From assembly GCF_003987185.1 (NCBI RefSeq), contig NZ_PIPS01000001.1:1240001-1304000 (forward strand): a stretch of 64,000 nucleotides of DNA, written 5' to 3'. The notes under the pieces were generated by a model. That model saw nothing but the letters and a program-made list of their open reading frames with translations, was not told the origin of the DNA and searched no databases. Both the position numbers and the translations under genes were made by a program. Positions 1-64,000 of this stretch are shown here, piece after piece. Numbering within the stretch: position 1 is the first letter of the stretch; each line of letters begins with the position of its first letter. This DNA is from Idiomarina aquatica. Lineage in GTDB: Bacteria > Pseudomonadota > Gammaproteobacteria > Enterobacterales > Alteromonadaceae.

Positions 1-386
1 GGCTTGGCCTGGAAGCCGCTTCCCGCGGTGCAGCAGAGGTTCTTCTTATCGAACGGGATAAACGGGTCGCGACGCAACTCAGCGAGAACCTGAACACACT
101 CAAGGCAACCAACGCCCGAGTACTTGTGGCTGATGCACTGGCATTGTTGCAATCGCCTTCCTCATTGCCACCACATTGGGATATCGTCTTCGTCGATCCG
201 CCCTTCGCCCAAGGCTTGGCCGATCAGACCCTCGAACGCCTGCTAAACTGCCCACAAGTGAACACTGACACACTGATCTATTTAGAAACCGAACACGGCT
301 TTTCGCCCAGCAACGCAACGCGTTGGCAGGTAATCAAGGAAAAACGCCATGGTGCGGTGCAATTCTGTCTATTACAAAAAAGGTAA
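1..386 (+). CDS. rsmD: 16S rRNA (guanine966-N2)-methyltransferase RsmD, C-terminal part
   Basis: The reading frame is open from the left edge of the window (frame of base 3) to the stop at 386, so the gene starts outside. The visible part carries the end of the SAM-binding Rossmann fold (GLEAASRGA, then VLLIERDKR) and the catalytic DPPF motif in VFVDPPF, which in this family positions the guanine amino group. RsmD methylates G966 of 16S rRNA during small-subunit assembly. The next gene is yhhL-like, the same neighbour as in E. coli, which supports the assignment. Only the last ~127 residues can be judged. Confidence 0.93.
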   Translation, partial: LGLEAASRGAAEVLLIERDKRVATQLSENLNTLKATNARVLVADALALLQSPSSLPPHWDIVFVDPPFAQGLADQTLERLLNCPQVNTDTLIYLETEHGFSPSNATRWQVIKEKRHGAVQFCLLQKR

Positions 387-390
387 CCTA

Positions 391-684
391 ATGAAAACTG
401 CAATTATTATCGGAAAATGCGTCTTTGCGGTGATTTGGCTGGCATTGTTTGCTGTATTAGCCGGATTTGCCGGCGACATCGGCTCGCAGACCTACGCTCT
501 GGTCGCGCTACTATTGGCCGTTATGGTGATCATGCACTTACTGTTACTTGGTACCTTCGTCGCCATCATGAAGCCACAAATGCTGTGGAAAAAAGGCGAC
601 AGTTGGCAGATTCTGGCGTTTGGTATTTTTGCCTGGCTGGCCATTTTCAAGCGCACCAATGACCATCAGTCTTCCTCTAACTGA
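391..684 (+). CDS. yhhL: DUF1145 small membrane protein (YhhL-like)
   Basis: A 97-residue hydrophobic protein with about three membrane segments. An upstream in-frame start exists inside rsmD, but the ATG at 391 is preceded by an AGGT-type ribosome site and gives the length usual for the family. It begins four bases after the rsmD stop, so the two are probably cotranscribed. The rsmD-yhhL pairing is conserved in enterobacteria; the function is unknown. Its 3' end overlaps the converging yjaG-like gene by 19 bp. Confidence 0.75.
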   Translation: MKTAIIIGKCVFAVIWLALFAVLAGFAGDIGSQTYALVALLLAVMVIMHLLLLGTFVAIMKPQMLWKKGDSWQILAFGIFAWLAIFKRTNDHQSSSN

Positions 685-1271
685 AGCCCCAGATTCGACA
701 CACCTTCATCAATGACCATCTGCCGTACTTGTTTAATCAGTGCGGCACTGACGGCCGGTTGGCTCTCTAAAAAGCTCACCATCGCCTGTTGCATGGCAAT
801 CTCATATTGATACAACTCATGTTCATCAACATGCTGTTGCAGTTCGTCGGCGGGAACTTGTTCGGCATCATTCAGCTCGATAAATTTCACCACGCTGGCT
901 TGCGACACTTTGGCAACATCCAGCAAATTACCGGCATTTTTATCCAGTAAGCCCTGCAACAAGATGCTGATTGCAGTACACGCATCCATCGCCGGATAGA
1001 CACCGAGCATATCGTGGCCATGCTCGCTTGGGGTCACTTCATCCACTTTTTCCTGCCAGCGGCCAAAGTTGACTTTGACCTGCTTCGGTTGTGCAACATG
1101 ATCCCAACACGCATTCAGCGCGCCGCGCAACGGCTTAGCGTCACCAAATTGCGTGATGTGGCAGAAGAATTCGTAGTTAGGTACCATGCGTTCGCACAGA
1201 TACAGCGCCAGCACCACTTGATGATCCCAGTCTAAATCACGAATGCGCTGGAAGGTATTTAGCTCAGCCAA
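666..1271 (-). CDS. yjaG: DUF416 family protein (YjaG-like)
   Basis: A 201-residue soluble acidic protein matching the DUF416/YjaG family in length and composition (FCHITQFGD, NACWDHV and GVYPAMDAC segments). The start is TTG at 1271, preceded by AGGA at suitable spacing; no in-frame ATG fits better. The family is widespread in gammaproteobacteria but has no established activity. It converges on yhhL with a 19 bp overlap. Confidence 0.8.
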   Translation of the reverse strand: MAELNTFQRIRDLDWDHQVVLALYLCERMVPNYEFFCHITQFGDAKPLRGALNACWDHVAQPKQVKVNFGRWQEKVDEVTPSEHGHDMLGVYPAMDACTAISILLQGLLDKNAGNLLDVAKVSQASVVKFIELNDAEQVPADELQQHVDEHELYQYEIAMQQAMVSFLESQPAVSAALIKQVRQMVIDEGVSNLGLQLEED

Positions 1272-1283
1272 GGGACATCCTAT

Positions 1284-1706
1284 TTAGGTCGCGAAAATAT
1301 CGTCATCGCTCTTGAAGGTTTTAAACTCCAGGGCGTTACCACAATAATCGTAGAAGAACATGGTGCCCTGTTCGCCCGGTTTTCCTTTGAAGCGAATATA
1401 GGGTTCGATAACAAATTCAATACCCGCGGCACGGACGCGTTCGGCAAGAGCTTCCCAATCATCACGTAACAGCACCACGCCAAAATGCGGTACCGGCACA
1501 GAGTGACCGTCCACGCCATTATGATTTTTCAGACCGGCGACATCCGGAGCCACGTGAGTGACGAATTGGTGCCCGTAGAAATTCCAATCGATCCAGTGAT
1601 CACTGCTACGGCCTTGCTCAAGACCCATGACGTCACCGTAAAAACGGCGGGCATTATCGAGCGAGGTGACTGGAATCGCAAGATGGAAGGGACGTACTGC
1701 GTTCAT
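1284..1706 (-). CDS. VOC (glyoxalase/bleomycin-resistance) superfamily protein
   Basis: A 140-residue protein with the paired beta-alpha-beta-beta-beta layout of the vicinal oxygen chelate fold. The first module opens with PFHLAIPVTSLDNARRFY and the second ends with FFYDYCGNALEFK. Candidate metal ligands are the His in FHLAIPV, a His near VTHVAPD and the Glu in ALEFK. Members include glyoxalases, dioxygenases and resistance proteins, so the substrate cannot be read from sequence. The start has a GAGGGCGG ribosome site. It lies 12 bp upstream of the yjaG-like gene in the same direction. Confidence 0.8.
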   Translation of the reverse strand: MNAVRPFHLAIPVTSLDNARRFYGDVMGLEQGRSSDHWIDWNFYGHQFVTHVAPDVAGLKNHNGVDGHSVPVPHFGVVLLRDDWEALAERVRAAGIEFVIEPYIRFKGKPGEQGTMFFYDYCGNALEFKTFKSDDDIFAT

Positions 1707-1720
1707 ACCGCCCTCTTAAT

Positions 1721-1957
1721 TTAGTGGCTAAGATGAGTTGTCGCTGAGGTCGAACGGGTTGATGAGGTCTGCGGTGAACGCTTCCACATTCTTACGCCGA
1801 TCGCTGTCATCAGCAGGATCCAATTTAACGGCGGAATAAAACCGGCCGTTAATACGGCTAACAGATTCCAAAGTGGTTTTTGCTGATATTGCCCTACCAA
1901 TCCGTAGAACAACAACGCAGCTACGAGTCCCTGCAATACCAGTAGGCTCAATAGCAT
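1721..1957 (-). CDS. Small membrane protein, hypothetical
   Basis: A 78-residue protein with two predicted membrane helices (about residues 2-22 and 31-53) and a polar Ser/Thr-rich C-terminus. AGGA stands about 8 bases before the ATG. It lies 14 bp upstream of the VOC gene in the same direction and may share its transcript. I do not recognise the family. Confidence 0.55.
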   Translation of the reverse strand: MLLSLLVLQGLVAALLFYGLVGQYQQKPLWNLLAVLTAGFIPPLNWILLMTAIGVRMWKRSPQTSSTRSTSATTHLSH

Positions 1958-2088
1958 AGGATGTATCCTTCTTATCTGTGTCTGTTTGCTTTGTTGTTAT
2001 CGTTTTACCATCAGCAATTGCTGATGCAGTAAGACTACTCAATTATGACTAAACTGTAAAATTTTGTATAAATTCATGATTTTTAACG

Positions 2089-2115
2089 AAAAAAGCCGGC
2101 TTTTTAGCCGGCTTT
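2089..2115 (-). terminator. Rho-independent terminator of the transsulfuration pair
   Basis: Nine-base stem (2092-2100 with 2107-2115, AAAGCCGGC/GCCGGCTTT) and a six-base loop, followed on the minus strand by a run of T. It sits 38 bp past the stop of the cystathionine lyase gene. Confidence 0.85.
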
Positions 2116-2152
2116 ACATATCAGTTTAAACTATTTTAATCGTTATTGTCGA

Positions 2153-3325
2153 TTAAAAGGCATTTAGCGCCCGTTCCAGATCGGCTTTGAGATCGTCCAG
2201 ATCTTCAATACCAACCGACACTCGCACGAAATTATCCAGAATACCCAGCTTCTCACGGTTCTCTTTTGGAACCGATGCGTGCGTCATAATGGCCGGGTGT
2301 TCAATCAGCGATTCAACGCCTCCCAGGCTTTCGGCCAATGCAAACACTTCCACCGTTTCCAGGAACTTGCGTGCCGCTTCCAAATCACCTTTCAGCAGAA
2401 TGGAAATCATGCCGCCAAAACCGTCCATTTGTTGCTTGGCCAGTTCATGCTGTGGATGACTTGGCAAGCCCGGATAGATCACTTTTTCGATCTTCGGATG
2501 CTGTTCCAGCCATTGTGCCAACTCCAGCGCTGCCTGATTATGATGGCGCATACGCAACGCCAGCGTTTTCACGCCTCTCAGCGCCAGGTAAGCATCAAAT
2601 GGCCCGGCAACGGCACCGACCGAATTTTGTAAAAACAACATACGTTCGACCAAGTCATCATTATCACCGACAACCGCAATACCGCCGACCATATCCGAGT
2701 GACCGTTGAGGTATTTCGTGGCAGAGTGCATCACGATATCAGCGCCCTGCTCCAGCGGTCGCTGGTTAAACGGCGTTGCGAAGGTGTTATCCACCACCAC
2801 AATAATGTCTGGGTTGCGCTCTTTGGCAAGCTTTACAATGGCCTTGATGTCGACCAGTTTCAGCATCGGGTTACTGGGCGTTTCAACCCAAATCATGCGG
2901 GTTTCCGGCTTAATTGCCTGCGCAACCTGGTCCAAATCGGCCAAGTCAACATAGCTGAACTGTAAGCCTGCGGAACGGCCACGCACTTTGTCAAACAGGC
3001 GGAAACTGCCGCCATACAAATCGTCCATCGCCACCACATGGTCACCACTGTCGAGCAACTCCAGAATGGTTGATGTTGCTGCCATACCAGAGGCAAACGC
3101 CAAGCCCTGCTGGCCGCCTTCGAGACTGGCTACCGCGCGCTCCCAGGCAAACCGCGTTGGGTTATGTGAGCGGGAATACTCAAAACCTTTATGCTTGCCC
3201 GGACTCTCCTGAGCATAGGTTGAACTGGTAAAAATCGGCGGCATCACTGCACCGGTCACAGGCTCAGGAGCCTGTCCACCATGAATCGCCTTAGTCGCAA
3301 ATTTCATTGTTTTATCGTTCGCCAT
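2153..3325 (-). CDS. mccB: Cystathionine gamma-lyase/gamma-synthase family PLP enzyme
   Basis: A 390-residue Cys/Met-metabolism PLP enzyme. Visible family marks are the tyrosine/arginine motif EYSRSHNPTR near the N-terminus, GMAATS around the cofactor phosphate site, the VDNTFATP stretch with the cofactor-binding Asp, and the Schiff-base lysine in SATKYLNGHSD. It follows a cystathionine beta-synthase type gene by 12 bp, so the pair most likely converts homocysteine plus serine (or O-acetylserine) to cysteine by reverse transsulfuration. The fold family also includes cystathionine gamma-synthase (metB), which cannot be excluded from sequence alone; the neighbour favours the lyase. Confidence 0.85.
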   Translation of the reverse strand: MANDKTMKFATKAIHGGQAPEPVTGAVMPPIFTSSTYAQESPGKHKGFEYSRSHNPTRFAWERAVASLEGGQQGLAFASGMAATSTILELLDSGDHVVAMDDLYGGSFRLFDKVRGRSAGLQFSYVDLADLDQVAQAIKPETRMIWVETPSNPMLKLVDIKAIVKLAKERNPDIIVVVDNTFATPFNQRPLEQGADIVMHSATKYLNGHSDMVGGIAVVGDNDDLVERMLFLQNSVGAVAGPFDAYLALRGVKTLALRMRHHNQAALELAQWLEQHPKIEKVIYPGLPSHPQHELAKQQMDGFGGMISILLKGDLEAARKFLETVEVFALAESLGGVESLIEHPAIMTHASVPKENREKLGILDNFVRVSVGIEDLDDLKADLERALNAF

Positions 3326-3337
3326 GTTCCGCCTCTT

Positions 3338-4303
3338 TTACAGCAAATTGTTTTCACGCATCCAGTCGTCGTTAAACAACTTGGATAAATAACGGTTACC
3401 GGTATCGCATGCCAACGTCACCACACGTTTTTTCTCCGTCTGCTCCTGACAGTAACGCAGTGCTGCAGCAATCAGAGTGCCGCTGGATGAACCCACCATA
3501 ACGCCTTCTTTTTCCAACACATTACGAGCCGTCTGCATGCCTTCTTTGTCGCTGATTGCATAGGCTTTGTTGGCAATCGAAATATCACAGATCGTCGGAA
3601 CAAAATCTTCACCGATACCTTCAGCAAGCCAACTTCCGGCTTCCACGTGTTCGCCGCGGTTCACCAACGGCTCGAGAATCGAGCCTGCCGGATCCGCTAA
3701 CACCATATCCACATCAGCGTTATGTTCACGCAAATAGCGGCCAATACCCGTGAGCGTTCCGCCAGAGCCAACACCACAGACGAAGGCGTCAATATCGCCA
3801 TTCATTTGCTGCCAGATTTCTGGCCCGGTGGTCTTGTAGTGGGCCTCGACGTTGGCGGGGTTTTCGAATTGATTCACGTAAAACCAGCCATTCTCTGAGG
3901 CCATTCGTGCGGCCATATCCTGATAGTACTCGGGGTGCCCCTTCTGCACATCAGAGCGCGTTTGCACGACTTCGGCGCCCATCGCGCGCAGGTTATTAAC
4001 CTTTTCCTGACTCATTTTATCGGGCATGACGATTTTTAACGGGTAACCTTTACTGGCAGCCACCAGTGCCAAACCCAGACCGGTATTGCCTGCGGTGGCC
4101 TCGATGATGGTGTCACCGGCTTTCAACTTTCCGTCGCGCTCAGCAGCATTAATCATTTCAACCGCGATGCGATCTTTAATCGAACCGCCCGGATTTTGTA
4201 ACTCTAGTTTTAAATACAACTCACATGGGCCGGTGTCTAAATTATTCACACGCACCAGAGGCGTGTTGCCAATCATTTCCAAAACGTTATCGAAAACTTT
4301 CAT
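3338..4303 (-). CDS. mccA: Cystathionine beta-synthase/cysteine synthase family protein
   Basis: A 321-residue fold-type II PLP enzyme. It has the PLP lysine in NPGGSIKDRIA, the substrate loop EATAGNTG, and the glycine-rich phosphate loop GSGGTLTGIG. It lacks a C-terminal regulatory CBS domain. The open frame extends 25 codons upstream, but homology begins at MKVFDNVLEMIGNTPLVR, so the ATG at 4303 is chosen. First gene of a two-gene operon with the lyase; transcribed divergently from ltaE. Confidence 0.85.
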   Translation of the reverse strand: MKVFDNVLEMIGNTPLVRVNNLDTGPCELYLKLELQNPGGSIKDRIAVEMINAAERDGKLKAGDTIIEATAGNTGLGLALVAASKGYPLKIVMPDKMSQEKVNNLRAMGAEVVQTRSDVQKGHPEYYQDMAARMASENGWFYVNQFENPANVEAHYKTTGPEIWQQMNGDIDAFVCGVGSGGTLTGIGRYLREHNADVDMVLADPAGSILEPLVNRGEHVEAGSWLAEGIGEDFVPTICDISIANKAYAISDKEGMQTARNVLEKEGVMVGSSSGTLIAAALRYCQEQTEKKRVVTLACDTGNRYLSKLFNDDWMRENNLL

Positions 4304-4432
4304 ATGCGGTCGCTTTTTTATTGAGTGTCTGTTTGAATTACGCTCATTATCCCTATACTTGGCTTGCATAACAACCACAGGCTTAGAATGCTTTGCTTGA
4401 GGTTATAACGAATACAATAATGGAGAGATAGA

Positions 4433-5452
4433 GTGAAACGCCTCGATTTACGCAGTGATACCGTTACCCAACCCACACCCGCGATGCGTGAGGCTATGGC
4501 AAATGCGCCGGTCGGCGATGATGTTTACGGAGAGGACCCCACCATTAATGCGCTTGAACAACGCGTTGCCACCATGCTCGGCAAAGAGTCAGCCCTGCTT
4601 TGTGCGTCAGGAACCCAAAGTAATTTATGCGGCCTGTTAGCCCATTGCCGCAACGGCGAAGAGTATATCGTCGGGCAGGAATACCACACCTACCGGTATG
4701 AAGCTGGCGGTGCAGCCGTTGTTGGTGGCATCGTGCCTCAACCATTAGAAGTGCAGGCGGACGGTACGCTCGACCTGGACGTTCTGGTCAGCCGCATTAA
4801 GCCTGATGATCCGCACTTCCCGATTACCCGTCTGCTGGCGTTTGAAAACACCCATGCCGGCAAGGTGATTGATCAGGCCTACTTTAATACAGCTCGCCGC
4901 ATTGCCGATCAACATGGCTTAGCAATGCATTTGGACGGCGCCCGTCTCGCCAATGCAGTGGTGGCATCCGATCGAAGCTTTGCCGAGCTTGCGGCACCGT
5001 TCGACAGCGTATCGATTTGCTGCTCAAAAGGCTTAGGTGCTCCAGTGGGATCGTTACTGGTGGGCAGCGCTGATTTTATCGCCCGCGCGCGACGCTGGCG
5101 TAAAATGGTCGGCGGTGGTATGCGTCAAGCAGGCGTGATTGCTGCGGCTATCGACTACGCGTTGGATCACCATATCGAACGTCTTAAACAAGACCATGCG
5201 AACGCGGCCTGGCTTGCTGAAGAACTGGCCGGTATTGCTGGCCAACACGCTATCACCACCCATCCGGCACAAACCAACATGGTCTATCTTGAACTGCCAT
5301 CAGCGGAACAGGGCTTGCAGTTACAACAGTTTATGGCGCAACGCAATATCGTTATCCCGAGCGGGAAAAAGCTGCGCCTGGTCACGCACTTGAATGCGGA
5401 GCGGCCGATGCTTGAACAATTTATCAGCAATTTTGCAGAATTTTTACGCTAA
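4433..5452 (+). CDS. ltaE: Low-specificity L-threonine aldolase
   Basis: A 339-residue PLP enzyme that cleaves L-threonine or allo-threonine to glycine and acetaldehyde. Family marks include the N-terminal DLRSDTVTQPTPAMREAM, the GDDVYGEDP motif, HLDGARLANA (Asp and Arg that hold the cofactor), and the Schiff-base lysine in CCSKGLGAPVGS. The start is GTG with a GGAGAGA ribosome site seven bases upstream. Stands alone, divergent from the transsulfuration pair. Confidence 0.95.
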   Translation: MKRLDLRSDTVTQPTPAMREAMANAPVGDDVYGEDPTINALEQRVATMLGKESALLCASGTQSNLCGLLAHCRNGEEYIVGQEYHTYRYEAGGAAVVGGIVPQPLEVQADGTLDLDVLVSRIKPDDPHFPITRLLAFENTHAGKVIDQAYFNTARRIADQHGLAMHLDGARLANAVVASDRSFAELAAPFDSVSICCSKGLGAPVGSLLVGSADFIARARRWRKMVGGGMRQAGVIAAAIDYALDHHIERLKQDHANAAWLAEELAGIAGQHAITTHPAQTNMVYLELPSAEQGLQLQQFMAQRNIVIPSGKKLRLVTHLNAERPMLEQFISNFAEFLR

Positions 5453-5464
5453 CCGTTAGGTGAT

Positions 5465-5498
5465 CTCTGTCGCCGTTGGCTATGATTAACGGACAGAG
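5465..5498. promoter_or_regulatory. Dyad symmetry over a -10-like element before hvfA
   Basis: An inverted repeat with arms CTCTGT/ACAGAG (5465-5470, 5493-5498) and CCGTT/AACGG (5473-5477, 5488-5492). The loop holds TATGAT at 5481-5486, a good -10 hexamer, but no convincing -35 lies 16-18 bp upstream. It may be an operator or an RNA hairpin in the leader; there is no T run, so it is not a classical terminator. Confidence 0.4.
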
Positions 5499-5520
5499 TC
5501 CCAAACAAAAGGAACATACC

Positions 5521-6021
5521 ATGAGTCAATCCGTTAAACCTCTTATCGCTTCAGTCGGCGCTGCACTAGCGCTGGGTTCTGCCATGCCGGCGAACGCCGC
5601 CGATAATCCCTTTGCATCCGTTGAACTCAGTTCCGGCTACGAAGTGGCGGCTCAAAAGGAAGGCAACTGCGGCGGTAATCAGAAGTCTGAAGAGGCAAAA
5701 GACAAAGCCAAAAGCAAAGCCGAACATAAAATGATGGAAGAAGGTAAGTGTGGTGAAGGGAAATGCGGCGAGGCCATGATGGCCGAAAAAGCCAAGCAGA
5801 TGAAAGAGCAAAAGGACATGGAAGGCAAGTGCGGTGAAGGGAAATGCGGCGAGGCCATGATGGCCGAAAAAGCCAAGCAGATGAAAGAGCAAAAGGACAT
5901 GGAAGGCAAATGTGGCGAAGGAAAGTGTGGTGAAGCCATGATGTCCGAAAAAGCCAAGCAGGCAAAAGAGAAAAAAGACAAAGAAGGCAAATGCGGTGAA
6001 GGTAAGTGCGGTGCCGCTTAA
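5521..6021 (+). CDS. hvfA: HvfA/BufA1-type RiPP metallophore precursor with EGKC repeats
   Basis: A 166-residue precursor. Residues 1-26 look like a signal peptide ending in PANAA. The mature part has one EGNCGG motif (C50) and then a tandem repeat: residues 74-100, 101-127 and 128-154 are 27-residue units of the form EGKCGEGKCGEAMM plus a Lys/Glu-rich linker, and a final EGKCGEGKCGAA closes the protein. This gives eight EGKC motifs and nine cysteines (50, 77, 82, 103, 108, 131, 136, 157, 162). In studied relatives (HvfA of Haemophilus, bufferins of Caulobacter) EGKC cysteines are converted to oxazolone/thioamide-type groups that bind copper. An in-frame ATG 45 bp upstream is ignored because AAAGGA precedes 5521. 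Genes for the maturase pair follow with overlaps. Confidence 0.88.
   Translation: MSQSVKPLIASVGAALALGSAMPANAADNPFASVELSSGYEVAAQKEGNCGGNQKSEEAKDKAKSKAEHKMMEEGKCGEGKCGEAMMAEKAKQMKEQKDMEGKCGEGKCGEAMMAEKAKQMKEQKDMEGKCGEGKCGEAMMSEKAKQAKEKKDKEGKCGEGKCGAA
5740..6018 (+). repeat. 81-bp coding tandem repeat in hvfA
   Basis: Units 5740-5820, 5821-5901 and 5902-5982, then a partial unit 5983-6018. Units 1 and 2 differ at only two bases, both silent; unit 3 has diverged in its second half. The pattern points to recent duplication within the core-peptide region. Confidence 0.95.
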
Positions 6022-6841
6022 TAGCGACAGCGTAGGACTGGGCTATCGCCGCTCGATGTACCAGGAGCTGATCGAATGCGATCAGCTCCCGTTCGACTTT
6101 CTCGAAATTGCGCCGGAAAACTGGATGAATACCGGCCCCCGTTTGCAACATCAGTTACGGGCGTTGCGTGAGCGTGTGCCGTTTACCACTCACGGGCTGT
6201 CATTGTCGATTGGCAGTTTTGCTCCCCTTGATCACGCCTTTTTAAAACGTCTGAAAGCCTTTCTGGACGAATACAATATCGATCTCTATTCCGAGCATTT
6301 GAGCTACTGCTCTGATGACGGGCATTTGTACGACCTCATGCCAATTCCTTTCACCACAGATGCCGTGTCTCATGTTAGCCAACGCGTCCGCACAGTCAGT
6401 GACATACTCGAGCGACCATTGGTACTGGAAAATGTCTCGTTTTATGCCATGCCCAGCCATGACATGACCGAGCTGGAGTTCATTAATGCGGTACTGACGG
6501 AAGCCGATTGCGGCTTGTTGCTGGACGTCAACAACGTTTATGTTAATAGCATCAATCATGGCTATGACGCCAGAGAATTCATCGCAGGATTACCTGCAGA
6601 GCGCGTTCGCTATATGCACATTGCCGGGCATTATCAGCAACAACCGGATTTGATCATAGATACCCATGGCGCGGATGTTATTGATCCCGTCTGGAAACTT
6701 CTGGATAACAGTTACCAACACGTGGGCTGTCATCCAACGCTGCTGGAGCGCGATTTTAATATTCCATCGCTCAATACGCTCAGTAACGAATTGGCAACCA
6801 TCCGCAAAACTCAGGCGTTGCAACATGCCGTCCTTTCGTAA
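5996..6841 (+). CDS. hvfB: DUF692/MNIO-type RiPP maturase (HvfB/BufB/MbnB family)
   Basis: A 281-residue multinuclear non-heme iron oxidase of the DUF692 family. Likely metal ligands are visible in order: H66 (THGLSLSIG), E100 and H101 (SEHLSY), E145 (ENVSFY), D177/N180 (LLLDVNNVYVN), H208 and H212 (HIAGH), D222 and H224 (DTHG), and E251 (ERD). Relatives oxidise cysteine residues of the precursor peptide. Two GTG starts are possible, 5996 and 6011; each has a GAAGG eight bases upstream, because the ribosome site falls inside the repeated EGKC codons. Either start overlaps hvfA, so translation is likely coupled. Confidence 0.9.
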   Translation: MKVSAVPLNSDSVGLGYRRSMYQELIECDQLPFDFLEIAPENWMNTGPRLQHQLRALRERVPFTTHGLSLSIGSFAPLDHAFLKRLKAFLDEYNIDLYSEHLSYCSDDGHLYDLMPIPFTTDAVSHVSQRVRTVSDILERPLVLENVSFYAMPSHDMTELEFINAVLTEADCGLLLDVNNVYVNSINHGYDAREFIAGLPAERVRYMHIAGHYQQQPDLIIDTHGADVIDPVWKLLDNSYQHVGCHPTLLERDFNIPSLNTLSNELATIRKTQALQHAVLS

Positions 6842-7586
6842 TACTCAACAGCAGTTTACGGCGGCCATCCGCAATCCCGCTGAACATGACATGGCTGATA
6901 TTGAGCCGCGCCGGATGGCAGTCTACCGGGAACTGATTTTTAATAATCTGCTCGGTTTTACCCGTTCCGCCTTTCCCGTAGCCTGCTCAATCATAGGTGA
7001 TGACTGGTGGCAGCAGGCGGTACGCCAGTTTTTAATTCATCATCGCAGCCAGTCGCCGTATTTTAATGAGATTGCCGCTGAGTTTTTGTCGTTCTTACGC
7101 GAGAGTGATTCAGTGAATACCGCCGAACCCGATTGCCTGTTGGAGCTAATGCACTACGAATGGGTAGAGCTGGCACTGGACAACATCCCACAGGATACGT
7201 TAGCGGTTCGGCAGCAGCTTAACGACGACCTGCTTACGGGTAAGCCGGTGTTATCTGACGCCGCGTGGTTGTTAAGTTACGAATACCCCGTACATGAGAT
7301 CAGCGCAGACAACCAACCGTCGGTGAATGACAAAAAAGATACGCTGATACTGGTTTACCGCAAACTCGATATGAGTATCGGTTTTCGCCTAATGAACCCG
7401 GTGTTCGGGTTGCTCTGGCAGCAACTGCAACAAAAGCACATCTCGTCGGGCCAGGATGCCATCGAACAGCTCGCCGCACAGCTCGGTGTAACGGCAGATC
7501 AGAACTTTCAGCGCCACGCACAGCAAGCACTGTCTGAGCTGTATGAATGGGGCGCCATTTTAGGCGCTCACAACGAACGCACCTGA
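6825..7586 (+). CDS. hvfC: DUF2063 RiPP maturase partner (HvfC/BufC family)
   Basis: A 253-residue protein. The N-terminal ~95 residues (MPSFRNTQQQF to FLSFL) match the DUF2063/NGO1945-like putative nucleic-acid-binding fold that in this system recognises the precursor, with PRRMAVYRELIFNNL as the clearest block. The rest is the winged C-terminal part. The open frame extends far into hvfB, but the ATG at 6825 starts the conserved sequence and overlaps hvfB by 17 bp. HvfC-type proteins act as the partner that delivers the peptide to the HvfB oxidase. No DoxX-like fourth gene follows; comM converges with a 19 bp overlap. Confidence 0.87.
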   Translation: MPSFRNTQQQFTAAIRNPAEHDMADIEPRRMAVYRELIFNNLLGFTRSAFPVACSIIGDDWWQQAVRQFLIHHRSQSPYFNEIAAEFLSFLRESDSVNTAEPDCLLELMHYEWVELALDNIPQDTLAVRQQLNDDLLTGKPVLSDAAWLLSYEYPVHEISADNQPSVNDKKDTLILVYRKLDMSIGFRLMNPVFGLLWQQLQQKHISSGQDAIEQLAAQLGVTADQNFQRHAQQALSELYEWGAILGAHNERT

Positions 7587-9100
7587 TCAATTAATTGATC
7601 CAACGCACGATAGCCCATGGCCTCTGCTAAATGGGACTTCTGCACCCGCTCCTCGTTCTCCAAATCCGCAATGCTACGCGCCAGCCGCAACGTCCGATGA
7701 TAGGCGCGGTGAGAAAGCTTGAGTTTCTCAATCGCGGCTATTAGAAACTCATGATCCTCATCACTCAGTTGACTGTAGTCGAGCACCGCGTTTGCACGAA
7801 GGTCACTGTTGAGACAGCCCTGACGGGCCAATTGCCGCTCGCGAGCGGCGCTAACCTGGGCTTTCAGTTGCTGACTGTTTAGGGGGGAATGCTTGCGCGC
7901 GTTTACCCGCAAACTCGATGTTTCTCGCGGTACCGCAACCTGAATATCAATCCGATCCAGTAACGGGCCAGATAATTTGTTTAAATAATTCATGATTTGA
8001 TCCGGGGTCGAACGACAACTGGCCAGGCTGCCGTCAAACTGACCGCAGGGTGACGGATTTAACGCGCAGATCAGTTGAAAATTTGCCGGAAAACGGACGT
8101 GATGAGCGGCACGACTGATGGTGACGTGACCGCTTTCTAACGGTTCTCGCAAAGAATCCAGAACATGACGAGAAAACTCAGGTAATTCATCCAGGAACAA
8201 GACGCTATTATGCGCCAGGCTGATTTCGCCCGGTCGCGGCGGCGACCCGCCGCCGACCAAGGCAGCCGCTGAGCACGAGTGGTGAGGGGCACGAAATTCA
8301 CGCACCCGCCAGTCCTGCAACGTTCCCGGCTGCTGCGCGATGGAGCGGATCGAGGCCAACTCCAGCGCTTCTTGTTCCGTTAACGCTGGCATTAAACTCA
8401 TCAATCGTTGTGCGAGCATGGTTTTACCGGTGCCGGGTGGGCCGACAAAGAGGATATGGTGGCGCCCTGCTGCCGCGAGCGTTAATGCCCGTTTTGCCTG
8501 CTCCTGCCCCATCACTTCGGCAAGATCGCCACTGCTTGTCGGTTCCGTTAGCTGCCAGTCGATGGGCGTTGCCTTGCGAAGACCGTTGTGTTGATGAAGG
8601 TGCTCAAACACGCCGATTAAATCCGGTACCAGATACGCGGTCTGTCCTTGAATCAAGCCGGCATCGGTTTCATTTTTTAACGGAATAAACGCGGTTCGTT
8701 TTGCGCTACGACAAGCCAACAGCGCAGGCACCAGACCGGTAACCGGCAGTAGCTCAGCATTCAAGGCCAGTTCACCGTAAAATTCAGTATTCTTTATCGC
8801 CGCATCGGGCACCTGCCCCGATGCAACCAGGATCCCCACCGCAATGGCTAACTCATAGCGAGCTCCCTGTTTTGGCACGTCGGCGGGCGAGAGGTTGACG
8901 GTAATTTTGGTCGCCTGTGGAAACTCTAAACCGGCGTTCATCAGCGCGGCCTTTACCCGATCTTTAGCTTCACGAATGGTTGCGGTCGGTAACCCGACAA
9001 TGGCAAACCCGGGCAACCCTCTGGCTAAGTCCACTTCGACTCGGATTTCCGGGGCATCAATACCCAGACTTGCTCGCGTAAACACCGTTGCTAACGCCAT
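7568..9100 (-). CDS. comM: YifB/ComM family AAA+ ATPase
   Basis: A 510-residue Mg-chelatase-like ATPase. The N-terminal ~170 residues form the ChlI-type domain (LPGFAIVGLPTATIREAKDR); the AAA+ core has Walker A GPPGTGKT, Walker B LFLDELPEF, and a C-terminal Mg-chelatase domain ending in YRALDQLI. In naturally competent bacteria ComM is a branch-migration helicase that helps integrate incoming DNA. Length is normal. Single gene, converging on the RiPP cluster. Confidence 0.93.
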   Translation of the reverse strand: MALATVFTRASLGIDAPEIRVEVDLARGLPGFAIVGLPTATIREAKDRVKAALMNAGLEFPQATKITVNLSPADVPKQGARYELAIAVGILVASGQVPDAAIKNTEFYGELALNAELLPVTGLVPALLACRSAKRTAFIPLKNETDAGLIQGQTAYLVPDLIGVFEHLHQHNGLRKATPIDWQLTEPTSSGDLAEVMGQEQAKRALTLAAAGRHHILFVGPPGTGKTMLAQRLMSLMPALTEQEALELASIRSIAQQPGTLQDWRVREFRAPHHSCSAAALVGGGSPPRPGEISLAHNSVLFLDELPEFSRHVLDSLREPLESGHVTISRAAHHVRFPANFQLICALNPSPCGQFDGSLASCRSTPDQIMNYLNKLSGPLLDRIDIQVAVPRETSSLRVNARKHSPLNSQQLKAQVSAARERQLARQGCLNSDLRANAVLDYSQLSDEDHEFLIAAIEKLKLSHRAYHRTLRLARSIADLENEERVQKSHLAEAMGYRALDQLIDQVRSL

Positions 9101-9195
9101 AGCTACCTCTCAAAACAGCGAAGTATAGCGCTATTGTTGACTGACTCTGCGGGGAGATCGCTGATTTCTGTGTCAGCAAATGCATGATACAAAGG

Positions 9196-9224
9196 TTGCA
9201 TTCAAGCCCATTCAACTGTATAAA
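9196..9224 (+). promoter_or_regulatory. Sigma-70 promoter of yebG
   Basis: TTGCAT at 9196-9201, a 17-base spacer, and TATAAA at 9219-9224. The -10 element lies inside the LexA box, the expected arrangement for SOS repression. Confidence 0.7.
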
Positions 9225-9233
9225 TAACCAGTA
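9214..9233 (+). promoter_or_regulatory. LexA (SOS) box upstream of yebG
   Basis: AACTGTATAAATAACCAGTA fits the CTG-N10-CAG LexA operator with an AT-rich centre and both invariant ends. It lies 25 bp before the start of yebG, a gene that belongs to the SOS regulon in E. coli. Confidence 0.85.
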
Positions 9234-9258
9234 TTCTTAATACCCACGAGGATGATTC

Positions 9259-9535
9259 ATGCCGGTAGTAACCCAATACGTTGTTGTGCGTGACGGAGAG
9301 GAAAAAAATGACGTTTAACACCAAAGCGGAAGCCGATGCCCACGACAAGATGTTGGACATGGTGGATGAGCTAGTGCCATTATTGGCGCGCAGTGAAACC
9401 GTCAGCGATGAGCAAACATTGGAAGATTTAGCGTTTTTCCTGGCGCGCGAACGCGAGCAAGTATTAATTGCTCTTGGCGCGAAAAAGCAGACGAAAAAGA
9501 AAGCGCCTAAGCCGGCGGAGGGTGATGCTGGCTAA
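9259..9535 (+). pseudogene. yebG: SOS-response protein YebG, frameshifted at a seven-A run
   Basis: The ATG at 9259 opens a frame reading MPVVTQYVVVRDGEEK, which lines up with the YebG N-terminus, then stops after three more codons. Six A residues would join it to the second frame, MTFNTKAEADAHDKMLD onward, which is the rest of YebG; the sequence has seven (9302-9308). The second frame could also start alone at the ATG at 9308, giving 75 residues without the first beta strand; AGAGG just upstream could serve as ribosome site. The cause may be a real one-base insertion, slippage-corrected expression at the A run, or a base-calling error. The C-terminal tail is Lys-rich (KKQTKKKAPK). Confidence 0.75.
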
Positions 9536-9562
9536 CCAACGCAGCCAGCATCAGCAACTGAC

Positions 9563-10309
9563 TTACCAATAATTCTCAGAGGTCACATTGCCCGGTTTAC
9601 GGCGGGTATTTTTGGCGAGCCCTTTCGCTGCCAGTACCCCTCGGCATTCAGTGATCATATCCGGATTGCCGCACAACATCACTTGGCTATTGGTTGTCAG
9701 TGGTGTCGCTAAAGCCGCCTCCAGCTTTCCAGACTCGAGCAGTTGTGGAATTCGTTCGTTTAAGGCGCCCGGTATCTGTTCACGGGTTATCACCGGCTGA
9801 TAACCGAGACGGTCCGGATACTGTTGTTGCCAGTGCTGAATCTGCTCCTGATACACCAGATCCGCGGCTGTGCGAACTCCGTGAACCAGATTAATACGCC
9901 GAAACCGGCGCCAAGGCTGCTCGGTATGCAGCATGGATATAAAGGGGCCGATACCGGTACCCGTTGACAGTAGCCACAAATCGTCACCGTCAGGCACTTC
10001 ATCAAGGGTAAAAAAGCCACTTGCCGGTTGTGTAATGGTTACCGAATCACCAGGTTTTAGCTTGGCCAGTTGCGGGCTGGTGAGTCCATCAGCGACTTCA
10101 GCAATGACAAAGTCAATCACCGACGCACCCGGCGGGCTTGCCAGTGAATAAGCCCGCAACGCTTTGGCATCACCGCCCGGGAGCCCCAATCGCACAAACT
10201 GGCCTGCCTTAAAGTCAAAGGGTTCAGCAATAATACGTAAACTGAACACATTATCGCTCCAGCGGTAGTTCTCAACCACTTTACCGTTAATTAATTGCAC
10301 CACGGGCAA
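9563..10309 (-). CDS. fpr: Ferredoxin/flavodoxin--NADP+ reductase
   Basis: A 248-residue flavoenzyme with the FAD-binding motif RAYSLASPP, the NADP-binding GTGIGPF block, and the subfamily I C-terminus SENYW with the terminal Tyr-Trp. It passes electrons between NADPH and ferredoxin or flavodoxin. The frame opens at TTG 10309, abutting the ubiK stop, but AGGA is better placed for the GTG at 10303, which would remove two residues. Likely cotranscribed with ubiK. Confidence 0.92.
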   Translation of the reverse strand: MPVVQLINGKVVENYRWSDNVFSLRIIAEPFDFKAGQFVRLGLPGGDAKALRAYSLASPPGASVIDFVIAEVADGLTSPQLAKLKPGDSVTITQPASGFFTLDEVPDGDDLWLLSTGTGIGPFISMLHTEQPWRRFRRINLVHGVRTAADLVYQEQIQHWQQQYPDRLGYQPVITREQIPGALNERIPQLLESGKLEAALATPLTTNSQVMLCGNPDMITECRGVLAAKGLAKNTRRKPGNVTSENYW

Positions 10310-10558
10310 TCAGTCCTTTTGTTTGTCCGTTTGTTGTTCTGCCAATTGCTGTTCTAAAAGCTCAACTCGCTCGCGCAGGCGTAATAGCATTTGCTGTTGT
10401 ACGTCCATTTCTTCTCGCGTCACCAAGTCGAGTTTTGCTAATTGGGTTTGCAGCGTTTGCTTAACCCGCTGTTCAACATTGCCAGCCATTTCTTTGACGC
10501 CTGCCGGCATGCTCTCACTGATTTGCTTTGCAATGTTTTCGATGGTTTTATTGTCCAT
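10310..10558 (-). CDS. ubiK: Ubiquinone biosynthesis accessory factor UbiK
   Basis: An 82-residue protein of the BMFP/YqiC family. The N-terminal amphipathic part (IAKQISESMPAGVKEM) and the C-terminal coiled coil (REEMDVQQQMLLRLRERVELLEQQ) follow the family layout. UbiK works with UbiJ in the aerobic ubiquinone complex. Directly upstream of fpr, divergent from rep. Confidence 0.88.
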   Translation of the reverse strand: MDNKTIENIAKQISESMPAGVKEMAGNVEQRVKQTLQTQLAKLDLVTREEMDVQQQMLLRLRERVELLEQQLAEQQTDKQKD

Positions 10559-10622
10559 TGTCTTATCCTTTCGGTAAAATCCGTTGCTTCACTAGTCTAC
10601 CACTCCTTTTAAGGTCTGTTTA

Positions 10623-12641
10623 ATGTTAAACGAGCGCCAGCAACAAGCAGTTCACTATATTCAGGGCCCGATGCTGGTGCTGGCTGGCGCGGGCAGTGGC
10701 AAGACCCGCGTTATCACTGAAAAAATCGCTTATCTCATCCGTCAAAGAATTTATACGGCGCGGCAGATTGCCGCGGTAACCTTTACCAACAAGGCGGCAC
10801 GAGAAATGAAGGAACGGGTCGCTCAAACCATGGGTAAACAGGGTGCCCGCGGCCTCACCGTATCCACCTTCCATACGCTCGGCCTGAACATCATCCGTAG
10901 AGAACTCAGCGCCTTAGGATTAAAAGCCGGCTTCTCTCTGTTTGATGACCAGGATACCTTTGCATTGTTGAAAGCGCTGACTGAAGAGCAATGGGACGGC
11001 GATAAACAACTGATTCAACGTTGCGCGCACCAAATCAGCAACTGGAAAAACGATATGCTGACACCGGAGCTTGCGTTGCGCCAGGCTGCCACGCCGGAAG
11101 AACGGGATTTTGCCGCCGTATACACGGACTACCAGCGTAATTTAACCGCATGCAACGCGGTTGATTTTGATGATTTGATTCGGTTGCCGACCATGCTGTT
11201 GCAAACCAATGAAGCCGTTCGCAAACGCTGGCAGAAAAAATACCAATACCTACTGGTGGATGAGTATCAGGATACCAACACCAGTCAATATCAGTTAGTG
11301 AAACTGCTGGTCGGTGAACGGGCGCGCTTTACGGTGGTCGGTGACGATGATCAATCGATTTATTCCTGGCGCGGCGCGCAACCACAAAATCTGGCCTTGC
11401 TGCAAAAAGACTTTCCCGCGCTTAAGGTGGTAAAACTGGAGCAAAATTACCGCTCCCACGGTCGTATTCTGAAAGCGGCTAACATTCTTATCGAAAACAA
11501 CCCACACGTCTTTGAAAAGAAACTTTTTTCCGATATGGAATACGGCGTACCCATGCGCGTGTTGTATGGCCGAAATGAAGAACACGAGGCAGAACGGGTT
11601 GTCGCAGAAATTGTAAAACAACGCTTTTTGCGTAAAACGCCCTACCACGAATTCGCGATTCTGTACCGCGGCAATCATCAAGCTCGTTTGTTTGAAAAGG
11701 CGCTGATGAATAACCGCATTCCCTACAAAATTACCGGTGGCCAGTCGTTCTTTGCGCGGGCAGAAATCAAAGACATCATGGCCTACTTTCGGTTGTTGGT
11801 TAATCCAACCGACGACACGGCGTTTTTGCGTATTATTAATGTACCCCGGCGTGGTATTGGCCCACAAACCATTGAACGCATCGGTGAACTGTCGAAAGAA
11901 CTCAGCTGCAGCCTGTTCGAAGCCGCACAGTCACCACACGTCAAAACCTTACTCAGCAGCAATGTATTTAACGCGCTGGATACCTTTGTCAGTATGATGA
12001 CAACGCTGGCGCGCCGTGCTGAGCATCAACCGGACGCGCAGGAGGCCGTGCGTCAGTTGCTCAGCGACATCGGCTACGAAGACTGGCTATTTGAGCAAAG
12101 CCCGAGTGCAAAAGCTGCAGAAATGCGGATTAAGAATATTCATGAACTGCACCGCTGGGTCAGCGAGATGCTCGACGGTAACGACGAGAACGAACCGATG
12201 AGCCTGGATCAGGTCGTCAGTCGGCTCTGCTTACGTGACATGATGTCGCGCAACGAAGAAGACGAGAACTTTGATCAGGTGCAATTGATGACGCTGCACG
12301 CGTCAAAAGGCCTGGAGTTTCCCCAGGTATTTTTGGTCGGCATGGAGGAAGGCTTATTACCCCACCAAAGCAGTATCGACCTCGATGATGTCGAAGAGGA
12401 GCGTCGTCTCGCCTACGTGGGTATTACCCGGGCGCAGCACCAGCTCACTTTCACCATGGCGCGTGAACGCCGACAGTTTGGCGAGGTCATACAACCTCAG
12501 CCCAGCCGCTTTTTGCACGAATTGCCACAGGACGATTTAGAGTGGGAACATCAGCGCAAACAAAAATCGGAACAGGAACAGGAAGAGCAGCGCAGCCGCG
12601 GACTGGAAATGTTAAAAAACGCGTTAAAAAAGGATCGCTAA
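10623..12641 (+). CDS. rep: ATP-dependent DNA helicase Rep
   Basis: A 672-residue superfamily 1A 3'-5' helicase, the same length as E. coli Rep. Motif I is [11 protein letters not shown], motif Ia [14 protein letters not shown], motif [10 protein letters not shown], motif [16 protein letters not shown], motif IV QNYRSH, motif [17 protein letters not shown] and motif [27 protein letters not shown] is typical of Rep rather than UvrD. It clears proteins ahead of replication forks. A charged tail (residues ~640-672) closes the protein. Its end overlaps the converging GGDEF gene by 4 bp. Confidence 0.95.
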
Positions 12642-15229
12642 CCCGTTGAACGTTTATCGGGACGGTTCTGCGAACGCACGCCGTCGGTAACATAATTGCC
12701 CTGGCCAACACTGACACCGAGCTGAGTGATGTTGGCGTATTCTTGTTCAGAATCGAGACCCGCCGCATAAAGACGAATGCCGAGCTCATCACACAGTGTG
12801 ACGACGTGCTTTAACATCGCACGGGCGCGCTCATTACTTTTAAGTCGCGCGACATAATTGTGATCGAGCTTCAGTATCGAAAACGGATAATTGTACAAAT
12901 ACTGCAACGGTCCTGCACCACGCCCGAAGTGATCGATAACCAACGTAAAACCAAGCTCCGACAGCCGTCTTAAACTTGCCAGAGAACGACGGTCATTTTG
13001 CGTTAACGCGGTTTCCGAAAACTCCAGCGCGATACGATCGGGCGCAATGTCGTAACGCTTTACCAGCTCGATCAGCTGATTGATGTATCCCGCTTTTAGC
13101 AAATGCCGTGCTGACAAGTTCACATGCAGGCATGGCAATTCCTGTTGCCGCGTTTGGTTAAGACGCTCGCAGCAACGTTTTAAGACATAGCGATCCAGCT
13201 TCATAATAAGACCAGTTTTCTCTGCCAGCGCCACGAATTCGTCGGTCGATATATCATGGTGGGGGTCATTCCAGCGTATTTGCATTTCAATGCCCACCAA
13301 CTGATTCGTTGTCAGCTCGATAATATCCTGATAATCGATGTCAAAATCTTCTTCTATTTTCGCGTGACGTAACGCTGTTTCACGTTTTACCGAATCCACC
13401 AGCGATTGGTGCATGTACTCATCAAATAACACATAGCGACCGCGGCCTTGTATTTTAGCCTGATACATCGCCGCATCGGCATCGCGCAGCAGTCGTTCCA
13501 CTGAATCGTGCTCACCCTGACACAACGCGATACCCACACTAGCGCCTGAGTAATGCTCCTGACCGTTTAACAAGAAAGGTTCAGCAAGGCTCTTAATCAT
13601 TCGCTTTGCAACGTCTTTGGCGTCGTCAACGGACGTCATGGTGTCCAGCAGTACCACAAACTCGTCGCCGCCTAAGCGCGCGACCATGTCATTCTCTCGG
13701 GTACAGTCACTGACTCGTTTAGCAACATCCAATAAAAATTCATCGCCGGCGGAGTGCCCCAGTGTGTCGTTGATGTTCTTAAAACGGTCCAAGTCGAGAA
13801 ACAACACCGCAAAGTGATGTTCCGGATGACGCTTTTTGTGGGCCACCGCCTGTTGTAGACGCTCGGTAAATAAGGCGCGGTTGGGCAGTCCGGTTAAACT
13901 GTCGTGATGCGCATCGTGAAACAACCGCGCTTCGATCTTCTTGCGGCGTTCAATTTCAGACACCAGTTCCTCAGTGCGCTCGGTCACTTTCTTTTCCAGA
14001 AACTGGTTTACCCGCTGAATTTCTTCAGCGGATCGCTTCCGGTCAATAGCCACAGCAACGTGTTGCGATACAAAGTTGAGTAGCTCAAGATCGTCATTGC
14101 GATACAAAAACTCACTGTCATAGGTTTGTACCGCGATAACGCCAAACACCTCACCTTTTAGCATCAACGGCGATCCGAGCCATTGTTTGGCCAACTTGCC
14201 GCCTCCGGTGCCCGGTGTCACCTGACCGTCCTCAATCAGTTGTTGCCGGGAACGCGCATTAAGAAACAATGAACGTTGCTCACGAATGACATACTCTGTT
14301 AAACCGCGACTGACTCGCCGACGTTCGGCCTGCGCTCCGGTCACGTCAACGTGATAGGGAAAATGCAGGTATTTCTTATCGGGAGACAGCAAAGCGACAT
14401 AGAAGTTATCCGCATGGATCAGTTTACTGATCTCGGCATGCAGGCTCTTGTAAAAAGTCGCCATATTATCGGACGTATTGGTCAGCTCGGAGATGGCAAA
14501 GAGGGCTGCCGTTTGTTGTTCCGCCTTCTCACGCTCAGTGATTTCACGCATCAAGCTCTCGTTCGCATGCCGTAACTCAGCGGTCTGATGCTCAATCTCG
14601 TTTTGCATTAACTCACGCTGTTTGAGACGTTCCAGGGCATTGACAACGTGTTGCGACACAAAGGTAAGCAGTTCTTCATCTTTCTCATCGTAGCGAAAGG
14701 CGTCATTGTAGCTCTGCACTACCATCACACCGATCACATGGTCACCACTTTTTAGTGGGACACCGAGCCAGTCGACGTGAGCTGCGCCCATCTCTTTAAC
14801 GTCGCCGTTCTCGATCAACTGCTGGTACACCTCTGGTGGGCACAGTAACGGTTCGCCGGTTCGCAGAATATAACCAGTAAGACCGGCACTGAGCTTTTCA
14901 ACTGGAATTTCTTCGAATAGGGTATCTTGATCAACCTCATCGACAAAATAGACAAAATTGACCACTTCTTTCTGAGCATCGTAAAGACAAATATAAAAGT
15001 TTTTGGCAAACATCAACTTGCCAATAATCTCATGCACAGAGCGGTAAAAACTGTCCATGTTGCGCACTTGAGCGGCCAGCTCGGAAATTTGAAATAAGGC
15101 GTTTTGTATGACTTCTGCGGAGCGATATTTATGGGTCAGTTGCTTAAGTCGAGATACGACTTTCCTAAGCCTGAGGTTTTCGGCCTCAAGTTGTTGTGAC
15201 GTTTGTTGTGGCTTCGCGCCATTCACCAA
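12638..15229 (-). CDS. GAF-GAF-GGDEF protein with degenerate EAL domain
   Basis: An 863-residue cytoplasmic protein: coiled coil ~10-40, GAF 1 ~45-200, linker helix, GAF 2 ~240-395, coiled coil ~400-435, GGDEF ~437-600, EAL ~615-850. The cyclase half looks active: GGDEF at 520-524 with a product-inhibition RxxD site at 511-514. The EAL half has lost key residues: EAL reads E648-M-Q, the DDFG pair reads D766-H, and the AEGVE segment reads AAGLD; N704, E736 and K787 remain. It probably makes cyclic di-GMP and uses the EAL domain, if at all, for binding. Start is TTG 15229 or GTG 15226. Confidence 0.9.
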
Positions 15230-15374
15230 TTAACATTCCCTTAAATAATAAATAAGTTGCAAAGAATAGACAGAAACGCACTGATGTTACTATTTGTAAC
15301 AAACGTAAAGTATAAACAGCCGTTTAAAAGATGCAAGACTTACGGTGAATATTTGTTCAAGGTGTAATACTGGC

Positions 15375-15404
15375 AAAAAAAAGCCACCTCTTAAAGGTGG
15401 CTTT
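15375..15404 (-). terminator. Terminator of the cytochrome c5 gene
   Basis: Ten-base stem AAAGCCACCT/AGGTGGCTTT (15380-15389, 15395-15404) with a five-base loop; on the minus strand it ends in a T run. It lies 31 bp past the cytochrome gene. The rest of the 206 bp gap up to the GGDEF gene shows no other clear element. Confidence 0.85.
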
Positions 15405-15435
15405 AGTCAGAGTCTATCTCTGTAACCGACTTTGC

Positions 15436-15864
15436 TTAGATATCAGCTGTCATGTAGTCGATAGCGGCTTGAATTTCTTCGTCTGAGCAGTCAGAACAGG
15501 TGCCTTTTGGAGGCATCGCATTATAGCCTTCGATGGCATGACGCAATACGGTTTCCATGCCCTGCTCCAGGCGTGGTCCCCAGTCACCGGCGTTATTGAT
15601 TTTGGGTGCACCCATCACACCCGATGTATGGCACGCCGCACAAAATTGGTTGTAAACGGCTTCGCCAGAACGCGTACCACCGGCATCTGCCTGTTGATCG
15701 CTTTCTTCTCCAGCCACATAATGTTGGGCAAGCGGTTCAATACGCTTCTCGATCGCTTCCTTAGACATTTTGTCTTGAACCGAGGCTGCGCCAGCAGCAA
15801 CAGCAAACAATGCAGCGATAGAGGCAATAAGGCCTTTGGATGCTAGAGATTTAATACGTTTCAC
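15436..15864 (-). CDS. Periplasmic cytochrome c5 family protein
   Basis: A 142-residue exported monoheme cytochrome. A signal peptide covers residues 1-27 (AAGAA end). Heme attachment is CAACH at 75-79, the axial Met is M117 in AMPPKG, and the C123/C126 pair (TCSDCSD) is the extra disulfide seen in c5 cytochromes. A poorly conserved linker of ~40 residues precedes the heme domain. Likely an electron carrier to terminal oxidases or reductases. Divergent from dinB. Confidence 0.9.
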   Translation of the reverse strand: MKRIKSLASKGLIASIAALFAVAAGAASVQDKMSKEAIEKRIEPLAQHYVAGEESDQQADAGGTRSGEAVYNQFCAACHTSGVMGAPKINNAGDWGPRLEQGMETVLRHAIEGYNAMPPKGTCSDCSDEEIQAAIDYMTADI

Positions 15865-15945
15865 TGGTTTCTCCTAAAGTGGCTGGTGATCATCATACCC
15901 AGTTTGTGGGCTGATTATAACCACAAATGCGCACAGGATAAACAC

Positions 15946-17016
15946 TTGGCTGAGCTTACGCGAAAAATTGCTCTACTCGATCTCGACGCGTTCTTTGCAT
16001 CCGTTGAGGTGTTACGCGATCCATCGCTGCGGCACAAACCCTTTGCAGTCGGCGGGGGCGGTGAGCGCGGCGTGGTCGCAACCGCCAATTATATTGCGCG
16101 TCGTTATGGGGTAAAGAGTGCCATGCCCGGCAGCCACGCACGCCGTTTGTGTCCACAGCTCATCTTCGTAAAGCCGGATCCGACCCGCTACCGAGAGATG
16201 TCAAAGCGAGTTCTGGCACTGCTCAGTGAAGTTACCGACGTTATCGAACCCGCCTCCATTGACGAGTTTTATTTAGATCTCACCGAGAATACGCTCTTTA
16301 AAGGCAGTGCGTCGCTCACCGTTCAAGCGCTGCGCGACAAGATAAGAGCCTTGGGCATTACCGGATCGGCCGGTATCTCTAATCAAAAAATGGTCGCGAA
16401 AATCGCCAGTGACGAGCGCAAACCCGATGGCCAGTTTCTGGTCACTCCGGATCAGGTATTGAACTATATCGCTCGACTTGAATTAAAACGGATACCGGGT
16501 GTAGGACCAAAGAGTCAGCAAGTGCTCGCACAACACGGACTTTTATGCGGAGCTGATATTCAGGCAATAGAAATGCCCCATTTACAGCAAATCGTCGGAG
16601 ATAAAGCCGGTTATGTGTTACACCAGCGTTGCCTGGGCATTGACCTTCGTCCGGTGGTTACCGAACGGATCCGCAAAAGCGTCGGTGTAGAACAAACGCT
16701 GGCCGCCGACATGACACAGCTTGGTACGGCACAAGATTACTGCCAGCAACAGCTGTTACCCAAGCTAAAACAACGGTTGCGAGTCACGCACTGGCATCAA
16801 CAACCGATTCGTTCGCAGACGGTTAAACTAAAATTTTCCGATTTTACCCAAACCACTGTGTCGCGCAGCAGTCAGCGGGTATCACCCAGCCTTTTCTATC
16901 AACTTTTACAGGAAGCCTGGTCACGCGGTGCGGATAAAGGGGTGCGCTTGCTCGGGGTCAGCGTCGCGTTACCTGACCCCGAGCAACAACAGCAGTTAGA
17001 GTTGGACTTAGATTAG
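15946..17016 (+). CDS. dinB: DNA polymerase IV (Y family)
   Basis: A translesion polymerase with LLDLDAFFASVE (first metal-binding Asp), PASIDEFYLDLT (catalytic Asp-Glu), helix-hairpin-helix RIPGVGPKSQQVL and a C-terminal little-finger domain. It ends in QQLELDLD, a beta-clamp binding peptide. Homology begins at RKIALLDLD. The only upstream ATG (15886) adds 20 unrelated residues, so the TTG at 15946, preceded by AGGA, is preferred; it gives 356 residues. No perfect LexA box is seen upstream. Confidence 0.88.
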   Translation: MAELTRKIALLDLDAFFASVEVLRDPSLRHKPFAVGGGGERGVVATANYIARRYGVKSAMPGSHARRLCPQLIFVKPDPTRYREMSKRVLALLSEVTDVIEPASIDEFYLDLTENTLFKGSASLTVQALRDKIRALGITGSAGISNQKMVAKIASDERKPDGQFLVTPDQVLNYIARLELKRIPGVGPKSQQVLAQHGLLCGADIQAIEMPHLQQIVGDKAGYVLHQRCLGIDLRPVVTERIRKSVGVEQTLAADMTQLGTAQDYCQQQLLPKLKQRLRVTHWHQQPIRSQTVKLKFSDFTQTTVSRSSQRVSPSLFYQLLQEAWSRGADKGVRLLGVSVALPDPEQQQQLELDLD

Positions 17017-17450
17017 TCGTCTTTAACAGTGATGGTGATTTTTTCGGACATCACCACAGGTTCGTGAGGCACGTGGTTTTTATCACCTAAAATCAGTTGC
17101 AGGGTATGCTCACCGGGTTCCAGCGTCACCGTCGTTTCTGTTTGTCCGCCACCGAAGTGAATCACATCCCCACCCATCGGTTGACCCAGCGCCGGTAGCT
17201 CGTCTTTATCGATCAACAGATGATGGTGACCGGTGTGTTTTACGTCAACGCCTGCCGGCGCTACGCCCATTCCCGTCAACCCAAACTTGACCTTAAAGGT
17301 ACGACCTACGACTTCGCCATTCTGAGGCGAAATGATATACGCCTGCGCTCCTTCAGCAGACTCTGAACGCGACATTTCCTGCGCTTCGGCTGTTGCCAGC
17401 ACCGGACCGCCGAGCATTGCCAATGCGCCAACCAATAATGCACCTTTCAT
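17013..17450 (-). CDS. DUF4399 exported protein
   Basis: A 145-residue protein with a signal peptide (~residues 1-22). The mature part has the DUF4399 marks: SPQNGEVVGRTFKVKFGLTGMGV, the histidine cluster HTGHHHLLID, HFGGGQTETTV and GEHTLQLILGDKNHVPH. The many histidines suggest metal binding, which is inference; family function is not established. Overlaps the end of dinB by 4 bp. Confidence 0.8.
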   Translation of the reverse strand: MKGALLVGALAMLGGPVLATAEAQEMSRSESAEGAQAYIISPQNGEVVGRTFKVKFGLTGMGVAPAGVDVKHTGHHHLLIDKDELPALGQPMGGDVIHFGGGQTETTVTLEPGEHTLQLILGDKNHVPHEPVVMSEKITITVKDD

Positions 17451-17469
17451 GTTGTTCTCCTTAATCGAG

Positions 17470-19362
17470 TTATTCTAATTTAAATTTACTGACTAAGGAT
17501 TCTAAACGATCAAATTCCCGTTGTAACTGTTGACAGGCATCGTTGGTGCGGCGCAGGTTCGTTTGATTCTGTTCGTTCAACTGACTGATGTTAGTAATGT
17601 CTTCATCCAGCGACTTAATCACAGAATTCTGCTGTTCGGTCGCTGAAGCCACGGAGTGGTTAACGTCATCAATTTTGCCGATAATGGCATCGATTTCTGC
17701 CATGTGCTGAGACGATTGTTCCGCAGATTTCACACAAGCGTCACTGGTTGCTTCGCTCTCTTTAATGACACCAACAACGGTTTTGGTGCCTTGGCGAACC
17801 CGTTCTATCATCGCTTCGATTTCACCCGCTGAGTCCGCCGTGCGTTGCGCCAAACTACGGACTTCATCGGCGACGACCGCAAAACCACGTCCGGCCTCAC
17901 CGGCTCGCGCGGCTTCAATGGCGGCGTTTAGGGCAAGCAAATTGGTCTGTTCGGTAATCCCTTTTATGACTTCCAGGATCTGGCCGATATTTTGCGTATT
18001 TTCATCCAGCTCCGTAATCGCCTGCGCAGACTCCTGCATGCGCCGCGAAAGGTGCTGTATCTGCTGCATATTTTCGCTCAGCGTATGCCGCGCTTCGGTC
18101 GATTTATGATTTGCCTCCGACGCCCGCTCAGAAGCATTCGAGGCGCTGTCGGAAATATCATTGGCGCTGGCACCAAGCTCATTAATCGCCGTTGCCACGG
18201 TGTTGGTGCGCTGTGCCTGTTCATCACCGAGGTTAACCGAGTCCTGATTGGCTTTCACCATCGCCGCAACATTCTTTTCTAACTGGGTGGACGCTTTTCT
18301 TACGTCACTGATGGCTGAATGAATCTTACGGATAAACTCATTCATACGCTGTGACAAGCGCCCAAATTCATCATCGGACTCGACCGGTAACCGTTGTGTC
18401 AGATCACCCTCGCCCCGAGCCATATCGGTTACGGCATGGTTCAGACGTTGCAGTGGTTTGAGTAATAACCGCAGCAACCAACTCAACAACAGCACCACAG
18501 CAATGATACCGATAACCATGTAGACAATGGCCGTCCAGGCGAACGATGACACAGCGGCATATGCCTGCTCTTCATCAATAGCAACCGCAAGATACCAGTC
18601 AACACCGTCAATTCCTTCAACCTTTCTAAACGACACCAGACGATCCACACCGTCAATGCGGTAGCCGTTAAAGTCACTGGTCATCGGTACCTTGGACCCC
18701 AGATAATCGGACAAATTAGAGTCCACCATGTCGGTCTCTGGGTGGCTTAAAATGCTGCCCTTATTGTTGACCAAAAACGCAAATCCAAGCCCCATAAAGT
18801 CGACATCATTCACGATAGCGGAAATGGTATCCAGCATCATGTCACCGCCGGCTACGCCCAATAGACGTCCATTTTCGTGCATCGGCACGACGGCCGAAAT
18901 GGTCAGTTCATTGGTGGTGACGTCGATGTACGGCTTGGTATAGGTCGGCTGATTTTCCTCCAATGCCAGTTGGTACCAGGGGCGGCTGCGCGCATCATAA
19001 TCATCCGGTAAATCAATTGAAGTATCGTCAAGAATAAAAGTACCGTCCGTCAGCCCATAATAAACATTTTTAAAATCGCCGGCCGCTTTTGACTGCTGAA
19101 CTTTGGCTAATGCTTGTTCAATGCTGTCGGTATCCGAATAGGCATTGGCTGTCGCACGGATAATACGCATACGGTCATTTAGCCAGTGCGATATATTATT
19201 TGAGACCGAACCGGATAACGCCTGCATCTGAGCCTGTAAGTCGGCGCGCACCTGACTCGACATCTGATAAAAATTGGTGAGCGTAAAAACACCCAACACC
19301 AGCACCAGAATTAAGGACGCTGCCAATATTACTTTTTGGTTAAACTTGAGAGACTTCAACAT
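17470..19362 (-). CDS. Methyl-accepting chemotaxis protein with dCACHE sensor
   Basis: A 630-residue transmembrane chemoreceptor. TM1 ~12-32, periplasmic double CACHE ~40-270, TM2 ~280-302, HAMP ~303-355, signalling domain to ~600. The tip is [21 protein letters not shown]. The sensor carries residues of the amino-acid-binding dCACHE motif: Y122, R127, W129, Y130, Y145 and D174 (in [13 protein letters not shown] and AGGD), so an amino acid ligand is likely. No C-terminal CheR/CheB pentapeptide. Single gene 20 bp after the ktr genes. Confidence 0.92.
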
Positions 19363-19382
19363 AGTTCACGTTACTCGTTATT

Positions 19383-20753
19383 TTAGCCGACCTGAATGTC
19401 CGTATCCGGATAGCGTACGTGGCGTTTTTTCGGTGTCGCCACAAAATAGCCTAATGTTAACGGTCCCAAACGACCGGCAAACATCAGAAAAATCAAAATG
19501 AGCTGGCTGCTATCGGTCACCTCGGCTGTGATACCTCTGGATAGCCCGACCGTTGCCGACGCCGATAAAACCTCAAAGGCTATATCTATAAACGGCAGCG
19601 AATTCAAAATCATTAGCGCAAATATACCGGCAAAGATGAGACCCAGGTAAACAATGGTCACCGCCAGCGCTTTCATCACCAGGTCCTGCGGTATTGTGCG
19701 GTCACCCAGGGTAACCGCCTCGCGACGACGTAAAAAGGTATAGGTAGCCAGCAATAAAATGATAAAGGTACCCAATTTAATGCCGCCGGCTGTACTCATC
19801 GAACCACCACCGATAAACATCAACAGTAGCGTAAATACGGCGCTGGCTTCGGTCATCGCACCGGTGTCGACGGTATTAAATCCGGCCGATCTCGGCGTCA
19901 CCGCCTGAAACCAGGCGTTGACCGCTTGATCATACCACGGCATATTGCCGATTGTTGCGGGGTTGCCGCTCTCCAGCAACCATAAAATGGCCATGGCAAC
20001 CGCATTAATCAGCAACGTCGCTATTAAAATGGCTTTGGAATAGACCGAAAACCGGTTCCAGCGACGCTTTTCGTAAATGTTGTTGATGACCGAGAACCCC
20101 AGTCCGCCAATCACAAATAAAACACTGATCAGCAGAGTAATGGTGCGCTCAGCCTGGTAATCCACTAAACCATTGGGGGTAAGCACAAACCCCGCACTGT
20201 TGAATGCCGACACCGCATAAAAGACGGACTCCAGTAACGCGTTGACAAAACCTTTCTCGGCTGTCCAGTACACTGTCATTACAACGATGGCGATGGCCTC
20301 CGCAACCAGTGCCAGGGTCACAACGGCAAATGCTGTTTTTTTAATGCTACCCAGGCTGGTTTGTTGCATAACCTCTTTCGCCAGCATTTGTTGCTTTAGC
20401 CCGACCTGTCCACCCAAGGAAATCGCGGCAACCACGGCGAAGGTCATAAACCCCAGTCCGCCGGCCTGGATCAGCAGCGTGATGACGGAAAGGCCAAACC
20501 CGGAAAACGTTGCACCGGTATCCACTACGACCAGGCCCGTTACCGTTACCGCGGATGTCGCCGTAAACAAACTTTCCAACCAAGTAATTGGTTGTTCGGT
20601 GGCAAAAGGCAATTTCAGCAACAAGGTGCCCAGCACGATCAAACCCAAAAAGCCACTGGCCAGAATCACCGGTGGACTCAGATTAATGGAACGTCGGCGT
20701 GTACGCGGCCGCTTTTGGTATAAAAAGCTAAAAGAAGGTAACCACTGCTTCAT
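19383..20753 (-). CDS. ktrB: Sodium-dependent potassium uptake protein KtrB
   Basis: A 456-residue membrane protein of the Trk/Ktr/HKT superfamily with four M1-P-M2 repeats. Selectivity-filter glycines appear in SAVTVTGLVVVD, SAFNSAGFVLT, TPRSAGFNTVD and SATVGLSRGI. KtrB forms the pore that imports potassium with sodium dependence, gated by the KtrA ring encoded just upstream (3 bp gap). The arginine-rich N-terminus (RPRTRRR) is cytoplasmic. Confidence 0.9.
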   Translation of the reverse strand: MKQWLPSFSFLYQKRPRTRRRSINLSPPVILASGFLGLIVLGTLLLKLPFATEQPITWLESLFTATSAVTVTGLVVVDTGATFSGFGLSVITLLIQAGGLGFMTFAVVAAISLGGQVGLKQQMLAKEVMQQTSLGSIKKTAFAVVTLALVAEAIAIVVMTVYWTAEKGFVNALLESVFYAVSAFNSAGFVLTPNGLVDYQAERTITLLISVLFVIGGLGFSVINNIYEKRRWNRFSVYSKAILIATLLINAVAMAILWLLESGNPATIGNMPWYDQAVNAWFQAVTPRSAGFNTVDTGAMTEASAVFTLLLMFIGGGSMSTAGGIKLGTFIILLLATYTFLRRREAVTLGDRTIPQDLVMKALAVTIVYLGLIFAGIFALMILNSLPFIDIAFEVLSASATVGLSRGITAEVTDSSQLILIFLMFAGRLGPLTLGYFVATPKKRHVRYPDTDIQVG

Positions 20754-20756
20754 CGG

Positions 20757-21410
20757 TTATTTCAACTTGGGCGCCATGGATTTCAGTGCTTTCAGACTAC
20801 CCGCAATCACCAGGGTTTCATTGCCCTGCAGTGTCACCGACGTAGAAGGATTAGCGGTTACTTCGTCTCTGCGTTTCAGCAGCAAGAGGTGAAAGTGCTC
20901 AAGCTCATCCGGTAAGATGTCTTCAATGGTTTTGCCATCCAGTTCTGAACTCACGTCAATTTCGACACAATACCAGTTATGGCCAAGCGACATATACTCG
21001 TTCACCATGGGGTAATTCAGTGCCTGCGCCACCCGGATGCCCATTTCCTCTTCCGGATGAATGATGCGGGTTACGCCGAGCTTGGACAAAATCTGGTGAT
21101 GCTCTTTTGATGTCGCTTTTGCCCAGATTTCTTTCACCCCAATACTTTTAAGGTGCAAGACGCATAAAAGGCTGGCCTGCAAATCCTCGCCAATCGCGAC
21201 CAGCACAACATCACATTCTTCCAGGCTGAGTTCGCGTAGGGCGCGCTCATCCGTCACATCGGCAATCGCTGCGTGCGTTAAATGATCCGCGATGGCATCA
21301 ACACTCTTCTCATCCGAATCCACACCAATTACGTCATGGCCAAGATCCAGCAACTCCAATGCGGTTCTGGCACCAAATCGACCCAGACCAACAATCCCAA
21401 ACTGTGCCAT
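20757..21410 (-). CDS. ktrA: Potassium uptake regulatory subunit KtrA
   Basis: A 217-residue RCK protein: an N-terminal Rossmann domain (FGIVGLGRFGARTALELLDLGHDVIGVD, acidic Asp for adenine nucleotides) and a C-terminal RCK_C domain (~135-217). KtrA octamers bind ATP or ADP and gate KtrB. First gene of the ktrAB pair; follows the diguanylate cyclase gene by 12 bp on the same strand, so the three may form one transcript. Confidence 0.92.
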   Translation of the reverse strand: MAQFGIVGLGRFGARTALELLDLGHDVIGVDSDEKSVDAIADHLTHAAIADVTDERALRELSLEECDVVLVAIGEDLQASLLCVLHLKSIGVKEIWAKATSKEHHQILSKLGVTRIIHPEEEMGIRVAQALNYPMVNEYMSLGHNWYCVEIDVSSELDGKTIEDILPDELEHFHLLLLKRRDEVTANPSTSVTLQGNETLVIAGSLKALKSMAPKLK

Positions 21411-21422
21411 ATTACCCCTCTC

Positions 21423-22445
21423 TTAATCGTTAACGACCTGATTACGCCCCGATTCCTTCGCCTGATACAGACGTTTATCCGCTCGTTCAAGCCAGTCGGT
21501 CCAGTGTTCCCCCGTACGTAACTGGGCCACACCCGCTGACAACGTCATCTTCGGGCTTGCACCTTTTAGCTTAAATTCGTTCTCGGCAAAGCGCAGGCGT
21601 AGTTGTTCAGCGGCTTTGGCCGCACCACCTGCATCCGTTTCAGGCATCAAAATGAGAAACTCTTCGCCACCCACCCGATACACACTGTCACTCAACCGCA
21701 CCGACTGGCGGATCAACTTAGCCGCCTGCACCAACAAACGGTCACCTTGTAAATGCCCATATTTATCATTAATCGGTTTAAACCAGTCAATATCGCAAAT
21801 GACTACTGAAACCGGTTGCTGATTACGTTTGTACAATGCAAGAACCTGGTCGAGCCGGCTGTTGAGGCTTTTACGGTTATAGACTCCGGTTAAGGTGTCG
21901 GTGGTTGCCAAACGGGTAAAGCTGCGCTGCATTGTTTCCAGCAAAAACAGCAAGGTCAGTGTCAACACTAACACCGCAGCCAGTGACAGCGAGCCGCGCC
22001 AGGCAATATCAAGCGGCATCGCAACCACCGCCGCAATGACCATAAGCACAAAGAAAGTAAAGGCAGAAACGACGGCCCATTTTCGACGCAGTAAAAACAC
22101 AATCGAAGCCATCACCGGAAACGACCAGACAAAGCCATTAATGCCGTTGATGAAGGTCGAGTAACTGGCTGCCAGTGCGAGCATGGAAACAAAAGCCAGT
22201 AATTGCCTTTGCTTCAGATTTTGGTGGCGCGAAATCAACGCCAGACTTAACGAGTAAACACAAAACGCGGCGAGCCAGGCAGTCATCAACCAGTGCCCCG
22301 CTACCCCCTGAACAATCGCCAGCGGAGCCACGATCACAGCCGCGCCCCACTGGGTATAATTCGCTACCTTCCGAGTAAAGCCAGAAACCACATCCTCTGT
22401 GGTGTTCTGAGCTTTGGCTTGGTATTTTTTCTGCGTAATCTCCAT
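21423..22445 (-). CDS. Membrane diguanylate cyclase
   Basis: A 340-residue protein with about six membrane helices (residues ~33-170) and a GGDEF domain at ~180-338. The active site reads GGEEF and an RxxD inhibition site (RLSD) lies at the expected distance, so cyclic di-GMP synthesis with product control is likely. The membrane part has no recognised sensor fold. Sits upstream of ktrAB on the same strand. Confidence 0.9.
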   Translation of the reverse strand: MEITQKKYQAKAQNTTEDVVSGFTRKVANYTQWGAAVIVAPLAIVQGVAGHWLMTAWLAAFCVYSLSLALISRHQNLKQRQLLAFVSMLALAASYSTFINGINGFVWSFPVMASIVFLLRRKWAVVSAFTFFVLMVIAAVVAMPLDIAWRGSLSLAAVLVLTLTLLFLLETMQRSFTRLATTDTLTGVYNRKSLNSRLDQVLALYKRNQQPVSVVICDIDWFKPINDKYGHLQGDRLLVQAAKLIRQSVRLSDSVYRVGGEEFLILMPETDAGGAAKAAEQLRLRFAENEFKLKGASPKMTLSAGVAQLRTGEHWTDWLERADKRLYQAKESGRNQVVND

Positions 22446-22462
22446 CTACGCATCTCCGTCCA

Positions 22463-25135
22463 TTAGCGGGTGGTCGCCGGCGCCAGGAACAAGGCGTTCA
22501 TCAGTGCCATATTCAAACCGTCCATATAAGCTCGATAGGTCGGCTCCTGAGTGAAGCTGATCACCATGCCTTCACCCATCGGTTGCCAGATTAACAGAGG
22601 CTTGTAAGGGAGTTGTTGTTGTGTCTCATCCCATAAAAAGCCGCTGGCGATTAACGCTTCTTTGTCGGCAAACCAGGCAATGTTGCGGCCATGATTGATA
22701 TCAATCGGAGCCAAAATGGTATTACCATTAAACAAGCTGACTAAACGTTGTTTTAAACCGGCGGCTAAAAAGTGGTCCTTATCAACGTCGGCATTCACCA
22801 ATGCTCCGGATACCCAGTCAGGGTTTACGCCATGAGCCTGAATTTCAGTCATCAACTGCGCTTTTGAGGTGATTTCCGTGCCGTCAACGCGCGTTTCTTC
22901 CGCAGGCTTTTCAACCCCTTCTTTTGGGATAGCCCGTTCAACTTTGGTGTTTAACAGACCGGCTTCCACGGCCCAGCCGGAGGCGTTGCCTAAGGTCACT
23001 AACACACCACCGTCGGCCACCCAGCGTTTGAACGCCGCCACCGTTTCCGCATTAAAGACGCGGTCATAACCGGCACTTGCCGGTAAAATAAAGACATCAA
23101 AGCCAGCTAGATCGCCGCCGCGCAAGTCATCGGTACGAATCGCCGTCACCGGATAATTCATTTGCCGCTCAATCACATACCGCGTGTGGCCGGCATTGTA
23201 CTGGCTGACGGGTTCATCCCACGCCATACCAATGTTAGGCGCAAACAAGCCATGCACATTACCCGAGCCAAAGTTTGGTCCTTCGGTGATCCAGCTGGTA
23301 TCCACTCCCTGAATCGTTGCGCCGGTTTGTTCAGCCAGCTGTGCCAGTACCGTTGGCAGTTCCACATCAGGATTATCAGCGTGGGTAATCACCAGTGAGC
23401 CGCTTGGGTACTTGCCGGCCTGCTCGTGAGTAAAAGCTAACTCGCTTTGTTTTAGTTGCAGCCCTTGCCGCAGTGCCGCGGTCACCAAACGACCGGCGTT
23501 CATGTCACCCCAACGTACCAGATAACCAACCTCAGCATCGGCATTCAGTAGTTGTCCGGGGGCGATACGGCCTTCGCTAACGGCAACGCTGTCAACGCGT
23601 GGCACATCGTCACAACCGTCCACATCAACATTGAACATTAACGGCAACGACCAACCGGTTACATCATAAATCTGATCCGGTAAGTTATTATTGCGTCGTT
23701 GTTCCTGTTCCTCAATGAAGTCCGCAGCCATATCGACCTGTTCATCCATCAAGGTACTGATCATACGGTAGGCCGGCTGTGCTTTATCGATGATATAACT
23801 TCCAGCAGGGTAATCGGTTCCGCACACGCGAAAGTTTTCCTGCGCCTGCTGCACGTCAGCGCCTTGTTCAACCAACAACGACGCCAGTTTTCGCGCCGCC
23901 GCTGGGTCATCATCAGCGGCCACAATTAATGCTCGTTGTTCGTCATCTTCACCCGCTTTTATCGCGCTAAGCCGGTAATTCCAAAACTTTTCTAACAGTG
24001 CCTGACGACGCTCTGAGACCGTTTCTATGGTCGAAAGTGACGCAACAAAGTGCTGCTGAACACCATCGGCGTAGGTGAGAATAGAGCCGTCTTTACGCTC
24101 AAAGCGGTGGCCTCGTGCCGAGGCCATTTCATAGGTCATCGCCACGGAGCCGTGGTACAACGGCCAGCTTGCGCCATAGCCTGGGTAGAAAGCATCAAAA
24201 ATCTCGCGGGTAAAGTAATCAAAGCCCTTCTTATCAAACCACGAGGCATTGTTTTTACCAATCCAGTTCAAGGTTTCCCGTTGCTGTTCGGTTATCAGTG
24301 GGTTATAAGGCCGTGCTTCAGGGGTAAAATAGTAGGTTGAATCGCCACCCATCTCGTGCAAGTCAACGAAAACCAATGGGTAATACTTCAGCAGAGCATC
24401 GACTTGCCCTTTAATTTCTGGTTGCGTCAACGCGATCCAGTCGCGGTTCATATCAAACAAGTAGTGGTTGGTGCGGCCACTGGGCCAGGGTTCATTGTGT
24501 TCAGCACTGCGGCGATCCGCCGAGTGCTCGAGTCCTGCCGTCATGTAATAGCGCTGTACAAAGCGCGCGCGGCCATCCGGGTTTTGCAACGGATCGATGA
24601 AGACCACCGTGTTTTTTAACCAGTCCTTGGTTTGTGGACGTTGATCATTGAGCAGATGATAAGCCGTCATCATCGCCGCCTCCGGAGAGGAGATCTCATT
24701 GCCGTGCACGCCGTAGGATAACCAAATGCTGGCTGGGGTTTCAGCGATCAGTCGTTGCGCCTCTTGCTGGCTGGTTTTACGGGGGTCCGCTAAACGCTGC
24801 ATATTGCCAACGAAGTTATCAAAGTTGGCCATATTCTCCGCACTTGAGATAACGGCGTAGTAGAGCGTACGCCCTTCCCAGCTTTTGCCGTAATCCAGTA
24901 GTTTCACCTGATCGGGGAACGCCGCCGCCAACGCCTCGAAATACCGGCTCATGGCCTCCGGAGAGGTTATTTTCGTACCGATTGAGTAGCCTAAAACCTC
25001 CTCGACAGATGCTTTTCCGTTGCTATAGTTTGCTTCGGGCAGCATGGACGCTGCGCCACTTAACTGATCCGAGGCTGCTGCCGCGCTTGCGGCCGCAACG
25101 CTGAGTGTGAGGAACAACTTTTTCATTACGCTCAT
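22463..25135 (-). CDS. Exported M14 family zinc carboxypeptidase-like protein
   Basis: An 890-residue secreted protein with a signal peptide (~1-22). The M14 domain spans ~50-370: zinc ligands H144 and E147 in YGVHGNEIS and H260 in VDLHEMGG. The rest (~400-890) holds glutamine-amidotransferase-like segments (ILPASAGYDRVFNAETV) as in large M14 peptidases of gammaproteobacteria. Likely degrades peptides or peptidoglycan outside the cytoplasm. Translation could start at the first Met or at Met4 (MKKLFLTLS). Follows no close partner. Confidence 0.87.
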   Translation of the reverse strand: MSVMKKLFLTLSVAAASAAAASDQLSGAASMLPEANYSNGKASVEEVLGYSIGTKITSPEAMSRYFEALAAAFPDQVKLLDYGKSWEGRTLYYAVISSAENMANFDNFVGNMQRLADPRKTSQQEAQRLIAETPASIWLSYGVHGNEISSPEAAMMTAYHLLNDQRPQTKDWLKNTVVFIDPLQNPDGRARFVQRYYMTAGLEHSADRRSAEHNEPWPSGRTNHYLFDMNRDWIALTQPEIKGQVDALLKYYPLVFVDLHEMGGDSTYYFTPEARPYNPLITEQQRETLNWIGKNNASWFDKKGFDYFTREIFDAFYPGYGASWPLYHGSVAMTYEMASARGHRFERKDGSILTYADGVQQHFVASLSTIETVSERRQALLEKFWNYRLSAIKAGEDDEQRALIVAADDDPAAARKLASLLVEQGADVQQAQENFRVCGTDYPAGSYIIDKAQPAYRMISTLMDEQVDMAADFIEEQEQRRNNNLPDQIYDVTGWSLPLMFNVDVDGCDDVPRVDSVAVSEGRIAPGQLLNADAEVGYLVRWGDMNAGRLVTAALRQGLQLKQSELAFTHEQAGKYPSGSLVITHADNPDVELPTVLAQLAEQTGATIQGVDTSWITEGPNFGSGNVHGLFAPNIGMAWDEPVSQYNAGHTRYVIERQMNYPVTAIRTDDLRGGDLAGFDVFILPASAGYDRVFNAETVAAFKRWVADGGVLVTLGNASGWAVEAGLLNTKVERAIPKEGVEKPAEETRVDGTEITSKAQLMTEIQAHGVNPDWVSGALVNADVDKDHFLAAGLKQRLVSLFNGNTILAPIDINHGRNIAWFADKEALIASGFLWDETQQQLPYKPLLIWQPMGEGMVISFTQEPTYRAYMDGLNMALMNALFLAPATTR

Positions 25136-25235
25136 GTACTAACCTGTTTTTATCATTTTTGGTTCTACCTAATGTAAAAGCAGATTAGCACGTTGTGAAG
25201 CCGTTAAGAATTTTTTTGAAGGGGTAAAGGAATCA

Positions 25236-25598
25236 ATGGACGATACAATTAGCCGCATCACGGATGAACAGACAAATTACGCAATGTTGATGCATTTATC
25301 ACAATTCGCGACTTTTATCATACCCTTTATTGGTTGGCTCGCGCCAATTGTGATGTGGTTTTTAAAACGCGATAACGACTTTATTGACCGCCATGGCAAG
25401 TTTATTTTTAACTGGATGCTCAGCCTGGGCCTATATGGGATTGGTATTCTGCTGAGTTTTTTGGTGATGCCGATACTGAGTCTGGTGGCCGTACTGTTGT
25501 TTGCACTGTTTTCCATTGTGATGATAGTGCTGGCCGCGGTTCAAGCGAAGCAAGGTATGCTGAAACCTTACCTACTAAGCATTCCTTTCTTTAAATAG
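25236..25598 (+). CDS. DUF4870 small membrane protein
   Basis: A 120-residue protein with three membrane segments (about 18-40, 55-75, 80-105). NYAMLMHLSQFATFIIPFIGWLAPIVMW and FNWMLSLGLYGI are typical of DUF4870, a family of unknown function. AAAGGA precedes the ATG. Single gene with its own terminator. Confidence 0.8.
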   Translation: MDDTISRITDEQTNYAMLMHLSQFATFIIPFIGWLAPIVMWFLKRDNDFIDRHGKFIFNWMLSLGLYGIGILLSFLVMPILSLVAVLLFALFSIVMIVLAAVQAKQGMLKPYLLSIPFFK

Positions 25599-25602
25599 CG
25601 AC

Positions 25603-25632
25603 AAAAGGCTACCGACTCGGTAGCCTTTTTTT
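25603..25632. terminator. Bidirectional terminator
   Basis: Twelve-base stem AAAAGGCTACCG/CGGTAGCCTTTT with a three-base loop and T runs on both strands, between the converging DUF4870 and dnrN genes. Confidence 0.9.
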
Positions 25633-25643
25633 CAACCCAGGCA

Positions 25644-26162
25644 TTACTGGCAGGAGCCGCAACAAAAATCTTTGCCGTGTGTTGGTGTACTTTCGCGCTC
25701 GACGAAAAGCACGGTATTTTCTAATTCAATGTGCTGGTTAAGATCGTCGACCAACTCGCCAAGTCCCCGGTATAAAGCTTGCCAACTACCACAGGCACCC
25801 TCTGGTAAGGTTAAATTATTGGTCAGAGCGCTGATCTTGTTAATGTCCTGCTCGTGCTGAACATGCTCTTCTTCCATCACTGAAATCGGGCCGCTGGGAT
25901 AAATATCGCGCGCCAGCATCGGAAATAAAATTTGTTCTTCCTTCATCATGTGGCTTTCCAGCTCATGAAGCATATTATCCAGGTGCTCAGCCAGGCCGTG
26001 CGGAGCCTCATCATGGTCGCCGTGCACTTCTTCGATTTTCAGCGCCAGTTGCTTTAATTCAGGCAACTGTTGGCGATGCACCTGATGGAAACGTTCAACG
26101 ATAAATTCAATCAATTCGCGATTTGATTTTCCGGACCACTCACTGACAATGCTTGCTGTCAT
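25644..26162 (-). CDS. dnrN: Hemerythrin-like nitric oxide response/iron-sulfur repair protein
   Basis: A 172-residue di-iron hemerythrin-like protein of the DnrN/YtfE/ScdA group. The histidine/glutamate pattern fits a four-helix di-iron site: FHQVHRQQLPEL, HELESHMMKEEQILFP, EEEHVQHEQD and DLNQHIELENTVLFV. A C-terminal CCGSC cluster is present; the N-terminal ScdA domain is partly absent. Such proteins are induced by nitric oxide and help repair damaged iron-sulfur centres. The gene is divergent from norR and carries its own sigma-54 promoter with three NorR-type sites. Confidence 0.85.
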   Translation of the reverse strand: MTASIVSEWSGKSNRELIEFIVERFHQVHRQQLPELKQLALKIEEVHGDHDEAPHGLAEHLDNMLHELESHMMKEEQILFPMLARDIYPSGPISVMEEEHVQHEQDINKISALTNNLTLPEGACGSWQALYRGLGELVDDLNQHIELENTVLFVERESTPTHGKDFCCGSCQ

Positions 26163-26205
26163 ATTAACCTCTTATAGTCATCTAAAAACGGACAGCAATG
26201 ACGTT

Positions 26206-26222
26206 TGCACAATTCAGGCCAA
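26206..26222 (-). promoter_or_regulatory. Sigma-54 promoter of dnrN
   Basis: On the minus strand TTGGCCTGAATTGTGCA: GG at 26220-26219, ten bases, GC at 26208-26207, the -24/-12 pattern. Transcription would begin near 26195, 30-odd bases before the dnrN ATG. The TTGGCCTG half is identical to that of the norB promoter. Confidence 0.8.
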
Positions 26223-26263
26223 CTTCTACCCCCTTGTGGATATTGAGGTTGCAGGCCAGCACG

Positions 26264-26316
26264 GTATGATTCACCCAGTGAATAAGGGTACATTTAACCG
26301 ATAGTGTAAAAATAAC
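26264..26316. promoter_or_regulatory. Three NorR enhancer sites between dnrN and norR
   Basis: Three GT-N7-AC sites: 26264-26274 (GTATGATTCAC), 26288-26298 (GTACATTTAAC) and 26306-26316 (GTAAAAATAAC). Read toward dnrN they are spaced 18 then 24 bp, with 54 bp from the last site edge to the promoter GG, identical to the norB array. The outermost site ends one base before the norR start codon, so NorR binding there would also repress norR. Confidence 0.8.
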
Positions 26317-26317
26317 C

Positions 26318-27853
26318 ATGCTGCAACAAAGCCTTTTAGCGGATCTTGTCACCGATGTACCGGCGGCGGTGCGCCTGCAAAATTTGGTGAAAACCTTGCG
26401 CCAGCACTTTCATTGTGGCGCCGTTGTCCTGTTAAAACGCGACAGCGATGCGCTAAAGCCGGTTGCCATGCATGGGTTGGTTGATGAAGCCTTGGGACGT
26501 CGCTTTGTCATCGCGCAACATCCACGTCTTGCCACCCTGCTGTCATCGCGTAATCCAGTGCTGTTTGAGCCGAGCACCAGCCTTCCTGATCCCTATGACG
26601 GGCTATTGGCAGAACAACCGGGGGATGCATTACCCGTGCACGATTGTATGGGCATCAGTTTATACGTTGAAGGTCAATGTTGGGGCGTGCTCACGCTGGA
26701 TGCATTACAGCCGGGTACCTTTAATGATCAATCCACGGTTGAGCTACAGCGTTTTAGCCTGATTGTCGAGGCAGCCATTCGCGTTGGTTCTCTGGAGCAA
26801 CAGGTTAGAGCGCTACGCCAGAACCAACCACTGTCATCACCGGAAGCAAGCGTTTCAACCCGTACCGACTCGGAAATCATTGGAAACAGCCCGGCATTAC
26901 AACAAATTTTGGCAGAGCTGCATGCGGTCGCTAAAGCCGATTTACCGGTCTTGCTATTGGGCGAGACCGGCGTTGGTAAAGAGTTGTTTGCCCGCGAGCT
27001 GCATCGCCACTCAACGCGTGCGGATAAACCAATGATTTACGTTAACTGTGCCGCTTTACCTGAATCGTTAGCTGAGTCCGAATTATTTGGTCATAGTAAA
27101 GGCGCATTCTCCGGTGCCAGCAGCGAACGCGGTGGACGCTTTGAGGCGGCTCACGGTGGCACATTATTTCTCGATGAAGTTGGCGAGCTACCGCTGTCGA
27201 TTCAAGCCAAATTACTGCGGGTTTTGCAGAATGGCGAGGTTCAGCGGCTGGGCTCCGATAAGCCGCGCCAAGTCGATGTTCGCATTGTTGCCGCAACCAA
27301 CCGTAATTTAAAGCAACAAGTGCGGGACGAGCAATTTCGCGCCGACCTTTATCACCGCTTATCGGTCTACCCTATTCCCATACCACCTCTGCGGGAACGC
27401 GAGGACGATATTTTGTTGCTCGCTGGTCATTTTCTCGAGTTAAACCGGAGTCGTCTGGGGTTGCGTGCGCTGCGCCTATCGTCCACGGCCGAATTGGCAC
27501 TGAAGCAATATCGCTGGCCGGGCAACATCCGAGAACTCGAGCATGTCATTAGCCGCGCTGCCATCAAACTGTTGAGCGTTGGGGTTGATCACAACAGTAT
27601 TGCGACCATCGATGATGATACGCTGGACTTGACCATGCCGTCGGTAGCCGCCACGCAAAGGCGGGATCTGCAGGATACCGTGCTGGCGGCCAATGAAGAC
27701 ATCAGCTTGCGTGACGCCGTAGAGTTTACGCAGAAACAAATGATCCGTCAGGCGCTGACACTGGAAGATGGCAACTGGAGTCGAGCCGCGAAGCGTTTAG
27801 GTGTAGACTCAAGCAACCTTCATAAACTTGCGAGTCGCTTGGGAATCAAATAG
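26318..27853 (+). CDS. norR: Nitric oxide-responsive sigma-54 activator NorR
   Basis: A 511-residue activator: GAF sensor ~1-165, AAA+ ~185-410, Fis-type helix-turn-helix ~465-511. The GAF iron-site region follows E. coli NorR: GRRFVIAQHPR, LPDPYDGLL and the His in PVHDCMG. Walker A is GETGVGK (215-221). The sigma-54 contact loop reads GAFSGA (262-267) instead of GAFTGA. Nitric oxide binding to the GAF iron relieves inhibition of the ATPase. No clear ribosome site precedes the ATG; a NorR-type site lies there. Followed by ybaN after 2 bp. Confidence 0.93.
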   Translation: MLQQSLLADLVTDVPAAVRLQNLVKTLRQHFHCGAVVLLKRDSDALKPVAMHGLVDEALGRRFVIAQHPRLATLLSSRNPVLFEPSTSLPDPYDGLLAEQPGDALPVHDCMGISLYVEGQCWGVLTLDALQPGTFNDQSTVELQRFSLIVEAAIRVGSLEQQVRALRQNQPLSSPEASVSTRTDSEIIGNSPALQQILAELHAVAKADLPVLLLGETGVGKELFARELHRHSTRADKPMIYVNCAALPESLAESELFGHSKGAFSGASSERGGRFEAAHGGTLFLDEVGELPLSIQAKLLRVLQNGEVQRLGSDKPRQVDVRIVAATNRNLKQQVRDEQFRADLYHRLSVYPIPIPPLREREDDILLLAGHFLELNRSRLGLRALRLSSTAELALKQYRWPGNIRELEHVISRAAIKLLSVGVDHNSIATIDDDTLDLTMPSVAATQRRDLQDTVLAANEDISLRDAVEFTQKQMIRQALTLEDGNWSRAAKRLGVDSSNLHKLASRLGIK

Positions 27854-27855
27854 TC

Positions 27856-28266
27856 ATGCAGTGGATGACCACAGTATTCTGGCGTTGTCTGGCGCTCAGT
27901 TTTGTCGCGCTGGGCTTTATCGGGTTGCTATTACCGGTAATGCCAACGGTACCTTTTTTAATCGTCGCCTTATGGGCAGCCAGCAAAGGCTGGCCGTCAC
28001 TGGAGCGAAAACTCCTCGAACACCCCAAATACGGTGCCGACATTCGTGCCTGGCGCGAAACCCGCAGCGTCCGTCGTAGCGCCAAGTGGGCGGCTATCCT
28101 GATGATGACCGGTGGCTACATTATTCTGTGGTTTATCCAGTGGCCGCCGGTATGGCTTAAAATCACGGTTGGTGTCATTTTGGTCAGCGTCGGCAGTTGG
28201 CTGTGGACCCGTCCCGACCTTGTTGAAACGATAAAGAGCAACGATCATGAAAACACTGACGCATGA
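27856..28266 (+). CDS. ybaN: DUF454 inner-membrane protein (YbaN-like)
   Basis: A 136-residue protein with about three membrane helices. The family block GLLLPVMPTVPFLIVALWAASKG is clear near the N-terminus, as is HPKYGADIRAWRE. Function is not established. Begins 2 bp after norR and overlaps moeB by 20 bp, so it belongs to the norR-ybaN-moeB transcript. Confidence 0.82.
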   Translation: MQWMTTVFWRCLALSFVALGFIGLLLPVMPTVPFLIVALWAASKGWPSLERKLLEHPKYGADIRAWRETRSVRRSAKWAAILMMTGGYIILWFIQWPPVWLKITVGVILVSVGSWLWTRPDLVETIKSNDHENTDA

Positions 28267-28993
28267 GCAAATGCTTCGTTATAACCGCCACATTGTTCTG
28301 CCTGCTATCGACATGGAAGGTCAGGAACGACTACTGAACAGTCAGGTGGTTGTGATTGGTGCCGGCGGCTTGGGTTGCGCGGTATTACCGTACCTCGTCA
28401 GTGCTGGCGTTGGCAGCGTTACCATCATTGATGCTGATACTATCGAGCGAAGCAATCTGCAGCGTCAGCCGCTGTACCGCGAACAAGACGTTGGTGGTAG
28501 CAAGGCCGAAACCGCTCAACAGCAGTTGCAACAACTCAACAGTGAAACACAACTGCGCGCGATTCATGGTTGGGCCGATGCCGACACACTGGCGTCACTC
28601 GAACAGCCCATTGATCTGATCATCGATTGTTGCGATAACCTGACCACCCGCAATCTGGTCAATGAGTTTTGTGTTAAGCACAGCATACCGCTGGTTTCCG
28701 GCTCTGCCATCCGCTTTGAAGGGCAACTTGCGGCGTTTTCTATGCAGCCCGGCGAACCCTGTTATCAGTGTTTTAGTCGGCTGTTTGGTGAGCAAAGTCT
28801 AAGCTGCACGGAGTCCGGCGTAGCTTCTCCTCTGGTTGGCGTAGTCGGCAGCATGCAGGCACTGGAAGCGCTGAAGATCTTAACAGGGGCCGGTAAGCCC
28901 CTGTTTGGTCAGCTATTAATGTTTGACGGCTTAAACGCAGAGTGGCAACGCTTTAAACTCAGCCCGTTTCCAAACTGCCCGGCTTGTGGTTAA
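28247..28993 (+). CDS. moeB: Molybdopterin-synthase adenylyltransferase MoeB
   Basis: A 248-residue E1-like enzyme that adenylates the C-terminal glycine of MoaD. Nucleotide loop VVVIGAGGLGC, RSNLQRQ arginines, zinc cysteines in CYQCF and CPACG, and the conserved CTESGV cysteine segment. Last gene after norR and ybaN; ends 4 bp into the converging nnrS gene. The rest of the cofactor genes lie at 33 kb and 58-64 kb. Confidence 0.92.
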   Translation: MKTLTHEQMLRYNRHIVLPAIDMEGQERLLNSQVVVIGAGGLGCAVLPYLVSAGVGSVTIIDADTIERSNLQRQPLYREQDVGGSKAETAQQQLQQLNSETQLRAIHGWADADTLASLEQPIDLIIDCCDNLTTRNLVNEFCVKHSIPLVSGSAIRFEGQLAAFSMQPGEPCYQCFSRLFGEQSLSCTESGVASPLVGVVGSMQALEALKILTGAGKPLFGQLLMFDGLNAEWQRFKLSPFPNCPACG

Positions 28994-30192
28994 CCTGGGT
29001 TGCCATCAGCCCGCGGGGTTAAAAAGATACGCACGTAAACCATTACAAAAATCAGCAATGCGGCGGTCCAGGCGTAGCTGCTGATTAACAGCCAATCGGT
29101 TGTCCACTGCGGCCATACACTGACGCCCAGAACACGAGTTAACCCGGCAATCACCATCAACGCAAATGCCAGCGACATGATCGGTTTTGGCTGTAACGGC
29201 CTACCACTGTGGCCTAGCGACACGCGCGCCATCATCGCTAAAATCATGTTACCCATCGCTCCGGCAGTGAGTGCATGCATGGCGGTACTGCGAGTGATTT
29301 CGGCTCCCCAGTAATGCGCAGCCAGTAATGCCAACCCAAGCGGGATAAACCAGTAGGCAATGTGCAAAGACCAAAGTAACGGTACGCGGAAGGTTAACCA
29401 GATTTTCCAACGCAACACGCGAACAAAGTGCGCCAGCGCAGCAACGGCAAAAAGTGCCCCGAGCCAAAGGTCCGGAATGTACAAGGTGAGATTAAAAAAG
29501 TGCACCGCAAACAGCAGCCACAGCAGCCCAATGGACAAGCTTTCCAACCAGCCAATCGGCAATACTTTTTTGGTCATGGTGCCATTGGCTGTAAACATCG
29601 GCATCACCCGGCCGCCGATGATGGACATCAACAGCGTAACCAAGAACACACCGTTATAAGCGCCCAGGGTTTGCCACTCGTATTGCTTAAATTGATAGCC
29701 AACGTGCATCAACGCGCTGGACACCGCCAACAACAAAAGAATGGGAATAAAAAACAGATTGCGCGTTTGGTTCACTTTCAATACCAACCGTGCGAACAGA
29801 ATGGCCGCGACCGTTAGTAGCGCAACATCAACGCTCATGACCAGCCACCAGGGTAAGCCTTCGCCAAACAACATCAGCAACCGCCCGGCACTCCACAGCA
29901 ACGCGAGAATACCCAGTGTTGCGCCATGTGTTGCACGCATACCGGTCCAGTTCTGAACCGCTGTTAATAAGAACCCCAATACAATGGCTACGACAAAGCC
30001 GTAAATCATTTCATGACTGTGCCAGAACAGGATGTTGCCGTACACCGGCAGCTCTAGCGTCCCACTCAGCGCTAACCCCCACAATAGAATGGCGATGGCA
30101 CTGAAAATAGCGCCGAATAAAAACATCGGCCGGTAAGCCTGGCGCAGAATGGGTGCCATTGCCATTTCTTTATCTAGCTGTGTAACTTGCAT
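28990..30192 (-). CDS. nnrS: NnrS family heme-copper membrane protein
   Basis: A 400-residue protein with about twelve membrane helices. NnrS marks are the N-terminal RPMFLFGAIFS, FWHSHEMIYGFV, GGRVMPMFTANG and MHALTAGAMGNMILAMMARVSLGHSGR. NnrS proteins lower the damage caused by nitric oxide. The ATG at 30192, with AGGACAGGA upstream, is preferred to a TTG 21 bp earlier. Beside the norR group, which fits its role. Confidence 0.92.
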   Translation of the reverse strand: MQVTQLDKEMAMAPILRQAYRPMFLFGAIFSAIAILLWGLALSGTLELPVYGNILFWHSHEMIYGFVVAIVLGFLLTAVQNWTGMRATHGATLGILALLWSAGRLLMLFGEGLPWWLVMSVDVALLTVAAILFARLVLKVNQTRNLFFIPILLLLAVSSALMHVGYQFKQYEWQTLGAYNGVFLVTLLMSIIGGRVMPMFTANGTMTKKVLPIGWLESLSIGLLWLLFAVHFFNLTLYIPDLWLGALFAVAALAHFVRVLRWKIWLTFRVPLLWSLHIAYWFIPLGLALLAAHYWGAEITRSTAMHALTAGAMGNMILAMMARVSLGHSGRPLQPKPIMSLAFALMVIAGLTRVLGVSVWPQWTTDWLLISSYAWTAALLIFVMVYVRIFLTPRADGNPG

Positions 30193-30496
30193 GATCCTGT
30201 CCTCTTGGCTCAATTAGCATTATCATACATTTTTAATGCACATTAAAACCACCCTTTATTGCTGAAAATAGTGTAGTACCCCAAAGATTATCGAAACCCC
30301 GGCTGACCTAACCCAACTACCCAAAAAGTGATAACAACGCGCGTAAACTGGCCTTTTTCAAAGCTTCTGTCTTTACCCACAATAGGTAGTTAAACAGCCG
30401 TCAGATAAAGCTCTATAGCCTTGATTATAAAGTAATTTATTTAAAAACCCCGTAAAGTAAGTGGTATCGATAACAGGGCTTATTAGGAGGTTTTTA
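30193..30496. other. Intergenic region nnrS-narK
   Basis: A 304 bp AT-rich gap between divergent genes. It holds the NsrR-like repeat, several NarL-type heptamers (TACCCCA at 30277, TACCCAA at 30318, AGTGGTA at 30460) and an inverted pair TACCCAC-A-ATAGGTA at 30374-30388. A TTGAT half-site lies near 30421, without a good partner for an FNR box. Confidence 0.45.
30226..30240. promoter_or_regulatory. NsrR-like inverted repeat before nnrS
   Basis: TACATTTTTAATGCA: arms TACATT and AATGCA around three T, five of six positions symmetric, close to the core of the NsrR operator. It stands 34 bp upstream of the nnrS start. No nsrR gene is in the window, so the regulator is inferred. Confidence 0.35.
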
Positions 30497-33166
30497 ATGA
30501 ACCAGTCCGTATCAACATCGCCCGGCCAACGCAATTACGCATTGTTGCTCTCAACGCTTGCGTTTACCTTGTGTTTTGCCGTCTGGACGATTTTTTCCAT
30601 CATCGGTATACAGATTAAGGACGATTTTAATCTTACCGATACTCAACTCGGTTTGTTGATGGCAACGCCGGTATTAACCGGTTCCATCAGTCGGATGTTT
30701 CTCGGCATTTGGACCGACCGTTTCGGTGGCAAAAAGGTGTTTGCCATCTTAATGTTGCTGACATCGGCCTGTGTCTATTTACTGACCTTTGCCGACAGCT
30801 ACATCATGTTGCTGGTTGCCGCACTTGGGGTTGGTCTTGCCGGCGGCTCTTTTATTGTGGGTGTTACCTACACCGCTGCCTGGTTTGATGACGCTAAAGA
30901 GAAGCAAGGTACCGCGCTGGGTATTTTTGGCGCCGGTAATGTCGGCTCAGCGGTGACTAACTTTGGTGCGCCCTTTTTGCTGATCGCACTCGGTTGGCAG
31001 GGTACTGCACAAATTTACGCGACAGTGCTTGCCATCGCCGGCATCACGTTCTTCGTACTCGCCAAAGAAGATCCGCTGAAAAATGCCCGTCAGGAGAAAC
31101 AACAGCAAGGCTTCTGGGAACAGTTGTCACCGCTGGGAGATCTGCGGGTCTGGCGCTTTTCCTTGTATTATTTCTTTGTTTTCGGCGCGTTCGTTGCGCT
31201 TGCGCTGTGGCTTCCGCATTATCTTATCGGCGTTTATCATCTGGATGTAAAAACCGCCGGTATGATTGCCGCGATGTATACCATTCCGGCCTCACTGTTT
31301 CGTATTCTTGGCGGCTGGATGTCCGACAAATACGGCGCCCGTCGGGTCATGTACTGGACCTTTATCGCGTCCGTAATTTGTACCTTCCTGTTAAGCTATC
31401 CAAGCACACAGTACGCCGTTCAGGGGGTTGATCAAGTCTACAACTTTCACTTAGAAGTGACCTTAGTTGGCTTTGTCTTCCTGACGTTTGTGCTGGGCTT
31501 TTTCATGTCGCTGGGTAAAGCCGCAGTATTTAAGCACATTCCCGTTTACTACCCGAAAAGCGTCGGCGCGGTTGGTGGCGTGGTTGGTATGATCGGTGGT
31601 TTAGGCGGCTTCTTATTACCGCTTACCTTCGGTATGCTGAATGACGTTATCGGCGTTTGGCAAAGCAGTTTCATGCTGTTGTTTGTCATTGCCGCGGGGG
31701 CGTTAGCCTGGATGCACTTTGCCATTCTTAAAGCAGAGCGCGTTGAATACCGTGAAGATCGTGAAGAGCGGGATCTGCCGGAATTGTCTACCCCGAACTC
31801 AATGGTGCTGGATGACTGGCGTCCGGAAGACGAAACCTTCTGGAAAGAAAAAGGCAAACGTATTGCTACCCGGAACCTGTGGATTTCCATCCCGAACTTA
31901 TTCCTGGCGTTCGCGGTCTGGACCATCTGGAGTATTCTGGTGGTTAAAATGCCCGCGCTGGGCTTCCCGTACAGCCAAAACGAGTTATTCTGGTTAGCCG
32001 CATTGCCAGCGTTGTCCGGTGCTACCCTGAGGATTTTCTACAGCTTCATGGTGCCAATCTTCGGCGGCAGACGCTGGACCGCCATATCCACTGCCTCACT
32101 GCTCATTCCATGCGTGTGGATTGGCTTTGCCGTACAAAATACCGATACGCCATACATGATCATGCTGATCCTGGCACTACTGTGTGGTTTTGGCGGCGGT
32201 AACTTCTCCTCCAGCATGTCAAACATCAGCTTCTTCTATCCACAGAAGGAAAAAGGCGGCGCTCTGGGGATGAACGCCGGCCTTGGTAACCTGGGTGTTT
32301 CCGGTATGCAACTACTGGCGCCGTTAGTTATCGCAGCCAGTGTATTTGGAGGCATTGAAGGTGATCCACTGGTGGTACAACAAGGCGCGAATGCCGGTCA
32401 GGAAATCTGGCTGCAAAATGCTGCCTTCCTGTGGGTGCCATTGATTGTGATCGCCTCTGTAGCCGCCTGGTTTGGCATGAACGACATCTCGTCAGCCAAG
32501 GCGTCATTCAGCGACCAAGCGGTTATTTTTAAACGCAGCCATAACTGGATCATGTGTATCCTGTATCTCGGCACCTTTGGTAGCTTCATCGGCTTCGCCG
32601 CGGGCTTCCCACTGCTGTCCGGGATGCTGTTCCCTGAAGTCGATCCTACCGCCTATGCCTTCCTCGGGCCGCTGGTTGGCGCCCTTGCCCGACCTGCCGG
32701 GGGGATCATCGCTGATAAGCTGGGCGGCGCCCGGGTTACCTTCTGGAACTTCTTGTTAATGATTGTCGGTGTCCTTGGCGTCATCTACTTCCTGCCAATT
32801 GCGGGTACAGAAGGCAATTTCTGGGGCTTCTTCGCGGCGTTTATGTTGCTGTTTATCGCAACGGGTATCGGTAATGGCTCAACGTTCCGTATGGTACCGG
32901 TCATCTTCTTAAACCAACGCAAACGTGAACTCGGCGATACCGACCAGGCCATTAAGGAAGGCAACAAAGAGTCCGCTGCAGTCATTGGCTTTATTTCAGC
33001 ATTTGCTGCCTACGGTGGTTTCTTTATTCCGAAAGCGTACGGTACGTCCATCAGCTTAACCGGTGGCGTTTCCGCGGCTTTAGTGAGCTTTATCATCTTT
33101 TACGCAGTCTGTGCTGTGATAACTTGGTGGTTCTACTCTCGCAAAAATGCACCAGATCCTTGTTAA
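30497..33166 (+). CDS. narK: Fused NarK1-NarK2 nitrate/nitrite transporter
   Basis: An 889-residue fusion of two major-facilitator transporters, ~24 membrane helices. Half one (~1-430) is NarK1-like with GLAGGSFIVGVTYTAAWF and LGKAAVFKHIPVYYP; half two (~450-889) is NarK2-like with GFGGGNFSSSMSNISFFYP and GIGNGSTFRMVPVIF. A hydrophilic linker (~425-455, RVEYREDREERDLPE) joins them. In Paracoccus a similar fusion combines nitrate/proton symport with nitrate/nitrite exchange. The ATG at 30497 has a perfect AGGAGG; the frame opens earlier without one. Confidence 0.93.
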   Translation: MNQSVSTSPGQRNYALLLSTLAFTLCFAVWTIFSIIGIQIKDDFNLTDTQLGLLMATPVLTGSISRMFLGIWTDRFGGKKVFAILMLLTSACVYLLTFADSYIMLLVAALGVGLAGGSFIVGVTYTAAWFDDAKEKQGTALGIFGAGNVGSAVTNFGAPFLLIALGWQGTAQIYATVLAIAGITFFVLAKEDPLKNARQEKQQQGFWEQLSPLGDLRVWRFSLYYFFVFGAFVALALWLPHYLIGVYHLDVKTAGMIAAMYTIPASLFRILGGWMSDKYGARRVMYWTFIASVICTFLLSYPSTQYAVQGVDQVYNFHLEVTLVGFVFLTFVLGFFMSLGKAAVFKHIPVYYPKSVGAVGGVVGMIGGLGGFLLPLTFGMLNDVIGVWQSSFMLLFVIAAGALAWMHFAILKAERVEYREDREERDLPELSTPNSMVLDDWRPEDETFWKEKGKRIATRNLWISIPNLFLAFAVWTIWSILVVKMPALGFPYSQNELFWLAALPALSGATLRIFYSFMVPIFGGRRWTAISTASLLIPCVWIGFAVQNTDTPYMIMLILALLCGFGGGNFSSSMSNISFFYPQKEKGGALGMNAGLGNLGVSGMQLLAPLVIAASVFGGIEGDPLVVQQGANAGQEIWLQNAAFLWVPLIVIASVAAWFGMNDISSAKASFSDQAVIFKRSHNWIMCILYLGTFGSFIGFAAGFPLLSGMLFPEVDPTAYAFLGPLVGALARPAGGIIADKLGGARVTFWNFLLMIVGVLGVIYFLPIAGTEGNFWGFFAAFMLLFIATGIGNGSTFRMVPVIFLNQRKRELGDTDQAIKEGNKESAAVIGFISAFAAYGGFFIPKAYGTSISLTGGVSAALVSFIIFYAVCAVITWWFYSRKNAPDPC

Positions 33167-33223
33167 GGATCTGGCAATAAAAAAGCCCGGTCACTTCAAA
33201 TTAAAGTGACCGGGCTTTTTTTT
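33152..33223. terminator. Tandem hairpins ending narK, bidirectional
   Basis: First a ten-base palindrome CCAGATCCTT/AAGGATCTGG (33152-33174) that includes the narK stop, then a 16-base stem (33181-33196 with 33204-33219) ending in eight T. The second also terminates the converging mogA transcript. Confidence 0.9.
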
Positions 33224-33236
33224 GGTTTACGTTAAA

Positions 33237-33767
33237 CTACTTCTTCGGTCGGAACGGCTTTATTACCGACTCGTCACAGGTTAAATACGGGCCTTCCATT
33301 AAGTCAATGCAGTAAGGCACTGCCGGAAACACGGCGTCTAAGCACTGACGAATGGCTTTCGGTTTACCCGGTAAGTTGATGATCAGTGACGAACCCCGCA
33401 AGCCAGCCGTTTGGCGCGATAAAATAGCCGTCGGTACGTATTTTAACGACTCCTGACGCATTAACTCTCCAAAGCCCGGCATCATCCGGTCGCAAACGGC
33501 TTCGGTGGCTTCCGGTGTGACATCGCGCTTAGCCGGACCGGTTCCGCCGGTGGTTACCACCAAACAGCAGCGTTGCTCGTCAACAAGCTCCCGCAAAGTA
33601 GCTTCTATCAGCGCCTGCTCATCTTCAATGACTCGATAAACCGGTTCCCAGGAGGACGTCAAATACGCTGTCAGCGTTTCCTGTATTGCCGGTCCGGACA
33701 GATCCTCATATTGACCGCGGCTGGCGCGGTCGCTGACGGTTACAATTCCGATACGTGCTGCTTCCAT
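33237..33767 (-). CDS. mogA: Molybdopterin adenylyltransferase MogA
   Basis: A 176-residue protein with the nucleotide motif TTGGTGPAKRDVTPEAT and the end-block GSSLIINLPGKPKAI. MogA adenylates molybdopterin before molybdenum insertion by MoeA. The N-terminus IGIVTVSDRASRGQYED fits MogA better than MoaB. Last gene of the ubiU-ubiV-mogA run (23 bp gap), closed by the terminator shared with narK. Confidence 0.9.
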   Translation of the reverse strand: MEAARIGIVTVSDRASRGQYEDLSGPAIQETLTAYLTSSWEPVYRVIEDEQALIEATLRELVDEQRCCLVVTTGGTGPAKRDVTPEATEAVCDRMMPGFGELMRQESLKYVPTAILSRQTAGLRGSSLIINLPGKPKAIRQCLDAVFPAVPYCIDLMEGPYLTCDESVIKPFRPKK

Positions 33768-33790
33768 AATTCCTCAATCGTTATTCCACG

Positions 33791-34666
33791 TTAGCTGGCC
33801 TTTACCATACCAGCCAGTTGCAACCAGTAGCCATTACTCTCTTTATCACTCAGCTTCAGCGGCTGGCTGCCATCCATATTTGCTCTGAAACGTTCAATCC
33901 AGTCGAAGGTGCCCTCGGGCTGTGGACTGATGCGAACGCGGTCAACCAATCCCTGCATTGACGGCAATTGATTGATCAAATTGTAACGTGTACCAGACTG
34001 CGTTTGTATGCCGTTCAGCACGAAAACCTGTTTGCCGTCCTGGCTCTTTACCGTGCGCCCCTGTGGGTATTTAATGCAGCAAAGTTCACACTGATCTTTG
34101 GGTCGGTTTTCTGAGCGCGCTGTAAAACAGCGTCCTGACCAGGCCAACGGCATATGACCCAAGGCAAACACTTCGGTCTGAAACAGATTTCGTACCGAGC
34201 TGACCTGTGGCTGTTTCAAAATGTCACTCAGCCATTGCTGAGACAACTCATAGGGTGTCACCCAATGATTCATGCCCATATCCACAAAGCGGCGCAGTGC
34301 CTCATGGTTATAGATATTGACTGCAGAACCAACAGTGAAGTTAACCCCATGCTCGCGCAAGTATGGGATCGCACCGACGTCATTGGCTTCAACCTCGAAC
34401 TCTCCGTTGTTGCAATATTTTGCCATTTGCGCCAGCTCCGCCGGCGCTTCAAGTAAGGTCATGGTCGACAGACATACCTGTTTACCGGCCTCACGCAGTT
34501 CATGGGCAATGGTTAGATAGTCATCCAGGTTCAGTTCACGGCGTTTACTGCAGACGGTTTCGCCCAGGTACACCCGGTCGACATCAGATTCAGCCACCTG
34601 CCGGTAAAAGGCTTTTACTTTGGCTTTTGGCCAAAAATATAAAATCGGTCCTAATGCAATTTGCAT
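33791..34666 (-). CDS. ubiV: Anaerobic ubiquinone hydroxylation protein UbiV
   Basis: A 291-residue U32 family protein. The four cysteines that bind the 4Fe-4S cluster in E. coli UbiV are at the same positions here: C39, C180, C193 and C197. With UbiU it hydroxylates the ubiquinone ring without oxygen, using prephenate as oxygen donor in E. coli. It starts 3 bp after ubiU. Confidence 0.93.
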   Translation of the reverse strand: MQIALGPILYFWPKAKVKAFYRQVAESDVDRVYLGETVCSKRRELNLDDYLTIAHELREAGKQVCLSTMTLLEAPAELAQMAKYCNNGEFEVEANDVGAIPYLREHGVNFTVGSAVNIYNHEALRRFVDMGMNHWVTPYELSQQWLSDILKQPQVSSVRNLFQTEVFALGHMPLAWSGRCFTARSENRPKDQCELCCIKYPQGRTVKSQDGKQVFVLNGIQTQSGTRYNLINQLPSMQGLVDRVRISPQPEGTFDWIERFRANMDGSQPLKLSDKESNGYWLQLAGMVKAS

Positions 34667-34669
34667 AAT

Positions 34670-35662
34670 TTACTTCCACTTTCGGTGATAGGCGCCTAAC
34701 GTCGTTTGGCTGCCTTCAGATAGCGATGACAATACGCGGTCCCACTCGTGCTCTACTTCAAACTGTTCCGGGTTTTGCATGACCCGGTCAATCGCCTGCC
34801 GCCATACCTTGGTAATTTGTGCGACATAAGCCGGACTGCGTTGTCGCCCTTCGATTTTTAGCGACGCAATGCCCTCTTTGTGAAGTTGCGGTAGCAGGCT
34901 CAAGGTGTTTAAGCTGGTCGGTTCTTCGAGCACATTGTAGAGTTCATCATCGACCTGGAAACGCCCTTTACACAGGGTCGGATAGCCAGCATTTTCGCCT
35001 TCGCCAAAACGGTCAATCACCACACCGTTTAAACGCGACTCCAGCCGGCTACCCTGATGCTCCCATTCAACATAAGCCGCCGGAGAGCAGGCGCCAGCGG
35101 TGTTTGGCGATTCTCCGGTCATGTAAGAACTTAAATAGCAACGGCCCTCGGCCATAATGCAGAGACTGCCAAACGCAAAGACTTCCAACTCGATATCGGT
35201 GGTTCGCGCTAACGCCCGCACTTGCTGCATCGATAATACGCGCGGTAATACCACCCGGCTGATACCGTACTGACGATAGAATTCAATGGCTCCCGCATTG
35301 GTGGCTGACGCCTGAACACTTAAGTGCCGCTCAATCCGTGGATAACGCTCAGCGGCATAGCCCAATACCGCAATATCTGAAATGATCAGTACATCGGCAC
35401 CGGCGGCTACCGCCCCGTCTACCGCATCCCGCCACTTTGTCCAATTATTGGCGTGGGCAAAGGTATTAATGGCAACGTGCAGTTTCTTGCCATGCCGGTG
35501 AACATAGTCGGCAGCTTCCGCCAGTTTAAGCGCATTTAAGTTCAGCCCCGCGAAATGGCGGGCATTGGTTTCATCTTTTAAGCCGACGTAAACCGCGTCC
35601 GCGCCGTTTTCAATCGCCGCTTTTAATGCGGGAATACTGCCTGCAGGACATAATAATTCCAT
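34670..35662 (-). CDS. ubiU: Anaerobic ubiquinone hydroxylation protein UbiU
   Basis: A 330-residue U32 family protein. It opens with MELLCPAGSIPALKAAIENGADAVYVG; cluster cysteines C168, C175, C192 and C231 follow the E. coli pattern. Partner of UbiV. The gene is divergent from ubiT across a 110 bp AT-rich gap that has a TTGAT half-site at 35719-35723, a weak hint of FNR control. Confidence 0.94.
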   Translation of the reverse strand: MELLCPAGSIPALKAAIENGADAVYVGLKDETNARHFAGLNLNALKLAEAADYVHRHGKKLHVAINTFAHANNWTKWRDAVDGAVAAGADVLIISDIAVLGYAAERYPRIERHLSVQASATNAGAIEFYRQYGISRVVLPRVLSMQQVRALARTTDIELEVFAFGSLCIMAEGRCYLSSYMTGESPNTAGACSPAAYVEWEHQGSRLESRLNGVVIDRFGEGENAGYPTLCKGRFQVDDELYNVLEEPTSLNTLSLLPQLHKEGIASLKIEGRQRSPAYVAQITKVWRQAIDRVMQNPEQFEVEHEWDRVLSSLSEGSQTTLGAYHRKWK

Positions 35663-35772
35663 AACGGCCTCGAGTTTTTGTTCAGTTTTTTATTTAGGTT
35701 AATAAAAGCGAATTTCACTTGATCTATTATAAAGACACATTCCAAATATTTATTTAAAAGAGTGAGATAATA

Positions 35773-36270
35773 ATGGATACCAACAAAGGGGTAGCGCGCG
35801 CGTTTCAAGGGTTTGCTATGGCCCATCAATTCATCCCTGCCAGCCTTAAATTAAAACCGATTGAGTTGCTGTTAAATCGACTTTTTGCGACCGAAATCGA
35901 CGCCGATGAACTTGATTTTTTGAGGGACAAATCCGTCGCTATTGAGGTATTGGATGTATCCCTGTCGTTCTCTGTGAGCCTAGTCAATAAACGTCTTCGC
36001 GTGCGTTCAGAAGCGGCTTCGGCCGATGCACGGATGAGCGCCAACAGCACCGATTTCTTGTTATTAATTCATAATAAGGTGGATCCCGACACACTGTTCT
36101 TTCGGCGTCAGCTACGCGTCGAAGGTAATACGGAACTGGGACTATCCCTTAAAAATTTCCTTGACACTATTGAGGTAGATCAAAAGCTGCCGCAGCCGTT
36201 ATTCCGCCTCGGTGATAAACTGGCGTCCTATTTACAGCAAAGAAAAGATGAAATAATAGTCTCATCGTAA
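35773..36270 (+). CDS. ubiT: Anaerobic ubiquinone accessory factor UbiT (SCP2 domain)
   Basis: A 165-residue protein with one SCP2 lipid-binding domain (~35-130). UbiT replaces UbiJ in anaerobic ubiquinone synthesis and presents the lipid intermediates. Its position divergent from ubiUV is the usual arrangement. hemN follows after 34 bp in the same direction. Confidence 0.88.
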   Translation: MDTNKGVARAFQGFAMAHQFIPASLKLKPIELLLNRLFATEIDADELDFLRDKSVAIEVLDVSLSFSVSLVNKRLRVRSEAASADARMSANSTDFLLLIHNKVDPDTLFFRRQLRVEGNTELGLSLKNFLDTIEVDQKLPQPLFRLGDKLASYLQQRKDEIIVSS

Positions 36271-36281
36271 AACCAGTTGCT

Positions 36282-36295
36282 TTGACAAGAGTCAA
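36282..36295 (+). promoter_or_regulatory. FNR/Anr-type palindrome overlapping the hemN leader
   Basis: TTGACAAGAGTCAA is a perfect 5-4-5 palindrome close to the FNR consensus TTGAT-N4-ATCAA. It ends 9 bp before the hemN ATG and its right arm abuts the ribosome site (AGAGG), an odd position for an activator. It could act on a start inside or repress, or be fortuitous. Confidence 0.45.
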
Positions 36296-36304
36296 GAGGT
36301 CGTT

Positions 36305-37666
36305 ATGTCAGTCATTCAGTGGGATAAAAAGTTAATCGATAAGTACAACATTAACGGCCCTCGCTACACCTCCTATCCGACCGCATTGATGCTGTCCGAT
36401 CAGTTCGATCGGGGACGCATTGACCACGCGTTGCAAGCGGCCGGAGACGAGTTGTGCCTGTACCTTCATTTGCCGTTTTGCCACAAGCTTTGTTACTACT
36501 GTGGTTGCAATAAAGTGATTACGCGGCACCAGCATAAAGCCGATAAATACCTCGACTATTTAGCCAAAGAGATGGCGATGTATCAGCCTTTGGTCGCCGA
36601 CAAACGGATTCGTCAAATCCATCTTGGCGGCGGCACGCCAACCTTTTTGACGGAACAACAATTGACTCGCTTGATGGCGCTTGTTCACCAGCATTTTCGT
36701 TTTGTCGATAATGCCGAAGTCAGCATCGAAATCGATCCACGCAGTTGCAGTGACGAAAAACTACGTCACCTGCGCACGTTGGGCTTTAACCGCGTTAGTT
36801 ATGGGGTGCAGGATTTCGATACGAAAGTACAAATTGCCATTAACCGGGTACAGGATGTCGACCTGATCCGTCATCAGCTCAAATTGAGCAAAGCGTTGGG
36901 TTTTGAATCGATTAATCTGGATCTTATCTACGGTTTGCCTTATCAACAGCCGGAAACATTTAAAAAGTCCATTGAGCAGGTCATCGAGATGGATCCCGAT
37001 CGTATTTCGGTATTCAGTTATGCCCATTTACCACAACGGTTTGCTGGCCAGCGGAAAATCCCTGAGGAGTCAATTCCGCGCCCCTCAGTGAAGTTGAGCT
37101 TACTGGAACAGGCGATTACCCAGCTTAGTGAAGCCGGCTATCAGTTTATTGGTATGGATCACTTTGCCAAAGCCAATGATGGCTTGGCAATTGCGCAGCG
37201 AGAGGGTCGTTTACAACGTAATTTCCAGGGCTACACAACCGACGGTCAGGATGCCTTGCTGGGGCTTGGTGTTTCGTCCATCAGTCAGGTAAACGGCGTG
37301 CTATGGCAGCACGAGAAAGAGCTACCGGCCTATTACAAAATGATTGATAGTGGTCAGCGCCCGATTATCAAAGGCATGGCGCTTAACGATGAGGATAAGC
37401 TGCGGGCTGCGCTGATTTCACAAGTGATTTGTCACTTCGAATTAGATATTGAAGCGTTTAAAGCACAATGGCAGCTCGACGACTTCTGGGCGCACTTTGC
37501 CGAAGCCATTCCGCTATTAAAACCATTTATTGAGGACGGCCTGGTCGACGTTTCGGACAAAAAACTCCGCGTTACCGATTTAGGCCGACTGTGGGTCCGC
37601 AGCATCTGCGCCTGCTTCGACGAATACCTCGACCACGGTCAGAACCGCTACTCGAAGGTGGTTTAG
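36305..37666 (+). CDS. hemN: Oxygen-independent coproporphyrinogen III oxidase
   Basis: A 453-residue radical SAM enzyme of heme synthesis. The cluster motif is CHKLCYYCGCNK (CxxxCxxC plus the extra Cys of HemN), followed by HLGGGTPTFL and ISVFSYAHLPQRF. True HemN features such as the N-terminal INGPRYTSYPTA substrate segment separate it from HemW. Supplies heme without oxygen for NarI, cytochromes and NorB. Its TAG stop lies in the first copy of an intergenic repeat. Confidence 0.95.
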   Translation: MSVIQWDKKLIDKYNINGPRYTSYPTALMLSDQFDRGRIDHALQAAGDELCLYLHLPFCHKLCYYCGCNKVITRHQHKADKYLDYLAKEMAMYQPLVADKRIRQIHLGGGTPTFLTEQQLTRLMALVHQHFRFVDNAEVSIEIDPRSCSDEKLRHLRTLGFNRVSYGVQDFDTKVQIAINRVQDVDLIRHQLKLSKALGFESINLDLIYGLPYQQPETFKKSIEQVIEMDPDRISVFSYAHLPQRFAGQRKIPEESIPRPSVKLSLLEQAITQLSEAGYQFIGMDHFAKANDGLAIAQREGRLQRNFQGYTTDGQDALLGLGVSSISQVNGVLWQHEKELPAYYKMIDSGQRPIIKGMALNDEDKLRAALISQVICHFELDIEAFKAQWQLDDFWAHFAEAIPLLKPFIEDGLVDVSDKKLRVTDLGRLWVRSICACFDEYLDHGQNRYSKVV

Positions 37667-37799
37667 GCTCGCTTTGCTCGCGATTTGGGCGCTTCGCGCG
37701 GGATAGGCTCGCTTTGCTCACGGCTTAGGGCTGCGCCGGTTTAGGCTTCGCGATACACCATGAGCATAGCGAATCTAAACCGCGAGCGCAGCGAGCTTA
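37662..37799. repeat. Cluster of direct and inverted GC-rich repeats between hemN and nhaD
   Basis: Copies of a ~20-base unit related to TAGGCTCGCTTTGCTCGCG: direct at 37664-37683 and 37704-37723 (40 bp apart), a diverged one near 37739, and inverted ones at 37759-37779 and 37780-37800. The outer arms include both the hemN stop and the nhaD stop. The whole can fold into nested hairpins and may work as a bidirectional terminator or be a REP-like element. Confidence 0.75.
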
Positions 37800-39224
37800 G
37801 AAAACGCTCTTATTCAGCCACAGATGCAACAGGATACTCGCGATATACCCCAACGCGATAACCGGCGTCCACTTTAAGTGTGAGGCGAAGGTGTAATAGC
37901 CACGGGCCTGTCCCATCAGCGCGACACCCGCTGCCGAGCCAATAGACAGCAGACTACCGCCGGTACCGGCGGTCAGGGTGATAAGTAACCATTGACCATG
38001 TGACATCTCGGGTTCCATCGACAGTACCGCGAACATCACCGGGATGTTATCAATCACCGCTGATACGATGCCCAGAATACTGTTCGCCATAGTATGGCTA
38101 AAGTCACCGTATAAGGTTTCTGACAGCATGCTCAGATACCCCATAAAGCCGAGGCCACCGACGCAAAGCACAATACCGTAGAAGAACAATAAGGTATCCC
38201 ATTCTGCCCGTGATACCCGGCTAAAGACATCAAAAGGCACAATGCCGCCGAGTTGTTCTAACCGTTTCTGGTCGCCGGCACGTTCGGCCATTGCGCGTTT
38301 GCGTGCTAACGAGCCAGGTAAGGTCATGCGCAAGAAGTAGCCAAAGAACTGCAAATAGCCCAGTCCCATCATCATGCCAAGAACCGGTGGCAGATGCAGC
38401 CAGATATGGCAAGTAACCGCCGTGGCTACGGTGAGCAGAAATAAAAAGGTAATGCGCAGCGCACCACGTTTTAATTCGACCTCTGTATGCAGAGTGCTTG
38501 GGTATTTGTTTTCGATAAACACACTCATGATCAGTGCTGGGATCAAGTAGTTTGCTACCGATGGCAGGAATAATCTCAGAAACTCCGTAAAGGTGACCTG
38601 ACCAGCCTGCCAAACCATCAACGTCGTGATGTCACCGAATGGACTGAACGCTCCACCGGCATTGGCTGCGATAACGATGCTGGTGCAACACAACGCAACA
38701 AACTTCTTATCACCTTCGGCAACTTTCATGACCACCGCACACATGAGCAATGCCGTAGTCAGGTTATCGGCGATCGGCGAAATAAAGAATGCCAATATGC
38801 CCGTTATCCAGAACAGTTTTCGGTAACTGAAGCCCTTCTTTAGCAACCAGGCTCGTAACGCATCAAATAGACGGCGTTCTTCCATCGCATTAATGTAGGT
38901 CATTGCCACTAACAGGAATAACATCAGTTCGGCAAATTCCAGCAAGTTATGCCGAAACGCTTCCTCGGCGAGCGGGGCTTTATCGCCGGTGTAAACAAAT
39001 CCTATCAATATCCATATGATACCGGCAGCAACCAGCACCGGCTTGGATTTGCGCATATGGAGTTTTTCTTCCCCCATGACCAGGATATAGGCGAGGATAA
39101 AGATAACGATGGCAGCAAAGCCAATATTCGTCGAGGTGAGATCGATACGGTCAGCAGGGGATCCTGCTGCCAGTACTGATACCGAAAAGAACAACGTGAT
39201 AACGGTAAGCAGTAGTTTTGTCAT
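37797..39224 (-). CDS. nhaD: Na+/H+ antiporter NhaD
   Basis: A 475-residue ion transporter-superfamily antiporter with a cleavable signal peptide (~1-19), typical of NhaD, and about twelve membrane helices. Conserved stretches include FFISPIADNLTTALLM, ANAGGAFSPFGDITTLMVW and SAVIDNIPVMFA with membrane Asp/Asn/Thr residues used for ion transport. NhaD exports sodium in marine and haloalkaliphilic bacteria. Single gene converging on hemN. Confidence 0.92.
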   Translation of the reverse strand: MTKLLLTVITLFFSVSVLAAGSPADRIDLTSTNIGFAAIVIFILAYILVMGEEKLHMRKSKPVLVAAGIIWILIGFVYTGDKAPLAEEAFRHNLLEFAELMLFLLVAMTYINAMEERRLFDALRAWLLKKGFSYRKLFWITGILAFFISPIADNLTTALLMCAVVMKVAEGDKKFVALCCTSIVIAANAGGAFSPFGDITTLMVWQAGQVTFTEFLRLFLPSVANYLIPALIMSVFIENKYPSTLHTEVELKRGALRITFLFLLTVATAVTCHIWLHLPPVLGMMMGLGYLQFFGYFLRMTLPGSLARKRAMAERAGDQKRLEQLGGIVPFDVFSRVSRAEWDTLLFFYGIVLCVGGLGFMGYLSMLSETLYGDFSHTMANSILGIVSAVIDNIPVMFAVLSMEPEMSHGQWLLITLTAGTGGSLLSIGSAAGVALMGQARGYYTFASHLKWTPVIALGYIASILLHLWLNKSVF

Positions 39225-39252
39225 AGCGCTGGTCAGGCGCAGGCTGTAGACA

Positions 39253-39657
39253 CTACATAACCTGCACCAACTCTCCCTGTTTGTTAATGGTTAAAAAGTG
39301 CTTGATCATGCCGGCTTGTATTTGTTGCACCATCATCTCTAATGGCTGAGTCGCTTCATCACTGGATGCAGGGTGACCGCCACGCCCGTCCATGGCACTG
39401 ACAAAAGCGATATCCCAGTCAATATCCGTGCGCTTTGACTCTTCAACCAAGGTCTCGAACGACTCGACTTCCTCGGGGAGCTTATCAACACACAAAACGG
39501 GCTCCAGATTACCGCCGGCTTGTTGCTCAAACTGTGATTTTTGTGCATCCGTCGGCTGATCCGGCAGTTGTGCCTTTGCCAGCACAAACAACAAACGCTG
39601 TGGCTCGGGTTGCTGTTTGGCCATTTGAATAAAATCTTGGTAGCTTGTGATGTCCAT
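39253..39657 (-). CDS. Conserved protein of unknown function next to nrdD
   Basis: A 134-residue soluble protein. Conserved-looking segments are EPQRLLFVLAKAQLP, EPVLCVDKLPEEVESFETLVEES and DWDIAFVSAMDGRGG. Similar proteins carry the database label 'ribonucleotide reductase subunit alpha', although the size and sequence show no reductase domain. Placed 29 bp upstream of nhaD, and beyond the nrdD terminator, so it is not part of the nrd transcript. Confidence 0.65.
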   Translation of the reverse strand: MDITSYQDFIQMAKQQPEPQRLLFVLAKAQLPDQPTDAQKSQFEQQAGGNLEPVLCVDKLPEEVESFETLVEESKRTDIDWDIAFVSAMDGRGGHPASSDEATQPLEMMVQQIQAGMIKHFLTINKQGELVQVM

Positions 39658-39718
39658 AGGCTCACCTGTTGGTTATAAATTCGCGCGGATAGTAGCACAA
39701 GCCAAAGCACAATATGTT

Positions 39719-39748
39719 AATAAAAAGAGGGACATAATGTCCCTCTTT
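39719..39748 (-). terminator. Terminator of nrdGD
   Basis: Eleven-base stem AAAGAGGGACA/TGTCCCTCTTT (39724-39734, 39738-39748), three-base loop, T run on the minus strand; 17 bp past the nrdD stop. Confidence 0.9.
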
Positions 39749-39764
39749 AGTGGTAGTCCCGCAA

Positions 39765-41603
39765 TTAGCTCGCCTGTCGCATGCCTTCGTTGGCTTGTGC
39801 AGCACCTACGGCAACTTCAGCCGGTTGCTTACGGTGGTAATGCCGCAACGCGTGTTCCTGACGACGTCCGGAGCTAAAGGCTGATACTCGTTTTAGGTAT
39901 CCGATGACCCGGGTACCGTAGTCGATATCCGGAGATCCACAATCCGGGCAGTGCGCTAAGGTACGCTTATCAATGTGTTCACAGCGGTTACAGATCGTGA
40001 TTTTTACGTTAATGCAGAAGTAATTACAGCCGGTTTTTGCGGCCAAATTGATCAACGATAGGTAACCATCCGTGGTCAGCTTTTCATCCAGGTTCAAGTG
40101 CAGTGCCGAGCCGCCGTCGAGGTAGTCAATTAACTCCTTGCCGTGCAGAATAAATTTATCCAGGGCGTTGGTTTGCTCGTCTTCAACCACATAAAAATAG
40201 GAGTTATAACAGTCGCGTGTCACCTGATAACCGTCTGCTTTGTCCCATTTTGAATTTTTCACACCAAGGTTTTCAGCCGGCACAAACTCGGTGTTAAACA
40301 GATAGCCATAGGTCAGTTTCGCCTGTTTGTTCGCATCATAAATGACCTTCAAATGCTGCTGAACAAAACGTTTATAGGCGTCGTTGTTACCCACCGTAAT
40401 GCCCTGCGATTCGGCAGCTTCCGCCATACCGTTAATGCCAATCGTTAAGAACTGTTTATCGAGACTGATGAAGCCCGCATCATAAACGGTAAGTAACCCT
40501 GCACCTTTGTATTCTTCCATCATTGCCCGGTATGCAACCTGATATTTATGAATTTTCTGTACTTCGGTTTCCAGATCGCGGCCATCCTGAACCAGACGAT
40601 TCATGTTGATGGTAATGACATTGATCGACCCGGTCGCGACACCTCCGGCACCCAGGGTGTAGGAAAACGTGTTATCACTGATTTCATTCCGCAAACGGCA
40701 ACACGATGCCAGTGAGTCTGCGTTATCTGACAAGTAAATAAAGAATGAGCTGCCCTGCGAAAGTTCCGCTGCCATTTTTTTAGCAAACGTCTGGTCTTTA
40801 CACTGGCCATTGTCCGTTAACATTGCCACGGTCACGACCGGGAACGTCAGAATGGTTTTCTCGCGTTCCTTGTTAAACCAGTCGAGGAAAAAGTCCTGCA
40901 ATGCACTAACCGACTCCCACTGTGGCTTGGTAAAGTCGGCAGGAAACACAAAATCGCCAAACATCGATTCAAAATAATGCTTATCGTAAATGGAGATATT
41001 CCAGAATACGCTTTGATATCCTCGTGCTGCGGCGGGTTGATTCAGAGCATAAACCACATGCTGAAGATGATTAGCAATTTCGTGGCGATGTGTGGCTAAG
41101 TAGTTGTCGCCGTAATCTTTGCGGGCAAAATAGTCAAAATAGGTAAGAAACTCGACCGTCGCAACGGCACCGGCAAACTGCGAGCTGACCGCGAACACAA
41201 AGTTCACGAAGGTACCGCAAAAGGATTCCAGATGCTTCGGCGCCTGCGATTCGCCCCCGAGCTTAGTGAGTCCGTCACGCAAAAATGGGTACATGGTGAC
41301 CGAAACACAATAGGGTTTTAGGCTGGTTTCATCGTGCACGTAGATTTCATGATCTTCAATTTGACGAACGTACTCTCTGGCCAGGTCTTCATCGAATAAC
41401 TCAGCGATCTTATTACTGACCTGTTTGCGGTTAACCTGGACAAAAAAGTCCTTCATTAATTCGGCTTCCAAGGTGGCAATGTTCTTTTGCGTGACATTGG
41501 CGTTGGCGTCCATCTTTGAACCGTCAGCCGCATTCTGGGCGTGCAGGTAGTCGTTAATAAAATTAACTTTGCCGGTGACTTGCTGTTCGGTTAAGCGCAA
41601 CAT
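39765..41603 (-). CDS. nrdD: Anaerobic ribonucleoside-triphosphate reductase
   Basis: A 612-residue glycyl-radical reductase. The radical glycine is G568 in RVIGY, and four zinc cysteines sit in CNRC and CPDC just before it. At 612 residues it lacks the N-terminal ATP-cone found in the 712-residue E. coli enzyme, so dATP control of overall activity is probably absent. It makes deoxynucleotides without oxygen. It follows nrdG by 11 bp; the order nrdG-nrdD is the reverse of E. coli. Confidence 0.93.
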   Translation of the reverse strand: MLRLTEQQVTGKVNFINDYLHAQNAADGSKMDANANVTQKNIATLEAELMKDFFVQVNRKQVSNKIAELFDEDLAREYVRQIEDHEIYVHDETSLKPYCVSVTMYPFLRDGLTKLGGESQAPKHLESFCGTFVNFVFAVSSQFAGAVATVEFLTYFDYFARKDYGDNYLATHRHEIANHLQHVVYALNQPAAARGYQSVFWNISIYDKHYFESMFGDFVFPADFTKPQWESVSALQDFFLDWFNKEREKTILTFPVVTVAMLTDNGQCKDQTFAKKMAAELSQGSSFFIYLSDNADSLASCCRLRNEISDNTFSYTLGAGGVATGSINVITINMNRLVQDGRDLETEVQKIHKYQVAYRAMMEEYKGAGLLTVYDAGFISLDKQFLTIGINGMAEAAESQGITVGNNDAYKRFVQQHLKVIYDANKQAKLTYGYLFNTEFVPAENLGVKNSKWDKADGYQVTRDCYNSYFYVVEDEQTNALDKFILHGKELIDYLDGGSALHLNLDEKLTTDGYLSLINLAAKTGCNYFCINVKITICNRCEHIDKRTLAHCPDCGSPDIDYGTRVIGYLKRVSAFSSGRRQEHALRHYHRKQPAEVAVGAAQANEGMRQAS

Positions 41604-41614
41604 AATTATTCTCC

Positions 41615-42073
41615 TTATTGAAACGCAACATTCAGCACTTGCTGGTTGCGCAAATCATAAAACTTCTGATTTGTTGTAGGGCTGTCGAGCCCGCCGAGTT
41701 CTTTCACCCAGGGGCCGGTTTTTAGAAAATCCAGGTGCTCACGCAGTTGAATGGACACGTTGTCATAACCCGTATACAAGCAGGTTTTTATTCCCCGACG
41801 GCGAGCCAGCTTCAGACACGCCTTCAGCATCTCAGGCCGCCATTCTCCGCCCATAAACGCCAAACAGGTAATAAACCCCTGGTAACGATTAAGTTGCTGC
41901 GCCAGATAATCCAGGGTTAACTCCAGACCGGAACCGACGGCCCAGGTATCGGCACTGTGGCAGCCTTTACACCCAACAGGGCAGCCGGTCATGGTATAAG
42001 CCAAAGACACCTCGCCAGGGACTTCCTGAAAGACCACTTCCTCGCTACAGTAACGAAACAACGCATCGCGCAT
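41615..42073 (-). CDS. nrdG: Anaerobic ribonucleotide reductase activase
   Basis: A 152-residue radical SAM activase. The 4Fe-4S motif is CPVGCKGCHS (C31, C35, C38), followed by GGEWRP. It generates the glycyl radical on NrdD. First gene of the pair, 80 bp downstream of an FNR-type site. Confidence 0.93.
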   Translation of the reverse strand: MRDALFRYCSEEVVFQEVPGEVSLAYTMTGCPVGCKGCHSADTWAVGSGLELTLDYLAQQLNRYQGFITCLAFMGGEWRPEMLKACLKLARRRGIKTCLYTGYDNVSIQLREHLDFLKTGPWVKELGGLDSPTTNQKFYDLRNQQVLNVAFQ

Positions 42074-42153
42074 AAAACACCATATATAGTTATTAAACTT
42101 CTTATTAGCACTAGATATTGTGTTTAAGGCTAATCTGTTTTTGGGCTTTTGCG

Positions 42154-42167
42154 TTGATCAGTGTCAA
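42154..42167. promoter_or_regulatory. FNR/Anr/Dnr box upstream of nrdGD
   Basis: TTGATCAGTGTCAA matches TTGAT-N4-GTCAA, the Anr/Dnr form of the FNR box. Centred 87 bp before the nrdG ATG, which suits activation from -41.5 with a 45-base leader. It is too far upstream to serve the norB sigma-54 promoter directly. Confidence 0.75.
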
Positions 42168-42221
42168 CGATTCATGAGGCTATTGCTTACTGTTTGAATT
42201 CCCTGAGTTTTCTTAGAGAGG

Positions 42222-42274
42222 GTTAATTTAACCCTGTCGGTAAAATAAACCCCAACCAGTATGGTAGGAATCAC
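42222..42274 (+). promoter_or_regulatory. Three NorR enhancer sites upstream of norB
   Basis: GT-N7-AC sites at 42222-42232 (GTTAATTTAAC, within a 15-base perfect palindrome), 42240-42250 (GTAAAATAAAC) and 42264-42274 (GTAGGAATCAC). Spacings 18 and 24 bp; 54 bp from the last site's outer edge to the promoter GG. E. coli norVW also has three NorR sites. Confidence 0.85.
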
Positions 42275-42315
42275 CTATACTCATAAAAATTCGTTTTATT
42301 TCATATGGTTAACTA

Positions 42316-42332
42316 TTGGCCTGTTAATTGCT
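42316..42332 (+). promoter_or_regulatory. Sigma-54 promoter of norB
   Basis: TTGGCCTGTTAATTGCT: GG at 42318-42319, ten bases, GC at 42330-42331, close to TTGGCAC-N5-TTGCT. Start of transcription near 42342, with a leader of about 48 bases and AAGGAGG before the ATG. Confidence 0.88.
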
Positions 42333-42389
42333 CTAGAGAAGTGCACACATTTTTAGCGCTACAACAAAAGCAATTAAAGGAGGTCGTGA

Positions 42390-44630
42390 ATGGCCGGGTA
42401 TCGTAAGTTATGGTGGATACTCATTTGTATCCTCGCTATTACCTTTGGCATTTTGGGGTACTTTGGTAAAGAAGTTTATCGTGAGGCTCCCCCTATCCCT
42501 GATCAGTTTGTTACCCCGCAAGGCAAGGTTATCGCCACGGAGGATAGTATTCTGGACGGGCAAACCGCATGGCAGTCTGTGGGCGGCATGCAGTTGGGCT
42601 CTATTTGGGGCCACGGCGCGTATCAGGCGCCCGACTGGACAGCCGATTGGTTGCATCGCGAGCTGATCGCCTGGTTAGAAATTCGCGCGCAGGAAGTCTT
42701 CAATCAACCCTATGACTCACTGACAGGCGCTCAGCAAAACCAGCTGCAGTATGAACTGAAGCAAGAGTATCGTACCAATACTTACGATAAAGACAGCAAC
42801 CGCGTGATCTTGAGTGATCGCCGGGTACAAGCCATTGAGCAGACCGCAGATTATTATTCACGCCTGTTCAGCGATGATCCTGAGCTTCGCCCTACCCGTG
42901 TCAGCTACGCGATGAAGGAAAACACGTTACCTTCGGCAGAACGCCGCGCGGTAATGACCGATTTCTTCTTTTGGACCGCATGGGCAGCCGCAACCGAACG
43001 CCCGGATGCAGACGTTACCTATACCAACAACTGGCCTCACGAGCAGTTAATCGACAACGTTCCGAGCGCAGAGAACATCATCTGGTCGATCGTCAGTGTG
43101 ATTTTGCTGATTGCTGGTGTTGGCGGATTGATTTGGGGCTGGGCATTCCTGCGTAATCACGACGAGGAAGACCCCGCCGCACCCAAAGAAGACCCGTTAA
43201 CCAAGATTAAACTGACGCCATCGCAAAAAGCGTTAGGTAAATACTTATTTATCGTTGTCGCACTGTTCTCACTGCAAGTATTACTGGGTGGCTTTACCGC
43301 GCACTATACGGTTGAAGGCCAGGAGTTTTATGGCATCGACGTATCACAGTGGTTCCCGTATTCATTGGTCAGAACCTGGCACATTCAAGCCGCGCTGTTC
43401 TGGATCGCGACGGGATTCCTGGCGGCAGGTTTATTTTTGGCCCCCATCATTAACGGTGGCAAAGATCCGAAATACCAGAAACTGGGCGTCGACATCTTAT
43501 TCTGGGCATTAGTGTTGGTGGTCGCCGGTACCTTTATCGGTAACTATCTTGCCATCGCACAGATCATGCCTGAGCATTTGAACTTCTGGCTCGGTCACCA
43601 AGGTTATGAATACGTCGATCTGGGACGTCTATGGCAGATTGGTAAATTCCTTGGCATCGTCTTCTGGCTGGTACTGATGATGCGCGGCGTTGCCGGTGCG
43701 TTCAAGGTAAAAGGCGATAAGAACCTATTGGCGTTATTCACCGCTTCCGTGGTTGCCATCGGGCTGTTTTACGGCGCTGGTTTCTTCTACGGTGAACGTA
43801 CCCATATTTCTATCATGGAATACTGGCGCTGGTGGATTGTCCACCTGTGGGTAGAAGGATTCTTTGAAGTTTTCGCCACCGCCGCACTCGCGTTCATCTT
43901 CCACAATATGGGGCTGGTATCACGCCGTATGGCGACCGTGGCTTCACTGGCTTCAGCATCGCTGTTCATGCTTGGTGGCGTTCCCGGTACCTTCCACCAC
44001 TTGTACTTCTCTGGCACCACCACGCCGGTGATGGCCGTTGGTGCGACGTTCTCAGCGCTGGAAGTGGTACCGTTGATTGTGCTGGGCTGGGAAGCCTGGG
44101 AAAACTACAGCCTGCAGAAGAAAGCCGACTGGATGCAACGCCTCAAATGGCCACTCATGTGCTTCGTCGCGGTTGCCTTCTGGAATATGCTCGGCGCCGG
44201 TGTGCTTGGTTTCATGATCAACCCACCGATCTCGCTCTATTACGTCCAAGGCCTGAACACCACGCCAACCCACGCGCACGCAGCGCTGTTCGGGGTCTAC
44301 GGCTTCCTGGCACTGGGCTTTGTGCTACTGGTACTGCGCTACATTCGTCCAACTCTTCAGTTTGACGACAAGCTCATGAAAATGGCGTTCTGGACCATGA
44401 ACATCGGCTTGTGCCTGATGCTCTTCACCAGCTTGTTGCCGGTTGGCTTCATTCAGTTCTACGCCGCCGCGACCGAAGGTCTCTGGTATGCACGTAGCGA
44501 AGCCTTCATGCAACAACCGCTGCTGCAAGGCCTGCGTTGGTTCCGTACCGTTGGCGATATGATCTTCATCGTCGGTGCGCTAGCCATCAGCTGGCAAGTG
44601 GTTAAAGGCTTGAAGCACAAGTCCGCTTAA
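42390..44630 (+). CDS. norB: Quinol-dependent nitric oxide reductase (qNor)
   Basis: A 746-residue single-subunit reductase. The N-terminal ~240 residues hold one membrane helix and the cytochrome-c-like fold without heme motif (LDGQTAWQSVGGMQLGSIWGHG); the NorB core of about twelve helices follows. Metal-ligand histidines appear in RTWHIQAALFW, WWIVHLWVEGFFEVF (with its Glu), GTFHHLYF and THAHAALFGVYG. It reduces nitric oxide to nitrous oxide using quinol. Controlled by NorR and sigma-54 by sequence. Followed by a chemoreceptor gene on the same strand. Confidence 0.96.
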   Translation: MAGYRKLWWILICILAITFGILGYFGKEVYREAPPIPDQFVTPQGKVIATEDSILDGQTAWQSVGGMQLGSIWGHGAYQAPDWTADWLHRELIAWLEIRAQEVFNQPYDSLTGAQQNQLQYELKQEYRTNTYDKDSNRVILSDRRVQAIEQTADYYSRLFSDDPELRPTRVSYAMKENTLPSAERRAVMTDFFFWTAWAAATERPDADVTYTNNWPHEQLIDNVPSAENIIWSIVSVILLIAGVGGLIWGWAFLRNHDEEDPAAPKEDPLTKIKLTPSQKALGKYLFIVVALFSLQVLLGGFTAHYTVEGQEFYGIDVSQWFPYSLVRTWHIQAALFWIATGFLAAGLFLAPIINGGKDPKYQKLGVDILFWALVLVVAGTFIGNYLAIAQIMPEHLNFWLGHQGYEYVDLGRLWQIGKFLGIVFWLVLMMRGVAGAFKVKGDKNLLALFTASVVAIGLFYGAGFFYGERTHISIMEYWRWWIVHLWVEGFFEVFATAALAFIFHNMGLVSRRMATVASLASASLFMLGGVPGTFHHLYFSGTTTPVMAVGATFSALEVVPLIVLGWEAWENYSLQKKADWMQRLKWPLMCFVAVAFWNMLGAGVLGFMINPPISLYYVQGLNTTPTHAHAALFGVYGFLALGFVLLVLRYIRPTLQFDDKLMKMAFWTMNIGLCLMLFTSLLPVGFIQFYAAATEGLWYARSEAFMQQPLLQGLRWFRTVGDMIFIVGALAISWQVVKGLKHKSA

Positions 44631-44641
44631 CCTCATACAGC

Positions 44642-44668
44642 CGGGTTTCCGCCCTCCGCGGAAACCCG
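44642..44668 (+). other. Hairpin between norB and the CZB chemoreceptor
   Basis: Eleven-base perfect stem CGGGTTTCCGC/GCGGAAACCCG with loop CCTCC, 11 bp past the norB stop. There is no T run, so it may trim or stabilise the norB message rather than end it; AGGAGGAG for the next gene follows 15 bases later. Confidence 0.6.
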
Positions 44669-44690
44669 CTTATGCACTTTAGGAGGAGCC

Positions 44691-45800
44691 ATGCAGTTAA
44701 TCGAAAAGTTAGGTTACGTAAACCGCCTACAATGTTCCAGCAAACAACAGGATTTAACCCAGCGTATCGCTCAGCTTGAGTCAGACAACCAACAGTTGAG
44801 ATCTGAACTTGAGTCCGCTAACACCATCGTATCCAGACAGCAGCAAGAACTCGCTGACGTTCACCAGCGATTTGCATTCATCGAAAATTTCACGCAGTCA
44901 TTAGCCGGCTACCAGAATACCTTTTCGCGGCTAAGTGAATTGTTGCAACGCGAACGCGAAACGCTGCTGACCATTGATCAGAATAATCAGACCGGGGAGT
45001 CAACCATGTCTGCTGTGGTAGGCAACCTGAGCGCCATTGTCGATGACATTGAAGCCACCTCAGAAAGCGTTTCTGCATTGAAACACCACACTCAGGAAAT
45101 TGAAAAAACCAGCGCCGATGTCAGAGGCGTTGCCGAGACCACCAACTTGCTGAGTTTGAACGCCAACATCGAAGCGGCACGTGCCGGCGAACATGGTCGC
45201 GGCTTTACCGTCGTCGCAAACGAGGTAAGAGCTTTATCACAACGCACCACGGAGCTCACCGACCGCATTAACGACAAAGTCGGACAAATTGTGCTGGGGG
45301 TTGATGCAAGTCATAGCCGCAGTATTGAGGCGATGCAAACGACGCGCGACAATATTGCGTCCACAAAGCACTATCTGGCTTCGTTAGCAGAAGAAAATCA
45401 GCACATTAAACAGCTGAGCGGCAGCATTTCCAATAGCGCCTTACTGGCTCAAATTGAACTGGCGAATATTGAAGAAATGCAGTTAAGAATGGACGTCTAC
45501 CGGGTCTATCTCGGCACCCTCGCGGCGGAACAGTGTGATGTGGTCGACTCAAACACCTGCGGTATTGGCCGGTGGTACTATTCTGAGCTGTTTCGACAAC
45601 GGTTTAAATCTCATCACAGCTATCAGGCCATCGAAGCCCCGCATGATCAAGTGCATCAATGCGCTCAAGCGGTAGTCAACGCCGTACAAACGAACAATCG
45701 CCCGCTTGCACAACAAAAACTCGCTGAAATGGAGCAATACAATCGCGAGGTTAATGAACACATCCAGACGATGTCGGAGAACTTACTGGAGGAGGTATGA
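44691..45800 (+). CDS. Soluble chemoreceptor with CZB-type zinc-binding domain
   Basis: A 369-residue protein with no membrane segment. N-terminal coiled coil ~15-60, MCP signalling hairpin ~100-240 with tip [26 protein letters not shown] domain ~250-369. The CZB motif is Hx[WFYL]...CxxGxW...HxxxH; here C290 (CGIGRW), H318 and H322 (PHDQVH) are present, but the first His appears replaced by M263 (M-Q-L). Cytoplasmic CZB receptors sense oxidants such as hypochlorite. Its place behind norB suggests response to nitric oxide or nitrate respiration, which is inference. Confidence 0.85.
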   Translation: MQLIEKLGYVNRLQCSSKQQDLTQRIAQLESDNQQLRSELESANTIVSRQQQELADVHQRFAFIENFTQSLAGYQNTFSRLSELLQRERETLLTIDQNNQTGESTMSAVVGNLSAIVDDIEATSESVSALKHHTQEIEKTSADVRGVAETTNLLSLNANIEAARAGEHGRGFTVVANEVRALSQRTTELTDRINDKVGQIVLGVDASHSRSIEAMQTTRDNIASTKHYLASLAEENQHIKQLSGSISNSALLAQIELANIEEMQLRMDVYRVYLGTLAAEQCDVVDSNTCGIGRWYYSELFRQRFKSHHSYQAIEAPHDQVHQCAQAVVNAVQTNNRPLAQQKLAEMEQYNREVNEHIQTMSENLLEEV

Positions 45801-46072
45801 GCCGTAAACCAAATACCAAAACAGCCATGTACCAGCTACTGGATACCATTCGCGAACACATTCCATTCGGTTTAAAAGAGGCGGATATGTGCCAGGGCAT
45901 TTGCCGCGGGTGTTCGAAAAAAATGATGGAAATGCTTGATGCCGAAGTCAGCCAGTGGCAAGCCGATCTCGATAACGACTTGGCTGAACCGACCCTGGCT
46001 GACCTGGTGTTTATGGAAAAACTGGCACGCCGCACAAAAAAAATCTTACAGCGTAATCATTTGATGAACTAA
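45797..46072 (+). CDS. Small cysteine-motif protein of unknown function
   Basis: A 91-residue protein. Cysteines 32, 36 and 39 form CQGICRGC, a Cx3Cx2C pattern that could hold a metal or iron-sulfur cluster; the rest is helical and charged. It overlaps the chemoreceptor gene by 4 bp (ATGA), so translation is coupled and it belongs to the norB transcript unless the hairpin ends it. I do not recognise a characterised family. Confidence 0.65.
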   Translation: MSRKPNTKTAMYQLLDTIREHIPFGLKEADMCQGICRGCSKKMMEMLDAEVSQWQADLDNDLAEPTLADLVFMEKLARRTKKILQRNHLMN

Positions 46073-46707
46073 CTGAGTAGATAAACGTGTTCAGTTACGG
46101 GGTTTTCCTCGGTTGAGGTACCGTTGATCACGCCTTCGTCGGACTCCAACTGTTCAATACTGAAGCGCTGGCCAAAACCGGATTCCACCTCACCTTCGGT
46201 GACTGAAAACGGTGGCCCCTGCCGAAAACCAACCGGGTATTGCAGTGTAATCAACAACCCCTGCGCTGCGGGCGGTAATTGTTCACTTAACTGCTTAACG
46301 TAACGGCTGCGCATTTCCGGCGGCAACGCTATCATGGCGGCACGATCATACCAGACATCAACCTCAGCAAGGTCCTGCGCAGTTAACGCAAAAAAATCAC
46401 CAACCCAGACCACCAGTTGCCCACACGCGTACTGCTTAAACACGCCTTGCTGAGTGATCTCAGCGGTCAGACCGTTTTCCTCGAACAGTTGAGCGACGGC
46501 CAGCTCACTGAGTTCAACGCCAAAAACGCGATAGCCCTGAGCCATCAACCAAATTAGATCGTTGGACTTGCCACATAAGGGGACGAATACCAATGATCCA
46601 GGCTTAGCGAAGGTTTTAAAATAGCGACAAAGCATGTCATGCGGCTGCGGACGATGAAAACCTATCTGTTGGTTTTGCCAACGTTCATGCCAAAAGCTGG
46701 CTTCCAT
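46069..46707 (-). CDS. tpm: Thiopurine S-methyltransferase
   Basis: A 212-residue SAM methyltransferase with the bacterial TPMT marks: FWHERWQNQQIGFH at the N-terminus, VPLCGKSNDLIWL (SAM loop), GVELSELAVAQ and VWYDRAAMIALPPEMR. Bacterial members methylate selenium and tellurium compounds as well as thiols. Overlaps the end of the small cysteine gene by 4 bp, converging. Confidence 0.93.
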   Translation of the reverse strand: MEASFWHERWQNQQIGFHRPQPHDMLCRYFKTFAKPGSLVFVPLCGKSNDLIWLMAQGYRVFGVELSELAVAQLFEENGLTAEITQQGVFKQYACGQLVVWVGDFFALTAQDLAEVDVWYDRAAMIALPPEMRSRYVKQLSEQLPPAAQGLLITLQYPVGFRQGPPFSVTEGEVESGFGQRFSIEQLESDEGVINGTSTEENPVTEHVYLLS

Positions 46708-46723
46708 GTATTACTCCTAAACT

Positions 46724-46750
46724 AAAAAAGCACCCGCAAAGGGTGCCTTT
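46724..46750 (-). terminator. Terminator of narGHJI-ppiC
   Basis: Stem GCACCC/GGGTGC (46730-46735, 46741-46746) with a five-base loop; on the minus strand followed by TTTTTT. It lies 37 bp past the ppiC stop, before tpm. Confidence 0.8.
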
Positions 46751-46786
46751 TACTGTGTAAAAGATCCAGTCAAGTTCGATGCTATT

Positions 46787-47554
46787 TTATTGCAACAGCG
46801 GCGATCCTGTACTGGCAAAATCGAAACCTTTAATCTCCGCCTCATTTGCCAGTGCCTGAATGTATTGTGATACGGCTTTGCGGTGTACTTTCTCTTCAAG
46901 ATACTCCGCCACTTTTTCACGTACCGCTTCGTACGGAAGCGCCTTGCCTTCAATTTTATGATCCACCGACACTACATGGAAGCCATAGCGGGTTTCCACC
47001 GGGTATTTCATGATACCGGTGTCAGCCGTAAACAACTGACGCTCAAACTCTGGAACCGTTTGCCCTTTGCTCAATTGACCCAAATTACCATCGGTTTCCT
47101 TCGATGGACAGGATGAGTATTGGCGTGCAAGCTGAGCAAAATCATCGCCTTGATTCAGTTGTTCGATTAACTGCTCGGCCATGCGCTTAGCATTCACCCG
47201 TTCGAGATCATCATCCGGTGCTGCAGCCAGCAAAATATGCCGTGCTTCCACAATGGGTGACGTTTTAAAGCGTTCAGGGTTTTGCTCAAAATACTGGCGA
47301 CACGCCTGCTCATCCGCACTTGGCCGGGCAACCTCGCGTTCAATCAGCACTTCAATAAAGTCATCTTCGGCACCCTGTGCGGCATCATCAAGCACTTCGA
47401 TACCGAGCTCCTTTGCCCGCTGTTTAAACAATTCCCCAATAACCAGGGCTTCAGCTGCTTTACTCATCGCTTCTTCGCGAGTATCCGCAGGGTGATATTG
47501 CATTTCTTCCAGGATTGCTTTTTCCGGAATTTCAACGTGATTAACTTGAATCAT
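46787..47554 (-). CDS. PpiC/NifM-type peptidyl-prolyl isomerase of the nar operon
   Basis: A 255-residue protein: N-terminal SurA/NifM-like helical part, then a parvulin domain at ~125-225 (VEARHILLAAAPDDD, GDDFAQLARQYSSCPSKETDGNLGQL, VETRYGFHVVSVD). No signal peptide, so cytoplasmic. A similar gene follows narI in pseudomonads, where it is thought to aid nitrate reductase assembly. 45 bp after narI. Confidence 0.88.
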   Translation of the reverse strand: MIQVNHVEIPEKAILEEMQYHPADTREEAMSKAAEALVIGELFKQRAKELGIEVLDDAAQGAEDDFIEVLIEREVARPSADEQACRQYFEQNPERFKTSPIVEARHILLAAAPDDDLERVNAKRMAEQLIEQLNQGDDFAQLARQYSSCPSKETDGNLGQLSKGQTVPEFERQLFTADTGIMKYPVETRYGFHVVSVDHKIEGKALPYEAVREKVAEYLEEKVHRKAVSQYIQALANEAEIKGFDFASTGSPLLQ

Positions 47555-47599
47555 AATACTGTCCTTGAGGGGACTGTTGTCCCCTCTACTGCATAAATC

Positions 47600-48316
47600 T
47601 TAGCGGGCGAACTTTTTCCGCACCACTTGGTGCTGACGCGCAACATACTGCACCGGTACGCTGAACATATGCACCAGTCGCGAAAATGGGAAGATAAGGA
47701 AAATGGTCATCCCCAACACCACGTGCAGCTTGAACACCCAATCCACCGGCGTATTGGCGATCGCTGCCACGGCATCAACCGGATCCAGGGTGACGATGTT
47801 CTGAGCCCAGGTCATTAAGGCCACCATAACCGCTGCTTTCTCACCTTCAGCACCGTAAGTGACGTGGCTGATAGAGTAGAAAATCGACACCAGACCCAAT
47901 ACCAGTTGCGCCAGCAAAATCCACAACAGCAGAATATCCATGGTCGAGCTGTTGGCACGAACCCGCGTGTTGTTCATGCGACGGTTGACAAGAATTGCTA
48001 AGCCATACAAGCAGATCAGACCAAAGATGCCACCCATAATGATAGCAACCCACTGTTTCATCTCATTGGTTACGCCCAGCATATGCCAGATTGGTTTAGG
48101 GGTCAGCAAGCCGACCAGGTGACCAAAGAAAATACCAATGATACCGATGTGAAACGGCAGACTGCCTTTGCGCAGCTGTTTACTTTCCAAAATCTGGCTG
48201 GAGCTGGTCTTCCACGTATATTGTTCGCGGTCGTAGCGAATCCAGGTTCCGATAAAAAATACAGCCAGGGCAATATAAGGATATACGCCGAAGGCCAACA
48301 TATTAATGTAATCCAT
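47600..48316 (-). CDS. narI: Respiratory nitrate reductase gamma subunit
   Basis: A 238-residue membrane subunit with five helices and two b hemes. Axial histidines H56 and H66 (FHIGIIGIFFGH) and H198 and H216 (KLHVVLG, RLVHMF). It oxidises quinol. The frame opens 63 bp upstream, but ATG 48316 has AAGGAGAG and starts the conserved MDYINMLAFGVYPY. Confidence 0.96.
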   Translation of the reverse strand: MDYINMLAFGVYPYIALAVFFIGTWIRYDREQYTWKTSSSQILESKQLRKGSLPFHIGIIGIFFGHLVGLLTPKPIWHMLGVTNEMKQWVAIIMGGIFGLICLYGLAILVNRRMNNTRVRANSSTMDILLLWILLAQLVLGLVSIFYSISHVTYGAEGEKAAVMVALMTWAQNIVTLDPVDAVAAIANTPVDWVFKLHVVLGMTIFLIFPFSRLVHMFSVPVQYVARQHQVVRKKFAR

Positions 48317-48326
48317 GATGCTCTCC

Positions 48327-49070
48327 TTAAATCCCTGAAACTTTGCGTGGCTGTGCGTTGCCTGACTGCAACAGCTCATCCGTATTCAACGGCACAAACT
48401 GATCGCGGCGCTGGCTTTCTGACGGACGATGTTGTGCGGTTGGGCACCCCTGGGTTTGATCCGTACCGGTAAAGGTAACCGCTTCCTCTTCCCAGACTTT
48501 GTCCAACGCTTTCGCCGTATCGTCACGTTTTTCATCCGCAATTTGGCGGCGCACATCATCGAGATCGATGTCGATGCCTGACGCATGCAACAGCACTTCA
48601 AACAACAGTGAGTAGTTACTGCCACGCTGTTCCAGACGAGCCGTAAGCAGTGCCAAAATATGCGCCACTTCTTCCAAGCCCAGACGCGCGTTGTCGTCGC
48701 CTTGTGTTGATAAAAACTCTAGGTACAGCGGGATATAATCGGGCAGTTCCTTAACGCCCAATTCCAACCCGGCCTGTTTGTATTGATTGTTTAAATCAAC
48801 CATCGCCTGACCACGGTCACGAGATTCACCATGGACGTGTTCGAACAGCAGCAATGACAATGCCCGGCCGCGCTCAAACAAGCTGTCGTATTCCGACTGC
48901 CAGTCCATCAACCGCATCTCGCAGCGACTGTGTAAAAATTCCAATAGCGCGGCTTTGTCGTTAGCGGCCAGAGTGGACTGCTCAATCAACCCTTCAAGTT
49001 CTGCCCGAGCCTCAATCAGCTCGGGTTTCGGGTAGTCCAGTAATAAAGAAATAACCTGTAAAACTTGCAT
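48327..49070 (-). CDS. narJ: Nitrate reductase assembly chaperone
   Basis: A 247-residue all-helical chaperone of the TorD/NarJ family. SLLLFEHVHGESRDRGQAM and LPDYIPLYLEFLS are characteristic. It holds apo-NarGH for cofactor insertion. The C-terminal ~60 residues (after AVTFTGTD) are polar and probably disordered. Four bp after narH. Confidence 0.94.
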   Translation of the reverse strand: MQVLQVISLLLDYPKPELIEARAELEGLIEQSTLAANDKAALLEFLHSRCEMRLMDWQSEYDSLFERGRALSLLLFEHVHGESRDRGQAMVDLNNQYKQAGLELGVKELPDYIPLYLEFLSTQGDDNARLGLEEVAHILALLTARLEQRGSNYSLLFEVLLHASGIDIDLDDVRRQIADEKRDDTAKALDKVWEEEAVTFTGTDQTQGCPTAQHRPSESQRRDQFVPLNTDELLQSGNAQPRKVSGI

Positions 49071-49074
49071 CTGA

Positions 49075-50610
49075 TTACTCCTTCATCGTTACAGGGATGA
49101 CCTGGCGGACGGTTTGCTTCTTCGCGCCAAACAAGTTCACACCGTTATTGCCATCGCTACAGCCGTTGCCGAAGCTAAAGCCGCAGCCGCCTTTCATGTC
49201 GTACGCATTTTCGGCGTATGCGCGGTGACTGGTCGGAATCACAAAACGATCTTCGTAATCAGCCAAAGCCATGTAACGGTACATTTCTTCAACCTGATTT
49301 TTACTCAAGCCGACTTGTTTCAGCACATTCAGGTCTTCCACGCCATCAACATGGTGTGAGCGCATGTAGGAGCGCATAGCAATCATGCGTTCCAGCGCCC
49401 GAATGATCGGTTTCTCGTCGCCCGCCGTCAGCAAGTTGGCCAGGTAACGCAGCGGAATACGCAGCGACTTCAGATCCGGAATTTCTCCGTCCATGCCCAC
49501 ATGACCGGCTTCTACTGCGCTTTGAATCGGCGACAGCGGCGGTACGTACCAAACCATTGGCAAGGTCCGGTATTCAGGGTGCAATGGCAGTGCGACTTTC
49601 CACTGCATCGCCATCATGTAAACCGGCGAGCGCTGTGCCGCTTTAATCCAGTTTTCAGCAATACCTTCTTTACGCGCTGCTTCCTGCACTTCCGGATCGT
49701 GCGGGTCAAGGAAGATACCTAACTGCTCTTCGTACAGATCCTGCTCGTTTGGTGTATTTGCCGCCTCTTCGATTCGGTCGGCATCGTAAAGCAACACGCC
49801 TAAGTAACGGATACGGCCAACACACGTTTCTGAACAGGTGGTCGGCTGACCGGCTTCGATACGCGGGTAGCAGAACGTACACTTTTCGGACTTACCGGTT
49901 TTCCAGTTATAGTAAATTTTCTTGTATGGGCAGCCTGATACACACATCCGCCAACCACGACACTTGTCCTGATCAATCAAGACAATGCCGTCTTCTTCAC
50001 GCTTGTAAATGGCACCGGATGGACAAGCTGCGACACACGCAGGGTTCAGACAGTGCTCACACAGACGTGGCAAGTACATCATGAAGGTTTTTTCGAACTG
50101 GCCGTAAATGTCCTTCTGTACAACGTCATCGAAGTTTTTATCTTTTTTACGCTTTTCGAACTCGGTGCCAAGAATTTCTTCCCAGTTAGGACCCCATTCG
50201 ATTTTTTCCATGCGTTTACCGGTGATCAGTGACCGCGGGCGCGCGGTCGGCTGATGTTTACTCGGTTTTGCCGTGTGTAAGTGTTGATAATCAAAATCAA
50301 ACGGCTCGTAATAGTCGTCAATTTCAGGTAAATCCGGATTACCAAAGATGTTCGCCAGCACTCGGCGTTTGCTACCAATCTTAAGTTCCAGGTTGCCCTT
50401 TTTATTGCGCGACCAACCACCGTTCCATTTATCCTGGTTTTCCCATTCTTTCGGGAAACCGATACCCGGCTTGGTTTCAACGTTATTGAACCAGGCATAC
50501 TCGACCCCTTCACGCGAGGTCCAGACGTTTTTGCAGGTGATGGAGCAAGTATGACAGCCGATACACTTGTCCAAATTCAGCACCATGCCAATTTGAGCTC
50601 TTACTTTCAT
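49075..50610 (-). CDS. narH: Respiratory nitrate reductase beta subunit
   Basis: A 511-residue iron-sulfur subunit with four cysteine groups. First: CIGCHTCSITCKNVW. Later: CEHCLNPACVAACPSG, CRGWRMCVSGCPYKK (a Trp in place of one Cys, the mark of the 3Fe-4S cluster) and KCTFCYPRIEAGQPTTCSETC. It carries electrons from NarI to NarG. 20 bp after narG. Confidence 0.97.
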   Translation of the reverse strand: MKVRAQIGMVLNLDKCIGCHTCSITCKNVWTSREGVEYAWFNNVETKPGIGFPKEWENQDKWNGGWSRNKKGNLELKIGSKRRVLANIFGNPDLPEIDDYYEPFDFDYQHLHTAKPSKHQPTARPRSLITGKRMEKIEWGPNWEEILGTEFEKRKKDKNFDDVVQKDIYGQFEKTFMMYLPRLCEHCLNPACVAACPSGAIYKREEDGIVLIDQDKCRGWRMCVSGCPYKKIYYNWKTGKSEKCTFCYPRIEAGQPTTCSETCVGRIRYLGVLLYDADRIEEAANTPNEQDLYEEQLGIFLDPHDPEVQEAARKEGIAENWIKAAQRSPVYMMAMQWKVALPLHPEYRTLPMVWYVPPLSPIQSAVEAGHVGMDGEIPDLKSLRIPLRYLANLLTAGDEKPIIRALERMIAMRSYMRSHHVDGVEDLNVLKQVGLSKNQVEEMYRYMALADYEDRFVIPTSHRAYAENAYDMKGGCGFSFGNGCSDGNNGVNLFGAKKQTVRQVIPVTMKE

Positions 50611-50630
50611 CGTGTTGTCCTCACTCCGAT

Positions 50631-53600
50631 TTATTCAGTATCCAGGAAGTCGACTTTGTCCATCTTGCGGACCACCACGAATTCATCGCGGTTACAGCCT
50701 ACTGTCCCGTAGTAGTTAAAGCCGTATGCCTGTTGTGCGTAACCACCGATCATGTGGGTTGGCTTCATCACGACACGCGTTACTGAGTTGTGGATACCAC
50801 CACGGGTACCTGTCAGCTCAGATCCAGGCATGTTCAAGATACGTTCCTGAGCGTGGTACATCATGCTCATACCTTCTGGTACACGCTGAGATACAACCGC
50901 TCGGGCACATATTGAACCGTTAACGTTAAAGATTTCGATCCAGTCGTTATCCTCAACACCCGCTGCCTTCGCATCGATCTCACTCAGCCACACAATAGGG
51001 CCACCCCGCGATAGGGTTTGCATTAACAGGTTGTCGGAGTAAGTACTGTGGATACCCCACTTCTGGTGCGGCGTGATCCAGTTCAGTACAATCTCTTTAT
51101 TGCCGTTCTGGCGCTTGTTCAGCACCGGAGCCACTGTTTTCAGATTAATCGGTGGCTTGTACGCACACAGCGTTTCACCAAAGTCACGCATCCACTCGTG
51201 ATCCTGATAGAACTGTTGACGTCCGGTAATGGTACGCCATGGAATCAGCTCGTGTACGTTGGTGTAACCGGCGTTATAAGAGACATGTTCATCTTCCAGA
51301 CCTGACCAGGTCGGTGACGAAATGATCTTACGCGGTTGCGCCACGATATCGCGGAAGCGGATCTTTTCTTCCTCTTTCGGCTTCGCCAAATGAGTGTGAT
51401 CGCGTCCTGTCAGTTCGCCCAGTGCAGCCCATGCTTTTACGGCAACGTGACCGTTCGTTTCCGGTGCCAGTGACAAGATGGTTTCACAGGCATCAATCGC
51501 CGTTTCGATCTTCGGACGACCTTTGTTGACACCTTCTTCAACGTGCGTGCGGTTCAGCTTGCCCAGGAACGCCACTTCTTCTTTGGTATCCCAGTTAATG
51601 CCTTTACCGCCGTTACCCAGTTCGTCCATCAACGGACCCAACGAGGTGAAACGGTGATAAGTGTTCGGATAGTCACGCTCAACCACAGTAATGTTTGGCA
51701 TGGTTTTACCCGGAATGGCTTCGACTTCACCTTTCCACCATGCTTTACCACCGTATGGCTGTGCCAGCTCACCCGGCGAGTCATGTTGTAACGGTACGGT
51801 CACAACATCCTGCTCAACACCCAGGTGCCCCTGACTGATGCGCGAAAAGTCTTTGGCGATACCTTTAAAGATGTCCCAGTCCGACTGTGCTTCCCAAACC
51901 GGATCAACGGCCGCCGTTAACGGGTGAATAAACGGATGCATATCCGAGGTATTCATGTCGTCTTTTTCGTACCAGGTTGCCGTCGGCAACACGATGTCTG
52001 AATACAAACACGTGGTCGACATACGGAAATCCAGTGTGGTCAGTAGATCGATTTTTCCTTCCGGCGCTTCATCAACCCATTCCACGTCTTCCGGCTTCTT
52101 ACCGCCAAAATCACCGAGGTCTTTGCCCAGCAGACCGTGCTTAGTACCCAGTAAGTGCTTCAGCATGTACTCATGCCCTTTACCGGATGAACCGAGCAGG
52201 TTTGAACGCCAGATAAACAGGTTGCGCGGGAAGTTCTTCGGATCGTCCGGTTGCTCACAGGCAAACTTAAGCTCACCTTTCTTCAACTGATCGACGATGT
52301 AGTCTTTAACATCCATGCCCGCTTTCTCGGCAGCCTTAACCAGACCCAGGGGGTTGGTTCCCAACTGCGGTGCCGACGGTAGCCAGCCCATACGTTCAGC
52401 ACGGGTGTTGTAATCAAGAATAGTGCTGTTCCACTTATCCTTATTGGCCAGCGGTGATACCACTTCGCTCATATCAAGCTTTTCGTAGCGCCACTGATCT
52501 GAGTGGTTGTAGAAGAACGAGGTGCCGTTCATGTGGCGCGGCGGACGCTGCCAGTCCAATCCAAAGGCCAGCGGCTGCCAGCCGGTTTGCGGACGCAGTT
52601 TTTCCTGGCCAACATAGTGTGCCCAGCCACCACCGGATTGACCGATACAACCACACATCATCAACATATTGATCAGGCCACGATAGCTCATGTCCATGTG
52701 ATACCAGTGGTTGATTGCTGCACCGACAATCACCATGGAACGGCCTTTGGTCTTATCGGCGTTGCGGCCGAACTCTGTCGCCACACGGATGACATCTTCT
52801 GGTTTAACGCCAGTGATGTGCTCCTGCCATGCCGGCGTGTAAGGTACGTTATCGCTGTAATCTTTAGCGCGATTTTCATCGTTAATGCCGTTATCAACGC
52901 CATACTGCGCCAACATCAGGTCAAATACCGTCGCGACATATGCGGTTTCGCCGTTGGCCAGCTCAACTTTTTTAGCCGGAATTTTGCGTACCTGAACTTC
53001 GTCATGTTCGGTGTGTTGGAAGTACTCATACTCGTGCGGCGCACTGCCGAAGTATGGGAAGCCGACTTCAACCACTTCGTCATGGTTGTCTTTCAACGAC
53101 AATTGCAGATCCAGCTCACCTTGTTTGTCTTTCTGCTCCAGGTTCCACTTACCTTTCTCGCCCCAGCGATATCCAATCGAACCGTTCGGGCTGGTCAGAC
53201 GTTGGTCTTTGCTGTTTATGGCAATGGTTTTCCAGTCTGGGTTGTTTTCTTCGCCCAAATTGTCAACCAAGTCAGCAGCACGTAGGAAACGGCCCTGATT
53301 CAGAACTTTTTCACCCGGCTCCAGCATCACCAACATCGGCATGTCGGTGTAGCGAGTGACGTAGTCGTGGAAATACTGGCTTTGCTTATTCACGTAAAAC
53401 TCTTTCAGAATAACGTGACCAAATGCCATTGCCAGTGCCGAGTCCGTACCCTGACGCGGTGCTAACCAGGTATCACCAAATTTTGATGCTTCCGAGTAAT
53501 CCGACGTGATGACACAGGTTTTGGTGCCTTTATAACGAACTTCCGTTAAGAAGTGCGCGTCCGGTGTACGTGTTTGAGGGACGTTCGAACCCCAGACAAT

Positions 53601-54350
53601 AATGTAGTTTGAGTTATACCAGTCAGCGGATTCCGGTACGTCCGTCTGCTCACCCCATACTTGCGGTGAAGCTGGCGGTAAGTCACAGTACCAATCGTAG
53701 AAACTCAGGCAGTTACCACCGATCAATGACAAATAACGGGCGCCGGCAGCGTAAGACACCATCGACATCGCCGGGATCGGTGAGAAGCCGCTGATACGGT
53801 CTGGTCCGTAGGTTTTGGCGGTGTAAACGTTTGACGCGGCGATGATTTCATTCACTTCTTTCCAGTCAGCACGAACAAAACCACCCATACCACGGGCTTG
53901 CTTATAACTTTTCGCTTTTTTTGGATCGGTGACAATGGATTCCCAGGCTTTTACCGGATCCTTATGCTTTTCTTTGGCCTCACGCCATAGCGTCATCAGT
54001 TGCTGACGTACTTTAGGGTATTTCAGACGGTTGGCACTGTAGATATACCAAGAATAACTTGCCCCACGAGGACAGCCCCGCGGCTCATGGTTCGGCAGGT
54101 CAGGACGCGTCCGCGGATAGTCCGTTTGCTGAGTTTCCCAGGTGACCAGTCCGTCTTTGACATAGATTTTCCAACTACAGGAACCGGTACAGTTAACGCC
54201 ATGGGTAGAGCGCACGATTTTGTCGTGCTGCCAACGCTGGCGGTACCCTTGTTCCCACGTACGGTCTTCATCCGTAGTCACACCGTGACCATCAGAAAAA
54301 GATTCTTTATGCGTTTTGAAGAAACGCAGTTTTTCGAGTAGACGACTCAT
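50631..54350 (-). CDS. narG: Respiratory nitrate reductase alpha subunit
   Basis: A 1239-residue molybdenum enzyme. FS0 cluster ligands H50, C54, C58 and C93 stand at the same numbers as in E. coli NarG. The molybdenum Asp lies in ESADWYNSNYIIVWGSNVPQTRTPDAHF. The N-terminal twin-arginine-like remnant is absent or degenerate (MSRLLEKLRFFKTHKESF), as expected for a cytoplasm-facing subunit. It reduces nitrate to nitrite. First gene of narGHJI-ppiC. Several NarL-type heptamers precede it. Confidence 0.98.
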   Translation of the reverse strand: MSRLLEKLRFFKTHKESFSDGHGVTTDEDRTWEQGYRQRWQHDKIVRSTHGVNCTGSCSWKIYVKDGLVTWETQQTDYPRTRPDLPNHEPRGCPRGASYSWYIYSANRLKYPKVRQQLMTLWREAKEKHKDPVKAWESIVTDPKKAKSYKQARGMGGFVRADWKEVNEIIAASNVYTAKTYGPDRISGFSPIPAMSMVSYAAGARYLSLIGGNCLSFYDWYCDLPPASPQVWGEQTDVPESADWYNSNYIIVWGSNVPQTRTPDAHFLTEVRYKGTKTCVITSDYSEASKFGDTWLAPRQGTDSALAMAFGHVILKEFYVNKQSQYFHDYVTRYTDMPMLVMLEPGEKVLNQGRFLRAADLVDNLGEENNPDWKTIAINSKDQRLTSPNGSIGYRWGEKGKWNLEQKDKQGELDLQLSLKDNHDEVVEVGFPYFGSAPHEYEYFQHTEHDEVQVRKIPAKKVELANGETAYVATVFDLMLAQYGVDNGINDENRAKDYSDNVPYTPAWQEHITGVKPEDVIRVATEFGRNADKTKGRSMVIVGAAINHWYHMDMSYRGLINMLMMCGCIGQSGGGWAHYVGQEKLRPQTGWQPLAFGLDWQRPPRHMNGTSFFYNHSDQWRYEKLDMSEVVSPLANKDKWNSTILDYNTRAERMGWLPSAPQLGTNPLGLVKAAEKAGMDVKDYIVDQLKKGELKFACEQPDDPKNFPRNLFIWRSNLLGSSGKGHEYMLKHLLGTKHGLLGKDLGDFGGKKPEDVEWVDEAPEGKIDLLTTLDFRMSTTCLYSDIVLPTATWYEKDDMNTSDMHPFIHPLTAAVDPVWEAQSDWDIFKGIAKDFSRISQGHLGVEQDVVTVPLQHDSPGELAQPYGGKAWWKGEVEAIPGKTMPNITVVERDYPNTYHRFTSLGPLMDELGNGGKGINWDTKEEVAFLGKLNRTHVEEGVNKGRPKIETAIDACETILSLAPETNGHVAVKAWAALGELTGRDHTHLAKPKEEEKIRFRDIVAQPRKIISSPTWSGLEDEHVSYNAGYTNVHELIPWRTITGRQQFYQDHEWMRDFGETLCAYKPPINLKTVAPVLNKRQNGNKEIVLNWITPHQKWGIHSTYSDNLLMQTLSRGGPIVWLSEIDAKAAGVEDNDWIEIFNVNGSICARAVVSQRVPEGMSMMYHAQERILNMPGSELTGTRGGIHNSVTRVVMKPTHMIGGYAQQAYGFNYYGTVGCNRDEFVVVRKMDKVDFLDTE

Positions 54351-54677
54351 ATTAAGACTCCCAGTCTACGCCTAACAGCTAGTTCAATAGATGACCGGCA
54401 GTTTGCTCGATCAAAACACGTAAAGCCAGTAGGGTAATTGCCTCGAAAAGCGAATAGGGGTATCAAAAATACCCCTTTTGGGAGATGAGGGTAGTTTTTT
54501 AAGCTATTGATTATTAATAGTTTTATTTTTTCCAATTGAGAGTGGTTTTCATTACCCACTATTTTCGATAAAAAAGGGGTAGCCCAAAGTTACTTAGCCT
54601 CTCGTCGTCTGTTAATATACATTCCACTTACATGTATTTTGCGCTGCAGAGTTTCGGAGCAGGATTGCCATAGGCGT
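54351..54677. promoter_or_regulatory. narG-narX divergent control region with NarL-type heptamers
   Basis: A 327 bp AT-rich gap. It has AGGGGTA (54456-54462) and TACCCCT (54470-54476) as an inverted pair 7 bp apart, TACCCAC (54553-54559) and AGGGGTA (54575-54581). A dyad CTATTGATTATTAATAG at 54504-54520 contains the FNR half-site TTGAT, without a good second half. NarL and FNR control is inferred. Confidence 0.6.
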
Positions 54678-56456
54678 ATGAGAACAACATCCATTATCAA
54701 TCTTTTTCGGGTTTCACTCGCCCTTATCGTTATTGTTGCCAGCGGTTCGGCACTCACCGGTTTTCTGCTGCTGGAAAAATCAGAAAAGGATGCCGCTGTC
54801 ATTAATGCCGCCGGTATGCACCGGATGCTCGCGTTTGAGTTATTAGCAGCCGACCAGGCCAGCAACACCGACGAAGTCGAGCGCATCAGTGGTGATATTA
54901 ATCAGCGCTGGCAGCACCCCTTGCTTGAATTTCACACCAACGATCCCGCTTCCGACGCCTCCACCATCGCGGTTACCGCTCGGCAGCACTGGCAACGTAT
55001 CGAACGACAGTTATCTGCTGCCGAGCCGATCAGTTATACGTCGGTAAAGGATTATGTTGAGCAGCTGCAAAGCTTTGTATTGGCGCTGCAACATAAATCC
55101 GAGCAGCGCATGACCCTGGTGAGGGGCGCCCTGGCGGTGTCCGCCTTTATTATCGTGGCGGTGTTTTTCTTCCTGCTGTATATCCTGCGCCGGCGCATCG
55201 ATGAGCCATTGAACCATGTTATGAGTGTTTGCCGACGGTTGATTCAAGGTGACTTTACTGCTCGCGCGCACATTGAATCCAACGACGAAATTGGCCAGTT
55301 GTCTAACGCATTGAATAAAATGTCGGACACCGTCAGTTACTTTTATGGCGGCTTAGAGCGCCGGGTTGAACAACAAACCGCGGAACTGAGTAGAAAAAAC
55401 AAGGTGCTGTCGTTTCTCTACGACACCGCACGCTCGATCATTGTCCACAGCTACGATTATGCCAATTATCAAGACGTCATTGAGCGTCTCTATGAAGTTG
55501 GCGAAGTCGACGATATCGAACTGTGTCTGTTGACCGAAGAAGGCAGCCGTCCGTTTTTACAATTACAGCCGCGGCCGACCTCGAAAGAGCCTTGTAGCAG
55601 CCAAAGTTGCGCGACCTGTATCAAGGCGGGCGCCGGTGCTTCTATTATTGACGATAAGATGGTCTACCGGTTTGTCTTAAAACGGGAAGATCAAGAGTAT
55701 GGCGTATTGATTGTCCGTTGCGAACCCGGCACCCAGTTAGAAGGCTGGCAACAACAGCTGATGAGCTCGACGGCCGATCAATTGGCACTGTCACAGAGTT
55801 TAAAAACCGAGGAAGAACAAGTCCGGCGCCTGGCACTGATGCATGAACGCACGGTCATTGCACGCGAACTTCATGACTCCCTGGCGCAGGCATTATCCTA
55901 TTTGAAAATACAGGTTACACGGTTACAAAAGGCCGTCGAGAAACAAGACCGGGCGGTCATTGATGACGTGTCTACCGAACTCCGCGAAGGTCTTAACTCG
56001 GCTTACAAACAGTTGCGCGAACTGCTTACCACGTTCCGCCTGAAAGTTGATGGTTCAGGCTTGTACAACGCTTTGCAAACGACGGTGAAACAGCTGTCTG
56101 AGCAAAGCGATCTGGCAGTGCAATTAGACTACCGTCTGAATGACATTCCACTGGCACCTCACGAAGAAATTCACTTGCTGCAGATCATTCGTGAAGCCAG
56201 TCAAAACGCGGTCAACCACAGTCAGGGTGAGCATTTGCATATTACCCTGACACAACCGGCGGGATCCGACATTGAACTGACCATCAGTGATGACGGTATT
56301 GGTATTCCCGAAAATGCTGAGAAGCTCAATCACTACGGTCTGGCGATTATGCAGGAACGAAGCCGAAACCTCGGTGGTGAACTCGAAATGCGTCAGCGGG
56401 AAGAAGGCGGGACCATTGTCTGGTTCCGCTTCACGCCGGACTACTTGTTGCAATAA
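54678..56456 (+). CDS. narX: Nitrate/nitrite sensor histidine kinase NarX
   Basis: A 592-residue kinase: TM1 ~7-30, periplasmic four-helix sensor with the P-box INAAGMHRMLAFEL, TM2 ~150-172, HAMP, a central module with a cysteine cluster (CSSQSCATC, residues 306-314), HisKA_3 with the phospho-acceptor H399 in ARELHDSLAQAL, and a HATPase domain (GDDGIGIP-like SDDGIGIP). ATG 54678 is preferred to TTG 54639. Separated from narL by an opposing transporter gene. Confidence 0.93.
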   Translation: MRTTSIINLFRVSLALIVIVASGSALTGFLLLEKSEKDAAVINAAGMHRMLAFELLAADQASNTDEVERISGDINQRWQHPLLEFHTNDPASDASTIAVTARQHWQRIERQLSAAEPISYTSVKDYVEQLQSFVLALQHKSEQRMTLVRGALAVSAFIIVAVFFFLLYILRRRIDEPLNHVMSVCRRLIQGDFTARAHIESNDEIGQLSNALNKMSDTVSYFYGGLERRVEQQTAELSRKNKVLSFLYDTARSIIVHSYDYANYQDVIERLYEVGEVDDIELCLLTEEGSRPFLQLQPRPTSKEPCSSQSCATCIKAGAGASIIDDKMVYRFVLKREDQEYGVLIVRCEPGTQLEGWQQQLMSSTADQLALSQSLKTEEEQVRRLALMHERTVIARELHDSLAQALSYLKIQVTRLQKAVEKQDRAVIDDVSTELREGLNSAYKQLRELLTTFRLKVDGSGLYNALQTTVKQLSEQSDLAVQLDYRLNDIPLAPHEEIHLLQIIREASQNAVNHSQGEHLHITLTQPAGSDIELTISDDGIGIPENAEKLNHYGLAIMQERSRNLGGELEMRQREEGGTIVWFRFTPDYLLQ

Positions 56457-56517
56457 GTGGTCGCAATCGTGTGTTGCAGTCGTTTGCCGGGCTAGTCCGG
56501 GTCTGTCCGGCAGATTA

Positions 56518-57795
56518 TTACGGGTTATAAAACTCACCGTGCCGGCGCAGATAAATAATGTAATTGGCGATAAAACCGAGCACAAAGAACACGGCGATTT
56601 CAAACATAACGTTGGCAAAGCCCTGTTCTTCCCATGCCAGTAAAAACCTAAGCGGCAAATAAACCGCGCCGATAAAAGCCACGCTGCCAACCCAGGATAA
56701 GACCCGGTTTACGTAAGCTAACGGAAATACCTTATGTAAGGTCACCACAACCGAGCCGTTAGCCATTGCCGAACTGATCACCAGCCCCATCATACTGATA
56801 AAAAGTACATCGAAGTAACGCATATCCTGCGGGTAATCCATCAGCAGGAATTGTCGCGCGGCCATGGCCGCAAACACCGACATCAACAGTAAACAGACTT
56901 GGGTTACCAGGGTGCCGCCGAATAGCCGCCCCAACCAATGGCCAAGTGGGCGCGCCAGAATTCCCAGAAATGGCGCCATCCAAACCAGCATCAGCGTGCT
57001 GTATCCAAACTCGACTTCCAGAATGATCGGCAGCACAAAGCTAAAGCCAATAAAGCTTCCCAGTGTCATGTTGTACAAAATGCCCACATACCAAAGATGC
57101 TTGTTATTCAGCAGCAGACCCCGTAACGGCACTCGGTTAATGGGTTTGAATGGAAAGTGAGTGTTTGGCAACAGCCATTGTTTAATCGAAGAAGCAAGAA
57201 ATAACACCGCCATCAGTAACGGAAAGCTCGCCGGGGTAATGGCAGCTCCGATGGGTTGCCGTGAAAACAGATTGCCACTACTCATCACAAAGGTCTTTGC
57301 TGCGCCTTCTATCGGCAGCGGCAACATCACCACCAATGGCACCAGTAAGTACGCCAGGAAGGTCGAAATTAAAATAATCCCCACCACCCACGCTGACGGC
57401 AACGACGTGCCGGTTAAATCCGAACGAGTGCCAACCAGGCTCGAGTCAAATGCCCGACCATAAATGATCGCCGGGTATCCGGATAGTAAAAGCGCTAGCG
57501 CCAGAATACCCATATGGGTTTGCTGATAAACCACACCGACAAAGCCCGCTGCTGCCACAATGAGCATAGCAAGATTGTGATAACGACTGACCATGGCGGT
57601 CGCCTGCGCCGAGAGCAAACTACCGATCACACGGGCAAGCACCCCGCCGGCTCCGCACACCGCGAGCAACACGAAAGCATCGGTGACCCCCAACTGGCGT
57701 GTTTGATACATCAGCACGATCATGATCGGCCAACTCGCCCAGTAGCTCATCCCGATAAGCAATTGCAGCCACGTGGAGCGACTTTCTCTATTCAC
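56518..57795 (-). CDS. Divergent NarK-family (NNP) transporter
   Basis: A 425-residue protein with twelve membrane helices, MFS fold. GSFIGFSFVLPIILEV and the arginines in VLARVIGSLL and ILARPLGHWL match the NarK anion-site helices. The two glycine-rich nitrate signatures are lost: GGGNFSSSMSNI of NarK2 corresponds to YPAIIYGRAFDSSL, and GNGSTFRMVP to ANGSVVVTLH. Substrate may therefore differ from nitrate or nitrite. The gene sits in opposite orientation between narX and narL. Confidence 0.75.
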   Translation of the reverse strand: MNRESRSTWLQLLIGMSYWASWPIMIVLMYQTRQLGVTDAFVLLAVCGAGGVLARVIGSLLSAQATAMVSRYHNLAMLIVAAAGFVGVVYQQTHMGILALALLLSGYPAIIYGRAFDSSLVGTRSDLTGTSLPSAWVVGIILISTFLAYLLVPLVVMLPLPIEGAAKTFVMSSGNLFSRQPIGAAITPASFPLLMAVLFLASSIKQWLLPNTHFPFKPINRVPLRGLLLNNKHLWYVGILYNMTLGSFIGFSFVLPIILEVEFGYSTLMLVWMAPFLGILARPLGHWLGRLFGGTLVTQVCLLLMSVFAAMAARQFLLMDYPQDMRYFDVLFISMMGLVISSAMANGSVVVTLHKVFPLAYVNRVLSWVGSVAFIGAVYLPLRFLLAWEEQGFANVMFEIAVFFVLGFIANYIIYLRRHGEFYNP

Positions 57796-57890
57796 AGCAA
57801 CACTTTATTGAGTTGTTTCGACATTCCCTAAACTTTGCAGTGACGCCACTCAAAGGACAACTCGTTTTACGTGTTAGTTAGCAGTTTTTA

Positions 57891-57919
57891 TGGGGTAACA
57901 TTCTACCCATAAGGGGGTA
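57891..57919. promoter_or_regulatory. NarL/NarP-type 7-2-7 palindrome upstream of narL
   Basis: TACCCAT-AA-GGGGGTA at 57904-57919 is a 7-2-7 inverted heptamer pair, the preferred NarL/NarP target, with a further heptamer TGGGGTA at 57891-57897. It lies between the divergent transporter and narL, and may serve both. Confidence 0.7.
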
Positions 57920-57998
57920 TTTTTAATGTATTTAGTGCGCAGTTGTGGCAACCTATACGCTATTCAAGCACGATAAATGTACGTTCAAGGAGAGACCC

Positions 57999-58649
57999 AT
58001 GTCGAGTGAAGCGGCCAGCATCATGTTAGTTGATGATCACCCGTTACTGCGTAAGGGACTGAAGCAACTGATTGCCATGGAAGATGACATGCAAGTTGTT
58101 GCCGAGGCCAGTAATGGCAAAGATGCAATAGAACTCGCGGCGCAGCATGATCCCGATTTAATTGTGTTGGATCTTAATATGCAGGGCATGGACGGTATCG
58201 AGACGTTGAAAAAACTGCGCGATTCCGGCGTGACCTCGCGCATCATTATGCTTACCGTCAGTGACGCCGATGACGATGTGGTGGCGGCAATTACTAACGG
58301 CGCCGACGGCTACCTACTAAAAGACATGGAGCCGGAACAGCTGCTTGAACAAATCCACCGCGCGGTTACCGGTAAAATGGTACTGAGCGAAGCGATTACC
58401 GAAATTCTTGCTACGGCTCTGCGACAGCCAGCAAAATCACCGTCATCACAGTTGAGCTCGCTGACCAACCGTGAGTACGAAATTTTGAGCCTCATCGCTA
58501 AAGGCATGAGCAACAAAGTGATTGCCCGCGAACTCGATATCTCCGACGGCACCGTTAAAGTCCACGTTAAACATCTTCTCAAGAAACTAGGACTTCGATC
58601 CCGTGTTGAAGCCGCCGTATGGATGGTGAATCAACAAGGGGAGCAATAA
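57999..58649 (+). CDS. narL: Nitrate/nitrite response regulator NarL
   Basis: A 216-residue regulator: receiver domain ~7-122 with phosphorylated D58 in IVLDLNM and the conserved Lys in YLLKDMEP; LuxR-type helix-turn-helix ~150-212 (LTNREYEILSLIAKGMSNKVIARELDIS in part). ATG 57999 has AAGGAGAG; an earlier GTG lacks support. The stop overlaps the moeA start (TAATG), so they are cotranscribed. Confidence 0.95.
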   Translation: MSSEAASIMLVDDHPLLRKGLKQLIAMEDDMQVVAEASNGKDAIELAAQHDPDLIVLDLNMQGMDGIETLKKLRDSGVTSRIIMLTVSDADDDVVAAITNGADGYLLKDMEPEQLLEQIHRAVTGKMVLSEAITEILATALRQPAKSPSSQLSSLTNREYEILSLIAKGMSNKVIARELDISDGTVKVHVKHLLKKLGLRSRVEAAVWMVNQQGEQ

Positions 58650-59872
58650 TGTCTGCAATGATACCCGTCGCTGAAGCCGTCGAACGCATGCTTGAGCGTG
58701 TGACCCGCGTGGTACAAACTGAAATCGTACCGCTGGCACAAGGACTTGGCCGCATTTGTGCCAAACCAATACAGTCACCGATTGATGTACCCGGCCATGA
58801 TAACTCAGCGATGGACGGTTATGCGGTTCGTGCCGGTTCGACGCAGGTCGGCGACCAACCGGTGATTGTGGGTACTTCTGCGGCAGGACACCCATATAGC
58901 GGCGCGGTTGCGGCCGGACAATGTGTCCGCATCATGACCGGTGCAACGGTTCCCACCGGAACCGACGCCATCATCATCCAGGAAAATGTCAGTGTCTCGG
59001 ACGATGGCGGCAGCATTACCATTAACGAGCCGGTCCGTGTTGGAGACAACATCCGCCTGCGCGGTGCCGATGTTAGCCAGGGCGCGACCGTGATTGGTCA
59101 GGGCGAGCGTCTCAATCCGGTTGATATCGGGTTACTCGCGTCACTGGGCATCGCCGAGGTTGAGGTGCAGCGGACGCTAAAAGTGGCGGTTTTTTCTACC
59201 GGTGACGAACTGGTCAGCCCCGGTCAGCCGCTCCAGTCCGGTCAGATCTACGATTCCAATCGTTACTTGATAGGGGCGATGCTGCAACGCCTTAATATTG
59301 AGGTGATGGATCTGGGTCGCTTACCCGACAACCTGGAAGCCATAAAAGGCGCGCTGACTGACGCAAGTACGCAAGCAGACGCCATCATTACCAGTGGCGG
59401 TGTGTCCGTTGGCGATGCCGACTACACCAAACAAGCGCTTGAAGCGCTGGGCGAAGTTGGCTTTTGGAAGGTCGCAATGAAGCCCGGTAAGCCGTTTGCG
59501 TTTGGCCGCCTTAACCAGGCATGGTTTTTCGGTTTGCCCGGCAATCCGGTCGCCGCGGCCGTTACCATGGACCAATTGGTACAACCGGTGTTGGCAAAAC
59601 TTGCCGGAGAACAACAGCAGGCGACGTTGCAGTTGTCAGCGACGTCTGCGGAAGCGTTGAAAAAACGTCCGGGGCGGGCTGATTTCCAACGCATCTGCTA
59701 CTGGCAGGATGAACATGGCGAACTCAAACTGAAAAGTGCTGGCTCTCAGAGTTCAGGGGTATTAAGCACACTTAAACTTGCCAATGGTTTTGCGGCTATT
59801 GAGCAAGAACGTGGCAAGGTAGAACCCGGCGAGTCGGTCACCGTACTGCCCTTTTCTAAGCTCCTGCGCTAA
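58649..59872 (+). CDS. moeA: Molybdopterin molybdenumtransferase MoeA
   Basis: A 407-residue enzyme that inserts molybdenum into adenylated molybdopterin. Marks: VPGHDNSAMDGYAVRA, IMTGATVPTGTDAIIIQE, RGADVSQG, VFSTGDELVSPG, TSGGVSVGDADY and GLPGNPVAA. ATG 58649 shares its A with the narL stop. Ends 4 bp into modC, converging. Confidence 0.96.
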   Translation: MSAMIPVAEAVERMLERVTRVVQTEIVPLAQGLGRICAKPIQSPIDVPGHDNSAMDGYAVRAGSTQVGDQPVIVGTSAAGHPYSGAVAAGQCVRIMTGATVPTGTDAIIIQENVSVSDDGGSITINEPVRVGDNIRLRGADVSQGATVIGQGERLNPVDIGLLASLGIAEVEVQRTLKVAVFSTGDELVSPGQPLQSGQIYDSNRYLIGAMLQRLNIEVMDLGRLPDNLEAIKGALTDASTQADAIITSGGVSVGDADYTKQALEALGEVGFWKVAMKPGKPFAFGRLNQAWFFGLPGNPVAAAVTMDQLVQPVLAKLAGEQQQATLQLSATSAEALKKRPGRADFQRICYWQDEHGELKLKSAGSQSSGVLSTLKLANGFAAIEQERGKVEPGESVTVLPFSKLLR

Positions 59873-60921
59873 TGCACAGCGGCAGCCTTAAAGGCTGCCA
59901 TGACCTTGACGCCCGGCGCTAATGCCAGTCGCTGACACGATGCTCTGGTAATCAGCGCCCGTAACTGCTGGTCGCCGAGGCTCAAGGTGACGATAACTTC
60001 AGCCGCATGACGCGCCGCCTCAACCGCAACCACGTTTGCGGCCAATTGATTGCTGAGCGAACTGGCGGTCAAGGGTTGCAAGGCCAAACTGACATCACGT
60101 GCCCAAACCAGCAACCGTTGTTTAGCTGAGGTCTCTTCAAGCGCTTGCGGAAGCCACAATGACTGCCCGTCTATCCGCCAGCATTGCAGGCCTTGTTGCG
60201 GCACCTGCTCCACCGGTTCCAGCTCAAGTACTGACAATGGCCCATCGCTATGACCAGCCAATTGTGGCACCTGCTGTTGTAATGGTCCCGCAGACTCGAC
60301 CTGCCCTTGGTTGATCACCACTACATCATCAGCGAGCTGCACCACCTCGTCTAACTGATGGCTGACGAATATCATCGGCAACTGAAAACGTTGTTGCACC
60401 TTCTTTAGATCCGCCAAAATTTGCTGCTTGGCGGCGTAATCAAGACCCGTCATTGGCTCGTCCAGCAGCAGCAGACGCGGTTGTGACAGCAACGCCCGGG
60501 CCAATGCGACGCGTTGCTGTTGTCCCCCCGACAATGCACTGGGATAACGTTGCAACAACGGACTAATGCCCAGTACCTTGATCACTTCATCCGGATGAAT
60601 AAAAACACCTTCGCCGCGTTTGGGCATACCGTAGAGAATGTTCTCCATAACCGATTTCTTGCTAAATAAGTGCGGCTGCTGAAACACCATAGCGACCTTT
60701 CGATGTTCGGCCCTAAGCTGTTTGCGCCCCTGCAGCCAGTCGGTTGTGTGCCACTGAACCGAACCCGATACCTGCGTTTCCAATCCGGCGATAACCCGCA
60801 ACAAGGTGCTTTTACCACTGCCGGAGGGACCGAAAACAGCCGTTACGCCCGTGCCGGAGAATGCGTGTTTTACTTGCAGTTGGAAACCTGCCCGTTGCAG
60901 AGAAACATCAACCTTTAGCAT
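59869..60921 (-). CDS. modC: Molybdate ABC transporter ATP-binding protein
   Basis: A 350-residue ATPase: Walker A FGPSGSGKSTLLR, signature LSGGQQQRVALARAL, Walker B LLLLDEPMTGLD, and a C-terminal TOBE (molybdate-binding) domain ~285-350. The frame opens 102 bp upstream inside modB; the ATG at 60921 starts the conserved part and overlaps modB by 14 bp. Last gene of the operon. Confidence 0.95.
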   Translation of the reverse strand: MLKVDVSLQRAGFQLQVKHAFSGTGVTAVFGPSGSGKSTLLRVIAGLETQVSGSVQWHTTDWLQGRKQLRAEHRKVAMVFQQPHLFSKKSVMENILYGMPKRGEGVFIHPDEVIKVLGISPLLQRYPSALSGGQQQRVALARALLSQPRLLLLDEPMTGLDYAAKQQILADLKKVQQRFQLPMIFVSHQLDEVVQLADDVVVINQGQVESAGPLQQQVPQLAGHSDGPLSVLELEPVEQVPQQGLQCWRIDGQSLWLPQALEETSAKQRLLVWARDVSLALQPLTASSLSNQLAANVVAVEAARHAAEVIVTLSLGDQQLRALITRASCQRLALAPGVKVMAAFKAAAVH

Positions 60922-61597
60922 AGGTCGCGCCCCCCAACGTGCGTTTTTGCAGACTGTATACGGCCAGTAGCACCGTAAACGAGAAGACCAGTAAACCCAG
61001 CGCCAGATTACCCGCGGCATCATAGTTCATCGCTTCGGTATGGTCATAAATCAAAATCGAAAGAACCTGAGTTTCTCCGGGGATACTGCCGCCGAGCATC
61101 AAAATAACGCCAAACTCTCCTAGCGTATGAGCGAAACTTAGTGTTGCCGCCACCAAAAAGCCGCCTTGGCTGGCCGGTATCACCAACGTCCAGAAGCGAC
61201 GCCACCAGCCAGCCCCGAGCGTTGCCGCCGCTTCCAACTGCCCTTGCGGTAACTGACGAAAGGATTCAACCAACGGCTGTACCGCAAACGGCAGAGAATA
61301 AATCACCGACGCCACCAAAATCCCCTCAAAGCTGAACGCCAAATGATCCAGCCCCAAGGATTCTAGGGTAGCCCCCACAAATCCTGATGGTCCTAACCAC
61401 ATCAATAAGTAAAAGCCGAGTACCGTCGGCGGTAATACCAGCGGTAGCGCGACCACGGCCTGGATCACCGAACTTAACCAGGAATGCCGGCGCGCCAGCC
61501 ACCAGGCCAGCGGGGTTGCCAGTAATAACAGGATGAGGGTACTGTACAATCCCAGCTTCAAGGTCAGGCTGACCGCCTGCCAGTCGAGGGCTGTCAT
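60908..61597 (-). CDS. modB: Molybdate ABC transporter permease
   Basis: A 229-residue inner-membrane permease with about five helices and the coupling loop EAAATLGAGWWRRFWTLVIPAS. LVLPPTVLGFYLL and HTLGEFGVILMLGG are typical of ModB. Overlaps modA by 4 bp. Confidence 0.95.
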   Translation of the reverse strand: MTALDWQAVSLTLKLGLYSTLILLLLATPLAWWLARRHSWLSSVIQAVVALPLVLPPTVLGFYLLMWLGPSGFVGATLESLGLDHLAFSFEGILVASVIYSLPFAVQPLVESFRQLPQGQLEAAATLGAGWWRRFWTLVIPASQGGFLVAATLSFAHTLGEFGVILMLGGSIPGETQVLSILIYDHTEAMNYDAAGNLALGLLVFSFTVLLAVYSLQKRTLGGATYAKG

Positions 61598-62352
61598 GGT
61601 GATAACTCCGTTGCGCGTACCTGTATACCAAAGCGTTGTTTTAATGCATCAAACTGTGACTGGCGATAAAACTGACTGAATGCGCGCGCCGCCGTAACTT
61701 GCTCCGAGCCCGCAACCCTTGCGTGGTTCTGTTGCAGCCGCTGCGAGTCGTCAAGTTGTAACTGCAGCAGTTGATTTTCCGAACGAGCATCCAACGGTAC
61801 GACCGACAGCGCGACCAGACCAAAATCAGCTGCGCCACTAAACACCATTTGTGCAGCCTGCGCCACATTCTCGGCATACACCAGCTTCGGCTTGATCTGC
61901 TCATAGAGACCCTGGTTCTTTAGCCATCCCAACGCCGCCTGGCCATAGGGCGCATGGCGTGGCTGGGCTATTGCAACGCGGATCTCCGCCTGCATGATGT
62001 CGGCCGGTTGCAGTGCCGCTTTTGAGCGCGGTGCCCACAGCACCAACTGCCCGATGCCGTCGTCATGCACCCGGTCGACCAGCAACTGTTGCCGGAGCTT
62101 CTGCATAAACCGCGGATTCGCCGAAAAATAAAGGTCAAACGGCGCGCCAGCAGCAATCTGAGTTGCCAGCTTCCCGGATGAGCCGTAAATGACTCGCACC
62201 ACCTGTTGGTGCTGTTCGCGATAGGCCTGCGTGATAGGTTCTAAGATGGGTCGGTAACTTGAGGCTGCAGCGATCGTCAACGGCTCGGCGTTGACCATTG
62301 CGATCACACTCACCCACAACAATGCCAGAAAGAAAACCGCCCGCTGCCGCAT
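61594..62352 (-). CDS. modA: Molybdate-binding periplasmic protein
   Basis: A 252-residue exported protein with a signal peptide (~1-22, ending MVNAE). The binding-site segments AAASSYRPILEPI and YGSSGKLATQIAAGAPFDLYFSA carry the serines that hold the oxyanion. The tail differs from E. coli ModA, so tungstate or a related anion cannot be excluded. Six bp after moaE. Confidence 0.92.
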   Translation of the reverse strand: MRQRAVFFLALLWVSVIAMVNAEPLTIAAASSYRPILEPITQAYREQHQQVVRVIYGSSGKLATQIAAGAPFDLYFSANPRFMQKLRQQLLVDRVHDDGIGQLVLWAPRSKAALQPADIMQAEIRVAIAQPRHAPYGQAALGWLKNQGLYEQIKPKLVYAENVAQAAQMVFSGAADFGLVALSVVPLDARSENQLLQLQLDDSQRLQQNHARVAGSEQVTAARAFSQFYRQSQFDALKQRFGIQVRATELSP

Positions 62353-62358
62353 TACTGG

Positions 62359-62805
62359 TTACTCCCAGCGGTTGGCAGCAACGGTGTCACTGTCTTTAGC
62401 CGCGACCCAGCGACTGCCTTCGGCGTAGTGCTCTTTTTTCCAGAATGGCGCTTTGGTTTTTAGATAATCCATGATGAAACTGGTGGCTGCGAACGCCGCA
62501 TCGCGGTGACCACTGGCCACGCCGACAAAGACAATTTGCTCATTAACCCGTAAATAGCCGACCCGGTGAATAACGGTAACCGCCGCTAACGGCCAACGTT
62601 GTTGTGCTTGCGCGACGATCCCCTGCAGCGCCTTCTCGGTCATCTGCGGATAGTGTTCAAGCTCCAGTGCCTGCAGGTCACCGGTGTCATCGCGTACCAA
62701 GCCGGAAAAGGTAGCGACGGCGCCGCAACTGGCGTGCTTGGCCAGTGTTTTATAGCAATCAGCGACATCAAAGTCTTCGGTTTGAACCGCAACCTGTACC
62801 GACAT
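62359..62805 (-). CDS. moaE: Molybdopterin synthase catalytic subunit
   Basis: A 148-residue protein with GAVATFSGLVRDD, LELEHYPQMTEKAL, HRVGYLRVNEQIVFVGVASGHRDAAF and the active-site lysines in KTKAPFWKKEHYAEGSRWV. With MoaD it puts the dithiolene sulfurs on precursor Z. Five bp after moaD. Confidence 0.95.
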   Translation of the reverse strand: MSVQVAVQTEDFDVADCYKTLAKHASCGAVATFSGLVRDDTGDLQALELEHYPQMTEKALQGIVAQAQQRWPLAAVTVIHRVGYLRVNEQIVFVGVASGHRDAAFAATSFIMDYLKTKAPFWKKEHYAEGSRWVAAKDSDTVAANRWE

Positions 62806-62810
62806 CTTGT

Positions 62811-63059
62811 TTAACCACCTGTTACCGGGGGAAATAACGCCACCTCGTCACCATTCCCGACACGCTGCGTCGGTTCCGCAAATTCATGATTGACCGCACA
62901 CAGCAAATCATAGCGTGACAGTTCTCTGTGCCATTTATCAGAGCGGCTTTTTAACTGCTCCAGCAACTTAGCCACGCTGATGGGTTTGTTAATGTCGAGC
63001 TGTAACTGGTCGACAGCCAGCCGTTCACGTAATACTGCAAAGAATTTAATGGTTAACAT
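62811..63059 (-). CDS. moaD: Molybdopterin synthase sulfur carrier subunit
   Basis: An 82-residue ubiquitin-like protein beginning MLTIKFFAVLRERL and ending in the reactive VTGG. MoeB adenylates this terminal glycine. Directly abuts the moaC stop. Confidence 0.93.
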   Translation of the reverse strand: MLTIKFFAVLRERLAVDQLQLDINKPISVAKLLEQLKSRSDKWHRELSRYDLLCAVNHEFAEPTQRVGNGDEVALFPPVTGG

Positions 63060-63551
63060 TCATGCCTCCTGATGGTCCGCCAACGTCCAATGACCGCGTT
63101 TACCGCCCTGTTTCTCAAGTAGCCGGGTTGCCTCAATCACCATCGCCGGGTCAACCGCTTTGCACATATCGTAAAGCGTTAAGGCCGCCACCGAGGCCGC
63201 GGTCAGGGCTTCCATCTCAACCCCTGTATTGCCATTCACTTTGCACTCGGTATAAACCACGATGGCACCATCGTCTTCCTGCACATCAAAGCTCACCTCA
63301 ACCCGCGTTAATGCCAGTGGGTGGCATAACGGAATCAGGTCGCTGCAGCGTTTAGCGGCCATAATACCGGCGATGCGTGCGGTGGCGAAAACATCGCCTT
63401 TCTTCTCTGCGGCCTGCTTCAACAATGCAATCACATTGTTCGCGGTGCGTAAGGTACTGGTCGCTTTCGCAGTACGCTGCGTGAGCGCTTTATCGCCCAC
63501 GTCAACCATATGTGCCGCGCCGTCTGCGGTTAAATGTGTTAAATGTGTCAT
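63060..63551 (-). CDS. moaC: Cyclic pyranopterin monophosphate synthase
   Basis: A 163-residue enzyme with MVDVGDKALTQRTA, AARIAGIMAAKRCSDLIPLCHPL and TGVEMEALTAASVAALTLYDMCKAVD. It acts after MoaA, which is not in this window. 18 bp after moaB. Confidence 0.96.
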   Translation of the reverse strand: MTHLTHLTADGAAHMVDVGDKALTQRTAKATSTLRTANNVIALLKQAAEKKGDVFATARIAGIMAAKRCSDLIPLCHPLALTRVEVSFDVQEDDGAIVVYTECKVNGNTGVEMEALTAASVAALTLYDMCKAVDPAMVIEATRLLEKQGGKRGHWTLADHQEA

Positions 63552-63569
63552 GTAAAATTCTGCTCCCGG

Positions 63570-64000
63570 TTAACGCAAATGACCGACAAAGTTGCACGGC
63601 CCCTGTCGGGCATCCAACTGCGGCTGCAGTAACTTTTCCCAGGCCAACTGGGCGGCGCCACCGGAACCCGGTACGCACGCGATAAGGGTATTATTGGTTA
63701 GCCCGGCAAAGGCTCTCGACTGCAGCGCTGACGAACCAATATCCTCGTATGAGAACGCTCTAAATAATTCACCAAAACCGTCAATGGCGTTATCCAGCAA
63801 TGGCTCAATGGCTTCATAAGTGACGTTATCGGGGGCGAACCCAGTGCCACCATTCGTGATCACAACCTGAACGTCGTCGGCGGCGATTAATGCACACACC
63901 TGCGCCCGAATTTGGTGCTTATCATGACCAATGACCATACGCTGAACCACGTTGTGACCCTCACGCTGCAGCCAGCTTTGCAGTTTATCGCCGGTGGTAT
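63570..64000 (-). CDS. moaB: Molybdenum cofactor protein MoaB, N-terminus outside the window
   Basis: The frame is open to the right edge (TTGDKLQSWLQREGHNVVQ upstream of the first internal Met), so the start is missing. Visible are TNGGTGFAPDNVTYEAI, GFGELFRAFSYEDIGSSALQSRA and QLDARQGPCNFVGHL, typical of MoaB. A MogA paralogue; its precise role in bacteria is less certain. It heads the visible part of moaB-C-D-E-modABC. Confidence 0.92.
   Translation of the reverse strand, partial: TTGDKLQSWLQREGHNVVQRMVIGHDKHQIRAQVCALIAADDVQVVITNGGTGFAPDNVTYEAIEPLLDNAIDGFGELFRAFSYEDIGSSALQSRAFAGLTNNTLIACVPGSGGAAQLAWEKLLQPQLDARQGPCNFVGHLR

Follow-up and report, generated by a model that had tools for sequence, protein, structure and literature searches.

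The genes dnrN and norB of the 64-kb window (the whole stretch of DNA analysed here) very probably are two members of one NorR regulon, answering the same nitric oxide (NO) signal from promoters whose spacing is kept for function. Both control regions carry three GT-N7-AC sites followed by a sigma-54 element, just as had been claimed in the original prediction, and a reading of the regions together with a regular-expression scan of both strands reproduced the coordinates to the base (Table 1). Namely, the sites of the dnrN array, on the minus strand, start at 26316, 26298 and 26274, with the promoter GG at 26220, and those of the norB array, on the plus strand, start at 42222, 42240 and 42264, with the promoter GG at 42318; the spacings of 18, 24 and 54 bp are common to both. 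The two sigma-54 elements both start TTGGCCTG, both have the form GG-N10-GC, and each agrees with 8 of the 11 positions of what we take to be the consensus. Most sites of the two arrays read GGT-N7-ACC, site 1 of dnrN being GGT-N7-ACA, that is, a site with an imperfect outer arm.

Table 1. Genes, predicted sites and promoter elements discussed in the text, with positions in the window.
Feature	Positions	Strand	Basis or remark
RIC/YtfE/DnrN-type hemerythrin-domain protein, dnrN	25644..26162	-	domain search
sigma-54 -24/-12 element of dnrN, TTGGCCTGAATTGTGC	26207..26222	-	region reading, regex
NarL-type 7-2-7 box, TATCCACAAGGGGGTA	26227..26242	-	3/14 mismatches to the 7-2-7 consensus
predicted norR -35 hexamer, TTGAGG	26243..26248	+	TTGA and 16-bp spacer in 8/8 genus genomes (own included)
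NorR-type site 3 of dnrN	26264..26274	-	encloses predicted norR -10 hexamer
predicted norR -10 hexamer, TATGAT	26265..26270	+	inside NorR site 3
NorR-type site 2 of dnrN	26288..26298	-	region reading, regex
NorR-type site 1 of dnrN, GT-N7-AC	26306..26316	-	adjoins norR start codon
norR, 511 residues	26318..27853	+	GAF, sigma-54 AAA+, Fis-type HTH; above curated NorR cut-off
FNR/DNR-type box, TTGATCAGTGTCAA	42154..42167	+	1 mismatch; between norB and divergent genes to its left
NorR-type site 1 of norB	42222..42232	+	region reading, regex
NorR-type site 2 of norB	42240..42250	+	region reading, regex
NorR-type site 3 of norB	42264..42274	+	region reading, regex
degenerate IHF-type site of norB	42299..42311	+	2 mismatches to WATCARNNNNTTR
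sigma-54 -24/-12 element of norB, TTGGCCTGTTAATTGC	42316..42331	+	region reading, regex
single-subunit nitric oxide reductase, norB	42390..44630	+	fused NorB cytochrome c-like domain and COX1
NarX-like sensor kinase	54639..56456	+	HAMP, HisKA_3, HATPase; name NarX from context
NarL-type 7-2-7 box before narL, TACCCATAAGGGGGTA	57904..57919	+	1 mismatch
NarL-like response regulator	57945..58649	+	Response_reg, GerE; true start likely the ATG at 57999

The NorR protein that would act at these sites exceeds the cut-off of the NorR model (703.5 against 476 bits) and keeps all of the residues R75, D96, D99, C113 and D131, which are the iron ligands of E. coli NorR according to the part of a review that we consulted. 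Its sigma-54 contact motif reads GAFSGA, a conservative change from the GAFTGA of E. coli NorR. In its own genome, which also encodes sigma-54, there is one full-length NorR match, the seven other matches being 32-48% identical and devoid of the N-terminal part. Turning to the first target, DnrN has a hemerythrin-like di-iron domain (PF01814, E 1.1e-20) and lies below the curated NCBIfam equivalog cut-offs (200.4 against 254 bits for YtfE, 163.9 against 204.7 for RIC and 138.2 against 300 for DnrN). Because these cut-offs are missed and the domain search found no ScdA_N domain in the protein, we call it RIC-like; the missing domain is probably the reason for the low scores. Of the eight genus DnrN proteins, seven were viewed (L001, L010, L011, L012, L013, L015 and L016), and all of these end in DFCCGSCQ, and the DnrN of a related genome, G035 (L017), has an N-terminal LDFCCGG in addition to a C-terminal CCGSCQ, so to speak at both ends; the genus proteins may have retained a cysteine motif at the opposite end. 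As for the mechanism, we propose that NorR dimers would occupy the three sites before each gene, that NO bound to the GAF-domain iron would bring about an active AAA+ assembly of NorR, and that this assembly would open sigma-54 polymerase at the promoter element, which lies 54 bp further downstream. In this way, a single NO signal would elicit both the reduction of NO by NorB and the repair of NO-damaged iron centres by DnrN. The spacing, we suggest, would be kept because three dimers need a set arrangement relative to one another and to the promoter. For E. coli NorR, three sites have been described as essential, with a ring assembling on that DNA (PMC2941729, seen in part).

Would the same spacing be found in close relatives? 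This had been named beforehand as the test that could refute the prediction, and the spacing held. In a search of 60 genomes (own included), 19 gave a NorR match at E 1e-100 or better; of the 19 genus genomes, eight (own included) carry norR, and exactly these eight carry norB, dnrN being compared among the norR-bearing genomes. If distances are taken from the first G of each site to the promoter GG, dnrN reads 96/78/54 in seven and norB in six of these eight genomes (own included), which are not independent of each other, G004, G015 and G016 being near-identical in both promoters. The exceptional dnrN promoter, that of G005, reads 108/78/54, with 30 instead of 18 bp between sites 1 and 2, and the remaining two norB promoters deviate by no more than 1 bp (96/78/53 in G001 and 95/77/53 in G005). 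Across all 16 genus promoters, the positions of sites 2 and 3 vary by no more than 1 bp. What is more, a fourth NorR-type site is found at 114, 18 bp beyond site 1, in five of the eight norB promoters (G003, G004, G006, G015 and G016; loci L041-L045). The norB array of the genome G036 is ambiguous (88/68/44).

To see this geometry in a wider frame, 57 norR upstream regions were scored by script, coming from the genus, other relatives, E. coli K-12 and 23 named GTDB records, the latter being the first 23, with near full-length NorR, of 80 loci; the other 57 of these loci, nearly all of which match the AAA+ part alone or are more distant, were left out. A divergent array scoring above 24 is present in 34 of the 57 norR loci scored, and none above this threshold was found beside the other 23. 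In 228 mononucleotide shuffles, the 99% point of the score was 25.6 and the maximum 28.8, and four of the 34 arrays (L079, L081, L093 and L159, with last gaps of 67 in one, 66 in two and 65 in one) are within this range of noise. Counted without any weighting for descent among related loci, the last gap is 52-55 bp in 21 arrays (8 of them from the genus), 65-68 in 10, 100-101 in 2 and 118 in 1, with none of the 34 at 56-64 bp. Of the 26 arrays that are not from the genus, 22 have 24-26 bp between sites 2 and 3, and 24 have 16-22 bp between sites 1 and 2. Judging from these sequences, two unequal gaps, of about 20 and 25 bp, look general for NorR arrays, and the distance to the promoter appears to vary by lineage. 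In particular, the E. coli norV array measures 21/24/67, and in the related genome G035 the last gap is 54 at dnrN and apparently 65, with a poor -12, at norB. The predicted fixed enhancer geometry can thus be upheld within this lineage, but not NorR-wide, and since the spacing varies among NorR homologues, a strict need for 18/24/54 is not implied. We also considered steps of one helical turn between the distance classes and rejected them, as the main two classes differ by approximately 12-13 bp, not 10.5. Pfam assignments of eight genes downstream of the arrays gave three of RIC/YtfE type, three of Hmp type, one of NorV type and one NnrS. One metagenome-assembled genome labelled Pirellulales (L084) has norR, a RIC-type gene and a 98/79/54 array with one imperfect site, suggesting transfer or mis-binning.

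One could argue that the common spacing is just a passive product of chance and ascertainment, GT-N7-AC being such a weak pattern that arrays may be findable anywhere. Indeed, loose GT-N7-AC triples (16-33 bp) arise by chance about once per strand, with 0.95 expected and 3 observed on each. However, when 200 sequences of 64 kb were simulated by an order-1 Markov model, with one strand scanned in each, the mean numbers of 18/24 triples and of full arrays were both printed as 0.0, there being not a single 18/24/54 array in any of these strands, while the window holds one on each strand and no others. Moreover, the spacing is conserved across eight genomes, and the arrays stand before two NO genes, one of them beside norR. 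The simulation and the conservation in the genus together refute a chance origin, to which we give practically no credence, and they bear out the original argument that the exact agreement is unlikely to be fortuitous; the opposite orientation of the two loci, which had been counted as additional weight, carries none of its own. Alternatively, the explanation may lie in descent: the promoter of one gene could have been duplicated in front of the other, for instance as an ancestral dnrN-norB operon broke up, in which case the spacing was inherited and not selected. In the genome G059, from another family, norB does follow directly after dnrN behind a single array, and outside the genus it is rare for two arrays to agree exactly in every spacing (3 of the 325 pairs that the 26 arrays form; in 37 of the 325, each spacing agrees within 1 bp). 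That said, the linkers that join site 3 to the -24 element in dnrN and norB are, within one and the same genome, no more alike than shuffled ones (identity of 12-33%, P from 0.17 to 0.96 in eight genomes), and with linkers so unlike, a recent promoter duplication was rejected as the sole cause. What is more, both promoters have retained the spacing even as their inter-site sequence has diverged, and selection is therefore needed whatever the origin. For this reason, inheritance in place of selection strikes us as unlikely, and we prefer the reading of one regulon with a functionally maintained spacing.

What goes beyond the original prediction is that the two promoters differ in their linkers, with an IHF-type sequence in norB and a NarL-type one in dnrN, and that the predicted promoter of norR crosses the dnrN array. 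On the strand opposite this array, a sigma-70-like pair (TTGA and two bases, 16 bp, TANNAT) is seen in all eight genus genomes, 47 bp before the norR ATG, or 59 in G005, where sites 1 and 2 are 12 bp further apart. The predicted -35 abuts the NarL-type box, whose centre is near -43 from the predicted start, a usual position for an activator. Since the dnrN array covers the predicted promoter, with the -10 inside site 3, bound NorR should limit its own synthesis; taken together, the overlap of promoter, box and site 3 would predict autorepression by NorR as well as a nitrate input to norR, and the linker box next to this promoter suggests a priming of norR by nitrate. One arrives in this manner at a circuit of two layers, in which NarL, sitting beside the norR -35, would raise norR under nitrate, NorR would then await NO, and norB alone would add bending by IHF, giving the two targets a different strength or timing. 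For scoring these linkers, we took the IHF string to be WATCARNNNNTTR and the NarL 7-2-7 consensus to be TACYYMT-N2-AKRRGTA. The NarL-type box of dnrN/norR, located just before the -24, is at the same place in 8/8 genus genomes with 2 or 3 mismatches of 14, and 3 or fewer mismatches occur in 1.3-2.9% of shuffled linkers, in which the scan was four bases shorter than in the real ones. In the window, the box is identical to the one before narL at 14 of 16 positions, and in 100 simulated windows the average count of equally close places came out, as printed, at 0. The box before narL itself is present in 8/8 genus genomes with 0-2 mismatches, and therefore the NarL motif used in this genus appears to be the usual one; the genes for NarX- and NarL-like proteins are within the window. 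Furthermore, when five diverged representatives are compared, identity in the dnrN linker amounts to 80% in the half containing the box, as opposed to 48% in the other half. The IHF-type sequence of norB, on its part, starts exactly 19 bp before the GG, with varied free positions, and matches WATCARNNNNTTR perfectly in six of the eight genus genomes (own included), with one mismatch in G005 and two in the window. Perfect matches anywhere are found in 0.5-1.6% of shuffled linkers, and none of the eight dnrN linkers of the genus has a match with 2 or fewer mismatches. NarP sites, finally, were predicted in 2005 before dnrN, hcp and norB in two Pasteurellaceae (PMC1274295, consulted in part).

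On the other side of the balance, a match to the NarL motif with 3 mismatches also occurs in 3 of the 8 norB linkers, at varied places, and at 30 places in the window, so that 3 mismatches alone mean little, and in the dnrN/norR box position 3 of the left heptamer is never the expected C. As it nearly touches the -24, the box could repress dnrN instead, and a part of the conservation of the linker is that of the norR -35 itself. The sigma-70-like pair is weak, agreeing with 9 of 12 consensus positions in a scoring made without a chance control. The IHF-type site of the window is degenerate, and by the stricter string WATCAANNNNTTR the match is perfect in 5/8 genomes. No NarL-type box was found in the dnrN/norR linker of six other loci tested, G035 having one further downstream. 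All in all, we consider the two-layer circuit doubtful. The same holds for a joint reading, which we put forward tentatively and with little confidence. Namely, the dnrN-norR region may be a composite nitrate/NO switch, in which NarL by the norR -35 would prime the NO sensor at the onset of nitrate respiration, and NorR would shut its own promoter via site 3 and, on meeting NO, fire two sigma-54 promoters of equal geometry and different linkers (IHF-type in norB, NarL-type in dnrN), timing repair and reduction apart, with the arrays of the family standing at a few discrete distances from the -24. Concerning IHF, the stricter string does occur in print, IHF is drawn at the E. coli norVW promoter according to the legend of a review, and a passage of another paper mentions a second IHF site there. 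Two further boxes can be put on record here. A NarL-type 16-mer, TACCAACAAAGGGGTA, at 35778-35793 overlaps the ORF start of a UbiT-like gene, the true start of which may be later. Also, all eight genus genomes, but not G035, have an FNR/DNR-type box with 1 mismatch at 236-293 bp ahead of norB (236 in the window); instead of norB, its target may be the divergent genes, by eye those of an anaerobic ribonucleotide reductase.

How many promoters would the one NorR of this genome control? A sequence-only profile built from the 16 genus promoters ranks dnrN (E 5.8e-21) and norB (9.5e-18) as the top two matches in the own genome, both being members of the training set, and these are followed by matches at 0.037, which is the norB array read on its reverse strand, and at 0.089. 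It is therefore unlikely that this genome has a third promoter built in the same way. Among 17 hand-picked loci from outside the training set, the profile detected arrays in 12 at E up to 1, two of these 12 (L018 and L048) being one promoter, and none in the other five, E. coli among these. With 5/17 loci missed by the profile and 23/57 norR loci having no divergent array above the threshold, a differently built third target could escape. A candidate at contig C3:130061 was rejected, with 14.6 bits and no clear triple by eye, and so was an array before nnrS, as a sigma-54-linked triple is absent from eight genus loci and G035 (10 further nnrS loci were outside the scan). A DNA search with the dnrN promoter matched only itself. 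The prediction that one NorR drives both dnrN and norB is thus strengthened by the single full-length NorR, the presence of sigma-54 and the two strong profile matches; as a claim, it is not new in kind.

Namely, its core is already known, in that NorR control of a DnrN/YtfE-type gene and norB has been published for Cupriavidus/Ralstonia, as far as the parts of the sources consulted go. NorR sites were reported in 2005 before norA, which is DnrN/YtfE-like, and norB in Ralstonia (PMC1274295), and control of norA and norB by NorR in C. necator is cited in a paper of 2022 (PMC9045102), where the R. solanacearum norA, a relative of YtfE/DnrN, falls 15-fold without norR and norB is, in the part seen, not under NorR control. 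Coregulation of dnrN and norB is therefore what one would expect of a regulon of this known kind. As in Cupriavidus necator/Ralstonia, we find NorR, tandem GT-N7-AC sites, sigma-54, and a DnrN/YtfE-type gene and norB as the apparent targets, but here dnrN and norB are 16 kb apart behind separate arrays, with dnrN divergent from norR, and, unlike in R. solanacearum, NorR dependence would not be limited to the first of the two genes. The E. coli norR-norVW region resembles ours in its divergent norR, its three sites, its sigma-54 element and the 24 bp that separate sites 2 and 3, and the review draws IHF there as well; it differs in its overall spacing, in its target, the flavorubredoxin NorV, and in its sites, GTCA-N3-TGAC as opposed to GGT-N7-ACC. 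In Pseudomonas stutzeri, tandem NorR sites and a sigma-54 promoter were likewise predicted in 2005 for dnrN, the other target with NorR sites being hmp, while norR was not found in that unfinished genome (PMC1274295, in the part consulted). The two Pasteurellaceae share with our case a predicted nitrate-type response-regulator box before dnrN, but are described there as having neither NorR nor the other NO regulators, whereas our putative box is in a NorR region beside the predicted norR promoter (PMC1274295, in part). Pseudomonas sp. Irchel s3b2 (L071), finally, has a NorR 62% identical to ours and a 97/78/53 array before a gene of RIC/YtfE type, with a second array, 97/77/53, before a Crp/Fnr-type regulator (by eye) and not before norB. 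This second array, at 1026-1138 of L071, would place NorR above a Crp/Fnr-type regulator.

In the literature examined, we did not meet the lineage-kept spacing, the four-site variant, the discrete classes of distance or the overlap of NarL and norR elements that we hypothesise, nor, in what was a limited search, a link from nitrate sensing to the production of the NO sensor, and we do not claim that it is absent from print. What the genus offers is a natural collection of 16 promoters from eight genomes, with one NorR per genome apparently acting on two targets of the same spacing. As the set includes a 30-bp variant and variants with four sites, it makes the rigidity of a bacterial enhancer directly testable. 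If the NarL reading is true, nitrate sensing would, in these bacteria, be tied to the production of the NO sensor itself.
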